Source: Serratia sp. H1w
GTDB taxonomy: Bacteria; Pseudomonadota; Gammaproteobacteria; Enterobacterales; Enterobacteriaceae
Direction: 5' to 3'
Length of the DNA: 64,000 nucleotides
Assembly (NCBI RefSeq): GCF_000633355.1
Contig: NZ_AYMQ01000006.1
Span: 1-64,000 of the forward strand
Under the pieces are notes generated by a model that made no database searches, was not told the origin of the DNA, and was given only the letters and a program-made list of their open reading frames with translations. Positions 1-64,000 of the stretch are shown here, piece by piece (positions within the stretch are counted from its first letter, which is position 1; every line of letters starts with the position of its first letter). Made by a program: the position numbers and the translations under genes.

Positions 1-19
1 GTAGGACACTGCCAGGCAT
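1..19 (+). rRNA. rrf: 5S ribosomal RNA, 3' end only
   Basis: The first 19 bases match the 3' end of the complete 5S gene found further on (158-277), differing at one position in the closing stem. This is the last part of the first 5S gene of an rRNA operon whose 16S and 23S genes lie upstream of the window. The arrangement 5S-tRNA-Thr-5S is that of E. coli rrnD. Confidence 0.85.
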
Positions 20-30
20 CAAATTAGTGT

Positions 31-106
31 GCTGATATGGCTCAGTTGGTAGAGCGCACCCTTGGTAAGGGTGAGGTCCCCAGTTCGACTCTGGGTATCA
101 GCACCA
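31..106 (+). tRNA. thrV: tRNA-Thr (anticodon GGU)
   Basis: A 76-nt cloverleaf: the acceptor arm GCTGATA pairs with TATCAGC, the D-loop contains AGTTGGTAGAG, the anticodon stem-loop reads ACCCTTGGTAAGGGT with GGT as anticodon, the T-arm contains GTTCGACTC, and CCA is encoded. It lies between two 5S genes with no promoter of its own, so it is processed from the rRNA transcript, as thrV is in E. coli rrnD. Confidence 0.97.
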
Positions 107-157
107 CTTTATTAGAAGTGGTTTAGAAGTTCGGCAGAAAAAGAATTAGAAAGAATT

Positions 158-277
158 TGCTTGGCGGCAATAGCGCGGTGGTCCCACCTGACCCCATGCC
201 GAACTCAGAAGTGAAACGCCGTAGCGCCGATGGTAGTGTGGGGTCTCCCCATGCGAGAGTAGGACACTGCCAAGCAT
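158..277 (+). rRNA. rrfF: 5S ribosomal RNA, complete
   Basis: This 120-nt sequence is almost identical to enterobacterial 5S rRNA, including the segments GCGCGGTGGTCCCACCTGAC and CCCATGCCGAACTCAGAAG and the complementary ends TGCTTGGC / GCCAAGCA. It is the distal second 5S copy after the threonine tRNA, equivalent to rrfF of E. coli rrnD. Confidence 0.97.
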
Positions 278-290
278 CAATTAAGCCGAG

Positions 291-318
291 AGGCCATCCG
301 CAAGGATGGCCTTTTTGC
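291..318 (+). terminator. Intrinsic terminator of the rRNA operon
   Basis: The stem AGGCCATCC / GGATGGCCT closes on a GCAA tetraloop and is followed by a run of T. It begins 13 bases after the 5S gene and ends the rRNA transcript. Confidence 0.92.
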
Positions 319-368
319 TATGCGTCGAAAATAGAAATAGCCTCTCACCTCAACCTCCAGGGTCAAAC

Positions 369-395
369 GTAGGGGCGCTGCATGCTGCGCCCGTG
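369..395. repeat. Short GC-rich quasi-palindromic repeat
   Basis: Contains GGGCGCTGCATGCTGCGCCC, in which GGGCGC pairs with GCGCCC around a central self-complementary GCATGC. The same unit with flanking GTAGG and CGTG recurs at least nine more times in this window, always between genes, so it behaves as a REP-like dispersed element. Confidence 0.8.
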
Positions 396-432
396 AGGGG
401 CGATGAAACATTTTCACCTTCCCGTTGAATCC

Positions 433-494
433 TCGACATGGCACGAAAAAGACGCTATCGTCAGGCATCTAGAAGTCTAAACGTATAAACGGAT
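433..494 (+). promoter_or_regulatory. metA promoter with four tandem MetJ boxes
   Basis: Four contiguous 8-bp units lie at 463-470 (AGGCATCT), 471-478 (AGAAGTCT), 479-486 (AAACGTAT) and 487-494 (AAACGGAT). Against the met box AGACGTCT they score 6, 7, 6 and 5 of 8. MetJ with S-adenosylmethionine binds arrays of this kind, so metA should be repressed when methionine is plentiful. A candidate promoter is TCGACA (433-438), 17 bp, TATCGT (456-461); this would put the start point inside the array. The boxes are well supported; the promoter hexamers are weak. Confidence 0.8.
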
Positions 495-510
495 GTGTGA
501 GGGAAAAGCA

Positions 511-1440
511 ATGCCGATTCGTGTGCCTGATGAGTTACCTGCGGTCAATTTCTTGCGTAATGAGAATGTGTTTGTCATGACATCCTCACGCGCAAAAACA
601 CAGGAAATCAGGCCGTTAAAGGTGCTCATCCTCAACCTGATGCCGAAAAAGATCGAAACGGAAAACCAGTTCCTGCGTTTGCTTTCCAACTCGCCACTAC
701 AGATCGATATCCAACTGCTGCGTATCGATAGCCGTGAATCGAAGAACACGCCGACAGAGCACCTGAATAATTTCTACTGCAACTTTGAAGATATCCAGGA
801 TGAGAACTTTGACGGGCTGATCGTCACTGGTGCACCGTTGGGCCTGGTAGACTTCTGTGATGTTGCCTACTGGCCGCAGATCGAGCGAGTGATCGAATGG
901 GCCAAGGATCATGTGACCTCAACCCTGTTCGTCTGCTGGGCTGTGCAGGCTGCGCTAAACATCCTGTATGACATTCCAAAGAAGACGCGTGAGGTGAAGC
1001 TCTCTGGGGTGTACCAGCATCGCACGCTGCACCAGCATGCCTTGCTGACCCGAGGTTTTGATGAAACCTTCCTGGCACCACATTCCCGCTATGCCGATTT
1101 CCCGACCGAGATCTTGCGGCAGTACACCGATCTGGATATTTTGGCGGAGTCGGAACTGGCGGGTGCCTACTTGTTCGCTACCAAGGATAAGCGTATGGCC
1201 TTTGTCACTGGTCATCCTGAATATGACACCCTGACGTTAGCGGGTGAATATTGTCGCGATCACGATGCAGGTCTCAACCCGACCGTACCGCTAAATTACT
1301 TCCCCGATGATAACCCCGAACTGACCCCCGCAGCCTCATGGCGTAGCCATGGCCACCTGCTGTTTTCCAACTGGTTAAACTACTACGTCTACCAGATCAC
1401 ACCATTCGATCTGCGTCATATGAACCCAACCCTCGAGTAA
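511..1440 (+). CDS. metA: Homoserine O-succinyltransferase
   Basis: Transfers a succinyl group from succinyl-CoA to homoserine, the first committed step of methionine synthesis, in the cytoplasm. The 309 residues match E. coli MetA along their full length. The nucleophile is Cys142 in FVCWAVQAA, and the His235/Glu237 pair lies in TGHPEYD. The start at [10 protein letters not shown] is chosen because it matches the family N-terminus and follows GAGGG; an in-frame ATG 18 bases upstream overlaps the MetJ array and is less likely. It stands alone as a transcription unit, with no clear terminator before the aceB promoter. Confidence 0.97.
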
Positions 1441-1659
1441 CATTTTTCTCTGCACGAGGTGGCTGAATCGAGGCCGCCTCCGCTTACCCCGCCGTTTTTT
1501 CTGTCCAATCTGCAACGTTTCAGCATTCACAACTCCTTTATAAACAACGTATTACATCTGGTTCCTGGTCTTAATGGAACCGGTTTCCTGCTTTGTTATC
1601 AATGATAAATAATCTAATTAATTGATAATAAAAGGTTAATAAAATATTTATTAAAAAAA

Positions 1660-1699
1660 TGGAAATCGTTTTTGATTTTTAAATTTTGTTGGTTATTCT
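1660..1699 (+). promoter_or_regulatory. aceBAK promoter with IclR operator
   Basis: TGGAAATCGTTTTTGA (1660-1675) closely resembles the IclR site of the E. coli aceB promoter and overlaps a -35 TTTGAT (1671-1676) that is 17 bp from a -10 TATTCT (1694-1699). This is the same layout as in E. coli, where IclR represses the operon in the absence of acetate or fatty acids. The rest of the 1441-1816 gap is AT-rich before the promoter; it holds weak hairpins (1456-1480 and 1560-1581) without T-runs and no gene that I can see. Confidence 0.8.
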
Positions 1700-1816
1700 A
1701 GGATCCTGACGGGATGACGTCTGACCAGTTGGCGGCCGTTTTTTCACCCGATTTCCGACAACAATGCTTCGCCTGGCCAGCAATGGCGGCGTGGAATGAT
1801 GGAAAGGATCAAGACA

Positions 1817-3415
1817 ATGACGCAACAGATGGTAGGCACGGAATTAGCGTTCACACAGGCCTTTGGCGCAGCAGAGCGGCAGATACTGACAGAGGATGCG
1901 GTCGAGTTCCTGGCGGAACTGGTGGGGAAATTCACGCCACAACGCAACAAGCTGTTGGCCGCCCGCGCCTGCTGGCAAGAAAAAATCGATGGTGGCGAGT
2001 TACCTGGATTTATTTCGGAAACGAATTCCATTCGTCAGGGTGACTGGCAGATCCGTGGCGTTCCTGGTGATTTGCGTGACCGCCGGGTAGAGATCACCGG
2101 GCCAGTAGAACGCAAAATGGTGATCAATGCCCTGAACGCCAACGTCAAAGTGTTTATGGCCGACTTTGAGGACTCATTGGCCCCAAGCTGGGACAAGGTT
2201 ATCGATGGGCAAATCAACCTGCATGATGCGGTTAATGGCACCATCTCTTACACCAACGAAGCTGGCAAGGTTTACCAACTTAACGCCAACCCGGCGGTAT
2301 TGATTGCCCGCGTGCGTGGCCTGCATCTGCCGGAAAAACACGTACAGTGGCAGGGGGAAGCTATCCCCGGCGGGTTGTTCGATTTCGCCCTGTATTTCTT
2401 CCACAACTATCGTCAGTTACTGGCAAAAGGCAGTGGCCCGTATTTCTACCTGCCGAAAACCCAATCCTGGCAAGAGGCTGCCTGGTGGAGTGAGGTGTTC
2501 AGCTTTACTGAGGATCGCTTCGATCTTCCGCGCGGCACCATCAAGGCCACCGTTCTGATTGAAACCCTGCCTGCTGTATTCCAGATGGACGAGATCTTGT
2601 ATCACCTGCGCGATCATATCGTCGGGCTAAACTGTGGCCGCTGGGATTACATCTTTAGCTATATCAAAACGCTGAAGAACCATGGCGATCGCGTGTTGCC
2701 GGATCGTCAGTCCGTCACCATGACCCAGCCTTTCCTCAGTGCCTATTCACGCTTGTTGATCAAGACCTGCCACAAGCGCGGTGCTTTCGCGATGGGCGGT
2801 ATGGCCGCGTTTATCCCAAGCAAAGACGCCGAGCAAAATGCGGTGGTATTGGGCAAGGTGCGTGCGGATAAAGAACTGGAAGCGACCAACGGCCATGACG
2901 GTACCTGGGTGGCGCATCCAGGGCTGGCAGATACGGTGATGGAAGTATTTAACCGCATCCTTGGTGAGCGGCAGAATCAGCTGGAAGTGCTGCGTGAGAA
3001 TTATGCCCCTATCACGGCGGCGCAGTTGTTGGAGCCGTGCGACGGTGAACGTACCGAAACCGGCATGCGCGCCAATATCCGTGTAGCGGTGCAATACATT
3101 GAAGCCTGGATTTCCGGCAATGGCTGCGTACCGATTTATGGCCTGATGGAAGATGCCGCTACCGCCGAGATTTCACGCACCTCCATCTGGCAATGGATCC
3201 ACCACGAGAAGAGCCTCAGTAATGGCCAACAGGTGACCAAAGCGCTGTTCCGGCAGATGTTGCAGGAGGAAATGCTGGTTGTCCGTAAAGAACTGGGTGA
3301 GGCGCGCTATCACGCAGGCCGCTTCGATGAGGCAGCACAGCTGATGGAGCGTATTACCACCCAAGACCAATTAATCGATTTCCTGACCTTACCCGGCTAC
3401 GAATTACTGGCCTGA
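1817..3415 (+). CDS. aceB: Malate synthase A
   Basis: Condenses glyoxylate with acetyl-CoA to malate, the second step of the glyoxylate bypass. The 532 residues align end to end with E. coli AceB (533). The family signature RDHIVGLNCGRWDYIF is present near the middle, and the blocks LPKTQSWQEA and NGCVPIYGLMEDAATAEISR are intact. The start at MTQQMVG is preceded by AAGGA about 11 bases upstream; an ATG seven codons earlier would add a tail absent from the family. First gene of aceBAK; aceA follows 46 bp later. Confidence 0.97.
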   Translation: MTQQMVGTELAFTQAFGAAERQILTEDAVEFLAELVGKFTPQRNKLLAARACWQEKIDGGELPGFISETNSIRQGDWQIRGVPGDLRDRRVEITGPVERKMVINALNANVKVFMADFEDSLAPSWDKVIDGQINLHDAVNGTISYTNEAGKVYQLNANPAVLIARVRGLHLPEKHVQWQGEAIPGGLFDFALYFFHNYRQLLAKGSGPYFYLPKTQSWQEAAWWSEVFSFTEDRFDLPRGTIKATVLIETLPAVFQMDEILYHLRDHIVGLNCGRWDYIFSYIKTLKNHGDRVLPDRQSVTMTQPFLSAYSRLLIKTCHKRGAFAMGGMAAFIPSKDAEQNAVVLGKVRADKELEATNGHDGTWVAHPGLADTVMEVFNRILGERQNQLEVLRENYAPITAAQLLEPCDGERTETGMRANIRVAVQYIEAWISGNGCVPIYGLMEDAATAEISRTSIWQWIHHEKSLSNGQQVTKALFRQMLQEEMLVVRKELGEARYHAGRFDEAAQLMERITTQDQLIDFLTLPGYELLA

Positions 3416-3461
3416 AACCGTTCCTGACCTTTAACCCTACAGTATTGAAAAGGATAAAATT

Positions 3462-4769
3462 ATGACGACCTCTCGTACCCAACAGATCCAACAGCTGGAA
3501 CAGGAATGGAAATCGGCGCGCTGGGAAGGCATCACCCGCCCTTACAGCGCTGAAGACGTGATTAACCTGCGTGGCTCGGTCAACCCGGTTTGTACGCTGG
3601 CGCAGAACGGCGCGGCCAAGCTGTGGGAGTTACTGCACGGTAAATCCCGCAAAGGGTACGTGAACAGCCTTGGGGCGTTGACCGGCGGCCAGGCGCTGCA
3701 ACAGGCGAAGGCGGGTGTAGAAGCCATCTATCTGTCCGGCTGGCAGGTCGCGGCCGATGCCAACACCGCTTCCGCCATGTATCCCGACCAATCACTGTAC
3801 CCGGTGGACTCCGTCCCGACGGTGGTTGAACGCATCAACAATACCTTCCGTCGTGCGGATCAGATCCAATGGGCCAATCAGGTCGAGCCGGGCAGCAAAG
3901 GCTATACCGATTACTTCCTGCCCATCGTGGCGGATGCCGAGGCCGGGTTTGGCGGCGTACTGAACGCCTTTGAGCTGATGAAGGCGATGATTGAAGCCGG
4001 TGCGGCAGGGGTACATTTTGAAGACCAACTGGCGGCAGTGAAGAAGTGCGGCCATATGGGGGGCAAGGTTTTGGTGCCGACTCAGGAAGCGATTCAAAAA
4101 CTGGTTGCGGCACGTTTGGCGGCTGACGTGCTAGGTGTGCCAACCTTGCTGATTGCCCGTACCGATGCCGATGCGGCAGATCTGCTGACTTCTGATTGCG
4201 ATCCGTATGACAGCGCCTTCGTGTCTGGCGAACGCACCGCCGAAGGTTTCTATCGTACCCATGCCGGCATTGAGCAGGCTATCAGCCGTGGTCTGGCCTA
4301 TGCCCCTTATGCCGATCTGGTGTGGTGTGAAACCTCCACGCCGGACCTGGAGGCTGCCCAGCGCTTTGCTGACGCGATCCATGCCCAATTCCCTGGCAAG
4401 CTGTTGGCCTATAACTGCTCACCGTCATTCAACTGGAAAAAGAACCTGGACGACCAGACTATCGCTCGCTTCCAGGATGCGCTGTCCGCCATGGGCTACA
4501 AGTACCAGTTCATCACACTGGCCGGTATCCATAGCATGTGGTTCAACATGTTCGATCTGGCACACGCTTACGCACGCGGCGAAGGCATGAAGCACTATGT
4601 GGAAAAAGTGCAGCAGCCGGAGTTTGCTGCGGTTGAACGTGGCTATACCTTTGCTTCGCATCAACAGGAAGTGGGGACCGGCTACTTCGACAAGGTGACC
4701 ACCATTATTCAAGGCGGCGCTTCCTCGGTAACGGCACTGACCGGCTCTACTGAAGAGCAGCAGTTCTGA
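3462..4769 (+). CDS. aceA: Isocitrate lyase
   Basis: Cleaves isocitrate to glyoxylate and succinate, diverting carbon from the TCA cycle during growth on two-carbon substrates. It has 435 residues (E. coli 434). The catalytic loop KKCGHM is at 194-199, with the active-site cysteine at 196, and the metal-binding DAEAGFGG block starts near residue 158. An AAGGA ribosome site precedes the ATG. It is co-transcribed with aceB; the aceA-aceK gap carries two strong palindromes that may lower aceK expression, as is known for the E. coli operon. Confidence 0.97.
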
Positions 4770-4785
4770 CTCATCTAGCTGCATA

Positions 4786-4858
4786 GTAGGGGCTTAGCAT
4801 GCTAAGCCCTTGTTTCATTGGTCGGGGAGCAACGGGCGCAGCATGCAGCGCCCCTACG
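4786..4858. repeat. Paired palindromes between aceA and aceK
   Basis: The first unit, GGGCTTAGCATGCTAAGCCC (4790-4809), is a perfect 20-bp palindrome. The second, GGGCGCAGCATGCAGCGCCC (4834-4853), is the dispersed repeat core in inverted orientation. The outer ends GTAGG and CCTAC are also complementary, so the whole 73-bp block can fold on itself. Position inside the operon suggests a role in mRNA stability or partial termination; that role is inference. Confidence 0.8.
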
Positions 4859-4902
4859 TAGTGAGATTTCATCGGTCAACAATTATGGACGGTGGTGGCA
4901 AA

Positions 4903-6648
4903 ATGGCGGCAAAACTGGAACTGTTGATTGCACAAACGATCCTGCAGGGCTTTGATGCGCAATATGGCCGCTTTCTTGAGGTGACGGCCGGGGCACAGCA
5001 GCGTTTTGAGCAGGCAGACTGGCCCGCCGTACAGCAGGCAATGAAACGACGTATCCATCTTTACGACCACCATGTCGGCCTGGTCGTTGAACAACTGAAA
5101 TGCATTACCGGGCAGAAGTATTACGACGCGGACTTCCCCAACCGGGTGAAGACGGTTTATACCGAGCTGTTGCCCGACTATCCGCGTTTTGAGATTGCCG
5201 AAAGTTTCTTCAACTCGGTTTACTGTCGGCTGTTCAAGCACCGGGATTTAACTCCAGATAAGCTGTTTGTCTTCAGTTCACAGCCTGAAAGGCGTTTTCG
5301 TGATATCCCCAGGCCATTAGCCCGTAATTTTACCCTCAACGGTGATTTGGCTGCCATGTTGCACAGCCTGCTGACCGACCTGCCGCTGCGCCTGCCGTGG
5401 GAAGATCTGCCGCGCGATATCCGCTACATCACCCAAGCTTTACTGCAAACCTTCAGCTCACAGCAACTGGCTGGGGCGACGTTCCAAATCGGCAATGAGC
5501 TGTTTTACCGTAACAAGGCGGCTTGGTTGGTCGGGAAGCTGCGGCTGGCCGATGAGGTTTACCCGTTCCTGCTGCCGATCCACCACAGTGAGTCCGGTGC
5601 ATTATTTATTGATACCTGCCTGACCAGCAAGGCCGAAGCCAGCATCGTGTTTGGCTTTGCCCGTTCCTATTTTATGGTGTATGCCCCATTGCCAGCGGCG
5701 ATGGTCGAGTGGCTACGGGAGCTCCTGCCGGGCAAGACCACTGCCGAACTGTACATGGCGATTGGCTGCCAGAAGCATGGCAAAACCGAGTGCTACCGCG
5801 AATACCTGACCTTTATGGCCCAGTCGCAGGATCAATTCATCATCGCACCGGGTGTCAAAGGCATGGTGATGTTGGTATTTACGCTGCCGTCCTTTGATCG
5901 GGTATTTAAAGTGATCAAAGACGAATTTGCCCCACAGAAAGAAGTCACGCAGGCGCAGGTGATGGCCTGCTACCAACTGGTTAAAGAGCACGATCGTGTC
6001 GGGCGGATGGCCGATACCCAGGAATATGAGAATTTCGTGGTGGATAAGGCGCGTATCAGCCCGGAGTTATTGGCAGAATTACAGCGCGAAGTGCCGGAAA
6101 AATTGGAAGATCTCGGCGACCGCGTGGTCATCAAGCACCTGTATATGGAACGGCGGATGACGCCACTGAATCTGTATCTGGAGCAGGCCGACGAGCGGCA
6201 GATGCACGATGCCATCGAAGAATATGGCAATGCGATCAAGCAACTGGCCGCCGCCAATATCTTCCCCGGCGATATGCTGTTCAAAAACTTCGGTGTGACA
6301 CGGCATGGCCGCGTGGTGTTTTACGACTACGACGAGATTTGCTACATGACCGAAGTGAATTTCCGCAACATTCCGCCGCCGCGTTACCCGGAAGATGAGC
6401 TGGCCAGCGAACCTTGGTACAGCATTTCACCCAACGACGTTTTCCCTGAAGAGTTCCGTCATTTCCTGTGTGGCGACCAGCGCATTCGTAAGGTGTTTGA
6501 GGAGATGCACAGCGATCTGTTCGAAGCGGACTACTGGCGAGGGCTGCAACAGCGCATCAAAGAGGGGCATGTCGAGGATGTGTTTGCCTACCGTAAAAAG
6601 CGGCGTTTCAGCCAACGCCTGCCTTCAGGGTATGCTCAGGCTGGCTGA
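4903..6648 (+). CDS. aceK: Isocitrate dehydrogenase kinase/phosphatase
   Basis: Bifunctional enzyme that phosphorylates isocitrate dehydrogenase to force flux into the glyoxylate bypass and dephosphorylates it when the bypass is not needed. From the ATG at 4903 it has 581 residues, against 578 in E. coli, and similarity begins at once with [20 protein letters not shown]. The nucleotide-binding loop [15 protein letters not shown] and the conserved [20 protein letters not shown] block are intact. Upstream in-frame starts at 4810 and 4885 lie in or beside the palindromic spacer and lack a ribosome site. Confidence 0.94.
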
Positions 6649-6653
6649 TTTTA

Positions 6654-6671
6654 GGCCCAGCAAGCTGGGCC
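6654..6671. terminator. Hairpin between convergent aceK and edd
   Basis: GGCCCAG, loop CAAG, CTGGGCC, located between two convergent stop codons. There is no proper T-run on either strand, only TAAAAT on the minus side, so it is at best a weak terminator or a 3' end stabiliser. Confidence 0.45.
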
Positions 6672-6681
6672 ATTGGCAGGA

Positions 6682-8496
6682 TTAAAACGCAATACAGCAG
6701 GCACCCTGTTCAGCACCGGAAAGCTGGCTGCGCAAAGCACCGAACAGCTCACGGCCACAACCGATTCTTTCACCGCTCAGGTCAGGTTGGCATGGGGAAC
6801 GAGTGGCCAGCTCTGCTTCATCGACCAGCAGTTGCAGTTCACCGGTACGGCCATTCACGCGGATCAGATCGCCGCTTTGTACTTTGGCCAACAGGCCGCC
6901 GGTGTAGGCTTCCGGGGTGACATGAATAGCCGAAGGAACCTTGCCGGATGCCCCTGACAGGCGACCATCGGTCACCAACGCCACCTTGAAACCGCGATCC
7001 ATTAATACGCCAAGCGGTGGCATCAGTTTATGTAGCTCAGGCATACCGTTGGCCTGTGGCCCTTGGAAACGCACCACCACCACACAATCTTGATCCAGCT
7101 TACCCGCTTCGAAGGCGGGGACGATATCGTGCTGGCTTTCAAAGACGATCGCCGGAGCTTCGATAATCTGATTATCGACGGGCACTGCCGACGTCTTCAT
7201 CACCGCGCGGCCCAGATTGCCAGCCAGCACTTTGGTGCCGCCATGATGCTCAAAAGGTTTGGCTACGCTGGCAATCACGTTAGCGTCCAGTGAACTTTCC
7301 GCCCCGTCGCGCCAGGCCAACTGGCCATTGTCCAGCCAAGGCTCCTGGGTATAGCGTTCAAGGCCGAAACCGGCGACGGTATGCACATCCTGATGTAACA
7401 GGCCGTGGTTCAGCAGCTCACGCACCACCAATTGCACGCCGCCTGCGGCCTGGAACTGGTTGATATCCGCCGGGCCGTTGGGATAAATGCGGCATAACAG
7501 CGGCACCGCGTCGGAAAGTTCGGAGAAGTCATCCCAGTTGATGATGATGCCTGCTGCCCGAGCCATGGCCACCATATGCATGGTCAGATTGGTCGAGCCT
7601 CCGGTCGCCAGCAGCGATACGATGCCGTTGACGATCGCTTTTTCATCGACCAACTGACCGATGGGCAAGTAATTACCGGCGGTTTCTGTCAGGCGGGTGA
7701 TCTGGCGGGCGGCGGCATCGTTCAGTGCATCGCGCAGCGGCGTGTCTGGATGGATGAAAGAGGCGCCAGGCAGATGCATGCCCATCACTTCCATCACCAT
7801 CTGGTTGGTATTGGCGGTGCCGTAGAAGGTGCAGGTACCAATGCCATGATATGAAGCGGCTTCGGCTTCCAACAGTGCGTGACGGTCGGCTTTGCCTTCG
7901 GCATACAGCTGACGCACTCGCACTTTCTCTTTATTCGGCAGGCCGCTGCTCATTGGCCCGGCGGGCACGAATAGGGCGGGTAAATGGCCGAAGGATAGGG
8001 CAGACATCACTAATCCGGGCACAATCTTGTCGCAGATCCCCAGGAACAGTGCACCATCGAACATGTTGTGAGACATGCCAATGGCGGCAGACATGGCAAT
8101 CACATCGCGGCTCATCAACGAAAGCTCCATGCCGTCCTGCCCTTGCGTCACACCGTCGCACATGGCCGGCACGCCACCGGCAACCTGGCCAACGGCCCCC
8201 ACGCTGTGCAGCGCCTGCTTGAGCCGCTGTGGGTAGTTTTCATAAGGCTGGTGGGCGGAGAGCATGTCGTTGTAGGCGGTAATGATGGCAATATCGCTGC
8301 GCACCATATTTTTCAGGGCAGCCTTATCGTCGGGCTGGCAGGCGGCAAAGCCGTGGGCCAGGTTACCGCAGGCCAGTTGAGAACGGTGTACTGTCTGCGT
8401 ACGGGCTTGATGAATGCGTGCCAGATAGGCGGCTCGGCTCTCTTTGGAGCGTTCAATGATGCGTTGTGTTACGCGATCCAAGGTGTTGTTAATCAT
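6682..8496 (-). CDS. edd: Phosphogluconate dehydratase
   Basis: Dehydrates 6-phosphogluconate to 2-keto-3-deoxy-6-phosphogluconate, the first Entner-Doudoroff reaction. The 604-residue protein matches E. coli Edd (603) throughout, including the iron-sulfur ligand contexts [28 protein letters not shown] and [15 protein letters not shown] precedes the ATG. It lies 14 bp downstream of gntK on the same strand, so gluconate phosphorylation and dehydration are co-expressed. No eda (KDPG aldolase) is adjacent, unlike the E. coli edd-eda operon; eda must be elsewhere. Confidence 0.96.
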
Positions 8497-8510
8497 GGCG
8501 TCCTCTACCT

Positions 8511-9050
8511 TTATGCACAGGCAACCTGTGGCTGGAAGCTCTGGATATGCCGAATGGTGTCGGCGATGACCGCATCCAACGGCTGATCGATGTCGATATC
8601 TTTGACGTCGCTTTCATCTTTGCCCGGCTGTTCCAGCGTAGCGAATTGCGTTACCAGCATTTGGGGTTTGAAAAAATGCCCCTTGCGGGCTGCCAGCCGA
8701 GCCTCGATCACTGGGAAATCGCCGTGCAGATAGATGAAGGACAGGTTGTCGTTACCGGCACGCAGCCGATCGCGATAATGCTTTTTCAGCGCAGAGCAGA
8801 CGATAATGGAGACTGCATTGGTTCGCTGCATGGCAAAGGCGGCGTCATTCAGGGCAGCCAACCATGGCGCGCGATCGTCGTCATTGAGGGGTTTGCCTGC
8901 GGCCATTTTCTCGATGTTACATCGCGGGTGGAGGAAGTCACCGTCCAGGAAATTGGCGGCAAGCTGCTGGGCAACGGCATTGGCAACGGCAGACTTGCCG
9001 CTGCCGGAAACGCCCATAATGACGTAAACACGATTCTGATTATTGGCCAT
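8511..9050 (-). CDS. gntK: Gluconokinase
   Basis: Phosphorylates gluconate to 6-phosphogluconate with ATP. The 179 residues match E. coli GntK, with the Walker A loop GVSGSGKS near residue 14, the substrate segment LDGDFLHP and the FAMQRTN / [10 protein letters not shown] blocks. A strong GGGGGAG site precedes the ATG. First gene of gntK-edd, directly downstream of two GntR operators. The paralogue IdnK has the same fold; the operators and edd partner favour GntK. Confidence 0.94.
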
Positions 9051-9085
9051 GGTTGGTTTCTCCCCCTCTGCGAGTTATATGGTGT

Positions 9086-9113
9086 TGTTACCGGTAACAT
9101 GTTATCGGTAACA
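9086..9113 (-). promoter_or_regulatory. Two tandem GntR operators upstream of gntK
   Basis: TGTTACCGGTAACA (9086-9099) is a perfect 14-bp palindrome matching the GntR operator of E. coli gntT and gntKU. A second copy, TGTTATCGGTAACA (9100-9113), follows without a gap and differs by one base. They sit 36-63 bp upstream of the gntK start, so repression relieved by gluconate is expected. gntR itself is not in this window. Confidence 0.88.
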
Positions 9114-9271
9114 ATATCAGGGGAAGCGCGTCAGGTTGCAATCGGCTTCGGTTGCCAAGATCGCTAACTGTGATCGATTTCATACTTTCCGTGGGTGGGT
9201 AAACAAACTGTCTACAGGGCGATACAGAAATATAACAGGGGAGGTTGTTCTCTAAATCTAGCTGGCACCGG

Positions 9272-9316
9272 CGTAGGGGCGCTGCACGCTGCGCCCGCCT
9301 CGCTGCATGCTGCGCC
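9272..9316. repeat. Dispersed GC-rich palindrome, one and a half copies
   Basis: GTAGGGGCGCTGCACGCTGC continues into a second partial unit CGCTGCATGCTGCGCC. It lies 7 bp past the iclR stop codon and belongs to the same family as 369-395. Confidence 0.75.
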
Positions 9317-9323
9317 AACCTGG

Positions 9324-10154
9324 TTAGCGTATGCCGCCATACTCCAGGCTGATCTCTTTTGCCGCGTGGATCACCAGTGCACCCAATTCGGTAACGCGAT
9401 CGTCGGTGATACGCGATACCGGGCCGGAGATGGAGATGGCCGCAAAGGCTTCTCGGTGTTCATCAAAGATACAGGCGGCCAGGCAGCGCAGGCCGAGGGC
9501 ATGTTCTTCATCGTCAAACGAGAACCCTTGTTTACGGATCACCGCCAGCCCTTCTTTCAGGTTATGCGGCGTGAGCGTATGCGGGGTATAGGTGTGCATG
9601 CCTTTTTTATGCAACAGCTTGGTCACTTCATCGTCTTGCATGCTGGCAAGAAAGGCCTTACCTGCGCCAGAGGCATGCATCGGCAGCTTGCCGCCAATCG
9701 GGGCTGACATCCGCATCAACGCGGTACATTGCACCTGATCGATAATCACTGCCTGATCTTCGGCCTTATCCATCACCGCCAGGTTGACCGTTTCACCGGA
9801 TTCTTCCATCAGGCGGCGCAGCGTAGGGTGCACCATTGCCAGCAGGTTACGGCTTTGCAGGAAGCTGCTGCCCACCACAAAGGCGTGAGCTCCCATCGTC
9901 CACAGGCCCAAATCGCCCACCTGACGAACAAAACCCTGCTGTTGCATGGTTGTCAGCAGACGATGGGTGGTGGAGTTAGGCAATCCGGCCTGCTGGGCCA
10001 GATCGGTCAGCGCCACGTTGCCCTGCGCTTCAGCAATATATTCCAATAACTTCAGACCACGGGTCAGTGACTGCACCTGGCCGGTCGCCGCACTGGCGGC
10101 GGGCGCTGCGGCGCGGGGTTTTTTACCGCGCTTGGCGGGAACGGGAGTGGCCAT
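9324..10154 (-). CDS. iclR: IclR, repressor of the glyoxylate bypass
   Basis: Cytoplasmic DNA-binding repressor of aceBAK. The 276 residues align with E. coli IclR (274): a basic N-terminal tail rich in Lys, Arg and Ala, a winged helix-turn-helix (GLPNSTTHRLLTTMQQQGFV), and a C-terminal effector domain with GGKLPMHASGAGKAFLA and HALGLRCLAACIFDEHRE. AAGGTGA precedes the ATG. It is separated from its target operon by gntK-edd, whereas in E. coli iclR lies much closer to aceK. It is divergent from metH. Confidence 0.96.
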   Translation of the reverse strand: MATPVPAKRGKKPRAAAPAASAATGQVQSLTRGLKLLEYIAEAQGNVALTDLAQQAGLPNSTTHRLLTTMQQQGFVRQVGDLGLWTMGAHAFVVGSSFLQSRNLLAMVHPTLRRLMEESGETVNLAVMDKAEDQAVIIDQVQCTALMRMSAPIGGKLPMHASGAGKAFLASMQDDEVTKLLHKKGMHTYTPHTLTPHNLKEGLAVIRKQGFSFDDEEHALGLRCLAACIFDEHREAFAAISISGPVSRITDDRVTELGALVIHAAKEISLEYGGIR

Positions 10155-10179
10155 GATTCACCTTATGCTTTCCGTATGA

Positions 10180-10194
10180 TGGAATTCATTTTCG
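10180..10194 (-). promoter_or_regulatory. Possible IclR autoregulatory site
   Basis: TGGAATTCATTTTCG, 26 bp upstream of the iclR start, resembles the TGGAA...TTCCA IclR box in its left half and partly in its right half. Autorepression is known for E. coli iclR. The match is imperfect. The rest of the iclR-metH gap also contains GGTTCACGAACC (10243-10254), a short palindrome with no assigned protein. Confidence 0.4.
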
Positions 10195-10346
10195 TTTTTT
10201 GCGTATGAATTGCAAGTTGCTTCTCCGCTGATCGGATCTGTTGGTTCACGAACCTGAAAAACTCTCAATACCTGCTCGCAACTTTGCCGCCATAACCTGT
10301 GCTAGGATGTCAGACCCTCCATCTTTCAAGTTGCAGGATGCATGAC

Positions 10347-10370
10347 GGGCGCAGCGTGCCGCGCCGCTAC
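10347..10370. repeat. Diverged copy of the dispersed GC palindrome
   Basis: GGGCGCAGCGTGCCGCGCCG followed by CTAC, in reverse orientation. An ATG just upstream of it (10342) is in frame with metH but falls at the repeat edge and is not a credible start. Confidence 0.65.
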
Positions 10371-10428
10371 AATATTGGGATGTGGGGTATTAGTCGTCGG
10401 GCGGATAATCGGGTGTGAAGGGGCTACA

Positions 10429-13400
10429 GTGATAAATCGAGAGGAACAACTGCGTCAGCAGTTAGCGCAGCGTATTTTAGTGTTGGATGGCGGTATGGGT
10501 ACCATGATCCAGAGCTATCGGCTGGAAGAGGCAGACTACCGTGGTGAGCGTTTTGCCGACTGGCAAAGCGATCTCAAAGGCAATAACGATCTGCTGGTGC
10601 TGAGTAAGCCAGAAGTGATTGTCGCGATCCACAATGGTTACCTGGAAGCGGGGGCCGATATCCTCGAAACCAACACCTTCAACTCGACCACCATAGCGAT
10701 GGCCGACTACCATATGGAGTCGCTGTCCGCCGAGATTAACTACCAGGCCGCCTTACTGGCTCGCGCCTGTGCCGATGAATGGACCGCGCGTACCCCGGAA
10801 AAACCACGCTACGTGGCTGGCGTGCTTGGCCCAACCAACCGCACTGCCTCGATCTCTCCAGACGTTAACGATCCGGCTTTCCGCAATGTTTCCTTTGACC
10901 AATTGGTCGAGGCTTACCGCGAATCGACCCGTGCGCTGGTGGAGGGGGGCGTCGATCTGATCATGATCGAAACCATCTTCGATACCCTGAATGCCAAAGC
11001 GGCGGCCTTTGCGGTCGAAACCGAGTTTGAAGCGCTGGGCGTAAACCTGCCGATCATGATTTCCGGCACCATCACCGACGCTTCTGGTCGCACCCTTTCC
11101 GGCCAGACCACGGAAGCGTTCTACAACTCGTTGCGTCATGTTAAACCGCTGACCTTTGGCCTGAACTGTGCGCTCGGACCGGATGAGCTACGCCAATACG
11201 TGGCGGAGTTGTCACGCATCTCTGAAAGCTATGTCACCGCCCACCCGAACGCCGGTTTGCCCAACGCCTTTGGTGAATACGACCTTGATGCCGAAGAGAT
11301 GGCGAAACAGGTGGGTGAATGGGCGCACGCTGGCTTCCTGAATATTATCGGTGGTTGCTGTGGTACTACTCCGGCGCATATCGCCGCGATGGTCAAAGCG
11401 GTAGCGGGCGTACCGCCACGGCAGTTGCCAGAATTACCGGTAGCCTGCCGCTTGTCAGGTCTGGAGCCGTTGAATATCGATGCCAAATCGCTGTTCGTCA
11501 ACGTGGGTGAGCGTACCAACGTCACCGGCTCGGCTCGATTCAAGCGATTAATTAAAGAAGAAAAATACAATGAAGCGCTGGCCGTGGCCCGCCAACAGGT
11601 GGAAAGCGGTGCCCAGATTATCGATATCAACATGGATGAAGGGATGCTCGACGCCGAAGCGGCGATGGTGCGTTTCCTCAGTCTGATTGCCGGTGAGCCG
11701 GATATTGCCCGCGTGCCGATCATGATCGACTCCTCCAAGTGGAGCGTGATTGAACAGGGTCTGAAATGTATTCAGGGTAAAGGCATCGTCAACTCGATCT
11801 CGATGAAAGAGGGTGAAGAAGCCTTTATCCATCATGCCAAACTGGTGCGCCGTTACGGGGCTGCGGTGGTCGTGATGGCCTTCGATGAAGTTGGCCAGGC
11901 GGATACCCGCCAGCGCAAATTCGAGATTTGCCGCCGCGCATACCAGATCCTGACCGAACGCGTAGGTTTCCCGCCGGAAGACATCATTTTTGACCCGAAC
12001 ATTTTTGCCGTCGCGACCGGTATCGAAGAGCATAACAACTATGCCGTCGACTTTATCGAAGCCTGCGCCGACATTAAAATGCATCTGCCGCATGCGATGA
12101 TTTCCGGCGGTGTGTCCAACGTCTCCTTCTCGTTCCGTGGCAACGATCCGGTGCGTGAAGCGATCCATGCGGTGTTCCTGTATCACGCTATTCGCAACGG
12201 CATGGATATGGGGATCGTCAACGCCGGGCAGTTGGCGATCTATGACGATCTCAGCACTGAACTGCGCGAAGCCGTTGAGGATGTGGTGCTCAACCGCCGT
12301 CAGGACGGCACCGAGCGTCTGTTGGAGCTGGCAGAGAAGTACCGTGGCAGCAAAGACAACGAAGTGGCGGTGCAGCAGGCCGAATGGCGTGGCTGGCCGG
12401 TAGTGAAGCGCCTGGAGTATTCGCTGGTCAAAGGCATTACCGAATTCATTGAGTTAGACACCGAAGAAGCGCGCCAGCAGGCGGATCGCCCGATCGAAGT
12501 GATCGAAGGGCCGCTGATGGCCGGGATGAACGTGGTGGGCGATCTGTTCGGCGAGGGCAAAATGTTCCTGCCGCAAGTGGTGAAATCGGCTCGCGTGATG
12601 AAGCAGGCGGTGGCCTACCTCGAACCGTACATTGAGGCCAGTAAACAGAAAGGGACCACCGCCGGGAAAATTCTGCTGGCGACGGTGAAGGGCGATGTAC
12701 ACGACATCGGCAAGAACATCGTTGGCGTGGTGCTGCAATGTAACAACTACGAAATTATCGATCTGGGCGTGATGGTGCCGACGGACAAGATCCTGAAAAC
12801 CGCCCGCGAGCAGAAGGTGGACATTATCGGCCTGTCTGGCCTGATCACCCCGTCGTTGGACGAAATGGTCAACGTGGCGAAAGAGATGGAACGCCAGGGC
12901 TTTACCCTGCCGCTGCTGATTGGCGGTGCGACGACCTCCAAAGCGCACACTGCGGTGAAGATTGAGCAGAACTACAGCGGCTCGACCACCTACGTGCAGA
13001 ACGCCTCGCGTACCGTTGGTGTGGTTGCGGCGCTGCTGTCAGACACCCAGCGCGACGATTTTGTCGCCCGCACCCGCAAAGAGTACGAAACCGTACGTAT
13101 CCAGCACGGGCGTAAAAAACCGCGCACGCCGCCGGTCAGCCTGCAACAGGCGCGCGACAACGCCATGCTGCTGGATTGGGAAAACTATCAGCCACCAGTG
13201 CCGAACCAATTGGGGGTGTTCCCGGTTGAGGCCAGCATTAACACTTTGCGTCACTATATCGACTGGACGCCGTTCTTCATGACCTGGTCGCTGGCGGGCA
13301 AGTATCCACGCATTCTGGAAGATGAAGTGGTGGGGGAAGAGGCTAAACGTCTGTTCCAGGACGCCAACGAGATGCTGGATATGCTGGCTGCTAACGGCAG

Positions 13401-14109
13401 CCTCAACCCGCGTGGCGTCTACGGCCTGTTCCCGGCCAACCGCGTTGGGGATGATGTAGAAGTCTACCGCGATGAAAGCCGTGAAGAGGTGCTGGTGGTC
13501 AGCCGTCACCTGCGTCAGCAAACGGAAAAAACCGACTTCCCGAACTACTGTCTGGCCGACTTTGTGGCACCGAAAAGCAGCGGCAAGGCCGACTACTTTG
13601 GCGCGTTCGCAGTCACGGGCGGGTTGGAAGAAGATGAACTGGCGGCGGCCTATGACGCCAAGCATGATGATTACAACAAGATCATGGTCAAGGCGTTATC
13701 CGATCGGCTGGCAGAGGCCTTTGCCGAATACCTGCACGAACAGGTACGCAAGCTGCATTGGGGCTTTGCCACCGATGAAAATCTGAGTAACGAAGAGCTG
13801 ATCCGTGAGAATTATCAAGGTATTCGCCCGGCACCCGGCTATCCTGCTTGCCCAGAGCATACCGAAAAAGCGGAGATCTGGCAGCTGCTGGACGTTAACC
13901 GCCATACCGGGATGCAACTGACCGAATCCTTCGCCATGTGGCCTGGGGCAGCGGTATCCGGCTGGTATTTCAGCCACCCGCAGAGCAAATATTTTGCCGT
14001 GGCCCAGATCCAGCGCGATCAGGTCGAAGACTACGCGCAGCGTAAAGGGATGAAGATTGGCGACGTAGAGCGCTGGCTAGCCCCGAATCTGGGATACGAT
14101 GCAGATTGA
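10429..14109 (+). CDS. metH: Cobalamin-dependent methionine synthase
   Basis: Methylates homocysteine with 5-methyltetrahydrofolate, using cobalamin as methyl carrier. The 1226 residues match E. coli MetH (1227) throughout. The order is homocysteine domain with the zinc site GGCCGTTP, folate domain ([19 protein letters not shown]), cobalamin domain with the axial histidine in [10 protein letters not shown], and the SAM-dependent reactivation domain ending in [15 protein letters not shown]. The GTG start at 10429 is preceded by AAGGGG and gives the family length. metA lies in the same block. No cobalamin riboswitch is visible upstream. Confidence 0.96.
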
Positions 14110-14146
14110 TTTGCAGCCGGCAGGCTGAAAGATACAGGGGAACAAC

Positions 14147-14713
14147 GTGTCTATCGATGAACTGTTAAAGCTGCATCCGGTGATCGCAGCGGTAAAAGAT
14201 AATGAAAGCCTACAGGTTGCGGTGAAGTCAGATTGCCAGATTATCTCGGTGCTGTATGGCAACATCTGCAATATTGGCCGTATCGTGCAGCAGGTGAAAG
14301 AGGCAGGTAAGTATGCCTTTGTGCATGTTGATTTGCTGGAGGGCAGCTCCAACAAGGAGATCGTGATTAATTTCCTGAAGATTGTCACGGCGGCGGACGG
14401 CATCATCAGTACCAAGGCATCAATGGTGAAGGCGGCGCGTCAGCAAGGCTTCTACACCATTCACCGGTTGTTTATCATGGATTCGATCTCTTTCCATAAT
14501 ATCGACAAGCAGGTCGCGCAATCGACGCCGGACTGCATCGAAATCCTGCCGGGCTGTATGCCTAAGGTGCTCGGTTGGGTGGCAGAAAAGATCGACCTGC
14601 CGATCATTGCCGGTGGTCTGGTGTGTGACGAGGATGATGCGCAAACCGCGCTGAATGCCGGGGCCATCGCCGTCGCCACCACCAATCACGAAGTATGGAA
14701 GTTGAAGTTGTAA
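14147..14713 (+). CDS. ygcP: GlpP-family transcription antiterminator YgcP
   Basis: A 188-residue TIM-barrel protein of the family of Bacillus GlpP, which binds glycerol-3-phosphate and the leader mRNA of its target to prevent termination. Family blocks are FVHVDLLEG (58-66), GIISTK (85-90), HRLFIMDS (106-113), PDCIEILPG (128-136), IIAGGLV (153-159) and AGAIAVATTN (171-180). The GTG start follows AGGGGAA. It corresponds to E. coli YgcP. It lies 37 bp after metH and may be read from that transcript. The only repeated leader terminators nearby are those of the ygc operons at 17552-17620 and 17838-17909, so these are its likely targets; this is inference. The effector is probably a phosphorylated compound, not necessarily glycerol-3-phosphate. 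Confidence 0.88.
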   Translation: MSIDELLKLHPVIAAVKDNESLQVAVKSDCQIISVLYGNICNIGRIVQQVKEAGKYAFVHVDLLEGSSNKEIVINFLKIVTAADGIISTKASMVKAARQQGFYTIHRLFIMDSISFHNIDKQVAQSTPDCIEILPGCMPKVLGWVAEKIDLPIIAGGLVCDEDDAQTALNAGAIAVATTNHEVWKLKL

Positions 14714-14717
14714 TCAA

Positions 14718-14748
14718 GGGGGGCACCGTAAGGTGCCCCTCTCTTTTT
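14718..14748 (+). terminator. Intrinsic terminator after ygcP
   Basis: GGGGCACC, loop GTAA, GGTGCCCC, then TCTCTTTTT. It ends the metH-ygcP side and its tail overlaps the stop codon of the convergent ygcE. Confidence 0.92.
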
Positions 14749-16195
14749 AGTCAACCAATGGGCTGAGCGCCTGTAACAGCGGATCCAGATGTTTGTTCAC
14801 CTGCTGGTACACCTGTTGGTTCAGTTGATTGTAGAACCTGTGATTATCCATGTTCGGTGCAAAACTGTCCCCCATCCGCACCAGCTTCTGTGCGGCCTGC
14901 TCGTAATCGCTAAAGACGTTCACAGCCATCCCGGCATTGATGGCGCAGCCAACGGCCGCCGAGCCCTTCATCACGTTACGGCTGGTGGGGATGCCAAACA
15001 CATCGGCAAAGATCTGCATGAAAAGATCGCTGTTGGCTCCTCCGCCAGAAATAATCAGGTGCTTGAACGGGGTTTTCAGCTCCAGCGCCATCTTGTCCAT
15101 ATGGTTCTTCATGGTGAAGGCAATGCCCTCCAGCACGGAACGGTACATATGGGCGCGGGTGTGGCGGCCATCGAAGCCAATCATGGCTCCTTTACGGAAC
15201 TCCGCTTCTGATGGTGGCGCCCAGTCGTGTACGGTGATGAGCCCTTCACAACCTGCTGGAACGCGTTCTGCCTCCTGATTCAGTAACTCCTCAATGCTGG
15301 TTCCGGCATCATGAGCATCCGACAGCGCGGCCGCGCCAAACTGATCGCGGAACCAACTGATGGTCCACATACCGCGGCGCACGCCCATACATTCATACAG
15401 GTAACGGCCAGGGATCGAGGCTTGGAATGGCCAGAAGTTTTGGGCATCTTTCACGTTGGCATGGCCGTGTACCATGGCACCGATATAGGTTCCGAGGGAA
15501 ATCAGCGCGACGCCTTCATCCAGTGAACCGGCGCCCAGAGCTTCCACCGCTTTGTCATGCGCGGTGGCAACCACCGGAATACCTGCGGGGATGCCAAGCT
15601 GTTGTGCGACTTGCTGAGTGATATGACCGAGGATTTCACCTGGTTTCACTACATCCAGCACCATGTCGCGCGTCAGGTTACAGCTTTGCCAGGCGGCGGG
15701 ATCGGTGCTCCAATCGAGGCTGTCGTTGTCCATTGGCCACCAACCGATGTAGTTGGCGCAGGTGTCTTTGAACTCGCCGGTCAGGCGATGGGTGATGTAA
15801 CCCGACGTGGTCGTCACATAACGTACGCCCTGATAGGCATCGATATATTCATAGGGTTTGTTCAGGCGTTTATCCATCCAGTTGATCACCGGATAGGCCA
15901 GTTCACCATTTTCCTGCAACAGTACCCGGCAGCAGCGCACGATACAGATGCCCATCGCCAGAATGTCCTGCGGCTTACCACCCCGTTCGCCGAAACGCTG
16001 CATGGCGCGGCGGAAGGCGACCTTCAGTGAATCCCACAGGTCATCGTCGGGATGTTCTGCCAACAGCGGGGCCGGAATATCCATCTTGCGTAGCTGCTGT
16101 TTCCCTTCGCAAATTGCGTTGCCGTCCAGATCAAAAATCACCACTTTGGCGCTTTGGGTGCCCACGTCCACACCCATCAGATACTTGCTCTTCAT
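14747..16195 (-). CDS. ygcE: FGGY-family carbohydrate kinase YgcE
   Basis: A 482-residue ATP-dependent sugar or polyol kinase of the FGGY family. The N-terminal phosphate loop MGVDVGTQSAKVV and the C-terminal adenosine loop HLIISGGGANSDLFMQIFAD are intact, and the catalytic aspartate is expected in ATAHDKAVEALG near residue 215. AAGGAG precedes the ATG. It is the E. coli YgcE orthologue by sequence and neighbourhood; its substrate is not established. It is the second gene of the leftward yqcE-ygcE operon, 20 bp after yqcE. Its product is a candidate inducer for the antiterminator YgcP (inference). Confidence 0.87.
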   Translation of the reverse strand: MKSKYLMGVDVGTQSAKVVIFDLDGNAICEGKQQLRKMDIPAPLLAEHPDDDLWDSLKVAFRRAMQRFGERGGKPQDILAMGICIVRCCRVLLQENGELAYPVINWMDKRLNKPYEYIDAYQGVRYVTTTSGYITHRLTGEFKDTCANYIGWWPMDNDSLDWSTDPAAWQSCNLTRDMVLDVVKPGEILGHITQQVAQQLGIPAGIPVVATAHDKAVEALGAGSLDEGVALISLGTYIGAMVHGHANVKDAQNFWPFQASIPGRYLYECMGVRRGMWTISWFRDQFGAAALSDAHDAGTSIEELLNQEAERVPAGCEGLITVHDWAPPSEAEFRKGAMIGFDGRHTRAHMYRSVLEGIAFTMKNHMDKMALELKTPFKHLIISGGGANSDLFMQIFADVFGIPTSRNVMKGSAAVGCAINAGMAVNVFSDYEQAAQKLVRMGDSFAPNMDNHRFYNQLNQQVYQQVNKHLDPLLQALSPLVD

Positions 16196-16215
16196 ATCGC
16201 AACTCCTTGAGATAA

Positions 16216-17496
16216 TTATTCGGTGACCGGCTGTGTCGTTGTATTTTTGGTGCCGGCGCGCTTGATGTTGTTAGCCAGCAGGAAGGTGAACACCACCACC
16301 AGGCAGGAGGTACCCAATCCCATCAACCACATATTGTGATAGGCCTCGGCGGCGGGCAGAGTGTCTTGCCAGTGGCCGATAACCGGATAAACAAACACGT
16401 CGGGCAGGAAGCCGATCACCGAACAGATCCCCACGGTGGTACCCATAATGTATTTTGGCGTTCTGGCCTCGCCGATACAGGCGAAGTACAACCCGCGTGA
16501 GGCGTAGCAGGTGAAGGCCAACAACAGGATCAGGCCAATACCCACGGCGACCGAGGTTGGATTCTGGTTGGTGATCAGCAACACCGCCAGGGTGGCCAGG
16601 CTGACTAACGCCAGTAACTGAATGGCCCGCGTTGGCGATTTCAGCCGGGTATAGGTGGTGATGATCCCGCCAATCGGCCCGCACATGGCGCGGAAGATTT
16701 TGTTGATTACGATCCCCATGTAGCTGGCGGCGACCAGGGTCATACCATACATTTCGGTCAGGTAGTTGGTGGAGTAGCTGAGGATGGCGTAGATGGTATA
16801 GACGCCAAAAATGATCATGCTGCAATACCAGGTGGTGCTGATTTTAAGCACCGAGAGAATATCGCCCAGGCTGAATTTATGGGGTTTCTCGGTCTCGTCA
16901 CTGCTGACAAAGCCGTCGGTGACAAAGAACCAGCAGAGAATGCCCAACAGGATATACACGCCGCTGTAGATCAGGATCACCGCCTTCAGGCTGTTGGGAT
17001 TTTCCGGCGCGAACAGTGAGAAAATCCACATGGTGAATACCGCCAGCGCCATCACGCCAACGCCGCGTAGCCCTTCCATCCAACCCATGATTTTGCCCTG
17101 TTCTTCATGGTTGCCGAGCAGCGAAGCGGCTTTGATCGAGACTGACCACAGCAGCAGGATGGTGGTGATTGCGAAGGCGACCTGGATCAGGATCATTACC
17201 CAGAATGGCGGGTAGACCGCCATCAGCAGCCCTAACAGGCCGGTGGCGATCATCGCGAAGGTTATCATCTTGCGATGAGAGAATTTATCGGCAATGATCC
17301 CGCTAGGGGCATACAGAATAATCGCAGTGATACCGAAGGTGCTCATGATGAGGCCAATTTCGGTATTGGAGAATCCCATAAACTTGGCCATCGGGATTTG
17401 ATAAATATAGCGTAGATAGGCGAGATCGAAACTTACTCCGCCGCTGATACTTATTATTGCCAGCGTTAACCAACGGTGGGAATTGTTTTTTTCCAT
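16216..17496 (-). CDS. yqcE: MFS permease YqcE
   Basis: Inner-membrane transporter of the major facilitator superfamily with about 12 hydrophobic segments. The inter-helix loop IADKFSHRK after helix 2 is the typical MFS motif A region. The start MEKNNSHRW is preferred because it gives 426 residues, close to the family length, and follows CGGAAC; in-frame ATGs at 17511 and 17523 are alternatives. First gene of the leftward operon and probably the importer for the YgcE substrate. Its transcript begins with the terminator/antiterminator leader at 17552-17620. Confidence 0.85.
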   Translation of the reverse strand: MEKNNSHRWLTLAIISISGGVSFDLAYLRYIYQIPMAKFMGFSNTEIGLIMSTFGITAIILYAPSGIIADKFSHRKMITFAMIATGLLGLLMAVYPPFWVMILIQVAFAITTILLLWSVSIKAASLLGNHEEQGKIMGWMEGLRGVGVMALAVFTMWIFSLFAPENPNSLKAVILIYSGVYILLGILCWFFVTDGFVSSDETEKPHKFSLGDILSVLKISTTWYCSMIIFGVYTIYAILSYSTNYLTEMYGMTLVAASYMGIVINKIFRAMCGPIGGIITTYTRLKSPTRAIQLLALVSLATLAVLLITNQNPTSVAVGIGLILLLAFTCYASRGLYFACIGEARTPKYIMGTTVGICSVIGFLPDVFVYPVIGHWQDTLPAAEAYHNMWLMGLGTSCLVVVFTFLLANNIKRAGTKNTTTQPVTE

Positions 17497-17551
17497 GGTG
17501 AAGTTCCGCATAAATATACCCATTAATTGTTATTGGGTACATCCGTTAAAC

Positions 17552-17620
17552 AAAAAAAGAGAAAAGCAAGCTTCCCGCAATGCAGGAAGTTACTTTTCTC
17601 TTCGTCTCTTTCAGTAACTG
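17552..17620 (-). promoter_or_regulatory. yqcE-ygcE leader: antiterminator hairpin and overlapping terminator
   Basis: Read on the minus strand, CAGTTACT is followed by GAAAGAGACGAAGAGAAA and AGTAACT, which can form a 7-bp stem (17613-17619 with 17588-17594). The second arm lies within GAGAAAAGTAACTTC (17600-17586), which pairs instead with GAAGCTTGCTTTTCTC (17574-17559) followed by seven T, a strong intrinsic terminator. The two folds exclude each other. The sequence is nearly the same as the divergent ygcW leader. This is the architecture of a protein-controlled antiterminator; control by YgcP is inference. Confidence 0.8.
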
Positions 17621-17837
17621 CGTTAATAAATAACACGCTAGGCTGTATTTCATCTGTGAGAGTTATCACAAAACCGAGGTGGGGCCATTTGGTTAGATCC
17701 TAATCGCGCAGTAATTCACCATATTAAGCCGAAATAAATAAGTGAGGTCGGTGTTTAATCTTAATCCGGATCATCAAGAAATGAATTTGTGATTGGCGTC
17801 ACGGAATAGCCAGGAACGAATGTGTTACTTTTTTTGC

Positions 17838-17909
17838 CAGTTACTAGAGACGATGAGAAAAGTAACTTCTCTGCCAAGCGCAGGGGAGGTTGCTTTTCTC
17901 TTTTTTTTT
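17838..17909 (+). promoter_or_regulatory. ygcWUSRQ leader: antiterminator hairpin and overlapping terminator
   Basis: AGTTACT (17839-17845), loop AGAGACGATGAGAAA and AGTAACT (17861-17867) form a short hairpin. The arm GAGAAAAGTAACTTCTC (17855-17871) alternatively pairs with GAGGTTGCTTTTCTC (17886-17900), followed by nine T, giving a terminator that ends 29 bp before ygcW. From CAGTTACT through the first terminator arm it matches the minus-strand leader at nearly every position apart from a 3-nt indel. The central part of the 442-bp yqcE-ygcW gap (17621-17837) must hold both promoters; I could not assign hexamers confidently. Confidence 0.8.
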
Positions 17910-17938
17910 GCGTTTTTTCCGGACCAAGGGGCACAATC

Positions 17939-18724
17939 ATGTCAACAAACGCGTTAAATGAGTTCTCATTAGATTTCTTCTCGCTAAAAGGCAAAACCGC
18001 CATTGTCACCGGTGGCAACAGTGGTCTGGGGCAGGCATTTGCCATGGCGTTGGCCAAGGCTGGTGCGAATCTGTTCATTCCAAGCTTTATCATGGATAAG
18101 GGCCAAACCCGCGAAATGATTGAGCAGCAAGGGGTTAAGGTTGAGTTCATGCAGGTGGATATCACGGAAAAAGGCGCGCCTGCCAGAGTGATTGCCCAGT
18201 GCCTGGAGACCTTTGGTTCGGTGGATATTCTGGTGAACAACGCCGGGATCTGTAAGCTGAACAAGGTGCTGGATTTCGGCCGTGAAGACTGGGATCCGAT
18301 GATCGACATCAACCTTACCGCCGCCTTTGAATTGAGCTATGAAGCGGCAAAAATCATGATCCCGAAAAAACAGGGGAAAATAATCAATATCTGTTCCCTG
18401 TTCTCTTATCTGGGCGGCCAGTGGTCACCGGCTTATTCGGCCACTAAACATGCGTTGGCCGGTTTCACCAAAGCCTATTGCGACGAGTTGGGGCAATACA
18501 ATATTCAGGTGAACGGCATTGCTCCGGGCTATTATGCGACAGACATTACGGTAGAAACACGTAAAAACCCTGAAACCAATAAGCGCGTACTTGATCATAT
18601 TCCAGCCAATCGCTGGGGTGAAACCCAAGATTTGATGGGCGCAATGGTATTTTTAGCTAGTCGTGCCTCTGATTATGTTAACGGTCATTTGTTGGTGGTC
18701 GATGGAGGTTATTTGGTTCGCTAA
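17939..18724 (+). CDS. ygcW: Short-chain dehydrogenase YgcW
   Basis: A 261-residue NAD(P)-dependent oxidoreductase of the classical SDR family, similar to 2-deoxy-D-gluconate 3-dehydrogenases. The cofactor loop TGGNSGLG, the NNAG motif in DILVNNAGICKL, and the catalytic YSATK with the upstream serine in NICSLFSYLGG are all present. AAGGGG precedes the ATG, and the length equals E. coli YgcW. First gene of the rightward operon, immediately after the leader terminator. It probably oxidises a hydroxyl of the imported sugar, sugar acid or polyol; the substrate is unknown. Confidence 0.88.
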   Translation: MSTNALNEFSLDFFSLKGKTAIVTGGNSGLGQAFAMALAKAGANLFIPSFIMDKGQTREMIEQQGVKVEFMQVDITEKGAPARVIAQCLETFGSVDILVNNAGICKLNKVLDFGREDWDPMIDINLTAAFELSYEAAKIMIPKKQGKIINICSLFSYLGGQWSPAYSATKHALAGFTKAYCDELGQYNIQVNGIAPGYYATDITVETRKNPETNKRVLDHIPANRWGETQDLMGAMVFLASRASDYVNGHLLVVDGGYLVR

Positions 18725-18794
18725 ATTAATGGGTGGTTCCTTTTAATTTTACTTAAGCTCATTTTATCTATTCTTAAATTAGGAAGGGTTGGTT

Positions 18795-20249
18795 ATGTCT
18801 CTATCTCGTGAAGAAATTGTCGTTCAGTTAAAAGAAATGGTTGGCCCTGAGCGGGTTATTACCGATGAAAAAGTGCTGCAAAAAAATAGCATAGACCGCT
18901 TCCGCAAATATGCCGATATTCACGGCGTGTTTACTCAACCGCTGCCTGCGGCCGTGGTGAAGCTGGCCGATACCCAACAGGTCTCCGACGTGCTGGCGTT
19001 TATGAATAAGCACGGCATTACTGGCGTACCGCGCACCGGGGCTTCGGCTACTGAAGGCGGGTTGGAAACGGTGGTGAAGAATTCCGTGGTGCTGGATGGC
19101 TCAGGGATGAACAAGGTCATCAACATTGATATTCGCAATATGCAGGCCACGGCACAGTGCGGCGTACCGTTAGAGGTACTGGAGAATCAGTTGCGCGCCC
19201 AGGGTTACACTACCGGCCACTCCCCGCAGTCCAAACCACTGGCTCAGATGGGCGGCCTGGTCGCGACGCGCAGTATCGGCCAGTTCTCCACGCTGTACGG
19301 GGCGATCGAAGACATGGTGGTTGGGCTGGAAGCCGTGTTCCCGAATGGCAATATCACCCGCATTAAAAACGTGCCGCGCCGTGCCGCTGGTCCGGATATC
19401 CGCCACGTGATTATCGGTAACGAAGGCGCGCTGTGCTTTATCACCGAAGTGACGGTGAAAATCTTCAAATACATGCCGGAAAACAACCTGTTTTACGGTT
19501 ATATCCTCGATAACATGCCGACCGGTTTCGACATCCTGCGTGAAGTAATGGTCGAAGGCTATCGTCCTTCCATTGCCCGTTTGTATGATGCAGAAGACGG
19601 CACCCAACACTTTACCCACTTCGCCGAAGGCAAATGCGTGCTGATCTTTATGGCCGAAGGGGCCAAAGGGATTGCGCAGGCGACCGGCACGGGGATTGAT
19701 GAAATCGTCAAACGCTATCCGGAATGTAAAAAGGTCGACAGCAAGCTGATTGAAGCCTGGTTCAACAATCTGAACTGGGGCCCGGAAAAAGTGGCGGCAG
19801 AACGCGTGCAGATCATGAAGACCAACAACATGGGCTTCACCACCGAAGTTTCTGGCGATTGGGGCTGCATCAATGCGATTTACGAGAATGTGATCCGCCG
19901 CATCCGCGATGAGTTCCCACATGCTGGTGATATCACTATGCTGGGCGGCCACTCGTCACACAGCTATATCAATGGCACCAATATGTACTTCGTGTACGAC
20001 TACAACGTGGTGGACTGCAAGCCGGAAGAAGAGATCGACAAGTATCACAACCCACTGAATAAAATCATTGTGGAAGAGACCATCAAGCAGGGCGGTTCGA
20101 TGGTGCATCACCATGGCATTGGTAAGCACCGCGTGCACTGGACCAAGGATGAACACGGCAGCGCCTACTACATCCTCAAGGCGCTGAAAGAGGTGTACGA
20201 CCCGAATGGCATCATGAATACCGGCACCATTTATCCGATTGAAAAATAA
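18795..20249 (+). CDS. ygcU: FAD-linked oxidase/dehydrogenase YgcU
   Basis: A 484-residue flavoenzyme of the VAO/PCMH superfamily, of the glycolate oxidase subunit D and alkyldihydroxyacetonephosphate synthase type. The FAD-binding half contains GVPRTGASATEGGLETVV and GHSPQSKPLAQMGGLVATRS; the C-terminal half ends in the conserved VHHHGIGKHR and YDPNGIMNTG blocks. The ATG at 18795 follows GGAAGGG and gives the length of E. coli YgcU. It likely oxidises a 2-hydroxy acid or phosphorylated polyol and passes electrons to the ETF encoded by ygcRQ (inference from the operon). Confidence 0.87.
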   Translation: MSLSREEIVVQLKEMVGPERVITDEKVLQKNSIDRFRKYADIHGVFTQPLPAAVVKLADTQQVSDVLAFMNKHGITGVPRTGASATEGGLETVVKNSVVLDGSGMNKVINIDIRNMQATAQCGVPLEVLENQLRAQGYTTGHSPQSKPLAQMGGLVATRSIGQFSTLYGAIEDMVVGLEAVFPNGNITRIKNVPRRAAGPDIRHVIIGNEGALCFITEVTVKIFKYMPENNLFYGYILDNMPTGFDILREVMVEGYRPSIARLYDAEDGTQHFTHFAEGKCVLIFMAEGAKGIAQATGTGIDEIVKRYPECKKVDSKLIEAWFNNLNWGPEKVAAERVQIMKTNNMGFTTEVSGDWGCINAIYENVIRRIRDEFPHAGDITMLGGHSSHSYINGTNMYFVYDYNVVDCKPEEEIDKYHNPLNKIIVEETIKQGGSMVHHHGIGKHRVHWTKDEHGSAYYILKALKEVYDPNGIMNTGTIYPIEK

Positions 20250-20253
20250 CAGC

Positions 20254-20420
20254 ACTCTCACTCCAACCCTCTCCCACAAGGAGAGGGAGCTGGTGCGGAG
20301 CTGTTATCGGGTATGGAATTCAATCTGTAACAGGATCCAATGTTGAGGTCGGGCACTGTAATTAAGTTGTGGCACGTACGGTCCCCTCTCCCTTTGGGAG
20401 AGGGTTAGGGTGAGGGGGGA
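20254..20420. repeat. MITE-like element A, between ygcU and ygcS
   Basis: About 167 bp with inverted ends: left CTCACTCCAACCCTCTCCC, right the complement of CCCCCTCACCCTAACCCTC. Each end also forms its own hairpin (CTCTCCC...GGGAGAG type). The interior shares AATTAAGTTGTGGCACGT with element B but lacks the GCATGC core. There is no open reading frame. It interrupts the ygcU-ygcS spacing inside an operon, so it becomes part of the mRNA. Confidence 0.75.
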
Positions 20421-20481
20421 CATCGCCATAACTAACCCCCTCATGCCATTGGTTTTTTAGCGCAGTAATTGGGGGGTAACG

Positions 20482-21816
20482 ATGACATCACGGCTGCCTC
20501 GGCAAGTGCGCATGGATGATATTCCGCTTAACGCTTTTCATTTTAAAATGGCGGGGCTGACCTTTGGCGCACACCTTACCGACGGCTATGTGCTGGGGGT
20601 GATTGGTTTTGCGCTGGCCCAGCTCAAGCCGCAAATGGGGCTGACGCCATTTTGGGAAGGGATGATCGGCAGTTCAGCGCTGATTGGCCTGTTCCTGGGT
20701 AGCCTGGTATTGGGCTGGGTCTCCGACCATATTGGCCGCCAGAAAATTTTCAGCTTCAGTTTTGTCATCATCACGTTGGCTTCCGTGATGCAGTTTTTCG
20801 CCACTACGCCGGAACAGCTGTTCTGGCTACGGGTGTTGGTAGGGATCGGGCTAGGGGGCGATTATGCCGTCGGCCATACCATGCTGGCCGAGTTTGCTCC
20901 GCGTAAGCATCGCGGCATCCTGCTGGGATCCTTTAGCGTGATCTGGACATTGGGTTACGTCGCCGCCGGGTTTGCCGGCCATTTTCTGGCCGATCTGGGG
21001 CCAGAGTCCTGGCGTTGGCTGCTGGCCTCAAGCGCCGTGCCTGCGCTGTTGATTATGTTATTACGCATCGGCACGCCGGAGTCGCCACGTTGGCTGATGC
21101 GCAAAGGGCGGATCGCCGAGGCACATCTAGTGGTGCTGCGCTGTTTTGGCCCGCAGGTGATCCTCAATGACGAAATCCCGGTAGAAACCGCACGTCATAT
21201 GCACACCTTGTTTTCGCCGCGTTACTGGCGGCGCACCGCGTTCAACAGCCTGTTCTTTGTCTGCCTGGTGATCCCTTATTTCGCCATCTATACCTTCCTG
21301 CCCTCGATCCTGACCACATTAGGACAAAGCCAAAGCTTTGCTACCGATCTGCTGCTCAATGGCTTGCTGATGGTGGGGGCGGTGATGGGTATTGCCTTGA
21401 CCCAATGGCTGCCGCGCCGTCGCTTCCTGATTGGCGCGTTCTGGGTACTGGCAGCCAGCCTGGGGGCATTGGCCTTTGTGCCGCCTGGGCAGGGGACAAT
21501 GCTGGTGCTGTTTGCCGTCTTTACGCTGACGATTTCGGCGGTCAGTAATCTGGTCGGAGTGTTCCCGGCGGAAAGTTTCCCGACCGATATTCGTTCATTG
21601 GGCGTCGGTTTTGCCACTTCGATGAGTCGGCTCGGATCGGCTATTGGTACCGCCTTGCTACCGCTGTCGATGCTTTCGTTGGGTCTGCAAGGCACCATGC
21701 TGATCCTGACCGGTGTGTTGGTGCTTGGGGCGGTAGTTTCAATTTTGTGGGCTCCGGAAACCAAGGATATGACGCTGGTGGGCGCCTCCTCGGTAAAGCC
21801 GTTAATCGCCCACTGA
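20482..21816 (+). CDS. ygcS: MFS permease YgcS
   Basis: A 444-residue inner-membrane transporter of the sugar/metabolite-proton symporter group. It has two copies of the MFS loop motif (GWVSDHIGRQK after helix 2, and the related R-rich loop near TESPRW as GTPESPRWLMRKGR), plus AHLTDGYVLG in helix 1 and PAESFPTDIRSLGVG in the C-terminal half. It matches E. coli YgcS closely. GGGGGG precedes the ATG. It is the second permease of the cluster, read with the dehydrogenases, whereas YqcE is read with the kinase; they may carry different substrates or directions. Confidence 0.88.
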   Translation: MTSRLPRQVRMDDIPLNAFHFKMAGLTFGAHLTDGYVLGVIGFALAQLKPQMGLTPFWEGMIGSSALIGLFLGSLVLGWVSDHIGRQKIFSFSFVIITLASVMQFFATTPEQLFWLRVLVGIGLGGDYAVGHTMLAEFAPRKHRGILLGSFSVIWTLGYVAAGFAGHFLADLGPESWRWLLASSAVPALLIMLLRIGTPESPRWLMRKGRIAEAHLVVLRCFGPQVILNDEIPVETARHMHTLFSPRYWRRTAFNSLFFVCLVIPYFAIYTFLPSILTTLGQSQSFATDLLLNGLLMVGAVMGIALTQWLPRRRFLIGAFWVLAASLGALAFVPPGQGTMLVLFAVFTLTISAVSNLVGVFPAESFPTDIRSLGVGFATSMSRLGSAIGTALLPLSMLSLGLQGTMLILTGVLVLGAVVSILWAPETKDMTLVGASSVKPLIAH

Positions 21817-21828
21817 CAGGAGAAACGG

Positions 21829-22632
21829 ATGAACCTGCTGTTGGCGATTAAGGTCGCACCGGATTTGGGCATGTTGGCACAGAGCGATTGGCAGCCTGAT
21901 GAACGGTTGCAGATCGACACTCGCTTTGCCCGGCGTCTGTTAAGCGGCTATGACGAAAGCGCGGCGGAAATGGTGCTGATGCTGCGTGACCAGATGGAAC
22001 TTAGCCTAAGCGTCTTGACGGTGGCCGACGCGATGGCCGAACCGGCGCTGAAGCAATTGATGGCGTTGGAATATCAGCAGGCGGTACGCATTGAGCCTCC
22101 TGCGGATTGGGATCTACGTTTTAACCCTGCAACGATTGCCGCGTTGGTCGCGGCTTATCAGCAACAGATTGCCCCGCAGCAGGTGATCGTCATGGGAGCG
22201 CAAAGCCTTGAGGGGCAAAACAGCCAGACTCCTTTGATGTTGGCTGAACGCCTTGGCTGGCCCTGTATCACCGGTGTTTGCCAATTAGCGGCGGCCGAAC
22301 AGGTGGGGGGGCTACGGGTTACCCGGCAAACCGCTTTTGGTCAGGAGGTGATGACGGTGATGCCTCCTTTGGTATTAGTGGTAGGGAACTCGCAACAGGC
22401 GAGTGCGTTACGCGTTCCCACGTTGCAGCAGAAGCTGGCTGCGGGTAAGCGGCAGATCCAACATTTGTCACCTACCGATCTGGCGATGACGGAACAGCCT
22501 GCCGGTGATGTGCATCTGAGGGGCTTTACGCATGTGGAACATCGGCGCGCCGGGGTCGTGATTGAGGGGGGCAGCATAGAGCAGAAAGTGCAGCAGCTGT
22601 GCCAGGATTATCTTCGTGAACGGTGGTCATGA
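21829..22632 (+). CDS. ygcR: Electron transfer flavoprotein beta subunit YgcR
   Basis: A 267-residue protein of the ETF beta family (FixA/EtfB type). Its N-terminus MNLLLAIKVAPD and the central segment VIVMGAQSLEGQNSQTP match the nucleotide-binding domain that holds AMP in canonical ETFs. AGGAG precedes the ATG, 12 bp after ygcS. It forms a heterodimer with YgcQ, encoded next with an overlap. It accepts electrons from a dehydrogenase of the operon, most likely YgcU (inference). Confidence 0.85.
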   Translation: MNLLLAIKVAPDLGMLAQSDWQPDERLQIDTRFARRLLSGYDESAAEMVLMLRDQMELSLSVLTVADAMAEPALKQLMALEYQQAVRIEPPADWDLRFNPATIAALVAAYQQQIAPQQVIVMGAQSLEGQNSQTPLMLAERLGWPCITGVCQLAAAEQVGGLRVTRQTAFGQEVMTVMPPLVLVVGNSQQASALRVPTLQQKLAAGKRQIQHLSPTDLAMTEQPAGDVHLRGFTHVEHRRAGVVIEGGSIEQKVQQLCQDYLRERWS

Positions 22633-23567
22633 TGAATATTGCGCTGATATTGGATGCGGATGCCTCCAGCTTTTATGCCCAGGCCAACCAGATCAATCAG
22701 TTCCTGCAACTGAGTCAACTTACCGCAGAGAGCCTGGAGCTGTGGCTGTTCAGCGATGAAAAGCCGCAGAGCCTGCCACGTCTGGACGGTGAGGTGACAC
22801 AGATACGTTGGGTCACCACTCCCCGGCTGGCAGAGGCGCGAATAGCGGTATTGGAGCAGATGCGGCAAGCCTTCGAACCGCGATTGATGCTGTTTGCAGG
22901 CGATGAAGGGGGGGAATTGGCAACGCGTCTGGCCTGCCGGAGTGGCGGCTCTGCCTGTTGTGCGGTGGAACGGTTACACATTAACGGCAACGAATGCCGG
23001 GTAACCAAAGCCGTGTATGGTAACCACCTCACGGCTGAACTGGCGATGACGCGGGAACCTTGGTGCCTGAGCGTAGCCCGCAGCGGTGCGGCAAGTGTGG
23101 AAATAGGGCCCAGCCCGGTTGTAGCACAACGCTTTAAGCCAACGAAGATAGCCGATGCCGAGTGGCTATTGGCTTCGGTGAGTTCACCGCAACCAGAAGC
23201 GTCAACACTGAGTCGGGCTCGCTATGTGCTAGCCATCGGGGAAGGGGCCGGCAGTGCCCAGCAGGTAGCTCAGGTGCAGCAGTTGGCCAGCAACATGGGC
23301 GCTGAACTGGCTGCCAGCAGGCCGGTAGTCATGAATGCTTGGTGCGAGATGGACCGCTTATTGGGCATGTCTGGAGCCATCATTGCCCCCGAGGTTTGCA
23401 TTGCAGCAGGAGTCTCCGGTTCCCCGGCGTTCGCTATCGGTATTCGTCATAGCAAGTTTATTGTGGCGATCAACCAGGATCCGCAGGCGGCTATTTTTGC
23501 CCAGGCCGACGTGGGGATTGTGGGTGATATGCACGAGGTGTTAACCGCATTATCTGATGCCCTTTAA
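22632..23567 (+). CDS. ygcQ: Electron transfer flavoprotein alpha subunit YgcQ
   Basis: A 311-residue ETF alpha subunit. The C-terminal FAD domain has the family blocks YVLAIGEG, LAASRPVVMNAWC, CIAAGVSGSPAFAIGIRHSK and VAINQDPQAAIFAQADVGIVGD. The A of its ATG is the last base of the ygcR stop; another ATG three bases earlier would give a 4-bp overlap. Either way translation is coupled, as expected for subunits of one complex. Its 3' end overlaps the convergent ygcO by 4 bp. Confidence 0.86.
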   Translation: MNIALILDADASSFYAQANQINQFLQLSQLTAESLELWLFSDEKPQSLPRLDGEVTQIRWVTTPRLAEARIAVLEQMRQAFEPRLMLFAGDEGGELATRLACRSGGSACCAVERLHINGNECRVTKAVYGNHLTAELAMTREPWCLSVARSGAASVEIGPSPVVAQRFKPTKIADAEWLLASVSSPQPEASTLSRARYVLAIGEGAGSAQQVAQVQQLASNMGAELAASRPVVMNAWCEMDRLLGMSGAIIAPEVCIAAGVSGSPAFAIGIRHSKFIVAINQDPQAAIFAQADVGIVGDMHEVLTALSDAL

Positions 23568-23836
23568 CCGAAGCGGAATTCAATCCCGTTACCTGCCTGC
23601 GGGTAGCGCCAACGGGCGATGGTTTCTTCCCCACACAGCAGGCGACAGGTGCCGCATTCCAGACAGCCCTGCACGTCGAAACGCAGGCTGCCGTCCGGCT
23701 GGAATTGATATAATCCGGCCGGGCAGGCGAGTACCAAACGCATCAGCATCATCCGATCCTGTGCATCGGCCAGGATGATGTGTGGATTGGCATGATCCAC
23801 CTGATAATGGTTGTGGCTGAGATCGGGCTGTCTCAT
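23564..23836 (-). CDS. ygcO: Ferredoxin-like protein YgcO (FixX family)
   Basis: A 90-residue small iron-sulfur protein. Four cysteines in ACPAGLY and CLECGTCRLLC are placed as in FixX and the cluster domain of ETF-quinone oxidoreductases. The ATG overlaps the ygcN stop codon as ATGA, so translation is coupled; upstream in-frame starts lie inside ygcN and are rejected. It presumably supplies the cluster that YgcN lacks, so the two together act like an ETF:quinone oxidoreductase. Confidence 0.85.
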   Translation of the reverse strand: MRQPDLSHNHYQVDHANPHIILADAQDRMMLMRLVLACPAGLYQFQPDGSLRFDVQGCLECGTCRLLCGEETIARWRYPQAGNGIEFRFG

Positions 23837-25092
23837 AGGCTGCGCATTCCATTGACGGTATCTTTCAGTAATTGCTTCAGACCGATGCGGCGCGCGTGGC
23901 GCCACAGTAGCTTACGCAACGGCGTGGGGGCATTTCCATTGACCTCAAACATCTCTTGCAACACGTCCGCTGCCAGCTGTGGGTAGCGATTAAACCAGTG
24001 CGGCGATTGCAACATCATTTCCGGCAGGCGGCGATACTGCTGGATCAGCGCCCAGAGCGAACCTTGTTGCAGCCGCAAAGGATAATGCCGTAGCTCCTGC
24101 CCAGTAATCAAGGTTTCCGCTGCGGCCTGGGCCGATAGCATCGCCAGATCCATACCCCGCACGGTATGCCCGCTATTGATACACAGCCGCGCAGCATCGC
24201 CAACCAGCAGATAACCTGGGCCGTAGAGAGGTGGCATGCTTTCCGCTCCCCCTTCGGGGATCAGATGGGCGCTGTACTCACGCAGCTCGGTATTTCTTAG
24301 CAGTGGCCGCACGGCAGGGTGCTGTTTGAACTGTTGCAGCATCTGCGGCAGGGCCACTTGGCTATCGGTAAGGCTGGAGAGATTGCATACCACGCCGAGC
24401 GACAGGCTATCGCGGTTGGTATACAGGAAGCCACCGCCAACTTTGCCCTGCGTGGGCTGACCAGCGAATAGCCAGGCGCAACCTTGATTATCTTCCAGGG
24501 CAAAACGCTCTTCCAACCGCTCGCGCGGCAGCGCCAGCACCTCTTTGACGCCGATCGCCATCGTTGATGCTGGTGGCTTCGGTTGTAATTCAGCATGCTC
24601 GCTCAGCAGCGTATTGGCCCCTTCCGCCAGGATCACCGTGTTGGCGTATAGCGCTTCACCTCCCGCCATAACGCCAACAACCCGGCCTTGCTGCACTATC
24701 AACTCATCGACCAGTGCGCCCGTCAGACATTGCGCACCAGCAGCTTCCGCCTGCGCCATCAGCCAGGGATCGAAACGGGCACGCAGCAGGCTGTAGGAAC
24801 AGGGCAAGGTATGGCGATAATCCAGCGTCACCGCACTATCACCGCTCACCATCGAAAGCTTTTCCTGGGTGATATGACGTTCCAGCGGGGCGGTGGTGGC
24901 AAAATCCGGCAACAGCTCCGTCAAGGCGTGAGTGTACAACCTGCCACCGCTGACGTTTTTACTGCCCGCCTGAGTGCCTCGTTCCAGTAACAAGGTATTG
25001 ATACCCGCACGTGCCAACAGCAGGGCTGTCGTGCAGCCTGCAACGCCACCACCAACGATAATGGCTGCAAAACCAGGGTGTTCCATCAGCAT
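23833..25092 (-). CDS. ygcN: FixC-like flavoprotein YgcN
   Basis: A 419-residue FAD oxidoreductase of the FixC / ETF-quinone oxidoreductase family. The dinucleotide fold IIVGGGVAGCTTALLLARAG is at the N-terminus, with GLLVGDAARLCINSGHTVRG-type FAD-contact residues (YLLVGDAARLC) near residue 300. It likely takes electrons from YgcRQ and, with YgcO, passes them to membrane quinone. The mRNA has no clear ribosome site and carries a strong hairpin ending seven bases before the ATG. A second ATG two codons later is an alternative start. Confidence 0.85.
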   Translation of the reverse strand: MLMEHPGFAAIIVGGGVAGCTTALLLARAGINTLLLERGTQAGSKNVSGGRLYTHALTELLPDFATTAPLERHITQEKLSMVSGDSAVTLDYRHTLPCSYSLLRARFDPWLMAQAEAAGAQCLTGALVDELIVQQGRVVGVMAGGEALYANTVILAEGANTLLSEHAELQPKPPASTMAIGVKEVLALPRERLEERFALEDNQGCAWLFAGQPTQGKVGGGFLYTNRDSLSLGVVCNLSSLTDSQVALPQMLQQFKQHPAVRPLLRNTELREYSAHLIPEGGAESMPPLYGPGYLLVGDAARLCINSGHTVRGMDLAMLSAQAAAETLITGQELRHYPLRLQQGSLWALIQQYRRLPEMMLQSPHWFNRYPQLAADVLQEMFEVNGNAPTPLRKLLWRHARRIGLKQLLKDTVNGMRSL

Positions 25093-25099
25093 CGTTTAC

Positions 25100-25141
25100 C
25101 CAGGGTTGAAGTGTTACGAGTAGAATAACATTCGTACCCTG
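25100..25141 (-). promoter_or_regulatory. Leader hairpin directly upstream of ygcN
   Basis: CCAGGGT and ACCCTGG enclose a second inverted pair, TGTTA / TAACA, with GAA / TTC between. The structure spans 42 bp and ends seven bases before the start codon, where a ribosome site should be. It could hold translation off, or the inner repeat could be an operator. It does not resemble the two ygc leaders. The remainder of the gap to yjbB (25142-25397) has no gene that I can see. Confidence 0.5.
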
Positions 25142-25397
25142 GAGTTCATTGATTCTGCACAGTTTTTAGACACCTCAGGCCGATTCCCACCCGAGAGCAG
25201 CCAAAATGGGCTACAATTACAAACTGTTAGTTTTCGGGTAGTTGCATGATTTCGCTGTCGCACCGTTTGATCATTACATGGTGAGCTCTCCCCCTCTCTA
25301 GATAGAACGACATGATTTGCCGCTGTCCTGCTTAACTGGCGTCTGGCAGGCGGGATAGCCTGTGGTGCCTGCCGGGCGTCAATGGAGCGAGCCTTCC

Positions 25398-27047
25398 GTG
25401 TTGACCCTTCTTAATCTGCTTTCCGCCATTGCCATGCTGGTGTGGGGAACCCACATTGTCCGCACCGGCATTATGCGAGTCTATGGCGCCAATCTGCGCC
25501 AGGTTCTGAGCAGCAGCATAGAGAAAAAGCCGCTGGCCTTTGTGGCTGGTATCGGTGTAACCGCGTTGGTACAAAGCAGTAATGCGACGGCGTTGCTGGT
25601 TTCTTCCTTTGTCGCACAAGGGCTGGTGGGGCTTGGGCCTGCGCTGGTGATTATGCTCGGGGCCGATGTTGGCACGGCAATCATGGCGCGCGTGCTGACG
25701 TTCAACCTTTCCTGGCTTTCACCGCTGCTGATTTTTGTCGGCGTGATTTTATTCCTCAGCCGCAAGCAAACCCGCGTTGGTCAGATGGGGCGGGTCGCTA
25801 TCGGCCTCGGCCTGATTGTTTTGGCGTTGGAACTGATTGTGGCGGCCGCGACGCCGATCACTCAGGGCTACGGAGTTAAGGTTATCTTCTCGTCGCTGAC
25901 CGGCGATGTGATGCTCGATGCGTTGATTGGCGCCCTGTTTGCCATTATCAGTTACTCGAGCCTAGCGGCGGTGTTATTGACCGCGACGTTAACCGCTTCA
26001 GGCGTGATTTCTCTCCAGGTGGCACTGTGTCTGGTGATCGGGGCCAACCTGGGCAGCGGCCTGTTGGTGATGCTTAACACCAGCGGCCAGAATGCCGCAG
26101 GCCGGCGTGTGGCATTGGGTAGTCTGTTGTTCAAGTTGCTGGGTAGTGCGTTGGTGCTGCCGTTTGTCTCCCTGATTGCGCACTGCATTGAGCGGCTGCC
26201 TGGCAATGCCGAAGAGCTGGTGATCTATTTCCACATGTTCTACAACCTGGTGCGGTGTCTGTTACAGGTGCCACTGTCCGGGCCGATGGCGCGTCTGTGT
26301 GAAACGTGGATCGTCGATGCGCCGACCGAAGATCCTCGCTTGCGGCCACGCCACCTCGACGTCAGCGCCCTGGATACACCAAGCCTCGCACTGGCCAATG
26401 CGGCCAGGGAAACCCTGCGGATGGGGGATGTGGTTGAGCATATGATGATCCTGCACCATGAGGTGTTACACGGTAAGCGCATCCAGGCCAAAGAAGTTCG
26501 CCGTCTGGACGATGATGTTCACGTGTTGTACACCGCTATCAAGCTCTATCTGGCGCAGATCCAGAGGGAGGATCTGGGGGAAGAGGATTCGCGCCGCTGG
26601 GCGGAGATCATCGAAATGGCCCTCAACCTGGAACAGGCAGGCGATATCATCGAACGTATGGCCAGCGATGTGGCGGATCAATCCCATGGTGCGCGCAGCT
26701 CATTCTCGTCTGAAGGTTTGGCCGAACTCGACCAGTTACATGAAAAACTTACCGATAATTTACGCCTGAGCCTGTCGGTGTTTCTCTCCGGGGATATCAC
26801 CAGCGCCAAGCGGTTACGCCGTGCCAAGCACCGTTTCCGTATCCTGGATCGTCGCTATGCTCATGCGCATGTCGATCGCCTGCATCAGCAAAACGTGCAA
26901 AGTATTGAAACCAGCTCGTTGCACCTGGCGCTGTTGGGGGATATGAAACGGCTGAACTCGCTGTTTTGCGCGGTGGCCTATAACGCACTCGATCAGGATG
27001 AGAAAGACGACGACCGTGATTGGGAAGAAAACCCTAGAACGCCGTAA
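25398..27047 (+). CDS. yjbB: Na/Pi cotransporter family protein YjbB
   Basis: A 549-residue membrane protein related to sodium-phosphate cotransporters; E. coli YjbB exports phosphate when overproduced. The N-terminal part carries the duplicated family motif (VQSSNATALL near residue 55 and the SYSSLAAVLLTATLTASG repeat near 180), followed by a cytoplasmic PhoU-like helical domain. The GTG at 25398 is chosen because VLTLLNLLSA aligns with the E. coli start and follows GGAG. Length 549 against 543 in E. coli. Confidence 0.9.
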   Translation: MLTLLNLLSAIAMLVWGTHIVRTGIMRVYGANLRQVLSSSIEKKPLAFVAGIGVTALVQSSNATALLVSSFVAQGLVGLGPALVIMLGADVGTAIMARVLTFNLSWLSPLLIFVGVILFLSRKQTRVGQMGRVAIGLGLIVLALELIVAAATPITQGYGVKVIFSSLTGDVMLDALIGALFAIISYSSLAAVLLTATLTASGVISLQVALCLVIGANLGSGLLVMLNTSGQNAAGRRVALGSLLFKLLGSALVLPFVSLIAHCIERLPGNAEELVIYFHMFYNLVRCLLQVPLSGPMARLCETWIVDAPTEDPRLRPRHLDVSALDTPSLALANAARETLRMGDVVEHMMILHHEVLHGKRIQAKEVRRLDDDVHVLYTAIKLYLAQIQREDLGEEDSRRWAEIIEMALNLEQAGDIIERMASDVADQSHGARSSFSSEGLAELDQLHEKLTDNLRLSLSVFLSGDITSAKRLRRAKHRFRILDRRYAHAHVDRLHQQNVQSIETSSLHLALLGDMKRLNSLFCAVAYNALDQDEKDDDRDWEENPRTP

Positions 27048-27065
27048 AGGATGAGGGGAAATCGG

Positions 27066-27091
27066 GGGCGCAGCATGAGCATGCTGCGCCC
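27066..27091. repeat. Perfect 12-bp inverted repeat, dispersed family
   Basis: GGGCGCAGCATG, AG, CATGCTGCGCCC. It lies between the convergent yjbB and panS-like genes, 8 bp from the stop of the latter, and may serve as the 3' end structure for both transcripts. There is no T-run. Confidence 0.75.
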
Positions 27092-27099
27092 GCTGGTTA

Positions 27100-28020
27100 T
27101 CAATCCTGCTTTTTAATTGGGCGACCTGACCAGTAGCCTGCCAGCAGTGAGCCGGACAGATTGTGCCATACCGAGAACAGCGCACCCGGCAACGCCGCCA
27201 GCGGTGAGAAGTAAATCTTGCCTAGCGTAGCCGCCAGCCCGGAGTTTTGCATACCGACTTCAATCGCCAGCGTACGGCAGGTGGATTCGTCGAACCCGAG
27301 CATTTTTCCGCCCCAGTAGCCCCCGAGCAGCCCGATGCCGTTATGCAGGATCACCGCAATGATCACCACAAAGCCTACCGAGGCAATATGGCTCTGGCTA
27401 CCTGCCACCACCGCGCTGATGATCGCTACAATACAGACCATCGACAGGGCTGGCAGATAGGGTTCAACCCGTTTGACGGTTTTGGTGAAGCTATGATGGA
27501 TGATCAAGCCCAATCCAATCGGGATCACCACGATCTGCAGAATGCTTAATAACATCCCCATGATATCCACGCTGATCTCGGCGTCGACATACAGGCGTGT
27601 CAGCAGCGGGGTGGCAAAAACGCCAACCAGTGTCGAAACGGCCGAAATGGTCACCGAAAGCGCGACATCACCTTTCGCCAGATAGATCATCACGTTGGAG
27701 GCGGTGCCGCTGGCGACGCTGCCTACCAGCACCATACCGGCGGAGAGATCCGGCGGCATACGAAACAGCATCGCCAGCAGCCAGGCGGCCAGCGGCATAA
27801 TCAGGTAATGCAGGAAAATCCCCGCCGCTACCGGGCCGGGGCGCGACAGCACGCGTTTGAAGTCGTCCAGGCGCAGGGTGACGCCCATGGCAAACATGAT
27901 CAACATCAGCAGTACGCTGACGTAGGGGCTGAGACCGGTAAAGGTCGACGGGGTGTAGTAGGCCGCAATGGAGAGCAGCACGGCCCATAATGGGAATAAG
28001 CGTGTGATTCTTGCCAGCAT
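27100..28020 (-). CDS. Bile acid:sodium symporter family transporter, PanS-like
   Basis: A 306-residue inner-membrane protein with about nine to ten hydrophobic segments of the BASS family. Family signatures seen are [15 protein letters not shown] near residue 40, [19 protein letters not shown] near 100 and the C-terminal [18 protein letters not shown], the last holding sodium-site residues. The closest characterised relative I recognise is Salmonella PanS, a (keto)pantoate importer, but the substrate cannot be read from sequence. It is a single-gene unit with a poor ribosome site. Confidence 0.75.
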
Positions 28021-28123
28021 GAGAGGGATTATCCTTTGCCAATATTGAACGGGAAGTGGGTGGTGTGTGTTGTAGCGGGCTCAGTGCGCTGAGCCTCTGT
28101 AAATTCAGTTAAGGCCAATCAAT

Positions 28124-28293
28124 CTCCCCTCACCCTGGCCCTCTCCCCAAGGGCGAGGGAGCCAGCTCAGCGTTGTCGGCAGTTAATGTGGCGCTACGTA
28201 GGGGCGCTGCATGCTGCGCCCGTGTTAAAGCCAGATGCAGGAATTAAGTTGTAGCACGTTCAGTCCCCCCTCCTTGTGGTAGAGGGGGAGGGG
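28124..28293. repeat. MITE-like element B, abutting the lysC stop codon
   Basis: About 170 bp. The left end TCCCCTCACCCTGGCCCTCT and the right end, whose complement starts CCCCTCCCCCTC, are imperfect inverted repeats. The interior contains GGGAGCCAGCTCAGCG, the GTAGGGGCGCTGCATGCTGC core and GAATTAAGTTGTAGCACGTT. It ends one base before the last codon of lysC and carries no coding sequence. Confidence 0.8.
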
Positions 28294-28294
28294 C

Positions 28295-29662
28295 TTACTC
28301 AAACAGATTGTGATGCAGCGTTTGTACCACGCGCTCCGCATCATCACCTGGCACCAGGAAGCACAGGTTATAGCTACTGGCTCCGTAACAGATCATGCGG
28401 ATATTGAACGGATCCAGTACGCCGAACACCTCTTTACCGACGCCGCAAGCCTGTGACAGCTTGTTGCCGATCAGGGCGACCAGCGCCAGATTCTCTTCCA
28501 CTTCCACCCGGCATAACGAGGAAAGTTCGGTGAGCAGTGACGTGGTTAACAGGCTACCGCCGGTGGTGGTGGAGCCGGTGGTATCCATGGTCAACGCCAC
28601 GCTGACTTCGGAGGTGGTGATCAGATCGACCGAGATATTGTGCCGGGCCAGGATGTTAAACACTTCGGCCAGGAAGCCGCGTGCGTGCAACATGTTCAGG
28701 CTGTGCAGCGTCAGCAGGGTTTGCTTACGGCGCAAGGCCAGTGCGCGGAACAACGGTGGATTTTCCGTGGTATTACACACCAGTGTGCCGCCAGCAGCAG
28801 GATCTTTGCTCGAGCCGACGAAGACGGGGATGTCGCTGCGTACGGCAGGCAGCAGGGTGGCCGGGTGTAACACTTTGGCACCGAAGGTGGCCATTTCCGC
28901 CGCTTCTTCAAAGGCAATTTTATCGATACGTTTGGCGGCAGGCACCACGCGTGGGTCGGTGGTATAGATACCTGGAACATCGGTCCAGATATCCACACGG
29001 CTAACTCCCAACGCTTCGCCCAACAGGGCCGCGGTGTAGTCACTGCCGCCACGGCCTAGCGTGGTGGTGCGGCCTTTCGGTTCGCAACCGATAAAGCCCT
29101 GGGTGATCACCAATGCTTGTTGCAGGCGCGGTTTTAACAGGGTTTGAGCTAATTCGGTTAGCGCAGCTGCATCTGGCATAGCACGGCCGAAATGGTCGTC
29201 GGTGCGCATCACTTTACGCACGTCGAACCACTCTGCCTGCACTTTACGGCCACGCAGAATTTCCACAAACAGCAGGGTAGACATCAGTTCGCCATGGCTG
29301 ACCAGCTCATCGGTCAGTGCGGCAGAGGTCGCCAGCGCAGCGGCTTCCGACAGTGTGGTGATATTTTCCAGCATACGGTCGATTTCTTCGCGCACCACCA
29401 CCGGGTTATCGAGGCGTTCAAGGATGGCGTATTGAATGCGGCGGATTTCTGCTAGCTGCTCATTGCGCTTTTCAGCTTCGCAACCGTCGGCCAAAGCGAC
29501 CAACAGGTTGGTGACACCGGCAGAGGCGGAAAGTACCACCAAACGGACATCGGGATTGGAGAGTACTACGTCGGCGCTGCGGTTCATCGCCTCGAAATCG
29601 GCCACGCTGGTGCCGCCGAATTTGGCTACTACGGTTGCGTTCTGGGGTGCTGCTTGAGTCAT
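28295..29662 (-). CDS. lysC: Lysine-sensitive aspartokinase III
   Basis: Phosphorylates aspartate, the first step towards lysine, threonine and methionine; the E. coli enzyme is feedback-inhibited by lysine. The 455 residues match E. coli LysC (449): the kinase domain starts with VAKFGGTSVADFEAMNRSAD and contains TTTLGRGGSDYTAALL, and two C-terminal ACT domains include LNMLHARGFLAEVFNILARH and IRMICYGASSYNLCFLV. The ATG at 29662 follows GAGG; the open frame upstream runs into the riboswitch and is not translated. Expression is controlled by the lysine riboswitch in the leader. Confidence 0.97.
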   Translation of the reverse strand: MTQAAPQNATVVAKFGGTSVADFEAMNRSADVVLSNPDVRLVVLSASAGVTNLLVALADGCEAEKRNEQLAEIRRIQYAILERLDNPVVVREEIDRMLENITTLSEAAALATSAALTDELVSHGELMSTLLFVEILRGRKVQAEWFDVRKVMRTDDHFGRAMPDAAALTELAQTLLKPRLQQALVITQGFIGCEPKGRTTTLGRGGSDYTAALLGEALGVSRVDIWTDVPGIYTTDPRVVPAAKRIDKIAFEEAAEMATFGAKVLHPATLLPAVRSDIPVFVGSSKDPAAGGTLVCNTTENPPLFRALALRRKQTLLTLHSLNMLHARGFLAEVFNILARHNISVDLITTSEVSVALTMDTTGSTTTGGSLLTTSLLTELSSLCRVEVEENLALVALIGNKLSQACGVGKEVFGVLDPFNIRMICYGASSYNLCFLVPGDDAERVVQTLHHNLFE

Positions 29663-29776
29663 GTAAAACCTCGTGTCAGGGACGCCATTCAAATTGGCAT
29701 TTAATTTCCATAAGCCTTGGCACAAGGGAAGAGCGGTAAACAGGGAGCAGGCGTAGAGGTTGAGGCTACGATACAC

Positions 29777-29982
29777 CCAGAAGCGCCCCACCTTGCTGAC
29801 TGCCTGTTCGGGCAGCCCATGGTGACAACTCAGGGGATTCAGCCCCTGTAGCCGACGTGATGATTGCCGCAAGCATCTCGCCTCGGCGTCGCTCCCCCTC
29901 CTGTGCCGTCATCGGATACGGGCTCCTCTGACACTCTACCTGGGCGACGCGCCTCTTCTGGCTTGCACAACGGATGTGCAAG
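29777..29982 (-). promoter_or_regulatory. Lysine riboswitch (L box) of lysC
   Basis: Read on the minus strand, the closing stem CCAGAAG / CTTCTGG encloses 185 nt (29961-29777). It begins with AGAGGCGCG and contains AGAGGAGCC, GGGGCTGAATCCCC and other blocks that match the E. coli lysC leader almost base for base. A stable extra hairpin, CTTGCACA / TGTGCAAG (29982-29962), precedes it. Lysine binding is known to reduce lysC expression by blocking translation and exposing RNase sites. The rest of the leader runs to the start codon at 29662. Confidence 0.93.
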
Positions 29983-29992
29983 TAGGTGATTA

Positions 29993-30021
29993 GGAATAAC
30001 GGGTTTGAGCGCTGCTGTCAA
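29993..30021 (-). promoter_or_regulatory. lysC promoter
   Basis: TTGACA (30021-30016), a 17-bp spacer and TATTCC (29998-29993) on the minus strand. The predicted start lies a few bases before the riboswitch. Upstream (30022-30302) must hold the pgi promoter; TACAAT at 30253-30258 is a possible -10, but no good -35 is visible. Confidence 0.8.
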
Positions 30022-30236
30022 CGGGCAGACGTTGAGGGATTTTCATCTGCGAGCTGGAGGGAGCAGAGCGACCGGATAACGCGGGCCGGGCATGAAGAGA
30101 AAAGCGTGGTCAGAGGTCCATTTCAGCGTAGTGATAACAGGCTGTTAGCTGAAATATCAGCAGATTGTTGTGGAAAGGTAAAAATGGAGCGTAGCGAACT
30201 GACAGTTAACGCCTATCGCAAGAAAAGAGATCATAA

Positions 30237-31949
<1,713 letters not shown>

Positions 31950-31972
31950 GTTGTGCTGAATTGCAGTCAATA

Positions 31973-31996
31973 AAAAACCCGCCTCGGCGGGTTTTT
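31973..31996. terminator. Bidirectional terminator between pgi and wzi
   Basis: AAAAAACCCGCC, loop TCG, GGCGGGTTTTT: a GC stem flanked by A on one side and T on the other, placed between two convergent genes. It can act on both strands. Confidence 0.92.
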
Positions 31997-32010
31997 GACG
32001 TCTGTAGGGA

Positions 32011-33447
32011 TCACAGATTGATCGGTACTGCCATACTGACACCGGCACCCACGTCATCGGCGGTGCTTTTGTTGTTATCGGTGTACCACAGGCTGGTATC
32101 AAACTTCACCTGGTGAGGGAAGGTATAGCCCCAGCCCAACTGAATGCCTTTCAGCGTGTCGGATTTCGGGAATGCCTGGTTGATGCTCTGGTTCAGCGGG
32201 TTCACCTTGGCGTACACCAGGCGAGTGCTCCAACGCTGACCATCGTCCAGCACCAGCTCTACACGGCCGGACAGCATCTGACCATCACCCCCCATGGCGT
32301 GGCCCAGCGGGTAGCCTTGCTGATAGTAACCGTCCTTATAGGTGTAGTGAGTATACACGTAACCTTTGCGGCTCATATTGGCGCGGGTATCTGCCCCTTC
32401 GATATACCAGTTAATGACGGTTGGACCCCACTCTGGGTGACCTTCCAGTCCGAGAAGGTAGGTATTCTGTGATGGCAGATAGCCCGCCTCATCTTCGCCT
32501 ACCAACTGGCCATACAGGCTGACTGGCATACCGATCAACGGCTGCATTTTCAACTTGAAGTCGAAACCGGCAAGCTGGTTGCCTGGATCGTTGCCCTGGC
32601 CGGAATCATCGTTATCACGGCCGGTAAAACCATCCCAGAATGAGCTGAAGGATTGTGGACGGCCATCGCCACCCCACTGCATGATGCGTGAGGCACCCAA
32701 TTCCAGGAAGTCGGTTGGCATCATGGTCAGACGGCCACCGATCAGCTTGGTGTTAGGGATTGCAGTGTATTGTGACAGTTGGCCAGCGGTGATCTGGTAC
32801 TGCCAACGACCGATCCAGGACAACCAAGGCGTTTCAAACGGAGATTGATCCGCACGCTGCAACATAAAGCCAGCCACCGGGCGAGCCGCGTCGGAACGGA
32901 TCAGGCTGCCGTCATAGCCTGGGCCCCACCATTGAGAAACTTCGCCAAATGACAGCCATTGGTTCCATACTTTGATGGCACCGTAAGAGCCGTTCAGGTT
33001 GAATTTGGAACCATCGGAGACGCGCTGATCGCCTTCTACCGCACCTTGCAGGCGCACATCCCAGAACTCACCGTTGGCACCGGCGCCGATGGTCAGGCTG
33101 CTGTCGGCATAGTGACTCTGACCGAAGCCCTGCGGCGTGCCCGGTTTGTCGGTGGAGGTATAGCCGGTGACGGTTATGTTGGCTTTTAGATCGCCCACGC
33201 GACGCTGTACGCGGTCGATAACGTTTTTCTCGGTGTTGGTCACCGGCCTGGCCTGCGCCAGCACAGAGTTGATCTCTTCCTGACTCAGTGGCCAGGTAGA
33301 CAGGCTGACGTTAATCACACCGCGATCGGATAACCAGGCGAGGTCATTGCGCAGATCGTTATCAGGAGTCACCAGCCCGCCAGCGTAACTGGCAAACGAA
33401 CAGGTGAAAAGGCCCGCCGCGACCAGTGCGTGAAGTTTAGCTCGCAT
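32011..33447 (-). CDS. wzi: Outer-membrane protein of the Wzi capsule-assembly family
   Basis: A 478-residue predicted outer-membrane beta-barrel. A signal peptide of about 22 residues ends at SYA-GG. The remainder alternates polar and aromatic residues with frequent Gly, Trp and Tyr, and shows the family blocks FGEVSQWWGPGYDGSLIRSD and IGRWQYQITAGQ. Klebsiella Wzi anchors group 1 capsule to the cell surface. Here it stands alone: no capsule-synthesis gene lies in the window, so it may act on a polysaccharide made elsewhere. AAGGAA precedes the ATG. The last residue is Leu, not the usual Phe. Confidence 0.82.
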   Translation of the reverse strand: MRAKLHALVAAGLFTCSFASYAGGLVTPDNDLRNDLAWLSDRGVINVSLSTWPLSQEEINSVLAQARPVTNTEKNVIDRVQRRVGDLKANITVTGYTSTDKPGTPQGFGQSHYADSSLTIGAGANGEFWDVRLQGAVEGDQRVSDGSKFNLNGSYGAIKVWNQWLSFGEVSQWWGPGYDGSLIRSDAARPVAGFMLQRADQSPFETPWLSWIGRWQYQITAGQLSQYTAIPNTKLIGGRLTMMPTDFLELGASRIMQWGGDGRPQSFSSFWDGFTGRDNDDSGQGNDPGNQLAGFDFKLKMQPLIGMPVSLYGQLVGEDEAGYLPSQNTYLLGLEGHPEWGPTVINWYIEGADTRANMSRKGYVYTHYTYKDGYYQQGYPLGHAMGGDGQMLSGRVELVLDDGQRWSTRLVYAKVNPLNQSINQAFPKSDTLKGIQLGWGYTFPHQVKFDTSLWYTDNNKSTADDVGAGVSMAVPINL

Positions 33448-33671
33448 GAAAGTTCCTTTCTTAATTACTGGAATTTATAGGCATAATGCCTAAGGCTACG
33501 CCCATGATAGAGGACATTTCAATTTGCTACAAATATATACAAGCGTAATGAATTCACGCAACTTATTGAAATTAGGTTAATTAGCCTGAACATAAACAAT
33601 TAGTGCAACTTTCGGAAAAAGCCCATAAGGCATTTTCTGCACTAATAAGTGACTGAACGATGGGAGAAATC

Positions 33672-34079
33672 ATGGCAAAAACGTCACGCTCATTGATGAT
33701 AGCTAAAGGGTTACAGCGGGTACTGAACGTGGGATTACTGCTATTGGCGGCGATTTTGGTGGTTTTTTTGGTCAAGGAAACCTTTCATCTGGCGAAAGTC
33801 TTATTCGTGAGTAACGAAGAGTCTTCCTCGTATCAGTTGATAGAGGGGATCGTGATTTACTTCCTCTATTTCGAGTTTATCGCCTTGATTGTTAAATATT
33901 TTGAGTCAGGCTATCACTTCCCGCTGCGTTACTTTATCTATATTGGCATTACCGCGATTATTCGCCTGATCATCGTTGATCATGAGAACCCTTTCGATAC
34001 GCTGATTTATTCCGGAGCAATATTAGTATTGGTAGTGACCCTGTACTTGGCCAATACCGACCGGCTCAAGCGGGAGTAA
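33672..34079 (+). CDS. psiE: Phosphate-starvation-inducible membrane protein PsiE
   Basis: A 135-residue inner-membrane protein with four hydrophobic segments; E. coli PsiE has 136 residues and is induced by phosphate starvation, with function unknown. The conserved centre [20 protein letters not shown] and the following [19 protein letters not shown] are nearly identical. The second ATG (33672) is chosen, since GGGAG lies six bases before it. I looked for a PhoB box in the 224-bp wzi-psiE gap and saw no convincing match. It lies upstream of the mal genes, as in E. coli. Confidence 0.93.
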
Positions 34080-34085
34080 AACCAT

Positions 34086-34111
34086 AAAAATGGCGGCCCG
34101 CGCAGGCCGCC
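34086..34111 (-). terminator. Terminator, minus strand, probably of malEFG
   Basis: On the minus strand, GGCGGCC, loop TGCGCG, GGCCGCC, then ATTTTTA. It lies 138 bp past the malG stop. There is no T-run on the plus strand, so it does not serve psiE. Confidence 0.75.
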
Positions 34112-34219
34112 AAAGACACAGGTATTGATCAGAGAGAAACCAAGTACATCAAACGTATTGCAGTGGCCTAAACGCAAAAGAAATTGATAACAAAGTGGCA
34201 ATGTTGCTGAATGTGTAAC

Positions 34220-34243
34220 GGGCGCAGCATGCGGCGCACCTAC
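34220..34243. repeat. Dispersed GC palindrome after malG
   Basis: GGGCGCAGCATGCGGCGCAC followed by CTAC, seven bases from the malG stop codon. Same family as 369-395, reverse orientation. Confidence 0.7.
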
Positions 34244-34249
34244 AAAAAA

Positions 34250-35140
34250 TTAACCTTTTACCCCACCCGCCGTCAGGCCACCGACCAACCAGCGCTGCGC
34301 CAGCAGGAATACGGCGGTAATTGGAATGGCGGACAGCACCGCTGCGGCGGCAAAGTCACCCCACAGGTAGTTCTGCGGATTGAGGTATTGCTGCATGCCC
34401 ACGGCCAGCGTGTAGCTGTCCACGTCGCGTAACAATAGTGAAGCCACTGGCACTTCGGTGATCGCCGCGATAAACGACAGGATAAATACCACCGCCAGGA
34501 TCGGGACTGACAGGGGCAGCAGCACCAGGCGGAACGCTTGCCAAGGTGTGGCACCGTCCAGCGCGGCGGCTTCTTCCAACGAGTTATCGATGGTTTCGAA
34601 GTAGCCTTTAATGGTCCAGACGTGCAGTGCAATGCCGCCCATATAGGCAAATATCACGCCGCCATGGGTGTTGAGGCCGATAAACGGAATGTACTGCCCC
34701 AGGCGATCGAACAGGGCGTACAGTGCGACCAAAGATAGTACTGCCGGGAACATCTGGAAGATCAGCATGCTTTTCAGCAGGGTGCTTTTGCCACGAAAAC
34801 GCATGCGGGCAAAGGCGTAGGCACAGGTGGTAGAGAGTGTCACGATCCCCACGGCGGTGATTGCCGCGACCTTAACCGAGTTCCACAGCCACAGCAGCAC
34901 CGGGAAAGGTGGAGGAGTCACGCTGCCATCCGCCTGGGTGACGCTCATCCCCAGCGCCAAGCGCCAGTGATCCCAGGAGATTTGGTCCGGGATCAGGCTG
35001 CCGGTGGCAAAGTTACCGGAGCGCAATGAGATCGCGATCACCATCAGCAACGGGAACATGATCAGGGCAATAAAGCTCAGCATCAGAATATGGGTGATCC
35101 ACAGGCGTACGCGCTGGGATTTGGGTTGCACCATGGCCAT
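34250..35140 (-). CDS. malG: Maltose/maltodextrin ABC transporter permease MalG
   Basis: Inner-membrane subunit of the MalFGK2 importer. It has 296 residues, the same as E. coli, with six membrane segments. The EAA loop that docks on MalK reads [20 protein letters not shown] near residue 190. GGGAG precedes the ATG. Last gene of malEFG, 12 bp after malF. Confidence 0.97.
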
Positions 35141-35152
35141 TGTCGTTCTCCC

Positions 35153-36730
35153 TTAGTCAAAGTTCATCTTGCTGGCTTTCAAGTTCAAGATCGCCAGTGC
35201 GCCAACCAACAGGAAGATCAGCGTGGCAATAGCCGCCGCCAGCCCGAAGTCCTGGCCCCCACCGCCTTCAAACGCGATGCGATAGGTATAGCTCACCAAC
35301 AGATCGGTATAGCCGGCCGGTGTCGTGGTGCCGATCATGTCCGGCCCGCCACGGGTCAGCAGTTGGATCAGCACGAAGTTGTTAAAGTTGAAGGCAAAGC
35401 TGGCAATCATCAGCGGCGTCAACGGCTTGATCAGCAGCGGCAGGGTGATGCGGAAGAAGTTTTGCATCGGGCTGGCGCCGTCCATTGCCGAGGCTTCATA
35501 CAGATCGTCGGGAATGGCTTTCAGCAGACCCATGCACAGTATCATCATGTACGGATAACCCAGCCAGGTGTTGACCACCAGGATCATGCTTTTGGCGGTG
35601 ATCGGATCGGTGAACCAGGCTGGCTTGATACCGAACAGCGCGTTGAGCATCAGGTTGATTTCACCGAAGCTCTGGTTAAATAACCCTTTGAAAATCAAAA
35701 TAGAGATAAACGAAGGTACCGCATAGGGCAGGATCAGCAGGACCCGATACACCGCTTTGCCTTTCAGCGCTTCCCACTGCACCACGCAGGCCAGCACCAT
35801 GCCAACGGCGACGGTGAGGATCACGGTCATCACCGAGAAAATAATGGTCCAGACAAAGATGGAGATAAACGGCTTCTGGATCCCTTCATCATTGAGCACC
35901 CGTAAGAAGTTTTTCCAGCCGATGGTGACGGTATAGCCCGGGCTGAGAGTATCGGTGGCCCAATTGCCCTCGGCGTTGATAGCCTGATAAAAACCGATTT
36001 CCGGGTTAGGGCGGTACTGTACCTGGGTCTGGTTATTGGTCAGCGTGCTGCCGTCTTTGGCTAGCGTATACAGCGGGCTGGTGCCAGAGAACTGGCGCAG
36101 GGAACTCATGCGCAGTTCACCGCCCTCGGGCAGGATGGCGACAAGCTGGCTCAACGTCTGGCGATTCTGGGTGATCACGCGCAGCGTAGCGCGTTCACCG
36201 GCAGGCTCGGTGCTTTCTACTGCCAGTTTCAGCGTTTGCGGCTCAGTGCCGTTGAGGCTGAACGGTTCGGAAATCAGCAACTGGCCGTTATCTGGATGAG
36301 TTAACTGCAAACGCCACTGTTGGTTTTCTGCCGGATACAGCCCAAAGGTGAAGGTTTTACCGGTCTGGAACTGGCGCTGCATCAGCACCGACTGGGCGCG
36401 TTCAAAGGTCAGTTGGTTGGTACTGCTGTAGTTGGTAAAGGCAATAGCGATGGTACAGATCAGCGGGAACAGAACGAATAGCCCCATCCCGGCGACGCCT
36501 GGATACACGTAGCGCCAGGCGTAGGCGCGGCGGTTGGCGAACACGTAGAGCCCGGCGCTGACCAGCACCAGCGTCAGGATGGCGAACAGATATTCTCCCT
36601 GTGCATACATCACCACAATCAGATAGCAGGTCACCAGACTGAACAGGCCGACAATCAGCCATTTCAATAGGTCGCTCTGCCACCACTTCGATTTTTTTCG
36701 CGCAGGTGTGCCGGCGTGAGTTAGTTGCAT
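35153..36730 (-). CDS. malF: Maltose/maltodextrin ABC transporter permease MalF
   Basis: Inner-membrane subunit of MalFGK2; eight membrane helices with a large periplasmic P2 loop that grips MalE. It has 525 residues (E. coli 514), with the extra length in the N-terminal and loop region. The EAA motif reads YEASAMDGASPMQNFFRITL near residue 415. AAGGAAAG precedes the ATG. Confidence 0.96.
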   Translation of the reverse strand: MQLTHAGTPARKKSKWWQSDLLKWLIVGLFSLVTCYLIVVMYAQGEYLFAILTLVLVSAGLYVFANRRAYAWRYVYPGVAGMGLFVLFPLICTIAIAFTNYSSTNQLTFERAQSVLMQRQFQTGKTFTFGLYPAENQQWRLQLTHPDNGQLLISEPFSLNGTEPQTLKLAVESTEPAGERATLRVITQNRQTLSQLVAILPEGGELRMSSLRQFSGTSPLYTLAKDGSTLTNNQTQVQYRPNPEIGFYQAINAEGNWATDTLSPGYTVTIGWKNFLRVLNDEGIQKPFISIFVWTIIFSVMTVILTVAVGMVLACVVQWEALKGKAVYRVLLILPYAVPSFISILIFKGLFNQSFGEINLMLNALFGIKPAWFTDPITAKSMILVVNTWLGYPYMMILCMGLLKAIPDDLYEASAMDGASPMQNFFRITLPLLIKPLTPLMIASFAFNFNNFVLIQLLTRGGPDMIGTTTPAGYTDLLVSYTYRIAFEGGGGQDFGLAAAIATLIFLLVGALAILNLKASKMNFD

Positions 36731-36789
36731 AGGGCTTTCCTTTCAGGTGTTACCGCGAGAGACCGACTGCCTCCCGCACAGCAGGCAAA

Positions 36790-36809
36790 GGCGGGCACAA
36801 CGGCCCGCC
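36790..36809 (-). other. Hairpin in the malE-malF intercistronic region
   Basis: On the minus strand, GGCGGGC, loop CGTTGT, GCCCGCC, 13 bp past the malE stop and upstream of malF. E. coli has REP palindromes at this place that stabilise malE mRNA and let MalE exceed MalF. A similar role here is inference. Confidence 0.6.
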
Positions 36810-36822
36810 AATGGCCAGGGTA

Positions 36823-38019
36823 TTACTTGGTGATACGGGTATGAGCATCTTCCAGCGCGGCTTTCACCGTCTGGCGGCCAGTGATGGCGTTGATCACGGC
36901 ACTACGCATCGCATACCAGAAAGTACTCATCTGCGGGATGTTTGGCATGATTTCGCCGTTCTGCGAGTTCTGCATGGTGGCGGCAATCTTCGGATCCTTC
37001 GCCAACTGCTCTTGGAACGATTTCAGCGCCACGGCACCCAGTGGTTTGTCTTTGTTAACGTCAGCCAGGCCTTGATCGGTGATCAGGTAGTTTTCCAGGA
37101 ACTCGGTGGCCAATTCTTTGTTCGGGCTGGCGGCGTTGATACCGGCGGTCAGCACGCCAACGAACGGCTTGGAGGGTTTGCCCTGGAAGGTTGGCAGCAA
37201 CGTCACGCCGTAGTTGATTTTGCTTTGTTCGATGTTGGTCCAGGCCCAAGGCCCGTTGATGGTCATCGCCGTCTGGCCCTTGTTGAAGGCAGCTTCGGCA
37301 ATTGAGTAGTCAGTATCGGCGTTGATGTGCTTGTTCTTCACCAGATCGACGATAAATTGCAGGCCAGCCTGTGAACCGGCATTGGCTACGCCCACGTCCT
37401 TGATATTGTATTTGCCACCTTCGAATTTGAAGGCATATCCGCCATCGGCGGCAATGATTGGCCAGGTGAAGTAGGGTTCTTGCAGGTTCCACATGATGGC
37501 GCTTTTGCCTTTGGCGCGCAGTTCTTTATCCAACGCCGGGATCTCTTCCCAGGTTTTTGGCGCTTCTTTGATCAGGTCTTTGTTATAAATCAGCGATAGG
37601 GCTTCCACCGCGATCGGGTAACCGATCAGCTTGCCGTCAAAGCGCACGGCATCCCAGGTGAATGGATAGATTTTTTCCTGGAAGGCTTTGGAAGGGTGGA
37701 TTTCTGCCAACAGGCCCGATTGCGCGTAACCCCCGAAACGGTCGTGTGCCCAGAAGATGATGTCCGGGCCGTCACCGGTAGCGGCAACCTGCGGGAACTT
37801 CTCTTCCAGTTTGTCTGGGTGTTCGATGGTCACTTTGATGCCGGTGTCTTTCTCAAACTTTTTACCCACCTCGGCCAGGCCGTTATAGCCTTTATCGCCG
37901 TTGATCCAGATAACCAGTTTGCCTTCTTCAATTTTGGCGAACGCGGAGGAGGAGAGCACCAGCGTCGTTAATGCCGAAAGCGCCAGCGTACGTACGGTTG
38001 TTGTCATTGTGCGATTCAT
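36823..38019 (-). CDS. malE: Periplasmic maltose/maltodextrin-binding protein MalE
   Basis: Captures maltose and maltodextrins in the periplasm and delivers them to MalFG; also signals to the Tar chemoreceptor in E. coli. The precursor has 398 residues (E. coli 396). A signal peptide ends at [11 protein letters not shown] (cleavage after residue 28), followed by [20 protein letters not shown]. The ATG at 38019 is chosen by similarity and follows AAGGA; an upstream start in the same frame would extend into the MalT-box region. First gene of malEFG. Confidence 0.97.
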
Positions 38020-38096
38020 AAATCCAATCCTTCTGTGGGGACTGCGGTAAGGAGAGCGGTTACGCGTTAATAGTGGGTCACAACCCGCGGTGTTCT

Positions 38097-38275
38097 CATC
38101 CTCCCCCCGTCTACGCCCCATGCCTGAGTAGTGTGATCCAGCTAGCAAACCGCCCTATTCTGTGGTGTCGGACACCAAAAGGGAGGGCTATTTTTGCAGG
38201 GAGGATCACAGATTTGCTTTATACCGGGAACTTTTGCCGCCCATCGTCGTTCTCTCATCCTCCCATCTCCTCCCC
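38097..38275. promoter_or_regulatory. Divergent mal control region with MalT boxes
   Basis: Matches to the MalT box GGGGAKGAGG lie on the minus strand at 38097-38106 (GGGGAGGATG, 9 of 10), 38256-38265 (TGGGAGGATG, 8 of 10) and 38266-38275 (GGGGAGGAGA, 9 of 10), the last two in tandem. A weaker plus-strand match is AGGGAGGATC (38198-38207). CRP half-sites TGTGA (38130s) and TCACA (38205-38210) lie between. In E. coli this intergenic region drives malEFG and malK-lamB-malM from MalT and CRP arrays. The whole gap is 38020-38373. Confidence 0.75.
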
Positions 38276-38373
38276 CATGAAAAATCCTGTTACGGATGAT
38301 TACCCCTTCTTGCCATTACCTCACTATTGGCAACATTGATTTTCACCGCCCAACGCTGCAGGAAGCCGTACCT

Positions 38374-39340
38374 ATGTCACCAATGCGTACCGTCACTCAC
38401 CCCACGTTGTACCGGATCCATCCGGTCAGTTTCCGCGATGGAAACGGCGATGGGGTGGGCGATGTGCGCGGCATGATGACGGCGCTGCCCTATCTGAAAG
38501 CACTGGCGGTGGACGGGCTGTTATTGCCGCAGGCGTTATCGCCAGAGGCGGGTGCGGAAGTGGCCGGGCACGGGTTGGCACTTTGGCACAGTGAAGGTAC
38601 TCAGCGTATCTGCCGCAGCGCTGCTCCCGAACGGCACTATGCACGCAGCGCGTTGGCGCTGGAAGTAGCGCCGTTCAGCTGCGAAAAGCTGGTGGAGGTA
38701 TTGCATACCCATCGCCATCGGCTGGGCGAGAAAGTCTGGAGCACCGGCGAAATCGATCAGCCGCGGGTGGTCAGCCACTGGGGGCAAGGCGATCTGCGTT
38801 CTGCGCAGGCTTTCCTGACCCTGTTAGCCTTGCTGCCCGCTCCCATCTGTTTGTATCAGGGTGAGGAGCTGGGCCTGCCGCACGCGGCAGATCTGCAAGA
38901 ACCGCTGGGGGCACAAACCCCAATGCCTTGGCATGAAGCTCCGGAGCAGGTCACCGCAGGAGAGATCCACTGGTATCAACAGGTGGCGATAGAACACCGT
39001 GCGCTGGCCATCAGCCGCCAGCAACACGACAGTCATTCAACTTTGCGTTACTGCCAGGCCCTGTTGGCCCTGCGTCAGCACCCGGTGATCCAGTGCGGGG
39101 TGCTGGACCAGGTCAGCCAGGAAAATGGCGTCATTCGTTTACTTATTACCCATCAGGATCAATGTCTTGAAGCGCTGATCAACCTACAGCCTTATACTCA
39201 GCCGGCCGCACCGGCTGAGGCGACCAAGCCTATGGCCTGGCAGTACGGTGCGCAGCAAGAGGGTCATCAATGGGTCTTGGCGGGCTTCGGTTCCGCCATC
39301 TTTACACAAAATGTTAACTGCGAAAGCAGGGGAGTAACGC

Positions 39341-39348
<8 letters not shown>
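38374..39348 (+). CDS. Degenerate GH13 alpha-glucosidase-like protein, catalytic core missing
   Basis: A 324-residue ORF placed between the mal control region and malK, overlapping the malK start by 8 bp. Its N-terminus ([20 protein letters not shown] at 13-32, then [15 protein letters not shown]) is that of oligo-1,6-glucosidases and trehalose-6-phosphate hydrolases. Residues 122-169 ([16 protein letters not shown], then YQGEELGLP) resemble the end of the barrel, where GH13 enzymes have NHDQPRVVSRWG. The roughly 200 residues between, which hold the nucleophile Asp and the acid Glu, are gone, and NHD has become EID. AGGAAG precedes the ATG. It cannot be an active hydrolase; it may bind sugar or be a relic. 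Confidence 0.75.
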
Positions 39349-41781
<2,433 letters not shown>

Positions 41782-41794
41782 TACTGGCTTGACG

Positions 41795-41816
41795 GGAGGG
41801 CGCCTGCACGCCCTCC
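41795..41816 (+). other. Intercistronic hairpin between lamB and malM
   Basis: GGAGGGCG, loop CCTGCA, CGCCCTCC, followed by TTCTTACTGTTT. It lies 14 bp after lamB. The T-run is interrupted, so it is more likely an mRNA-stabilising or partially terminating element than a full terminator. Confidence 0.65.
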
Positions 41817-41893
41817 TTCTTACTGTTTGACCGGCAGTCGTGCGCTTGCCTGCCCACTGCCGGGATGCACGCTCAAAGCGAGAGGGTATAACA

Positions 41894-42796
41894 ATGAAAA
41901 AAAATCTACTGTCACTCTGCCTGTCTCTGGCGTTGACCGTCGGCGTACCGCTGGCGACCTATGCCGATACCCCGGCCAACGTTTCCGTCGCACCGGCCAT
42001 CAGTGCTTCCACCCTGCAAAGCTTGCCTTGGCAGCCGTTGGTACCGCCGGTAACTCAGGATGTCCAACTCAATAACGTCAGCCCACAGATCAATCAGGGC
42101 CAGATCCAGGGTGCCGTTGCCGCATTCACGTTGCCAGCCGATCGCGGATCGCTGGAGATCCAACTAAGCAGCCTGGCCGGCAAGAATTCGATCTATGCCC
42201 CTAGCGTATTGGTGCTCGATGAACACATGCGCCCGGCAGCCTATTATCCGAGCAGCTACTTCGTTTACCAGCCTCCGGGCGTGATGTCTGCCGATCGGCT
42301 GGAAGGCACGTTGAAACTGACCCCGGCACTGGGGCAAAAACAGATTTATATGCTGGTGTATACCACCCAGCAGGATCTGGCTAAAACCACCACGCTGACC
42401 AACCCGGCCAAGGCCTACGCCCAAGGGGTAGGTAATGCGGTGCCGGATATTCCGGATCCGATCGCCAGCCACAGCACCAGCGGCACGCTGAAGCTGAAGG
42501 TGACCGCAGAGCAAGGGGCCAGCAACATTATGATTGGTATGTTGCAGTCGGCTCCGGCAACGCCACCGGTAGTGGTGGGAGCCACCGCACCGGCAGTTGC
42601 GGCACCTGCACCGGTTGCCGTCGTACCAGCAGAGCCGATGCTCAATGACACTGAAGCCTACTTCAATAACGGTATCAAACAGGCCATCAAGGCTGGGGAT
42701 ATCGATAAAGCGCTGAAGCTGATGAATGAGGCTGAAAAACTGGGTTCCACCACCGCACGAGAAACGTTTATTAGTAGTGTGAAAGGCAAGGGGTAG
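41894..42796 (+). CDS. malM: Periplasmic maltose-operon protein MalM
   Basis: Periplasmic protein of unclear role, encoded last in the malK-lamB-malM operon. It has 300 residues (E. coli 306). A signal peptide ends near TYADTPAN. A beta-rich N-terminal domain (LQSLPWQPLVPP) is followed by a Pro/Ala/Val-rich linker (residues about 220-260) and a helical C-terminal segment ATY-like DTEAYFNNGIKQAIKAGDID. The ATG at 41894 follows AGAGGG; an in-frame ATG 54 bases upstream would destroy the signal peptide. Confidence 0.93.
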   Translation: MKKNLLSLCLSLALTVGVPLATYADTPANVSVAPAISASTLQSLPWQPLVPPVTQDVQLNNVSPQINQGQIQGAVAAFTLPADRGSLEIQLSSLAGKNSIYAPSVLVLDEHMRPAAYYPSSYFVYQPPGVMSADRLEGTLKLTPALGQKQIYMLVYTTQQDLAKTTTLTNPAKAYAQGVGNAVPDIPDPIASHSTSGTLKLKVTAEQGASNIMIGMLQSAPATPPVVVGATAPAVAAPAPVAVVPAEPMLNDTEAYFNNGIKQAIKAGDIDKALKLMNEAEKLGSTTARETFISSVKGKG

Positions 42797-42828
42797 TCCC
42801 CCACGCTACCGATGCTGGCTTGATGATT

Positions 42829-42852
42829 GGTGCGCTTCGGCGCACCTTTTTT
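42829..42852 (+). terminator. Intrinsic terminator of malK-lamB-malM
   Basis: GGTGCGC, loop TTCG, GCGCACC, then TTTTTT, 32 bp after malM. Confidence 0.95.
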
Positions 42853-43057
42853 CATCTGTGGGCCAGCATCTTGTCAGTCAGATCCACGCTTGCCCCTCAC
42901 TGTACCTCCAAAAGAGTTTTCCCCTGATAAACGGCAATGCGATACGCCACGAATCTGCCTGCCGCTTTTGCATTTCTGCGTTACAATGGTTTTCTGTTAA
43001 CAGTTTGTATGGTTTGGCGCGGCACGCAGGGCGTAGCCTCCGGCCTGGAGTAGCAAC

Positions 43058-43582
43058 ATGTCTGGCACTAGGGACCCCATCCTGCCGCCGATTGAGTGGC
43101 TGTCTGAACATTCCTCAATACCTGCCGCCGTTAGCGATTGGCTGATGGAGCCAGGTTCCATGACCCGCCGTTTTGAGTGCCACTGTGGCCGCGTGCAGGT
43201 AGAACCGCAGCGTGAATGTTTCATCACTCGCGACCAGCTTCTTGCCGAAGAGGCGGCTCATTTGCCCCACAGCGAACGCTATTGGCTGCGTGAGATTGTG
43301 TTACTGGGTGATGGCGAGCCTTGGCTGTTGGGACGTACGGTGATCCCGCAAGAAACCCTGACCGGGCCGGATTTGGCACTGGTCGATCTGGGAACGCTGC
43401 CGCTGGGCCGCTATCTGTTCAGCAGCGAAAGTTTAACGCGCGATTATATCCATGTTGGCCAGCAGAAGGATCTGTGGGCGCGGCGTTCTCGCCTCCGTCT
43501 GGCGGGAAAACCATTATTACTGACGGAACTGTTTCTACCGGCCTCTCCACTGTATGCGGTGGAACAGGACACTCCGGCATAA
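43058..43582 (+). CDS. ubiC: Chorismate pyruvate-lyase
   Basis: Converts chorismate to 4-hydroxybenzoate and pyruvate, the first dedicated step of ubiquinone synthesis. It has 174 residues (E. coli 165), with a slightly longer N-terminus. Conserved blocks are SRYWLREI-like [34 protein letters not shown] and [23 protein letters not shown] precedes the ATG. ubiA follows in the same operon. Confidence 0.95.
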
Positions 43583-43599
43583 TTAGGGGAGAAAGCACT

Positions 43600-44466
43600 T
43601 TGGAAGGGAGCGTGATTCAAAGCAAATGGCAGGCCTATAGCCATCTGATGCGTATCGATAAGCCGATTGGCACGCTGTTATTGCTGTGGCCTACCTTGTG
43701 GGCATTGTGGTTGGCAGGTGGCGGTGTTCCTTCGCTGTCGGTATTACTGGTGTTTGCGCTGGGCGTGTTCCTGATGCGCGCCGCTGGCTGCGTGGTAAAT
43801 GACTATGCCGATCGTGCATTTGATGGCCATGTAAAACGCACCGCAGGCCGCCCGATGCCGAGTGGCCGTGTCAGCGAAAAAGAGGCCAAAATCCTGTTTG
43901 TCTCGCTGGTGCTGGTTTCCTTTGCGCTGGTATTGACGCTGAACGCCATGACCATCTGGCTGTCGCTGGCGGCTCTGGCGCTGGCCTGGGTGTATCCGTT
44001 TATGAAGCGGGTGACCAATTTGCCGCAGGTGGTGCTGGGGGCCGCGTTTGGTTGGTCGATCCCGATGGCCTATGCCGCCGTAAGCGAGTCGCTGCCACTG
44101 AGTTGCTGGCTACTGTTTCTGGCCAACATCTGCTGGACGGTGGCTTACGATACGTTGTACGCCATGGTCGATCGCGATGACGATCTGAAGATTGGCATCA
44201 AATCCACGGCGGTGCTGTTTGGCCGTTATGACAAGCTGATCGTCGGGGCATTGCAGTTCGCTACGCTGCTGCTGATGCTGTGGGTGGGTTATCTGATGCA
44301 GTTGGGGGGCGCGTTTTACTGGTCGCTGTTGCTGGCAGGGGCCTTGTTTGTCCATCAGCAAAAGCAGGTGGCTGGCCGCGATCGCGATGCCTGTTTCCGC
44401 GCCTTCCTAAATAACAACTATGTTGGTCTGGTGCTGTTTATCGGTATTGCGCTTAGCTACGTTTGA
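43600..44466 (+). CDS. ubiA: 4-hydroxybenzoate octaprenyltransferase
   Basis: Inner-membrane enzyme that attaches the octaprenyl chain to 4-hydroxybenzoate. From a TTG at 43600 it has 288 residues (E. coli 290) and about nine membrane helices. The two Asp-rich motifs that bind magnesium diphosphate are [11 protein letters not shown] and [16 protein letters not shown] is preferred because it is preceded by AGGGGAG at good spacing and gives family length; there is no ATG upstream outside ubiC. It lies 17 bp after ubiC. Confidence 0.93.
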
Positions 44467-44472
44467 TTTGCC

Positions 44473-44645
44473 TTCACCCCAACCCTCTCCCACAGAGAGA
44501 GGGAGCTAGTTCAGCGTCGTGGGCAGGTAAGGTGGCACGCCGAAGGGGCGCGGCATGCTGCGCCAGTGCCAAGGTCAGATTCGGGAGTCAATGAGTAGCA
44601 CACACAGTCCCCTCTCCCTGTGGGAGAGGGTTAGGGTGAGGGGGT
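44473..44645. repeat. MITE-like element C, between convergent ubiA and plsB
   Basis: About 173 bp. The left end TTCACCCCAACCCTCTCCC and the right end (complement starts CACCCCCTCACCCTAACC) are inverted. The interior shares GTAAGGTGGCACGC, the GC core (CGAAGGGGCGCGGCATGCTG), GCCAAGGTCAGATTC and AATGAGTAGCACACACAG with element D. It ends one base before the plsB stop codon. Confidence 0.82.
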
Positions 44646-44646
44646 G

Positions 44647-47112
44647 TTACTCGGCTTCTTTTTCCACTTCTGCGGTCAACGCTGGGGTATTGGTTTCCTC
44701 CGGCATGTTGACGCTTTCGATGGTCAACTTGATTTCCGGGGTGATCAGATCGCTCAACATGGTGTAAACCTCCATGGTGTGCTCGCGGATCGCATCGCCA
44801 ATGTCGTTGATAAAGCCTTCTTCGCGCAGCGTCGCCACCAGGGTGGAGAACACCGCCTTGTCGAAGAATTCCGGTGCGTTGATGCCGTGTAGCACCGACA
44901 AACGCTGGGCCATAATGCGGCTCTCTTTCTCCAGGGCACCCCGGTTGATACTTGGGTTGGCGCTGAGGATCGACATGGTAATGGCATAGCGTTGCAGAGT
45001 TTCACGTACCCCGGCGGCCAACAGTTGCAACGGACGGATGCGCGTAGGGTTCAGCACCAGCTCATCGCCTTTGCTACAAATCAGCTGCTGACGTATCAAC
45101 TCTTCGATCAGCGGTTGCAGCACTTCTGCCAGCTGTTCTTTGTCGTAACGTAGGAACAGCTCGGCCTTCAACATCGGATAGATCAGGCTGACCTGACGCA
45201 ACAGTTCAACGCGTGACACGCGGCGGTGATGCATCACGATAGAGGCGATCAGCGAAGGCAGCACCAACATATGATGAATGTTGTTGCGATAGTACGTCAT
45301 CAGCACCGCTTGCTCGCGCGGCAGAATGATGATGTCGCCGATGTTGTCTTTCTCCACTTCAAACTTGTTCATGTTTAAAGCGTGATCCAGCAACTGGTCT
45401 GGCGTTTGTGTGGGTACGGTAGCGTCGGGCGCGTAAGGCACGTTACGCATCAGTTGCAGGTAGCACTCCAACTGCTCAAGCAACTGCTCACGGGTCAGCG
45501 AACGTTGGCGTGAGGCCAGCAGCGCGGTTGAACACAGGTTCATGGCGTTGGCGGCGGCGGCGTTGTTGATGCGCACCATGATCTGAGCAGCCAGATCGTT
45601 GACCGAAGGCGTCAGCCAGCTTGGGCGTTGGGCTTCGATGGGATCGATAGACTCGCGCCAATGTGGGACGTTCTGGTTCAGGTAGGTGGTCAACGGCAGC
45701 GGTTCGCCAAAGTTCACGTAGCCTTGGCCAAGGTTACGCAGTTTGCGCAAGCCACGCACCATTTGCAGCAGGCTCTCTTTCTCTTTGGTCGCCCCACGTA
45801 GTTCTTTGGCATAGGTGCCCACTTCCATCACGTGCTCGTAACCGATATAAATCGGCACCAGGGTGATCGGACGGGTACCGCCGCGCAACATGGCCTGAAT
45901 GGTCATCGACAGGGTGCCGGTTTTCGGCTCCAGCAGACGACCGGTACGGGAACGCCCACCTTCAACAAAATATTCTACCGAATAGCCACGGGTGAACAGT
46001 TCACCGAGGTATTCACGAAACACGGTTGAATAGAGCTTGTTGCCCTTGAAGGTACGGCGGATAAAGAACGCGCCCAGGCGGCGGAAGATCGGCCCGGCAG
46101 GCCAGAAGTTCAGGTTAATACCCGCGGCGATATGTGGTGGCACCAGACCTTGATGGTAGAGCACGTAGGACAGCAGCAGATAGTCCATATGGCTGCGGTG
46201 ACACGGCACATAGACGATCTCGTGGCCATCCTGCGCCAACTGACGCACGCGTTCGGCGTTGGTGACGTTGATGCCCTGATACAGGCGGTTCCAGGTCCAG
46301 CTCAACACGCGATCGGAAAGGCGTACCGTTTCATACGAGAAATCGGCAGCGATCTCTTCCATCAGCGCTATGGCGTTCTGCTGGGCCTTTTCATGGGAAA
46401 TCTTTTTGCTGCGTGCTTCGTCTTCGACCGCTTTCTCAATCGCTTTGGAGGCCAGCAACTTGTTGAACAGATCCTGACGGGCAGGCAGGCTTGGCCCGAC
46501 GGCGGCCAGGCGCTGGCGGGCGAAGTGCATGCGTGCGACACGAGCCAGTTTTTGCGCGATGGTCTTATCGGTACCGTGTTCGGTCGCCATGCGGCGCAGT
46601 GACACGGTATTGGAGAAACGGACAAAACTGTCGCGCCCCAGCCACAGTACCGCGAAGAACTTCTGTACGCCGTTCAACAGGCGCAGATGTGGCGTGCCGT
46701 GGCCTTCGCGCCCTGGGGAGCGGCCAAACATCACCGATACCGGCAACATCTGAATATCGAGATCCGGGTTGCTGCGGTGCAGATCCAGATAATCGTGGAA
46801 CAGTTTTACCGATTCTTCTTTTGGGGTGTAATAACGGAATACGCGCGGGCCATCGTGGATAAACACGTAGCTTGGCAGCACGGTGCCATCGATTTCCAAC
46901 GGGTTAAGGGGGTCGGGCAGATCTTGCGCCAGGCACTGGGTGCGCAAGGTGAGTAAATCCGCCTTGGAATTATAAGGTAAAACATACAAAATCGGTCGTG
47001 AGGGATCCAACCCTAACTCCGTGACCGGATCTGAAGGGATAACCTTACTTCTTACCAGCATTTTTAGTGGTAAGTTCAATATCTTATAATAGATTTTACG
47101 CCAACCTGACAT
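44647..47112 (-). CDS. plsB: Glycerol-3-phosphate 1-O-acyltransferase PlsB
   Basis: Inner-membrane enzyme that acylates glycerol-3-phosphate at position 1, the first step of phospholipid synthesis. From the ATG at 47112 it has 821 residues (E. coli 807). The acyltransferase HX4D motif is in [13 protein letters not shown] near residue 305; [14 protein letters not shown] and [14 protein letters not shown] follow. The start is fixed by [16 protein letters not shown], as in E. coli; the open frame extends 51 codons further upstream without similarity. It is divergent from dgkA, whose product also works on lipid intermediates. Confidence 0.96.
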
Positions 47113-47392
47113 AACAACGTGAAGCCTCTTGTTAGCAATGCGCCGCAAGCATACCAGAAACCCGGTAGCAGATCTGTGGCGTTGGGAAATCCGCAACCTT
47201 ATACGGCAACGGAAGTACATAGCTGAATTATACCCGATGGCTTGCAAGATGTAGCTAGGCAGCAAAGGTATTCCTGGCTTGTTGTATACTGCGCTGCGAT
47301 AAAATGTGATTGGGCTGGCAAATCTGTCTGGAACGTTACGGCTGGCAACACCACTAATACATGACTCATCCTGGAGAAAGGCGTTCTTAACT

Positions 47393-47761
47393 ATGGCAAA
47401 TCAAGCAACGGGCCTGACACGCATCATTAAAGCGGCGGGTTATTCCTATAAAGGCCTCATCGCGGCCTGGCAAAACGAAGCCGCATTCCGTCAGGAACTG
47501 GTGGCGACCGTGGTGGCCATCATCGTGGCGGTTTGGCTGGATGTGGGGGCGATAGCGCGCATCTTGTTGATCGGCTCGGTGCTGCTGGTGATGATTGTCG
47601 AAATCCTCAACAGTGCGATTGAAGCCATCGTCGATCGGGTAGGAACGGAATATCACGAGCTTTCCGGGAGGGCCAAAGATATGGGGTCGGCGGCCGTCTC
47701 GCTGGCGATCATTCTGGCGCTGTTCGTTTGGGCTTCGGTGCTTTGGCAGCATTTGGCGTGA
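47393..47761 (+). CDS. dgkA: Diacylglycerol kinase
   Basis: Small trimeric inner-membrane kinase that recycles diacylglycerol to phosphatidic acid. It has 122 residues, identical in length to E. coli DgkA, with three membrane helices and the conserved EAAFRQE and [14 protein letters not shown] blocks containing the catalytic Glu and magnesium ligands. The ATG at 47393 matches the family start; GGAGAAAGG lies upstream. Confidence 0.96.
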
Positions 47762-47820
47762 AACCGGCAGGTATCGTTGCGATCCCGCTCGCTACCTGCT
47801 GATTTTTATTTATTCTTCGG

Positions 47821-47875
47821 TTCCCAATCCTGACTTAGCTGTATATACTCACAGCAAGACTGTATAAACAAACAG
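47821..47875 (+). promoter_or_regulatory. lexA promoter with two SOS boxes
   Basis: CTGTATATACTCACAG (47839-47854) and CTGTATAAACAAACAG (47860-47875) both fit CTGT-N8-ACAG and are separated by five bases, as upstream of E. coli lexA. A promoter with TTCCCA (47821-47826), 17 bp and TATACT (47844-47849) overlaps the first box, allowing autorepression. Confidence 0.93.
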
Positions 47876-47883
47876 GGGGCGGA

Positions 47884-48492
47884 ATGAAAGCACTAACTAC
47901 CAGACAGCAAGAGGTCTACGACCTGATTCGCGATCATATTTCGCAAACGGGCATGCCACCGACGCGTGCCGAGATCGCAATGCGCCTGGGGTTCCGCTCA
48001 CCGAATGCTGCAGAAGAACACTTGAAGGCGCTGGCTCGTAAAGGCGTTATCGAGATCATCTCCGGCGCATCACGCGGTATCCGCCTGTTGATGGAAGATG
48101 AAGAAGGGTTACCTCTGGTGGGCCGCGTGGCTGCTGGTGAACCTCTGCTGGCTCAGCAGCATATTGAAGGGCACTATAAGGTTGATCCTTCTCTGTTCAA
48201 GCCGAATGCCGATTTCCTGCTGCGCGTCAGCGGCATGTCGATGCGCGATATCGGCATTCTGGATGGCGATCTGCTGGCGGTACACAAGACTCAGGACGTA
48301 CGTAACGGCCAGGTTGTTGTCGCCCGCATTGAAGACGAAGTGACGGTCAAGCGCCTGAAAAAGCACGGTAACGTTGTTGAGCTGCTGCCGGAAAACAGTG
48401 AATTCCAACCGATCGTGGTCGATCTGCGCCAGCAGAACTTCACCATCGAAGGCCTGGCGGTGGGTGTGATCCGCAACGGCGACTGGATCTAA
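47884..48492 (+). CDS. lexA: LexA, SOS repressor and autoprotease
   Basis: Represses the SOS regulon and cleaves itself when RecA filaments form. It has 202 residues, as in E. coli. The DNA-binding helix region [20 protein letters not shown] is N-terminal; the cleavage site is Ala84-Gly85, and the catalytic pair is Ser119 (RVSGMSM) and Lys156 (VTVKRL). GGGGG precedes the ATG. It is followed by dinF, as in E. coli. Confidence 0.98.
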
Positions 48493-48602
48493 CCGCTTTA
48501 GCTCGAATTGCTGCCTTTAAAACGGCAAACTTCGCCCCAACTCTGGGGCGATGTCATTTCTGAACGACGCTAAAACCCATCTTTGTACGGGAACATATCG
48601 TT

Positions 48603-49952
48603 ATGCGCCTGCTTTCTGCCTTCACCAGTGATACCGACAAAGCGCTGTGGCGCCTTGCGTTGCCGATGATCTTCTCCAATATTACCGTCCCATTGCTTGG
48701 CCTGGTGGATACCGCGGTCATCGGCCATCTCGATAGCCCTAGCTATCTTGGCGGGGTTGCGGTTGGTTCCATGGCCACCAGCTTCCTGTTTATGCTGTTG
48801 CTGTTCCTGCGTATGAGCACCACCGGGCTGACGGCACAGGCGTTGGGGGCGCAAGATCCTTACCGGCTGGCTCGCGCCTTTATGCAGCCGCTGTTGTTGG
48901 CACTGGTCGCTGGGGGGGCGATTGTGTTGCTGCGAACCCCGTTAATCGACTTGGCGTTGAACATCGTGGGGGGAGATCGGGACGTTTTGCTGCAAGCCAG
49001 GCTATTTCTGGAGATCCGTTGGTTAAGTGCCCCGGCGGCGTTGGCCAATATGGTGCTGTTGGGCTGGCTGTTGGGAGTGCAGTATGTGCGTGCGCCGGTG
49101 ATCCTGCTTATTGTCGGCAACCTGCTGAACATCGTATTGGATATCTGGCTGGTGATGGGGCTGGGTTGGAACGTACAAGGGGCCGCCACTGCCACGGTGA
49201 TCGCAGAGTACGCCACGTTGTTGCTGGGGCTGTGGTTAGCCTGGCGGGTTCTGCGCTTACGCGGTATTTCGCTGGTGATGCTGCGTACCGCCTGGCGTGG
49301 GGATCTGCGCCGCCTGCTGGCGCTCAACCGTGACATCATGTTGCGTTCGTTACTGCTGCAACTGTGTTTTGCCTCGTTGACCATTCTGGGAGCTCGAATG
49401 GGCGGGGAAGTGGTCGCGGTGAATGCGGTGCTGATGAACCTGCTGACCTTTACGGCTTATGCTCTGGACGGTTTTGCCTACGCGGTGGAGGCCCATTCCG
49501 GTCATGCCTATGGGGCAAGAGACGGGCGGCAACTGCGTAAAGTATGGCGTGCTGCCTGCCGGCAGGCGTGCCTGGTTGCCTGTGGCTTTGCGGTTATTTA
49601 TCTGTTTGCCGGGCAACAGATTGTGGCGGCTTTAACTTCATTGCCGGAGCTGCGCGCGTTGGCCAATCATTATCTGCCTTGGCAGGTGGTGCTGCCTCTG
49701 GTGGGGGTTTGGTGCTACCTGTTGGATGGCATGTTTATCGGTGCCACCCGTGGCGCAGAAATGCGTAACAGCATGGCGGTCGCGGCGGTGGGCTATGGGC
49801 TGACGCTATTTACCCTGCCGGTATTGGGCAATCACGGTTTATGGCTGGCTCTGGCGGTCTTCCTGGCACTGCGTGGGGCTGCCCTTGGTTGGGTATGGCA
49901 CCGTCATAGCGTACGTGGAACCTGGTTTTCTTCCTCGGTGAGCGGAGGGTAA
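48603..49952 (+). CDS. dinF: MATE-family efflux protein DinF
   Basis: Inner-membrane transporter of the MATE family with 12 hydrophobic segments, 449 residues (E. coli 459). The N-terminal block WRLALPMIFSNITVPLLGLV and LMNLLTFTAYALDGFAYAVE are nearly unchanged. It is read from lexA as part of the SOS response. The 110-bp lexA-dinF gap carries a hairpin, TCGCCCC / GGGGCGA (48532-48551), without a T-run, which could reduce but not stop read-through. Confidence 0.92.
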   Translation: MRLLSAFTSDTDKALWRLALPMIFSNITVPLLGLVDTAVIGHLDSPSYLGGVAVGSMATSFLFMLLLFLRMSTTGLTAQALGAQDPYRLARAFMQPLLLALVAGGAIVLLRTPLIDLALNIVGGDRDVLLQARLFLEIRWLSAPAALANMVLLGWLLGVQYVRAPVILLIVGNLLNIVLDIWLVMGLGWNVQGAATATVIAEYATLLLGLWLAWRVLRLRGISLVMLRTAWRGDLRRLLALNRDIMLRSLLLQLCFASLTILGARMGGEVVAVNAVLMNLLTFTAYALDGFAYAVEAHSGHAYGARDGRQLRKVWRAACRQACLVACGFAVIYLFAGQQIVAALTSLPELRALANHYLPWQVVLPLVGVWCYLLDGMFIGATRGAEMRNSMAVAAVGYGLTLFTLPVLGNHGLWLALAVFLALRGAALGWVWHRHSVRGTWFSSSVSGG

Positions 49953-50190
49953 TACTCACCGGACAGAACAGATTGGCTGATGATATCGGCCGGTTGTTCA
50001 CATTTTGTTACATGTGTCGTGAGTGGTTTTGGTTCGCTTGCTTATTGTTTTAATGGCGTTTTTTGCTATTAAGAGTTTTCCTAACCGCATTTCATGCTGT
50101 CTTTCCGTTTGATTGGCTATAGTTAATCACGTGGCTGGCGAATTAAGCCCACGCTTAATTGGCAACAGGACGCATTAGAGAACCTTAAAT

Positions 50191-50219
50191 TTGACTCAGT
50201 TAAGTCCAGCCAGATTTAT
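50191..50219 (+). promoter_or_regulatory. Candidate yjbJ promoter
   Basis: TTGACT (50191-50196), 17 bp and ATTTAT (50214-50219) lie about 35 bp before yjbJ. The -10 is poor, which would suit a stress sigma factor; E. coli yjbJ is RpoS-dependent. The rest of the 301-bp dinF-yjbJ gap is AT-rich with no gene that I can see. Confidence 0.35.
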
Positions 50220-50253
50220 CTAAAACTGACAACCATAGAGTAACGGAGAGATT

Positions 50254-50463
50254 ATGAACAAAGATCAAGCCGACGGTAACTGGAAGCAGTTTAAAGGTAA
50301 AGTGAAGGAAAAATGGGGCAAGCTGACCGATGACGATATCACCGTTATCGAAGGGAAACGCGAACAGCTGGTCGGTAAAATCCAGGAACGCTATGGCTAC
50401 CAGAAAGAGGCAGCCGAAAAAGAAGTCAAAGCCTGGGAAGAGCACAGCAAGTATCGTTGGTAG
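50254..50463 (+). CDS. yjbJ: CsbD-family stress protein YjbJ
   Basis: A 69-residue, highly charged soluble protein of the CsbD family, the same length as E. coli YjbJ. Blocks NWKQFKGKVKEKWGKLTDDD and LVGKIQERYGYQKEAAEKEV are conserved. It is an abundant stationary-phase protein in E. coli with unknown function. GGAG precedes the ATG. Confidence 0.94.
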   Translation: MNKDQADGNWKQFKGKVKEKWGKLTDDDITVIEGKREQLVGKIQERYGYQKEAAEKEVKAWEEHSKYRW

Positions 50464-50578
50464 CGCGATGAGCCGCTGACTATCGCGGCGCTACGACACC
50501 ATCCGGCCTGGCAGATTTCCCCCCTGCCAAGGCCACGGGAACAAGGATGTACCCGCTCCCTCCTGTAATCCAATCCGC

Positions 50579-51088
50579 TTATTTTTTCTTGATCACAATG
50601 CTGTGGTCATGATCGCAATCGTGTTTGCTGTCGCAGCTTTCTACCACCACACAGGCGGAGCACAGGCCGTGAGCTTCAACTACGCTGTGACGCAGGACAA
50701 ACCCCGATTCTTGAGCCAGTTTCTGCAAGGTCTCTTCCACCCCTTCGGTGGTGCGCTCAGTAACCTGCCCGCAACGATCGCAGATAAACAGGGCGGAGGT
50801 GTGCATCGGCTGTTCGAAGTGATGGCACAGCACATAGCTGTTGGCCGATTCGACGCGATGGATAAACCCCTGTTCGAGCAAGAAATCCAGTGCACGATAG
50901 ACCGTAGGGGGTTTAGCCTGCGGTTCTGCGACACGCAGTAAATCCAGTAAATCATAAGCGCTGATGGCCCCGGGTTGCTCAGCCATCAGGCGTAACACTT
51001 CCAGCCGTTGCGGGGTCAGTCGCACGTTGCGTTGCTGACAGAGTTGTTCAGCCTGCGCGAGCAGCTTTTCCTGGTTGGTTGAGTTCAT
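50579..51088 (-). CDS. zur: Zinc uptake regulator Zur
   Basis: Fur-family repressor of zinc uptake genes. It has 169 residues (E. coli 171). The DNA-binding half contains RNVRLTPQRLEVLRLM and PPTVYRALDFLLEQGFIHRV. Metal ligands are the paired cysteines in FICDRCG and CSACVVVESC and the histidines of HHFEQPMHTS. The C-terminus is rich in Asp, His and Lys. The start MNSTNQEKLL is chosen by similarity over an ATG 13 codons upstream; its ribosome site is weak. Confidence 0.95.
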   Translation of the reverse strand: MNSTNQEKLLAQAEQLCQQRNVRLTPQRLEVLRLMAEQPGAISAYDLLDLLRVAEPQAKPPTVYRALDFLLEQGFIHRVESANSYVLCHHFEQPMHTSALFICDRCGQVTERTTEGVEETLQKLAQESGFVLRHSVVEAHGLCSACVVVESCDSKHDCDHDHSIVIKKK

Positions 51089-51415
51089 GGCAATTATCCG
51101 GCTACGCAAAGAAGCCGATTTTATCATGTTTCAACGCAATCGCCGAGAGTTGCCCCAGTTTCCCCGGATAACGTGACAAAACGGGCGATTTTCTGGAGCT
51201 ATGCTAGCCAGAATGAGATGCAGATCACTATGTACTGTTTGTGGGGCGTGACTGGATTATTTTATTGGTAATGAGAGCGTTGCGACAGGCACTAAGCTTT
51301 AGATTGAAGGGAGAGGGGCGAGTCAATAATTGACCGTATGGCTTGGGGAGCGCTATTCGAATACGGGCCTGGTGGAGACCCGTAACAACTACCGGCGTAG
51401 ACTTACTTGAGATAT
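51089..51415. other. Intergenic stretch without a recognisable gene
   Basis: 327 bp upstream of zur and downstream of the DUF5339-like gene. I see no supported reading frame, repeat copy or strong terminator. A weak hairpin, ACGGG / CCCGT (51363-51383), lies near the end of the latter gene. E. coli has yjbL and yjbM near this position; nothing similar is visible here. Confidence 0.5.
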
Positions 51416-51697
51416 TTATTTAAGACCCATGGAGGCCTTCATCTTACCCATCATCTCAATCCCTTGCTGACAAGCGGGATCTTGCTGTTCAGCTGGCATA
51501 GCGGCCATCTGCTCTTTGGCTTGATCCATCTGGGCTTTCAGCGCATCCATCTGCGGCTTGGCGGCTTCATTTTTAGAGGCTTCAACGATTAAATCGTCAA
51601 CTTCGCCAACGTACTTTTTACAGGTGTCGGTTAATTCACCGGCCAAAACGGATGATGACATGGCTAACATACTGAAGATAATTACAAACTTTTTCAT
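51416..51697 (-). CDS. Small secreted protein, DUF5339-like
   Basis: A 93-residue protein with a clear signal peptide (MKKFVIIFSMLAMSSSVLA, then GELTDTCKKY). The mature part of about 74 residues is helical, Met-, Gln- and Lys-rich, with two cysteines (TDTCKK and DPACQQG) that could form a disulfide in the periplasm. It resembles the DUF5339 family, mostly uncharacterised small periplasmic proteins. It takes the place of yjbL-yjbM in the E. coli order. No function can be assigned. Confidence 0.75.
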   Translation of the reverse strand: MKKFVIIFSMLAMSSSVLAGELTDTCKKYVGEVDDLIVEASKNEAAKPQMDALKAQMDQAKEQMAAMPAEQQDPACQQGIEMMGKMKASMGLK

Positions 51698-51835
51698 AAA
51701 GCATCCTGCTATTAATATTCCATCCCAGTGATGGTGGTAGGATTATCTTTAAACGCAGGTGATAAAACAAGCAACTGAAAAAAAATAGGATTATGTTTAA
51801 TTGAAGCGGCTGACAAGCCTTCTCCCATCTCGCCA

Positions 51836-51864
51836 CGTGGGGGCGCTGCATGCTGCGCCCGTCG
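51836..51864. repeat. Dispersed GC palindrome upstream of dusA
   Basis: CGTGGGGGCGCTGCATGCTG continuing GCGCCCGTCGG. Same core as 369-395, lying between the divergent DUF5339-like gene and dusA. Confidence 0.78.
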
Positions 51865-51969
51865 GACTTAGGCCATTGCTGTATGATATAGTAAGTCATG
51901 CCTCTCTCTCCCCTAACGATTTAAACGGCTGAGTGATAGAGAACGAAAAAATACACAGAACGAGCGAAC

Positions 51970-53010
51970 ATGAACCAGGACCACGAAAAAACCATCCCTG
52001 CTAAATCAGCGCACCAGCCAGGCAAATACGCCGCCAATCGCTTCTCCATTGCCCCGATGCTGGACTGGACCGATCGCCATTGCCGTTACTTCCATCGCCT
52101 GCTGAGCAAGGAGACGCTGCTGTACACCGAAATGGTGACCACCGGTGCGATTATCCACGGTAAAGGTGACTACCTGGCCTACAGCGAGGAAGAACATCCT
52201 GTGGCGTTGCAGTTAGGTGGCAGCGATCCGGCTGCATTGGCGCATTGCGCCAAACTGGCGGAGCAGCGTGGCTATGACGAGATCAACCTTAACGTGGGTT
52301 GCCCATCCGATCGTGTGCAGAACGGCATGTTTGGTGCTTGCCTGATGGGGCAGGCGACGTTGGTGGCCGATTGTATCAAAGCGATGCGTGACGTGGTGTC
52401 GATCCCGGTGACGGTCAAAACCCGTATTGGCATCGATGATCAGGACAGCTATGAATTTCTGTGTGATTTTATCTCCATCGTGGCTGGGCGCGGGGAATGC
52501 GACATGTTCACCATTCACGCCCGCAAAGCCTGGCTTTCCGGCCTGAGCCCGAAAGAAAACCGCGAAGTCCCGCCGTTGGACTATCCGCGCGTTTATCAGC
52601 TGAAACGTGATTTCCCGGCATTGACCATCGCGATCAACGGTGGAGTGAAAACGCTGGAAGAAGCCAAACAGCATCTGCAACATCTGGACGGCGTGATGAT
52701 GGGGCGCGAAGCGTACCAAAATCCAGGCATTCTGGCGCGGGTGGACAGCGAGATTTTCGGCCGCCAGAGCGAGGTGAAGGATAGCGTAGCGATTATCGAA
52801 TCGCTGTATCCTTACATTGAACGCGAACTGGCGAACGGCACCTATCTGGGCCACATCACCCGTCATATTCTTGGTCTGTTCCAGGGTATTCCTGGCGCGC
52901 GGCAGTGGCGTCGTCATCTGAGTGAAAATGCCCATAAGCCGGGAGCCGATGTGCGCACCGTCGAACAGGCGCTGGCCTTGGTGCGTTCACCACGTACCGA
53001 AATGGCGTAA
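51970..53010 (+). CDS. dusA: tRNA-dihydrouridine(20/20a) synthase DusA
   Basis: FMN enzyme that reduces uridines 20 and 20a in the D-loop of tRNAs. The 346 residues match E. coli DusA. The FMN barrel begins at [20 protein letters not shown]; the catalytic cysteine is in [20 protein letters not shown], and [17 protein letters not shown] and [11 protein letters not shown] follow. An in-frame upstream ATG is absent, and the N-terminal tail is variable in the family. Same order as E. coli: zur, dusA, pspG, qorA. Confidence 0.95.
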
Positions 53011-53049
53011 TTTGTAAAAAGATTGACTAAAAGTTGGTTTTTTTGACTA

Positions 53050-53078
53050 ATGGCATCACGGCTAGTGATGCCATTTTT
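53050..53078 (+). terminator. Intrinsic terminator of dusA
   Basis: ATGGCATCAC, loop GGCTA, GTGATGCCAT, then TTTT, 39 bp after dusA. Confidence 0.93.
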
Positions 53079-53112
53079 ACATCATTTCAATGAGTTATCT
53101 CTCCCTACAAAT

Positions 53113-53128
53113 TGGCACGTTTCTTGTA
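53113..53128 (+). promoter_or_regulatory. Sigma-54 promoter of pspG
   Basis: TGGCACG, four bases, TTGTA fits the sigma-54 consensus TGGCACG-N4-TTGCW at all but one base and keeps the -24 GG / -12 G spacing. pspG in E. coli and Yersinia is driven by sigma-54 with the activator PspF. PspF sites would lie upstream, partly inside the dusA terminator region. Confidence 0.88.
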
Positions 53129-53167
53129 ATGAACAATGTAGACCTATTGTTTGCCAAGGAGCATCCC

Positions 53168-53386
53168 ATGTTAGAACTGTTCTTTCTTATCGGCTTTGTC
53201 GCCATGCTGCTGGTAACCGGTGTTTCATTGCTGGGCGTGATGGCTGCGTTATTCGTGGCTGCAGCCTTTATGCTGCTGGGTGGGCTGTTTGCCATGGTGT
53301 TCAAACTGCTGCCGTGGCTGATCCTGGCGGTGGTTGGCGTCTGGATATACCGCTCGATGCAGAAACCGCAGATACGCCGCTACTAA
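53168..53386 (+). CDS. pspG: Phage shock protein G
   Basis: Small inner-membrane effector of the phage-shock response, 72 residues with two to three hydrophobic segments. MLELFFLIGFVAMLLVTGVS matches E. coli PspG closely; the C-terminal tail is shorter than the 80 residues there. AAGGAG precedes the ATG at 53168; the open frame upstream covers the promoter and is not coding. Confidence 0.93.
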   Translation: MLELFFLIGFVAMLLVTGVSLLGVMAALFVAAAFMLLGGLFAMVFKLLPWLILAVVGVWIYRSMQKPQIRRY

Positions 53387-53647
53387 GATTTTTTGCCGAG
53401 ATATCAGTCAGTCACGCTGAAATTTATCATGCAGATTGCTTGCTAGTGTGGCGGGGATCACAGCTTGATGTTTTAAATGCGAATGCGGCACATTAAACAT
53501 ATTTTTTACTTATAGGGGCTGCTAGGATGGCTCCCGCAGCAGTGATGCTAACCATTTTCATCACCGCGAGAGCTGACAAGAGTGTTGCATAAAGCAACCC
53601 CCATCTCTGGCGGACTCTGCTCTACCCCTACAAATGCAGTAAACAAG
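53387..53647. other. pspG-qorA intergenic stretch of unknown content
   Basis: About 260 bp with no supported reading frame. It contains short complementary pairs such as GTTGC / GCAAC (53585-53600) and a G/C-patchy stretch around 53515-53580, and it ends in a terminator (53648-53672). A small RNA is possible, but I could not identify a promoter or a known family. Confidence 0.35.
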
Positions 53648-53672
53648 AAAGGGCTCCTAACGGGGCCCTTTT
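53648..53672. terminator. Bidirectional terminator between pspG side and qorA
   Basis: AAAGGGCTCC, loop TAAC, GGGGCCCTTTT with one G-U pair, flanked by A on the left and T on the right. It serves qorA on the minus strand ten bases past its stop, and whatever is read on the plus strand. Confidence 0.82.
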
Positions 53673-53681
53673 CTTTGGTTG

Positions 53682-54671
53682 CTACAGACCTGGGATTAAC
53701 AGACTGGAACCACTGGTCTTGCGGCTTTCCAGTATCTGGTGTGCCTTCTGGACATCTGCCAGCGCAAACTTTTGCTCATCCTTCACGTCAACTTTGATCG
53801 CACCGCTGCCAATCAGTGAAAACAGCTCATTGCTGGCAAACTGCAATTCCTGGCGGTTGGTGATGTAACCATTGAGCGAGGGGCGGGTAACGTACAGAGA
53901 GCCTTTCTGATTGAGCAACGACAGATCGACGCCGGTCACCGGGCCGGAGGCATTGCCAAAGCTCACCATCAGCCCACGACGTTTCAGGCTGTTCAGTGAG
54001 TCCTGCCAGGTGCTTTGCCCCACGGAGTCGTAGACTACATCGACCTTCTCACCGTTGGTTAGTTCGGCCACGCGCTGGGCGATGTTTTCTTTGTGATAAT
54101 TGATGGTGGCCCAGGCCCCGGCACGCTGCGCCAGTTCGGCCTTCTCGTCGGAGCCTACGCTACCGATCAGCTTGGCCCCTAACGCTTTGGCCCACTGGCA
54201 GGCGATTAACCCAACGCCCCCGGCGGCGGCATGGAACAGGAACACTTCGCCAGGTTTGACCTCATAGGTCTGACGCAGCAGATAATGCACGGTCAGACCT
54301 TTGAGGAACGAGGCGGCACCCTGTTCGAAACTGAGGTTATCCGGCAGGATGGCAAGCTTTTCCACCGGGACGTTGTGGATCTCGCTGTAGGCACCGAGGG
54401 CGGACTGGGCATACACCACGCGATCGCCCGGTTTGACCGCGCTGACGCCGGCCCCAACTTTGATGACCACGCCAGCGGCTTCGGTACCCAACCCGCTTGG
54501 GAAGCTTGCCGGTGGGTACAGGCCGCTACGGATATAGGTATCGATATAGTTGATACCGATTGCCTTGTTCTCGACCTGAACTTCGCCCGCAGCGGGATCG
54601 ACAGGCGTAAAATCAACATACTGCAGCACTTCCGGACCGCCGATGGCGGAGAATTGGATGCGTTTTGACAT
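53682..54671 (-). CDS. qorA: NADPH:quinone oxidoreductase QorA
   Basis: Cytoplasmic zeta-crystallin-type medium-chain reductase, 329 residues (E. coli 327). SGLGTEAAGVVIKVGAGV and the NADPH loop HAAAGGVGLIACQWAKALG are intact, and there are no zinc-ligand cysteines, as expected for this branch. GAGG precedes the ATG. It is divergent from dnaB, as in E. coli. Confidence 0.95.
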   Translation of the reverse strand: MSKRIQFSAIGGPEVLQYVDFTPVDPAAGEVQVENKAIGINYIDTYIRSGLYPPASFPSGLGTEAAGVVIKVGAGVSAVKPGDRVVYAQSALGAYSEIHNVPVEKLAILPDNLSFEQGAASFLKGLTVHYLLRQTYEVKPGEVFLFHAAAGGVGLIACQWAKALGAKLIGSVGSDEKAELAQRAGAWATINYHKENIAQRVAELTNGEKVDVVYDSVGQSTWQDSLNSLKRRGLMVSFGNASGPVTGVDLSLLNQKGSLYVTRPSLNGYITNRQELQFASNELFSLIGSGAIKVDVKDEQKFALADVQKAHQILESRKTSGSSLLIPGL

Positions 54672-54834
54672 GTTGTTACCTCGTTTAAATGGCTGTTTTC
54701 ACCCTACGCTTTTCACAGCCGACTATCCAGCCTGTCACGCAGCGATTAATATTTTTGCACAGGTTTGTCGCGGGAAATCACGTATACTCTCGCGTCAGGT
54801 ATCCCCATTCGCAACTGAATAAAGAATAGGCTTC

Positions 54835-56247
54835 ATGGCAGGCAAAAAACCAACCAACAAGACAAACACGTACGAACCCAGAGACCGCCAGATGGAAGGG
54901 CTGAAGATGCCGCCACATTCGCTGGAGGCGGAGCAGTCCGTGTTGGGCGGTTTGATGCTGGATAACGAACGCTGGGATAATGTGGCGGAACGCGTGGTCG
55001 CCAACGATTTCTTCAGCCGCCCACATCGCCTGATCTTTACCGAGATGCAGCGTCTGCTGGAGATGAGCCGGCCAATCGACCTGATCACCCTGTCCGAATC
55101 GTTGGAGCAGCGTGGCGATCTGGAGACGGTAGGCGGGTTTGCCTACCTGGCCGAATTATCGAAAAACACGCCTAGTGCGGCCAACATCGGTGCCTATGCC
55201 GATATCGTCCGTGAACGCGCGGTAGTCCGTGAAATGATCTCCGTTGCCAACGAAATCGCCGATGCGGGCTACGATCCGCAAGGGCGAAGCAGCGAAGATC
55301 TGCTCGATCTGGCCGAATCCCGTGTATTCCAAATTGCGGAAAATCGGGCCAGTAAAGATGAAGGCCCCAAAGGCATCGAACGTATTCTGGAAGATACCGT
55401 CGCACGTATCGAGCAGCTCTATCAGCAGCCGCATGATGGTGTTACCGGTGTAGACACCGGCTATCACGATCTCAATAAGAAAACCGCCGGTCTGCAAAAG
55501 TCTGACCTGATCATCGTTGCAGCCCGTCCTGCAATGGGTAAAACCACCTTCGCGATGAACCTGTGCGAACACGCCGCGATGACGCAGGACAAGCCCGTGC
55601 TGATCTTCAGCCTGGAGATGCCCTGCAACCAGATCATGATGCGTATGCTGGCCTCGCTGTCACGTGTGGATCAGACCCGTATCCGTACCGGCCAACTGGA
55701 TGACGAAGATTGGGCGCGGATCTCAAGCACCATGGGGATCCTGTTGGAGAAGCGCAATATGTATATTGACGACTCCTCTGGCCTGACGCCAACCGAAGTG
55801 CGCTCCCGTGCGCGGCGTATTTTCCGTGAACATGACGGGATCAGCCTGATCATGATCGACTACCTGCAACTGATGCGCGTGCCGTCACTCTCCGACAACC
55901 GAACGTTGGAAATTGCCGAAATCTCCCGCTCGTTAAAAGCGTTGGCAAAAGAGTTGCAGGTGCCGGTGGTGGCGCTGTCGCAGTTGAACCGAAGCCTGGA
56001 GCAGCGCGCCGATAAGCGCCCGGTCAACTCCGACCTGCGTGAATCCGGCTCGATTGAACAGGATGCTGACCTGATCATGTTTATCTACCGTGATGAGGTT
56101 TATCACGAGAACAGCGACCTGAAAGGGATTGCCGAAATTATTCTAGGTAAGCAGCGTAACGGCCCGATCGGTACCGTACGCCTGACCTTTAACGGCCAGT
56201 GGTCGCGCTTCGATAACTACGCGGGGCCACAGTATGATGATGAATAA
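54835..56247 (+). CDS. dnaB: Replicative DNA helicase DnaB
   Basis: Hexameric helicase that unwinds DNA at the replication fork. It has 470 residues (E. coli 471). The N-terminal domain (PHSLEAEQSVLGGLMLDNER) is followed by a linker and a RecA-like motor with Walker A ARPAMGKTTFAMN near residue 230, Walker B LIMIDYLQLM near 340 and the arginine-finger region near VYHENSDLKG. No intein is present. alr follows 17 bp later. Confidence 0.97.
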   Translation: MAGKKPTNKTNTYEPRDRQMEGLKMPPHSLEAEQSVLGGLMLDNERWDNVAERVVANDFFSRPHRLIFTEMQRLLEMSRPIDLITLSESLEQRGDLETVGGFAYLAELSKNTPSAANIGAYADIVRERAVVREMISVANEIADAGYDPQGRSSEDLLDLAESRVFQIAENRASKDEGPKGIERILEDTVARIEQLYQQPHDGVTGVDTGYHDLNKKTAGLQKSDLIIVAARPAMGKTTFAMNLCEHAAMTQDKPVLIFSLEMPCNQIMMRMLASLSRVDQTRIRTGQLDDEDWARISSTMGILLEKRNMYIDDSSGLTPTEVRSRARRIFREHDGISLIMIDYLQLMRVPSLSDNRTLEIAEISRSLKALAKELQVPVVALSQLNRSLEQRADKRPVNSDLRESGSIEQDADLIMFIYRDEVYHENSDLKGIAEIILGKQRNGPIGTVRLTFNGQWSRFDNYAGPQYDDE

Positions 56248-56264
56248 TCAGCTAAGGAATTGAA

Positions 56265-57344
56265 ATGAAAGCGGCAACTGCTGTAATCGATCGCCGTGCC
56301 CTGCGCCATAACCTGCAACAGGTGCGCCGCCTGGCACCGCAAAGCCGCCTGATTGCCGTGGTGAAAGCCAATGCCTATGGACATGGCCTGTTGGAAACGG
56401 CTCACACCTTGCAAGATGCCGATTGTTACGGCGTGGCACGTATCGGCGAAGCGCTGATGCTGCGTGCCGGTGGTATCGTTAAACCGATCCTGCTGCTGGA
56501 AGGTTTTTTCTGTGCCGAAGATCTGCCCGCGTTGGTGGCGAATAATATCGAAACCGCCGTGCACAGCATTGAACAGCTCGAGGCACTGGAGCAGATTGAG
56601 CTGGCGCGCCCGGTGTCGGTATGGATGAAGCTGGATAGCGGTATGCATCGTCTGGGCGTGCGTCCGGAGCAGGCGGAGGCGTTCTACCAGCGTTTGAGCG
56701 CCTGTCGCAACGTGGTGCAGCCGGTCAATATCATGAGCCACTTCAGCCGTGCCGACGAGCCATTGGTGGATGCGACCGAAAAGCAAATCAGCTGCTTTGA
56801 GCATTTCGCCAACGACAAGCCGGGCTTGAAGTCGATTGCGGCTTCCGGTGGGATTTTGCTATGGCCGCAGGCTCATCATGACTGGGTACGTCCGGGGATT
56901 ATCCTGTATGGCGTATCCCCGTTGGAGACGCCTTATGCCGATCACTTTGGGTTACAACCCGCCATGACGCTGAAATCCAGCCTGATCGCGGTACGTGAAC
57001 ATCGAGCAGGGGAACCGGTAGGCTATGGTGGGCTTTGGGTGAGTGAGCGAGATACCCGTCTGGGCGTAGTAGCGATGGGCTATGGTGACGGCTATCCACG
57101 CAGTGCACCTTCTGGCACTCCGGTGTGGCTGAACGGGCGTGAAGTACCGATTGTTGGTCGTGTCTCCATGGATATGATTTCCGTCGATCTGGGGCCAGAT
57201 GCTACGGACAAAGTGGGCGATGAAGTGGTGCTGTGGGGCAAAGCGCTGCCGGTTAAGCGGGTAGCGGCCTTTAGCGGTATCAGCGCCTATGAGTTGATCA
57301 CCAAGCTGACCCAACGTGTAGCGATGGAATACATCGGCGAGTAA
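56265..57344 (+). CDS. alr: Alanine racemase, biosynthetic
   Basis: PLP enzyme that makes D-alanine for peptidoglycan. It has 359 residues, as in E. coli Alr. The PLP lysine is Lys34 in [11 protein letters not shown]; the second catalytic base, Tyr, lies in the C-terminal half near [22 protein letters not shown] precedes the ATG. It is in the usual dnaB-alr-tyrB order, but a repeat and two extra genes separate alr from tyrB here. Confidence 0.96.
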
Positions 57345-57345
57345 T

Positions 57346-57516
57346 TCCCCCTCACCCCAACCCTCTCCCACAGGGAGAGGGAGCTAGCTCAGCGTCGTAG
57401 GCAGGTAAGGTGGCACGCGGTAGGGGCGCTGCATGCTGCGCCCGTGCCAAGGTCAGATTCCGGAGTTAATGGGTAGTACATACAGCCCCCTCTCCTGTGG
57501 GAGAGGGTGAGGGCAG
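57346..57516. repeat. MITE-like element D, between convergent alr and pheC-like gene
   Basis: About 171 bp starting one base after the alr stop and ending two bases before the stop of the next gene. Ends: CCCCTCACCCCAACCCTCTC and the complement of CCTGCCCTCACCCTCTCC. The interior is close to element C, with AGCTAGCTCAGCGTCGTAGG, GTAGGGGCGCTGCATGCTGC and GCCAAGGTCAGATTC. Confidence 0.83.
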
Positions 57517-57518
57517 GT

Positions 57519-58286
57519 TTACTTCTTCACCGCCAGCCACTGGCTAATAATCTTCTGGTACTCCCCGCTGGCCTTGCTCAAATGCAGCCACTGATCGACA
57601 TACAGCTTCCAACTCATATCATCGCGCGGCAGCATATAAGCTTTCTCACCGTATTGCAGCGGCTTGTCCGGGTTCACGGCGCACAGCTTGGGATAGCGTT
57701 TCTGCTGGTACAGCGCTTCGGAGGCGTCGGTGATCATTACGTCGGCCTTGCGGTCTACCAACTGTTGGAAAATGCCCATATTGTCGTGGGACAGAGTCAG
57801 GTTGGCCTTAGGCAGATGAGCGCGGACAAAGGCTTCATTAGTGCCACCGGCTGGCTCGATCAGCCGCACCGCAGGTTTGTTGATCTGCTCAACGGTGCGG
57901 TATTTTTTCACGTCGGTACAACGTACCAGGGGGATCTTGCCGTCGGTATCAAGCCGCTCGGCAAAAAACACCTGCTTTTGGCGCTCCAACGTCACTGAAA
58001 TCCCGCCCATGGCGATATCACACTTCCCGGCCACAAAGTCTGGCATCAGGGTTTTCCAGCTGGTTTTTACCCACTTAACCTTGGCCCCCAGACTGTTGGC
58101 CAGCGATTCAGCCATGGCGATATCAATGCCTTCGTAGCTACCGTCTTCTTTCAGGAAGGTGTAAGGCTTGTAATCACCGGTGGTGCAGACTGTCAGTGTT
58201 TTTTGCTGCAATACCTTGTCCAGATTAGATTGCGCGCTAGCGCTCCCGGCGGCGACCAGCAAAGCGAGAGGCAGTAGTTTTTTCAT
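57519..58286 (-). CDS. pheC: Periplasmic cyclohexadienyl (prephenate/arogenate) dehydratase, PheC-like
   Basis: A 255-residue protein of the solute-binding-protein fold with an 18-residue signal peptide ending in SASA-QSN. It resembles Pseudomonas aeruginosa PheC, which dehydrates prephenate and arogenate in the periplasm, more than amino-acid-binding proteins. Shared features are TTGDYKPY near residue 36, IAMGGISVTLERQKQVFF, PAGGTNEAF, VDRKADVMITDASEA and the C-terminal YGEKAYMLPRDD and YVDQWLHL. The ATG at 58286 follows AAGGAAA. Neighbouring tyrB and an Lrp-type regulator fit aromatic amino acid metabolism. An ordinary ABC binding protein is the main alternative, but no permease or ATPase is adjacent. 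Confidence 0.7.
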   Translation of the reverse strand: MKKLLPLALLVAAGSASAQSNLDKVLQQKTLTVCTTGDYKPYTFLKEDGSYEGIDIAMAESLANSLGAKVKWVKTSWKTLMPDFVAGKCDIAMGGISVTLERQKQVFFAERLDTDGKIPLVRCTDVKKYRTVEQINKPAVRLIEPAGGTNEAFVRAHLPKANLTLSHDNMGIFQQLVDRKADVMITDASEALYQQKRYPKLCAVNPDKPLQYGEKAYMLPRDDMSWKLYVDQWLHLSKASGEYQKIISQWLAVKK

Positions 58287-58510
58287 CAAATTTCCTTTTT
58301 ATGTCGGCAAGTACTTTTGTGGTTTTATGCGCGGTTTTGCCGCTAGTTGTTGTTGGTTTGCATGATTTAGCCGTTTTTTATGCCATTTCTGAGCGGAGAA
58401 GCTGGCTTTGCTGCTGCGTCTCTTACAACCCGTCAGCCTGGATGGTTGCAAGGCTAAAAAAGCTGCTAGGCTGTAACGTCAACATTTATTAACACATTTT
58501 ACAGGTGGCT

Positions 58511-58978
58511 ATGTACAACATTGACGATTTTGATATGAAAATCCTGACGCTGTTACAGGCCAATGGTCGTCTGACCAATCAGGAACTGAGCGAACTGGTT
58601 GGGCTTTCGGCTTCGCAATGCTCGCGCCGTCGCATCAGCCTGGAACAGGCCCAATTGATCAAAGGGTATCATGCCCGGCTGGCACCTGAGGCGGTAGGTT
58701 TGGGATTGGTGGGTTTGATCGAGGTTAGCCTGCTGACCCATACCCAAGAGCAGATCGACAGCTTCCATCAGATGCTGGCAGAAGTGGATGCCATTGTTGA
58801 TGCCTACAAAACTACTGGTGATGCTGACTACCTGTTGAAAGTGGCGGTAGCAGACCTGCCTGCGCTTAGTGACTTCATCAGTCAGACGCTGTCGCGTCAT
58901 AAAAGCGTGGGACATATCAAAACGGCGGTGGTGCTTGAGCGGATCAAAGAAAACGGTTTGTTGCCGGTGACGCGATAA
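58511..58978 (+). CDS. Lrp/AsnC-family transcriptional regulator
   Basis: A 155-residue regulator with an N-terminal helix-turn-helix (LTNQELSELVGLSASQCSRR near residues 22-41) and a C-terminal RAM ligand-binding domain (VDAIVDAYKTTGDADYLLKV). It is divergent from the PheC-like gene across a 224-bp gap and upstream of tyrB, so it may control either in response to an aromatic or other amino acid (inference). The ATG at 58511 follows AGGTGG; a GTG two codons earlier is possible. It has no counterpart at this place in E. coli. Confidence 0.85.
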   Translation: MYNIDDFDMKILTLLQANGRLTNQELSELVGLSASQCSRRRISLEQAQLIKGYHARLAPEAVGLGLVGLIEVSLLTHTQEQIDSFHQMLAEVDAIVDAYKTTGDADYLLKVAVADLPALSDFISQTLSRHKSVGHIKTAVVLERIKENGLLPVTR

Positions 58979-59052
58979 AGGTGAAACCCAACAGCGATTT
59001 GTGGCTATATTAGTGGCAGTGCCCGAACAACCCAAATCAGGAGAATCAACCC

Positions 59053-60246
59053 GTGTTCCAGAATGTTGAAGCCTATGCAGGTGACCCGATCCTGTCGCTG
59101 ATGGAAAAATTCAAAAAAGATCCCCGTGCGCACAAGGTGAACCTGAGTATTGGCCTTTACTACAACGAGCAAGGCATCATCCCACAGATGAAGGCCGTTG
59201 CTGCCGCTGAAGCCCAGCTTAACAGCGTTGAGCAGGGGGCTTCGGTCTACCTGCCGATGGAAGGTCTACAATCTTACCGTAGCGCGATCCAGCAACTGTT
59301 GTTTGGTGCTGAACACCCTATGCTGCAACAGGGGCGCATCGCCACCATTCAAACCGTCGGCGGCTCCGGCGCGTTGAAAGTGGGTGCCGACTTTCTGAAA
59401 AGCTATTTCCCGGATTCGCAGGTTTGGGTCAGCGATCCTACCTGGGAAAACCACGTGGCTATCTTCGGTGGCGCGGGCTTCAAAGTGAATACTTACCCCT
59501 ATTTCGACGGTGAAAAGCTGGGGGTGAAATTTGATGCCATGCTGAGCACGCTGCAACAGTTGCCGGCCAAGAGCATTGCGCTGCTGCATCCGTGCTGCCA
59601 CAACCCGACCGGTTCCGATCTCACCAATGCCCAGTGGGCTCAGGTGGTTGAAGTGATTGCCGAGCGTGAACTGATCCCGTTCCTCGATATCGCCTATCAA
59701 GGCTTTGGCGGCGGAATGGAGCAGGATGCCTACGCCATTCGAGCCATTGCGGCTGCCGGTTTGCCGTGCCTGGTGAGCAACTCATTCTCGAAAATCTTCT
59801 CGTTGTACGGCGAGCGCGTGGGTGGGCTTTCTGTGGTGTGTGAAAGCAGCGAAGCCGCCGAGCGTGTATTGGGACAGTTGAAAGCCACCGTGCGCCGTAA
59901 CTACTCCAGTCCACCGAATTTTGGTGCGCAGGTGGTGGCAAAAGTGCTGAACGATGCGCAGTTGAAAGCGCAATGGTTGGCCGAAGTGGAATCTATGCGC
60001 ACCCGTATTCTGGAAATGCGTCAAGCGCTGGTCGAAACGCTCAAGGGCGCATTGCCGCAGCGTAACTTCGATTACCTACTGGAGCAGCGCGGCATGTTCA
60101 GCTACACCGGTTTCAGCGCGGCTCAGGTTGACCGGCTGCGTGAAGAGTTCGGTGTCTATCTGATCCACAGTGGCCGTATGTGTGTGGCTGGGTTGAACCA
60201 CAATAACGTCCATCAAGTCGCCGAGGCGTTCGCCGCAGTGCAGTAA
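59053..60246 (+). CDS. tyrB: Aromatic amino acid aminotransferase TyrB
   Basis: PLP enzyme that makes tyrosine and phenylalanine, and also leucine and aspartate, by transamination. It has 397 residues, as in E. coli TyrB. The PLP lysine is in [20 protein letters not shown] near residue 247; NPTGSDLT and the C-terminal [10 protein letters not shown] with the substrate arginine are present. It uses a GTG start preceded by CAGGAG. I saw no TyrR box (TGTAAA-N6-TTTACA) upstream, unlike E. coli. Confidence 0.96.
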
Positions 60247-60266
60247 TAACCTGAATGCAGTGATCA

Positions 60267-60291
60267 AGGGGCGATAGCAATATCGCCCCTT
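60267..60291 (+). terminator. Intrinsic terminator of tyrB
   Basis: AGGGGCGATA, loop GCAA, TATCGCCCCT, then TATTGTTT, 20 bp after tyrB. Confidence 0.9.
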
Positions 60292-60489
60292 ATTGTTTCT
60301 GCGTACTGGCGGTTGCTGCCAAGGGGATAAAGAATATACTGACTGAGGGCGCTCAGACTTTTCGTATGCGCCATCAGGCCTTGCTTGCAGATAGTGGGCG
60401 CGGTTCTCGAACTAACCGGCAAGGCATCTGGCTGACGACAGCGTATTCACAGTGGTTCGCGCCGCATTGTGCCTTATCGGGAAAAACCA

Positions 60490-60843
60490 ATGAATAACTC
60501 AGCACTGCTGGAATACTGCATGGCGAAACCTGGCGCACACCAAAGCGATCAAAACCAATGGCAAGCCAGCCAGATCAAGGTGGGGGATGTCATGTTCGCT
60601 ATGGTGTGTGAAGTGCAAGGCCGCCCGGCGTTGGCGATCAAGAGCAGCCCGGAACTGGCGGAAAGCCTGCGTGAGCAGCACCCGGAGATCGTCCCGTGCG
60701 AACATCTGAACAAGGCCCACTGGAATGCGGTCTTCCTTGACGGCAACCTGCCCAACTCACAGTTTTATCACCTGATCGACAGCTCATACCAACTGGTGCT
60801 GGCTGGGCTGCCCGAACAGGTGCGTCAGACGCTGCGGGCCTGA
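60490..60843 (+). CDS. yjbR: MmcQ/YjbR-family protein
   Basis: A 117-residue cytoplasmic protein, like E. coli YjbR (118), of the CyaY-like DNA-binding fold family with unclear function. LLEYCMAKPGAHQSDQNQW, QIKVGDVMFAMV and HLNKAHWNAVFLDGNLP are conserved. The start MNNSALL is chosen by similarity; the upstream seven codons are not conserved. The preceding 198-bp gap holds no gene that I can see. It converges on the dehydrogenase gene with a 10-bp gap. Confidence 0.9.
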   Translation: MNNSALLEYCMAKPGAHQSDQNQWQASQIKVGDVMFAMVCEVQGRPALAIKSSPELAESLREQHPEIVPCEHLNKAHWNAVFLDGNLPNSQFYHLIDSSYQLVLAGLPEQVRQTLRA

Positions 60844-60853
60844 TAAACAGTGC

Positions 60854-61906
60854 TTATGCCCTGAGCGAATTAATATCTAACACGAAGCGGTATTTCACAT
60901 CGCTTTTCAGCATCCGCTCGTAGGCTTCGTTGATCTGCTGTATCGGGATTAGCTCGATATCCGAAGTGATGCCATGCTGCCCGCAGAAATCCAGCATTTC
61001 CTGGGTTTCTGCAATACCTCCAATCAGTGAACCGGCAATGCGGCGGCGTTTCATGATCAGGTTAAACACCTGAGGTGATGGGTGATCGTGCTCTGGTGCT
61101 CCTACCAGCGTCAGTGTACCGTCGCGGCGTAGCAGGTTAAGGAAGGGGTTCAGATCGTGCTGGGCCGCTACCGTGTTAAGAATAAAATCGAAACTGTTGG
61201 TATGTTGCTCCATCTCTTCCTGATTGCGTGAGATCACCACTTCATGGGCACCGAGGCGTTTGGCATCGGCAATTTTTGATGGTGAAGTGGTAAACAGCAC
61301 TACATGCGCTCCCATGGCTCGCGCCAGCTTGACGCCCATATGCCCGAGCCCGCCAAGGCCAACGATACCGACCTTTTTGCCCGGCCCGACATTCCACTGG
61401 CGCAGTGGCGAATAGGTGGTGATACCGGCACACAGCAGCGGTGCTACACCTGCTGGGTCCAGGTTGGCTGGAACACGCAAGACAAAGTCCTGATCGACCA
61501 CCAGAGCGGTTGAGTAGCCACCATAGGTGATAGCGCCGGTTTGCCGATCCTGACCGTTATAGGTGCCGGTAAAGCCTTCTTCACAGTATTGCTCCAATCC
61601 TTCTTCACAGCTTGGGCAACTGCGGCAGGAATCTACCATACAGCCCACGCCAACCAGATCGCCGATCTGATGGCGTGAGACATGGTTGCCGATGGCGGTT
61701 ACGCGGCCAACAATCTCATGGCCAGGCACCACTGGGTAAATGCTGTTGCTCCATTCGTTGCGTGCCTGGTGCACATCAGAGTGGCAGACGCCACAGAACA
61801 ACACCTCGATTTGTACATCGTGTTCGCGCAGGGCGCGCGGCGTGTAATCAAAAGGAACAAGTGCGGACTTGGTGTTATGCGCGGCATAGGCATGGGTAAT
61901 GTTCAT
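60854..61906 (-). CDS. Zinc-dependent NADP(H) alcohol/aldehyde dehydrogenase, YahK-like
   Basis: A 350-residue medium-chain dehydrogenase of the cinnamyl-alcohol dehydrogenase group, close to E. coli YahK (349), a broad aldehyde reductase. Catalytic zinc ligands lie in FCGVCHSD and GHEIVGRV, structural zinc cysteines in CRSCPSCEEGLEQYC, and the cofactor loop is GLGGLGHMGVKLA. GGAG precedes the ATG at 61906. The yjbR-uvrA interval in E. coli lacks this gene, so it is an insertion in the conserved order. Confidence 0.9.
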   Translation of the reverse strand: MNITHAYAAHNTKSALVPFDYTPRALREHDVQIEVLFCGVCHSDVHQARNEWSNSIYPVVPGHEIVGRVTAIGNHVSRHQIGDLVGVGCMVDSCRSCPSCEEGLEQYCEEGFTGTYNGQDRQTGAITYGGYSTALVVDQDFVLRVPANLDPAGVAPLLCAGITTYSPLRQWNVGPGKKVGIVGLGGLGHMGVKLARAMGAHVVLFTTSPSKIADAKRLGAHEVVISRNQEEMEQHTNSFDFILNTVAAQHDLNPFLNLLRRDGTLTLVGAPEHDHPSPQVFNLIMKRRRIAGSLIGGIAETQEMLDFCGQHGITSDIELIPIQQINEAYERMLKSDVKYRFVLDINSLRA

Positions 61907-62070
61907 GGCAACTCCAATCATTGATGAATGGGTGAGTCATAGAGTATTGATGATAAAAGCAGCAGCGGTGGAGGGAAATGCCTGAAAATGCGTAAAGCTT
62001 GCCTGTTTCTCTTTAATTACCAGCAGGGAGGAAAGAGCGGGCCGTAGAACCGGCCCGCTGAGTTGGGGAA

Positions 62071-64000
62071 TTATCTTGCCAGCATTGGCTTCAGGAACCG
62101 CGCGGTATGGGACTCTTTGCAGTTCGCCACGGTCTCTGGCGTGCCAGACACCAGGATCTCACCGCCGCCGCTGCCGCCTTCCGGCCCCAGATCGACGATC
62201 CAGTCCGCCGTCTTGATGACATCCAGGTTGTGTTCAATCACCACGATGGTGTTGCCCTGATCGCGTAACTGATGCAGCACAGCCAGCAACTGTTGGATAT
62301 CGGCGAAGTGCAGGCCGGTGGTTGGCTCATCAAGGATATACAGCGTTTGGCCGGTACCGCGTTTCGACAGCTCACGCGCCAGTTTCACACGTTGTGCTTC
62401 ACCGCCGGAAAGGGTGGTTGCAGACTGCCCCAGACGGATATAGGAAAGCCCTACTTCCATCAGCGTTTGCAGTTTGCGCGCCAAGGCGGGTACGGCATCG
62501 AAGAAATCACGGGCTTCTTCAATCGTCATTTCCAGCACTTCGTGAATGCTTTTGCCCTTGTACTTCACTTCCAGCGTTTCGCGGTTATAGCGTTTGCCTC
62601 TGCACTGATCGCAAGGTACGTAGATATCCGGCAGGAAGTGCATCTCTACCTTGATCACGCCGTCGCCTTGGCAGGCCTCGCAGCGGCCGCCCTTCACGTT
62701 AAAGCTGAAGCGGCCCGGCGTATAGCCGCGGGTACGGGATTCAGGCACACCGGCAAACAGTTCACGCACCGGGGTGAAAATCCCGGTATAGGTGGCCGGG
62801 TTTGAACGTGGTGTACGGCCAATCGGGCTTTGATCGATATCGATCACCTTGTCAAAATGCTCCATGCCGGTCACTTCGCGGTAAGGGGCCGGTTCGGCAA
62901 TGGTCGCACCGTTAAGCTGGCGTTGGGCAATCGGGAACAGCGTATCGTTGATCAGCGTTGACTTGCCGGAGCCGGAAACCCCGGTCACGCAGGTAAACAG
63001 CCCAACGGGCAGCGTAAGCGTCACGTCTTTCAGGTTGTTGCCACGCGCGCCGCTGAGTTTCAGTACCTTGGTCGGATCCGCTGGCACGCGTTCGGCCGGA
63101 AGAGAGATAGAACGCTTGCCGCTAAGGAACTGGCCGGTCAGAGAATCAGGCTGTGCCATGATGTCTTCAACGGTTCCTTCCGCTACTACCTGGCCGCCGT
63201 GGACACCAGCGCCTGGGCCGATATCGATCACATGGTCAGCCGCGCGGATCGCGTCTTCATCGTGTTCTACCACAATCACCGTGTTACCCAGGTTACGCAG
63301 ATGGATCAGTGTTTCCAGTAGGCGTTCGTTATCGCGCTGGTGCAGACCAATGGAAGGCTCATCCAGCACGTACATCACGCCGACCAGCCCGGCACCGATC
63401 TGGCTGGCCAGGCGGATACGCTGGGCTTCACCACCGGACAGCGTTTCCGCAGAGCGAGATAGTGAGAGATAGTTCAGCCCGACGTTAACCAGGAATTTCA
63501 GCCGATCGCCGATCTCTTTCAACACCTTCTCGGCGATCTGGGCGCGTTGACCGCTCAGCTTCATATTCTGGAAGAAGGTCATGGCATGACCGATGCTCAG
63601 CTCGGAGATTTCCGGCAGCGTCGTATCTTCCACGAATACGTTACGGGCTTCTTCACGCAGGCGGGTTCCTTTGCATGATGCGCAAGGGCGGTTGCTGATA
63701 AATTTGGCCAGCTCTTCGCGTACCGCGCTGGATTCGGTTTCTTTGTAGCGGCGCTCCATATTATGCAGCACGCCTTCAAACGGATGGCGGCGCACGGTGG
63801 TGTCACCGCGATCGTTAATGTATTTGAATTCGATCGACTCTTTGCCCGAACCGCTCAGCACTGCCTTCTGCACGTTGGCGTCCAGGCTGCTGAATGGCGC
63901 TTCCACATCAAAACCATAATGTTCCGCCAGCGAGCGCAGCATCTGGAAATAATAGAAGTTGCGGCGATCCCAACCACGGATAGCGCCACCGGCCAGGGAA
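62071..64000 (-). CDS. uvrA: Excinuclease ABC subunit A, C-terminal two thirds
   Basis: DNA damage sensor of nucleotide excision repair. The reading frame runs off the right edge; codons at the edge read [20 protein letters not shown], near residue 295 of about 940. The part present contains the first ABC signature [11 protein letters not shown], the second Walker [10 protein letters not shown], the zinc module [12 protein letters not shown]...CDQC, the second [15 protein letters not shown] and the end of the protein. An internal ATG at 63942 is not the start. In E. coli uvrA is divergent from ssb, which would lie beyond the window. Confidence 0.97.

Follow-up and report, generated by a model that had tools for sequence, protein, structure and literature searches.

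Predicted YgcP-dependent antitermination at twin leader RNAs of the divergent ygc operons in Serratia and related bacteria

Results

The ygc locus and its leaders

The window analyzed here, a stretch of 64,000 nucleotides from Serratia sp. H1w, contains a cluster of ygc genes. The proposed trans-acting regulator is encoded by ygcP (14147..14713, + strand), the single match to PF04309 (G3P_antiterm) in this genome (216 bits against a cut-off of 27); NCBIfam gave no match for YgcP, and its solved relatives are 3kts and 1vkf. On the − strand lie ygcE (14747..16195), encoding an FGGY-type sugar kinase homologue whose NCBIfam kinase matches are all below cut-off, and yqcE (16216..17523), named from its E. 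coli homologue and encoding a transporter-like protein, also with a sub-cut-off NCBIfam match to a transporter. The + strand carries ygcW (17939..18724), a short-chain dehydrogenase homologue (best NCBIfam match 352 bits, cut-off 369), ygcU (18789..20249), a homologue of FAD-containing dehydrogenases with a sub-cut-off GlcD match, and ygcS, ygcR and ygcQ (20482..23567), a transporter homologue and two flavoprotein homologues, again with matches below cut-off. Elsewhere in the window, a lysine riboswitch (RF00168, 93 bits) is found at 29773-29965 on the − strand.

The intergenic region between the divergent yqcE and ygcW contains two leaders of near-identical design, and inspection of the sequences confirmed the description in an earlier note on this DNA that both transcripts would begin with almost the same RNA. 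In the + leader, of which ygcW is the first gene, the putative antiterminator hairpin (17840..17866) is formed by the 5' arm GTTACT (17840-17845), the loop AGAGACGATGAGAAA (17846-17860) and the arm AGTAAC (17861-17866), which is shared with an intrinsic terminator (17855..17909) composed of a stem-loop (17855-17900) and a run of nine T (17901-17909). The final six loop bases, GAGAAA, and the AGTAAC arm thus double as the 5' side of the terminator. The − leader, followed by yqcE and then ygcE, has the corresponding hairpin at 17589..17618 (5' arm 17618-17613, loop 17612-17595, shared arm 17594-17589) and the terminator at 17552..17600 (stem-loop 17559-17600, seven T at 17558-17552). The loop is 15 nt long in the + leader and 18 nt in the − leader. 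Both yqcE and ygcW accordingly have an intrinsic terminator between the gene and its presumed promoter, together with an alternative hairpin that excludes the terminator, as in a GlpP-type antitermination system. A 16-nt loop core occurs twice in the genome of the window with at most one mismatch, in both cases exactly and in these two leaders, compared with no occurrence of the reversed pattern at the same tolerance; a search with the covariance model R1 at E 0.001 found no third leader copy in this genome.

The terminator folds of the + and − leaders, at -28.3 kcal/mol (z -3.4) and -29.7 kcal/mol (z -5.1), respectively, were more stable than those of all 200 shuffled sequences. The short hairpin alone, in contrast, reached 0 kcal/mol in the + leader, where the tested fragment was one base shorter than the arm, and -6.0 kcal/mol in the − leader (z -1.15, with 27 of 200 shuffles equally good). 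Because the short hairpin in a single sequence does not exceed chance, its support comes from relatives; because it is weak by itself, some factor would need to hold it closed. The same combination of strong terminators and a weak upstream hairpin would be seen if these elements were plain insulating terminators between divergent genes, with the hairpin arising merely from the resemblance of the two copies. Under that explanation, the 5' arm and the loop are superfluous.

Compensatory changes in both stems

A search for YgcP in species genomes yielded 62 loci, namely 55 enterobacterial, 5 from Listeria, 1 from Bacillus and 1 from Lachnoclostridium. One of the records counted among the 55, L075, has Chryseobacterium in its title; since its ygc cluster is complete, enterobacterial and in the same gene order, with ygcW at 88% identity, the record was probably mislabelled or contains mixed sequence. 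A tolerant scan of the window and the 62 loci gave 79 matches, from which two antisense readings of terminators were removed, leaving 77 copies. All six stem pairs are complete in 73 of these and the other 4 have a single C/A mismatch, even though the stem itself takes different forms: GTTACT/AGTAAC in 28 copies, GTTACC/GGTGAC in 16, ATTACT/AGTAAT in 15, GTTACC/GGTAAC in 10, GTTACC/AGTAAC in 4, GTTACT/AGTAGC in 3 and GTTGCC/GGCGAC in 1.

Covariation was measured in 32 shorter-loop copies hand-picked from the 77, a restriction adopted because a MAFFT alignment of 39 elements misplaced the 5' arm where the loop was 3 nt longer; parsed separately, 14 longer-loop copies all form the six pairs. In the 32 aligned copies, 98.4% of the cells of the antiterminator helix are paired, as opposed to at most 60.4% when the partners are shifted by 1-3 columns. 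There are 17 doubly changed cells in this helix compared to 4.9 in shuffles, and none of the 500 shuffles reached as many; double changes fall in three of the six pairs, a number equalled in 14 of 500 shuffles. The terminator helix of the same copies is paired in 95.9% of cells, with 18 doubly changed cells, equalled in none of the 500 shuffles, and five doubly changed pairs, equalled in 38. Column 30, which is either A or G, varies together with column 14 (UA 20, CG 9, other 3) and also with column 63 (AU 23, GC 9), as expected for a strand common to two exclusive helices. The claim that the second arm of the hairpin is also the 5' strand of the terminator, such that only one fold can exist at a time, is therefore borne out by compensatory changes in relatives, and the covariation that the earlier note had suggested looking for is present in both stems. 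That the 5' arm is kept paired by such changes argues against plain insulating terminators, as does the G at column 24, which is fixed while its terminator partner, column 69, varies (GC 23, GU 9).

The claim of a conserved loop stood with a refinement. Conserved elements are indeed present, although not as a fixed AGAGACGA; across the relatives, the constant portions are GAG(A/C) and GAGAAA, joined by a variable linker. GAGAAA is invariant in the 32-copy alignment, a value biased upward by the use of a GAGAAA core in the scan that found the copies.

Co-occurrence with ygcP and position at operon heads

Absence of the short hairpin from genomes carrying ygcP would have refuted the proposal, but this was not the outcome. 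Both hairpins were found, by regular expression, in 52 of the 55 enterobacterial ygcP loci, and the next gene downstream of all 105 enterobacterial leaders is either yqcE (52) or ygcW (53), at a distance of 74-204 nt. One locus (L053) has one fitting leader and a diverged copy that scores 57 bits with the covariance model, in another (L088) the sequence stops short of the leader region, and in a third (L034) the leaders are absent from the contig. In E. coli MG1655, the first stem base of the leaders lies at 2900506 (+, before yqcE) and 2900361 (−, before ygcW). Of 5426 complete E. coli genomes, 5018 match the spacer of a locus from a record titled E. coli E69 (L051), and there is no annotated feature in this spacer among the eight matches listed.

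We further searched R1 and PF04309 in 295 genomes of the order and in a family sample of also 295 genomes, the two samples overlapping. In the order sample, R1 scored at least 65 bits in exactly the 4 genomes with PF04309 above the cut-off, and weak matches were detected in two genomes without such a protein (G133:C7:26671-26731, 38 bits; G186:C96:2424-2475, 36 bits). In the family sample, YgcP is present at 63-100% identity and near full length in 36 genomes, all 36 of which have R1 matches, in two cases merely a leftover terminator. As counted by model score, 33 of the 36 have at least two matches with the best at 64 bits or more; one other (G462) has two matches at 47-49 bits that are intact on reading. 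The two exceptions (G439, L131:10485-10560; G522, L135:10002-10077) possess ygcP, but their ygcW-yqcE spacer has retained a single two-way terminator and neither antiterminator half, which gives the impression that the sequence separating the two leaders was deleted. A terminator retained alone in the presence of ygcP is what insulation would lead one to expect; set against the compensated 5' arm and the fixed G described above, it leaves that explanation with a very low probability.

Conversely, the four family genomes with just a paralogue of 28-30% identity gave no R1 match, and among the 259 genomes without an orthologous ygcP, there was one match, of 44 bits (G544). This decayed copy (L132:4770-4837), whose arm is damaged and whose T-run is incomplete, precedes ygcW (85% identity), the sole ygc gene within the 9 kb examined, and is a possible relic of the leader after loss of the regulator. 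In another genome (G472, L136), ygcP is reduced to broken fragments with internal stops, no R1 match was detected, and a ygcS-like gene is the only ygc gene identified within the 15 kb examined.

The leaders also remain at the heads of operons when genes are rearranged, as in Listeria, in Bacillus sp. DNRA2 and in G462, where they precede ygcW-ygcU and ygcE. In Serratia microhaemolytica, ygcP is on one contig and the leaders are on another. In the G433 assembly, ygcP lies about 7 kb from the end of its contig, and a different contig carries both leaders, some 20 kb inward of its nearer end, along with yqcE-ygcE and ygcW-U-S-R-Q; the separate contigs and the distances to their ends imply that regulator and targets are well apart.

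Co-occurrence does not single out the YgcP protein, because the ygc structural genes accompany the element just as ygcP does. The pattern would equally be observed for a small riboswitch in which the hairpin binds the substrate of the pathway or its phosphate and blocks the terminator in the absence of any protein; the conserved loop, the exclusive folds and the position at operon heads would appear identical. However, no Rfam family matched over the leaders at the gathering score, only weak unrelated ones at E values up to 5, and known riboswitch families were rejected on this basis; in 5 and 8 related loci, there was likewise no match over a leader at the gathering score, the two matches elsewhere both being in L051. 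A loop of 15 nt on a stem of 6 bp also appears small for an aptamer. A published riboswitch candidate with ygcW given as its downstream operon (PMC4448311) lies 3.5-4.2 kb away and is thus a different element.

CRP-like sites and the start of the leader

Each leader is preceded by a CRP-like site centered 44 nt upstream of its hairpin, TGTGATTGGCGTCACG at 17788..17803 on the + strand (9 of 10 consensus letters) and a site at 17655..17670 on the − strand (10 of 10). When the best site within 110 nt was taken for each of 113 leaders (from the window, 54 loci, L130, L133 and MG1655), all 113 had a site with at least 8 of 10 consensus letters, compared to 5.0% in shuffles. The distance from the center of the site to the hairpin is 42-45 nt in 71 leaders, 80-89 nt in 7 and 99-101 nt in 35, a last group that includes some sites serving the opposite leader. 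The geometry of class II CRP promoters would fit a site at 44 nt with transcription starting just before the hairpin. CRP control of E. coli ygcW and yqcE has been predicted (PMC1794230), and the CRP sites at this position were included in a genomic SELEX study of E. coli CRP (PMC3105977).

If transcripts begin where these sites suggest, the few bases before the hairpin would leave scant room for a ribosome-binding site, which speaks against attenuation controlled by a ribosome on a leader peptide. An ATG directly before GAGAAA in 59 of 109 leaders could be taken as the start of such a peptide but is missing from the other 50, including the − leader of the window. Given that no reading frame is conserved, we rejected this explanation, to which we assign almost no probability.

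Related leaders in Firmicutes

The Listeria, Bacillus and Lachnoclostridium loci gave weak R1 matches, which on inspection have the same hairpin design. The Listeria leader, GTTGCT-AGAGAATTGAGATA-AGCGAC, heads ygcU-ygcP-yqcE-ygcW-ygcE; Bacillus sp. DNRA2 has two leaders, one heading ygcU-ygcR-ygcQ and the other ygcW-transporter-ygcE; and in Lachnoclostridium, TTGC-ATGAGAATTGGAGTCAA-GCAA precedes a glpA-like gene. A narrower search of 120 Bacillales genomes with a pattern of the Firmicute form gave 12 matches, spread over 11 genomes, as opposed to 2 with the reversed pattern and was discarded, because the pattern is too narrow for glp leaders; by eye, only the ygcU leader of Bacillus DNRA2 is real among these, the other 11 having no such terminator behind them and lying mostly inside reading frames.

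Of the genomes sampled, 56 of 61 Bacillales and 8 of 56 Lachnospirales encode a PF04309 protein above the cut-off. In 38 loci around PF04309 genes, a chosen part of the matches, a structural descriptor comprising a GAG..GAG loop, a stem and an overlapping terminator gave 34 matches as opposed to 8.7 per shuffled pass. Replacement of the triplet lowered the count for GTG (11), GCG (5) and GAC (9), but AAG (45) and GGA (40) exceeded the 34 of GAG, so that the descriptor count by itself is not specific; the excess of these two controls likely reflects overlap with the same purine-rich elements. The reading frames downstream, 30 of 34 of which were run against Pfam, comprised 7 MIP (glpF type), 5 DAO+DAO_C (glpD type), 3 DAO+BFD (glpA type), 1 other DAO, 4 FGGY kinases, 2 glycerophosphodiesterases, 2 solute-binding proteins, 1 short-chain dehydrogenase (ygcW) and 5 others.

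A stricter test of upstream regions required GAGA followed after 2-5 bases by GAGA or GAGT, with a closing stem of 4 or more pairs and a T-run behind. Near PF04309 genes, 25 of the 45 regions upstream of glpF, glpD and glpA were positive and 20 lacked the motif, compared with 29 positives among 442 regions upstream of any frame of at least 150 aa, glp genes included. By gene, the test was positive for glpF in 9 of 16 cases, glpD in 13 of 22, glpA in 3 of 7, glpK in 1 of 26 and glpQ in 1 of 5. A looser version, with 39 positives among 76 regions, was set aside because it counted spurious hairpins without terminators. A typical glpD form is TGGTC-GGAGATACGGAGA-GACCA, from G581, a genome that encodes both YgcP with a ygc-type hairpin and a second PF04309 protein with the glpD hairpin. 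The glp loops hold GGA, the motif that brought CsrA into consideration; the two loops of the window are free of GGA, and CsrA was dropped. In one further locus (L225), a set of three similar leaders, each forming a hairpin with a loop like TAGAGAAGCGGAGAAC, lies near one PF04309 paralogue, at 274 and 4266 (+) and 7242 (−), before genes for a solute-binding protein and a HAD hydrolase and a gene with no Pfam match; they are perhaps a separate regulon.

In a tree of 61 regulator sequences, those associated with ygc-type leaders form one side of a branch, 22 rows with support 100/98, in agreement with, rather than as an independent test of, leader labels that were assigned by hand from the loci. 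This clade spans Enterobacterales, Listeria and Bacillus and is adjoined by two Lachnospirales regulators, and the 17 rows labelled as glp type are scattered (13 changes). Another 22 of the 61 rows carried no leader label at the tree stage, and a leader was later found in 11 of these 22 loci.

Discussion

The leaders of the ygc operons can be compared with those of a known antitermination system. In Bacillus subtilis, GlpP, after binding glycerol 3-phosphate, is described as acting on the terminators of the glpD, glpF and glpT promoters (PMC9604022), and it has been reported to bind the antiterminator (PMC7430163). As in the GlpP system of glpD, glpFK and glpTQ, the ygc locus combines a PF04309 regulator with a terminator in the 5' UTR (for GlpP, PMC9604022). 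In Bacillales, moreover, a hairpin with a pair of GAGA motifs and a T-run behind it frequently precedes glpF and glpD, a likeness in the loop that is drawn from Bacillales loci with PF04309 genes. The two types differ in detail: ygc hairpins pair GTTACT with AGTAAC, or use a compensated version of this stem, and their loops end in GAGAAA, whereas the glpD type mostly has GGTY/GACC with GGAGA-N3-GGAGA. Unlike the GlpP system, the ygc leaders also serve other genes, and so probably another ligand, and occur in Gram-negative hosts together with CRP-like sites.

The hairpin might instead be read by an antiterminator of another kind, such as a BglG/LicT-type or ANTAR protein. ANTAR antiterminators (AmiR, NasR) likewise act by antitermination at leader RNA, with paired small-loop hairpins and a protein unrelated to YgcP. 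The BglG/LicT system combines a PRD antiterminator gene with a RAT hairpin that has two internal loops, and the BglG, SacY and LicT proteins are also unrelated to YgcP. At RAT hairpins, as proposed here, a hairpin stabilized by protein competes with a terminator, but LicT contacts two bulges in its hairpin (PMC7430163), as opposed to the one large purine-rich loop of the ygc leaders. Action at leader hairpins, known also for these families (for LicT, PMC7430163), speaks for them; however, the distribution of the element follows that of ygcP in different phyla, and its loop is similar to loops found near GlpP homologues, such that we give this alternative hardly any credence.

The presence of a related loop in leaders of Firmicute glycerol genes that neighbor a GlpP homologue strengthens the link to YgcP, which the earlier note had drawn by inference. 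It is also not predicted for a metabolite aptamer, and we accordingly consider a protein-independent riboswitch improbable. Because a homologous regulator is what the ygc and glp leaders have in common, YgcP-dependent antitermination at both leaders, with termination as the default, appears to be the best explanation of these observations, and we hold it with considerable confidence on the basis of comparative sequence analysis.

Taken together, these observations translate into a model in which default termination and a hairpin held by YgcP provide the simplest account. Under this model, each of the divergent promoters, probably activated by CRP, would yield a leader RNA whose 5' end lies a few bases upstream of the GTTACT arm. 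In the default state, pairing of the GAGAAAAGTAAC segment with downstream sequence would form the intrinsic terminator, and transcription would stop. YgcP, presumably activated by a phosphorylated metabolite, for example the product of the YgcE kinase, would bind the short hairpin through its loop with two GAGA motifs and keep the GAGAAAAGTAAC segment paired upstream, so that the terminator could not form. The resulting read-through would open both predicted operons, yqcE-ygcE and ygcW-U-S-R-Q. Since YgcE is similar to FGGY kinases and belongs to the regulon, its product is a natural candidate for the inducer, and since the genes differ from those of the glp system, a ligand other than glycerol 3-phosphate is likely.

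A broader proposal, which we favor only slightly over its negation, is that all GlpP/YgcP (PF04309) proteins, in whatever phylum, recognize the same RNA code, namely a hairpin that overlaps a terminator and has two GAGA motifs spaced by a few bases in its loop; the stem and the flanking letters would determine which paralogue binds. Genomes with both GlpP and YgcP, like G581, would then keep two insulated circuits, and the enterobacterial YgcP, including that of E. coli K-12, would couple this code to CRP and sense a phosphorylated compound of an undescribed catabolic pathway. A Thermotoga study notes that the GlpP regulon there had not been studied by comparative genomics (PMC3750489), and we found no published RNA target of YgcP in the literature searched.

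The leaders described here thus suggest a concrete RNA target and a regulon for YgcP, an uncharacterized regulator of E. coli K-12. They would tie a set of y-named genes into one circuit that combines CRP with predicted antitermination, and they offer a leader signature for the PF04309 antiterminators. With a reporter, the substrate of the ygc pathway would become searchable.
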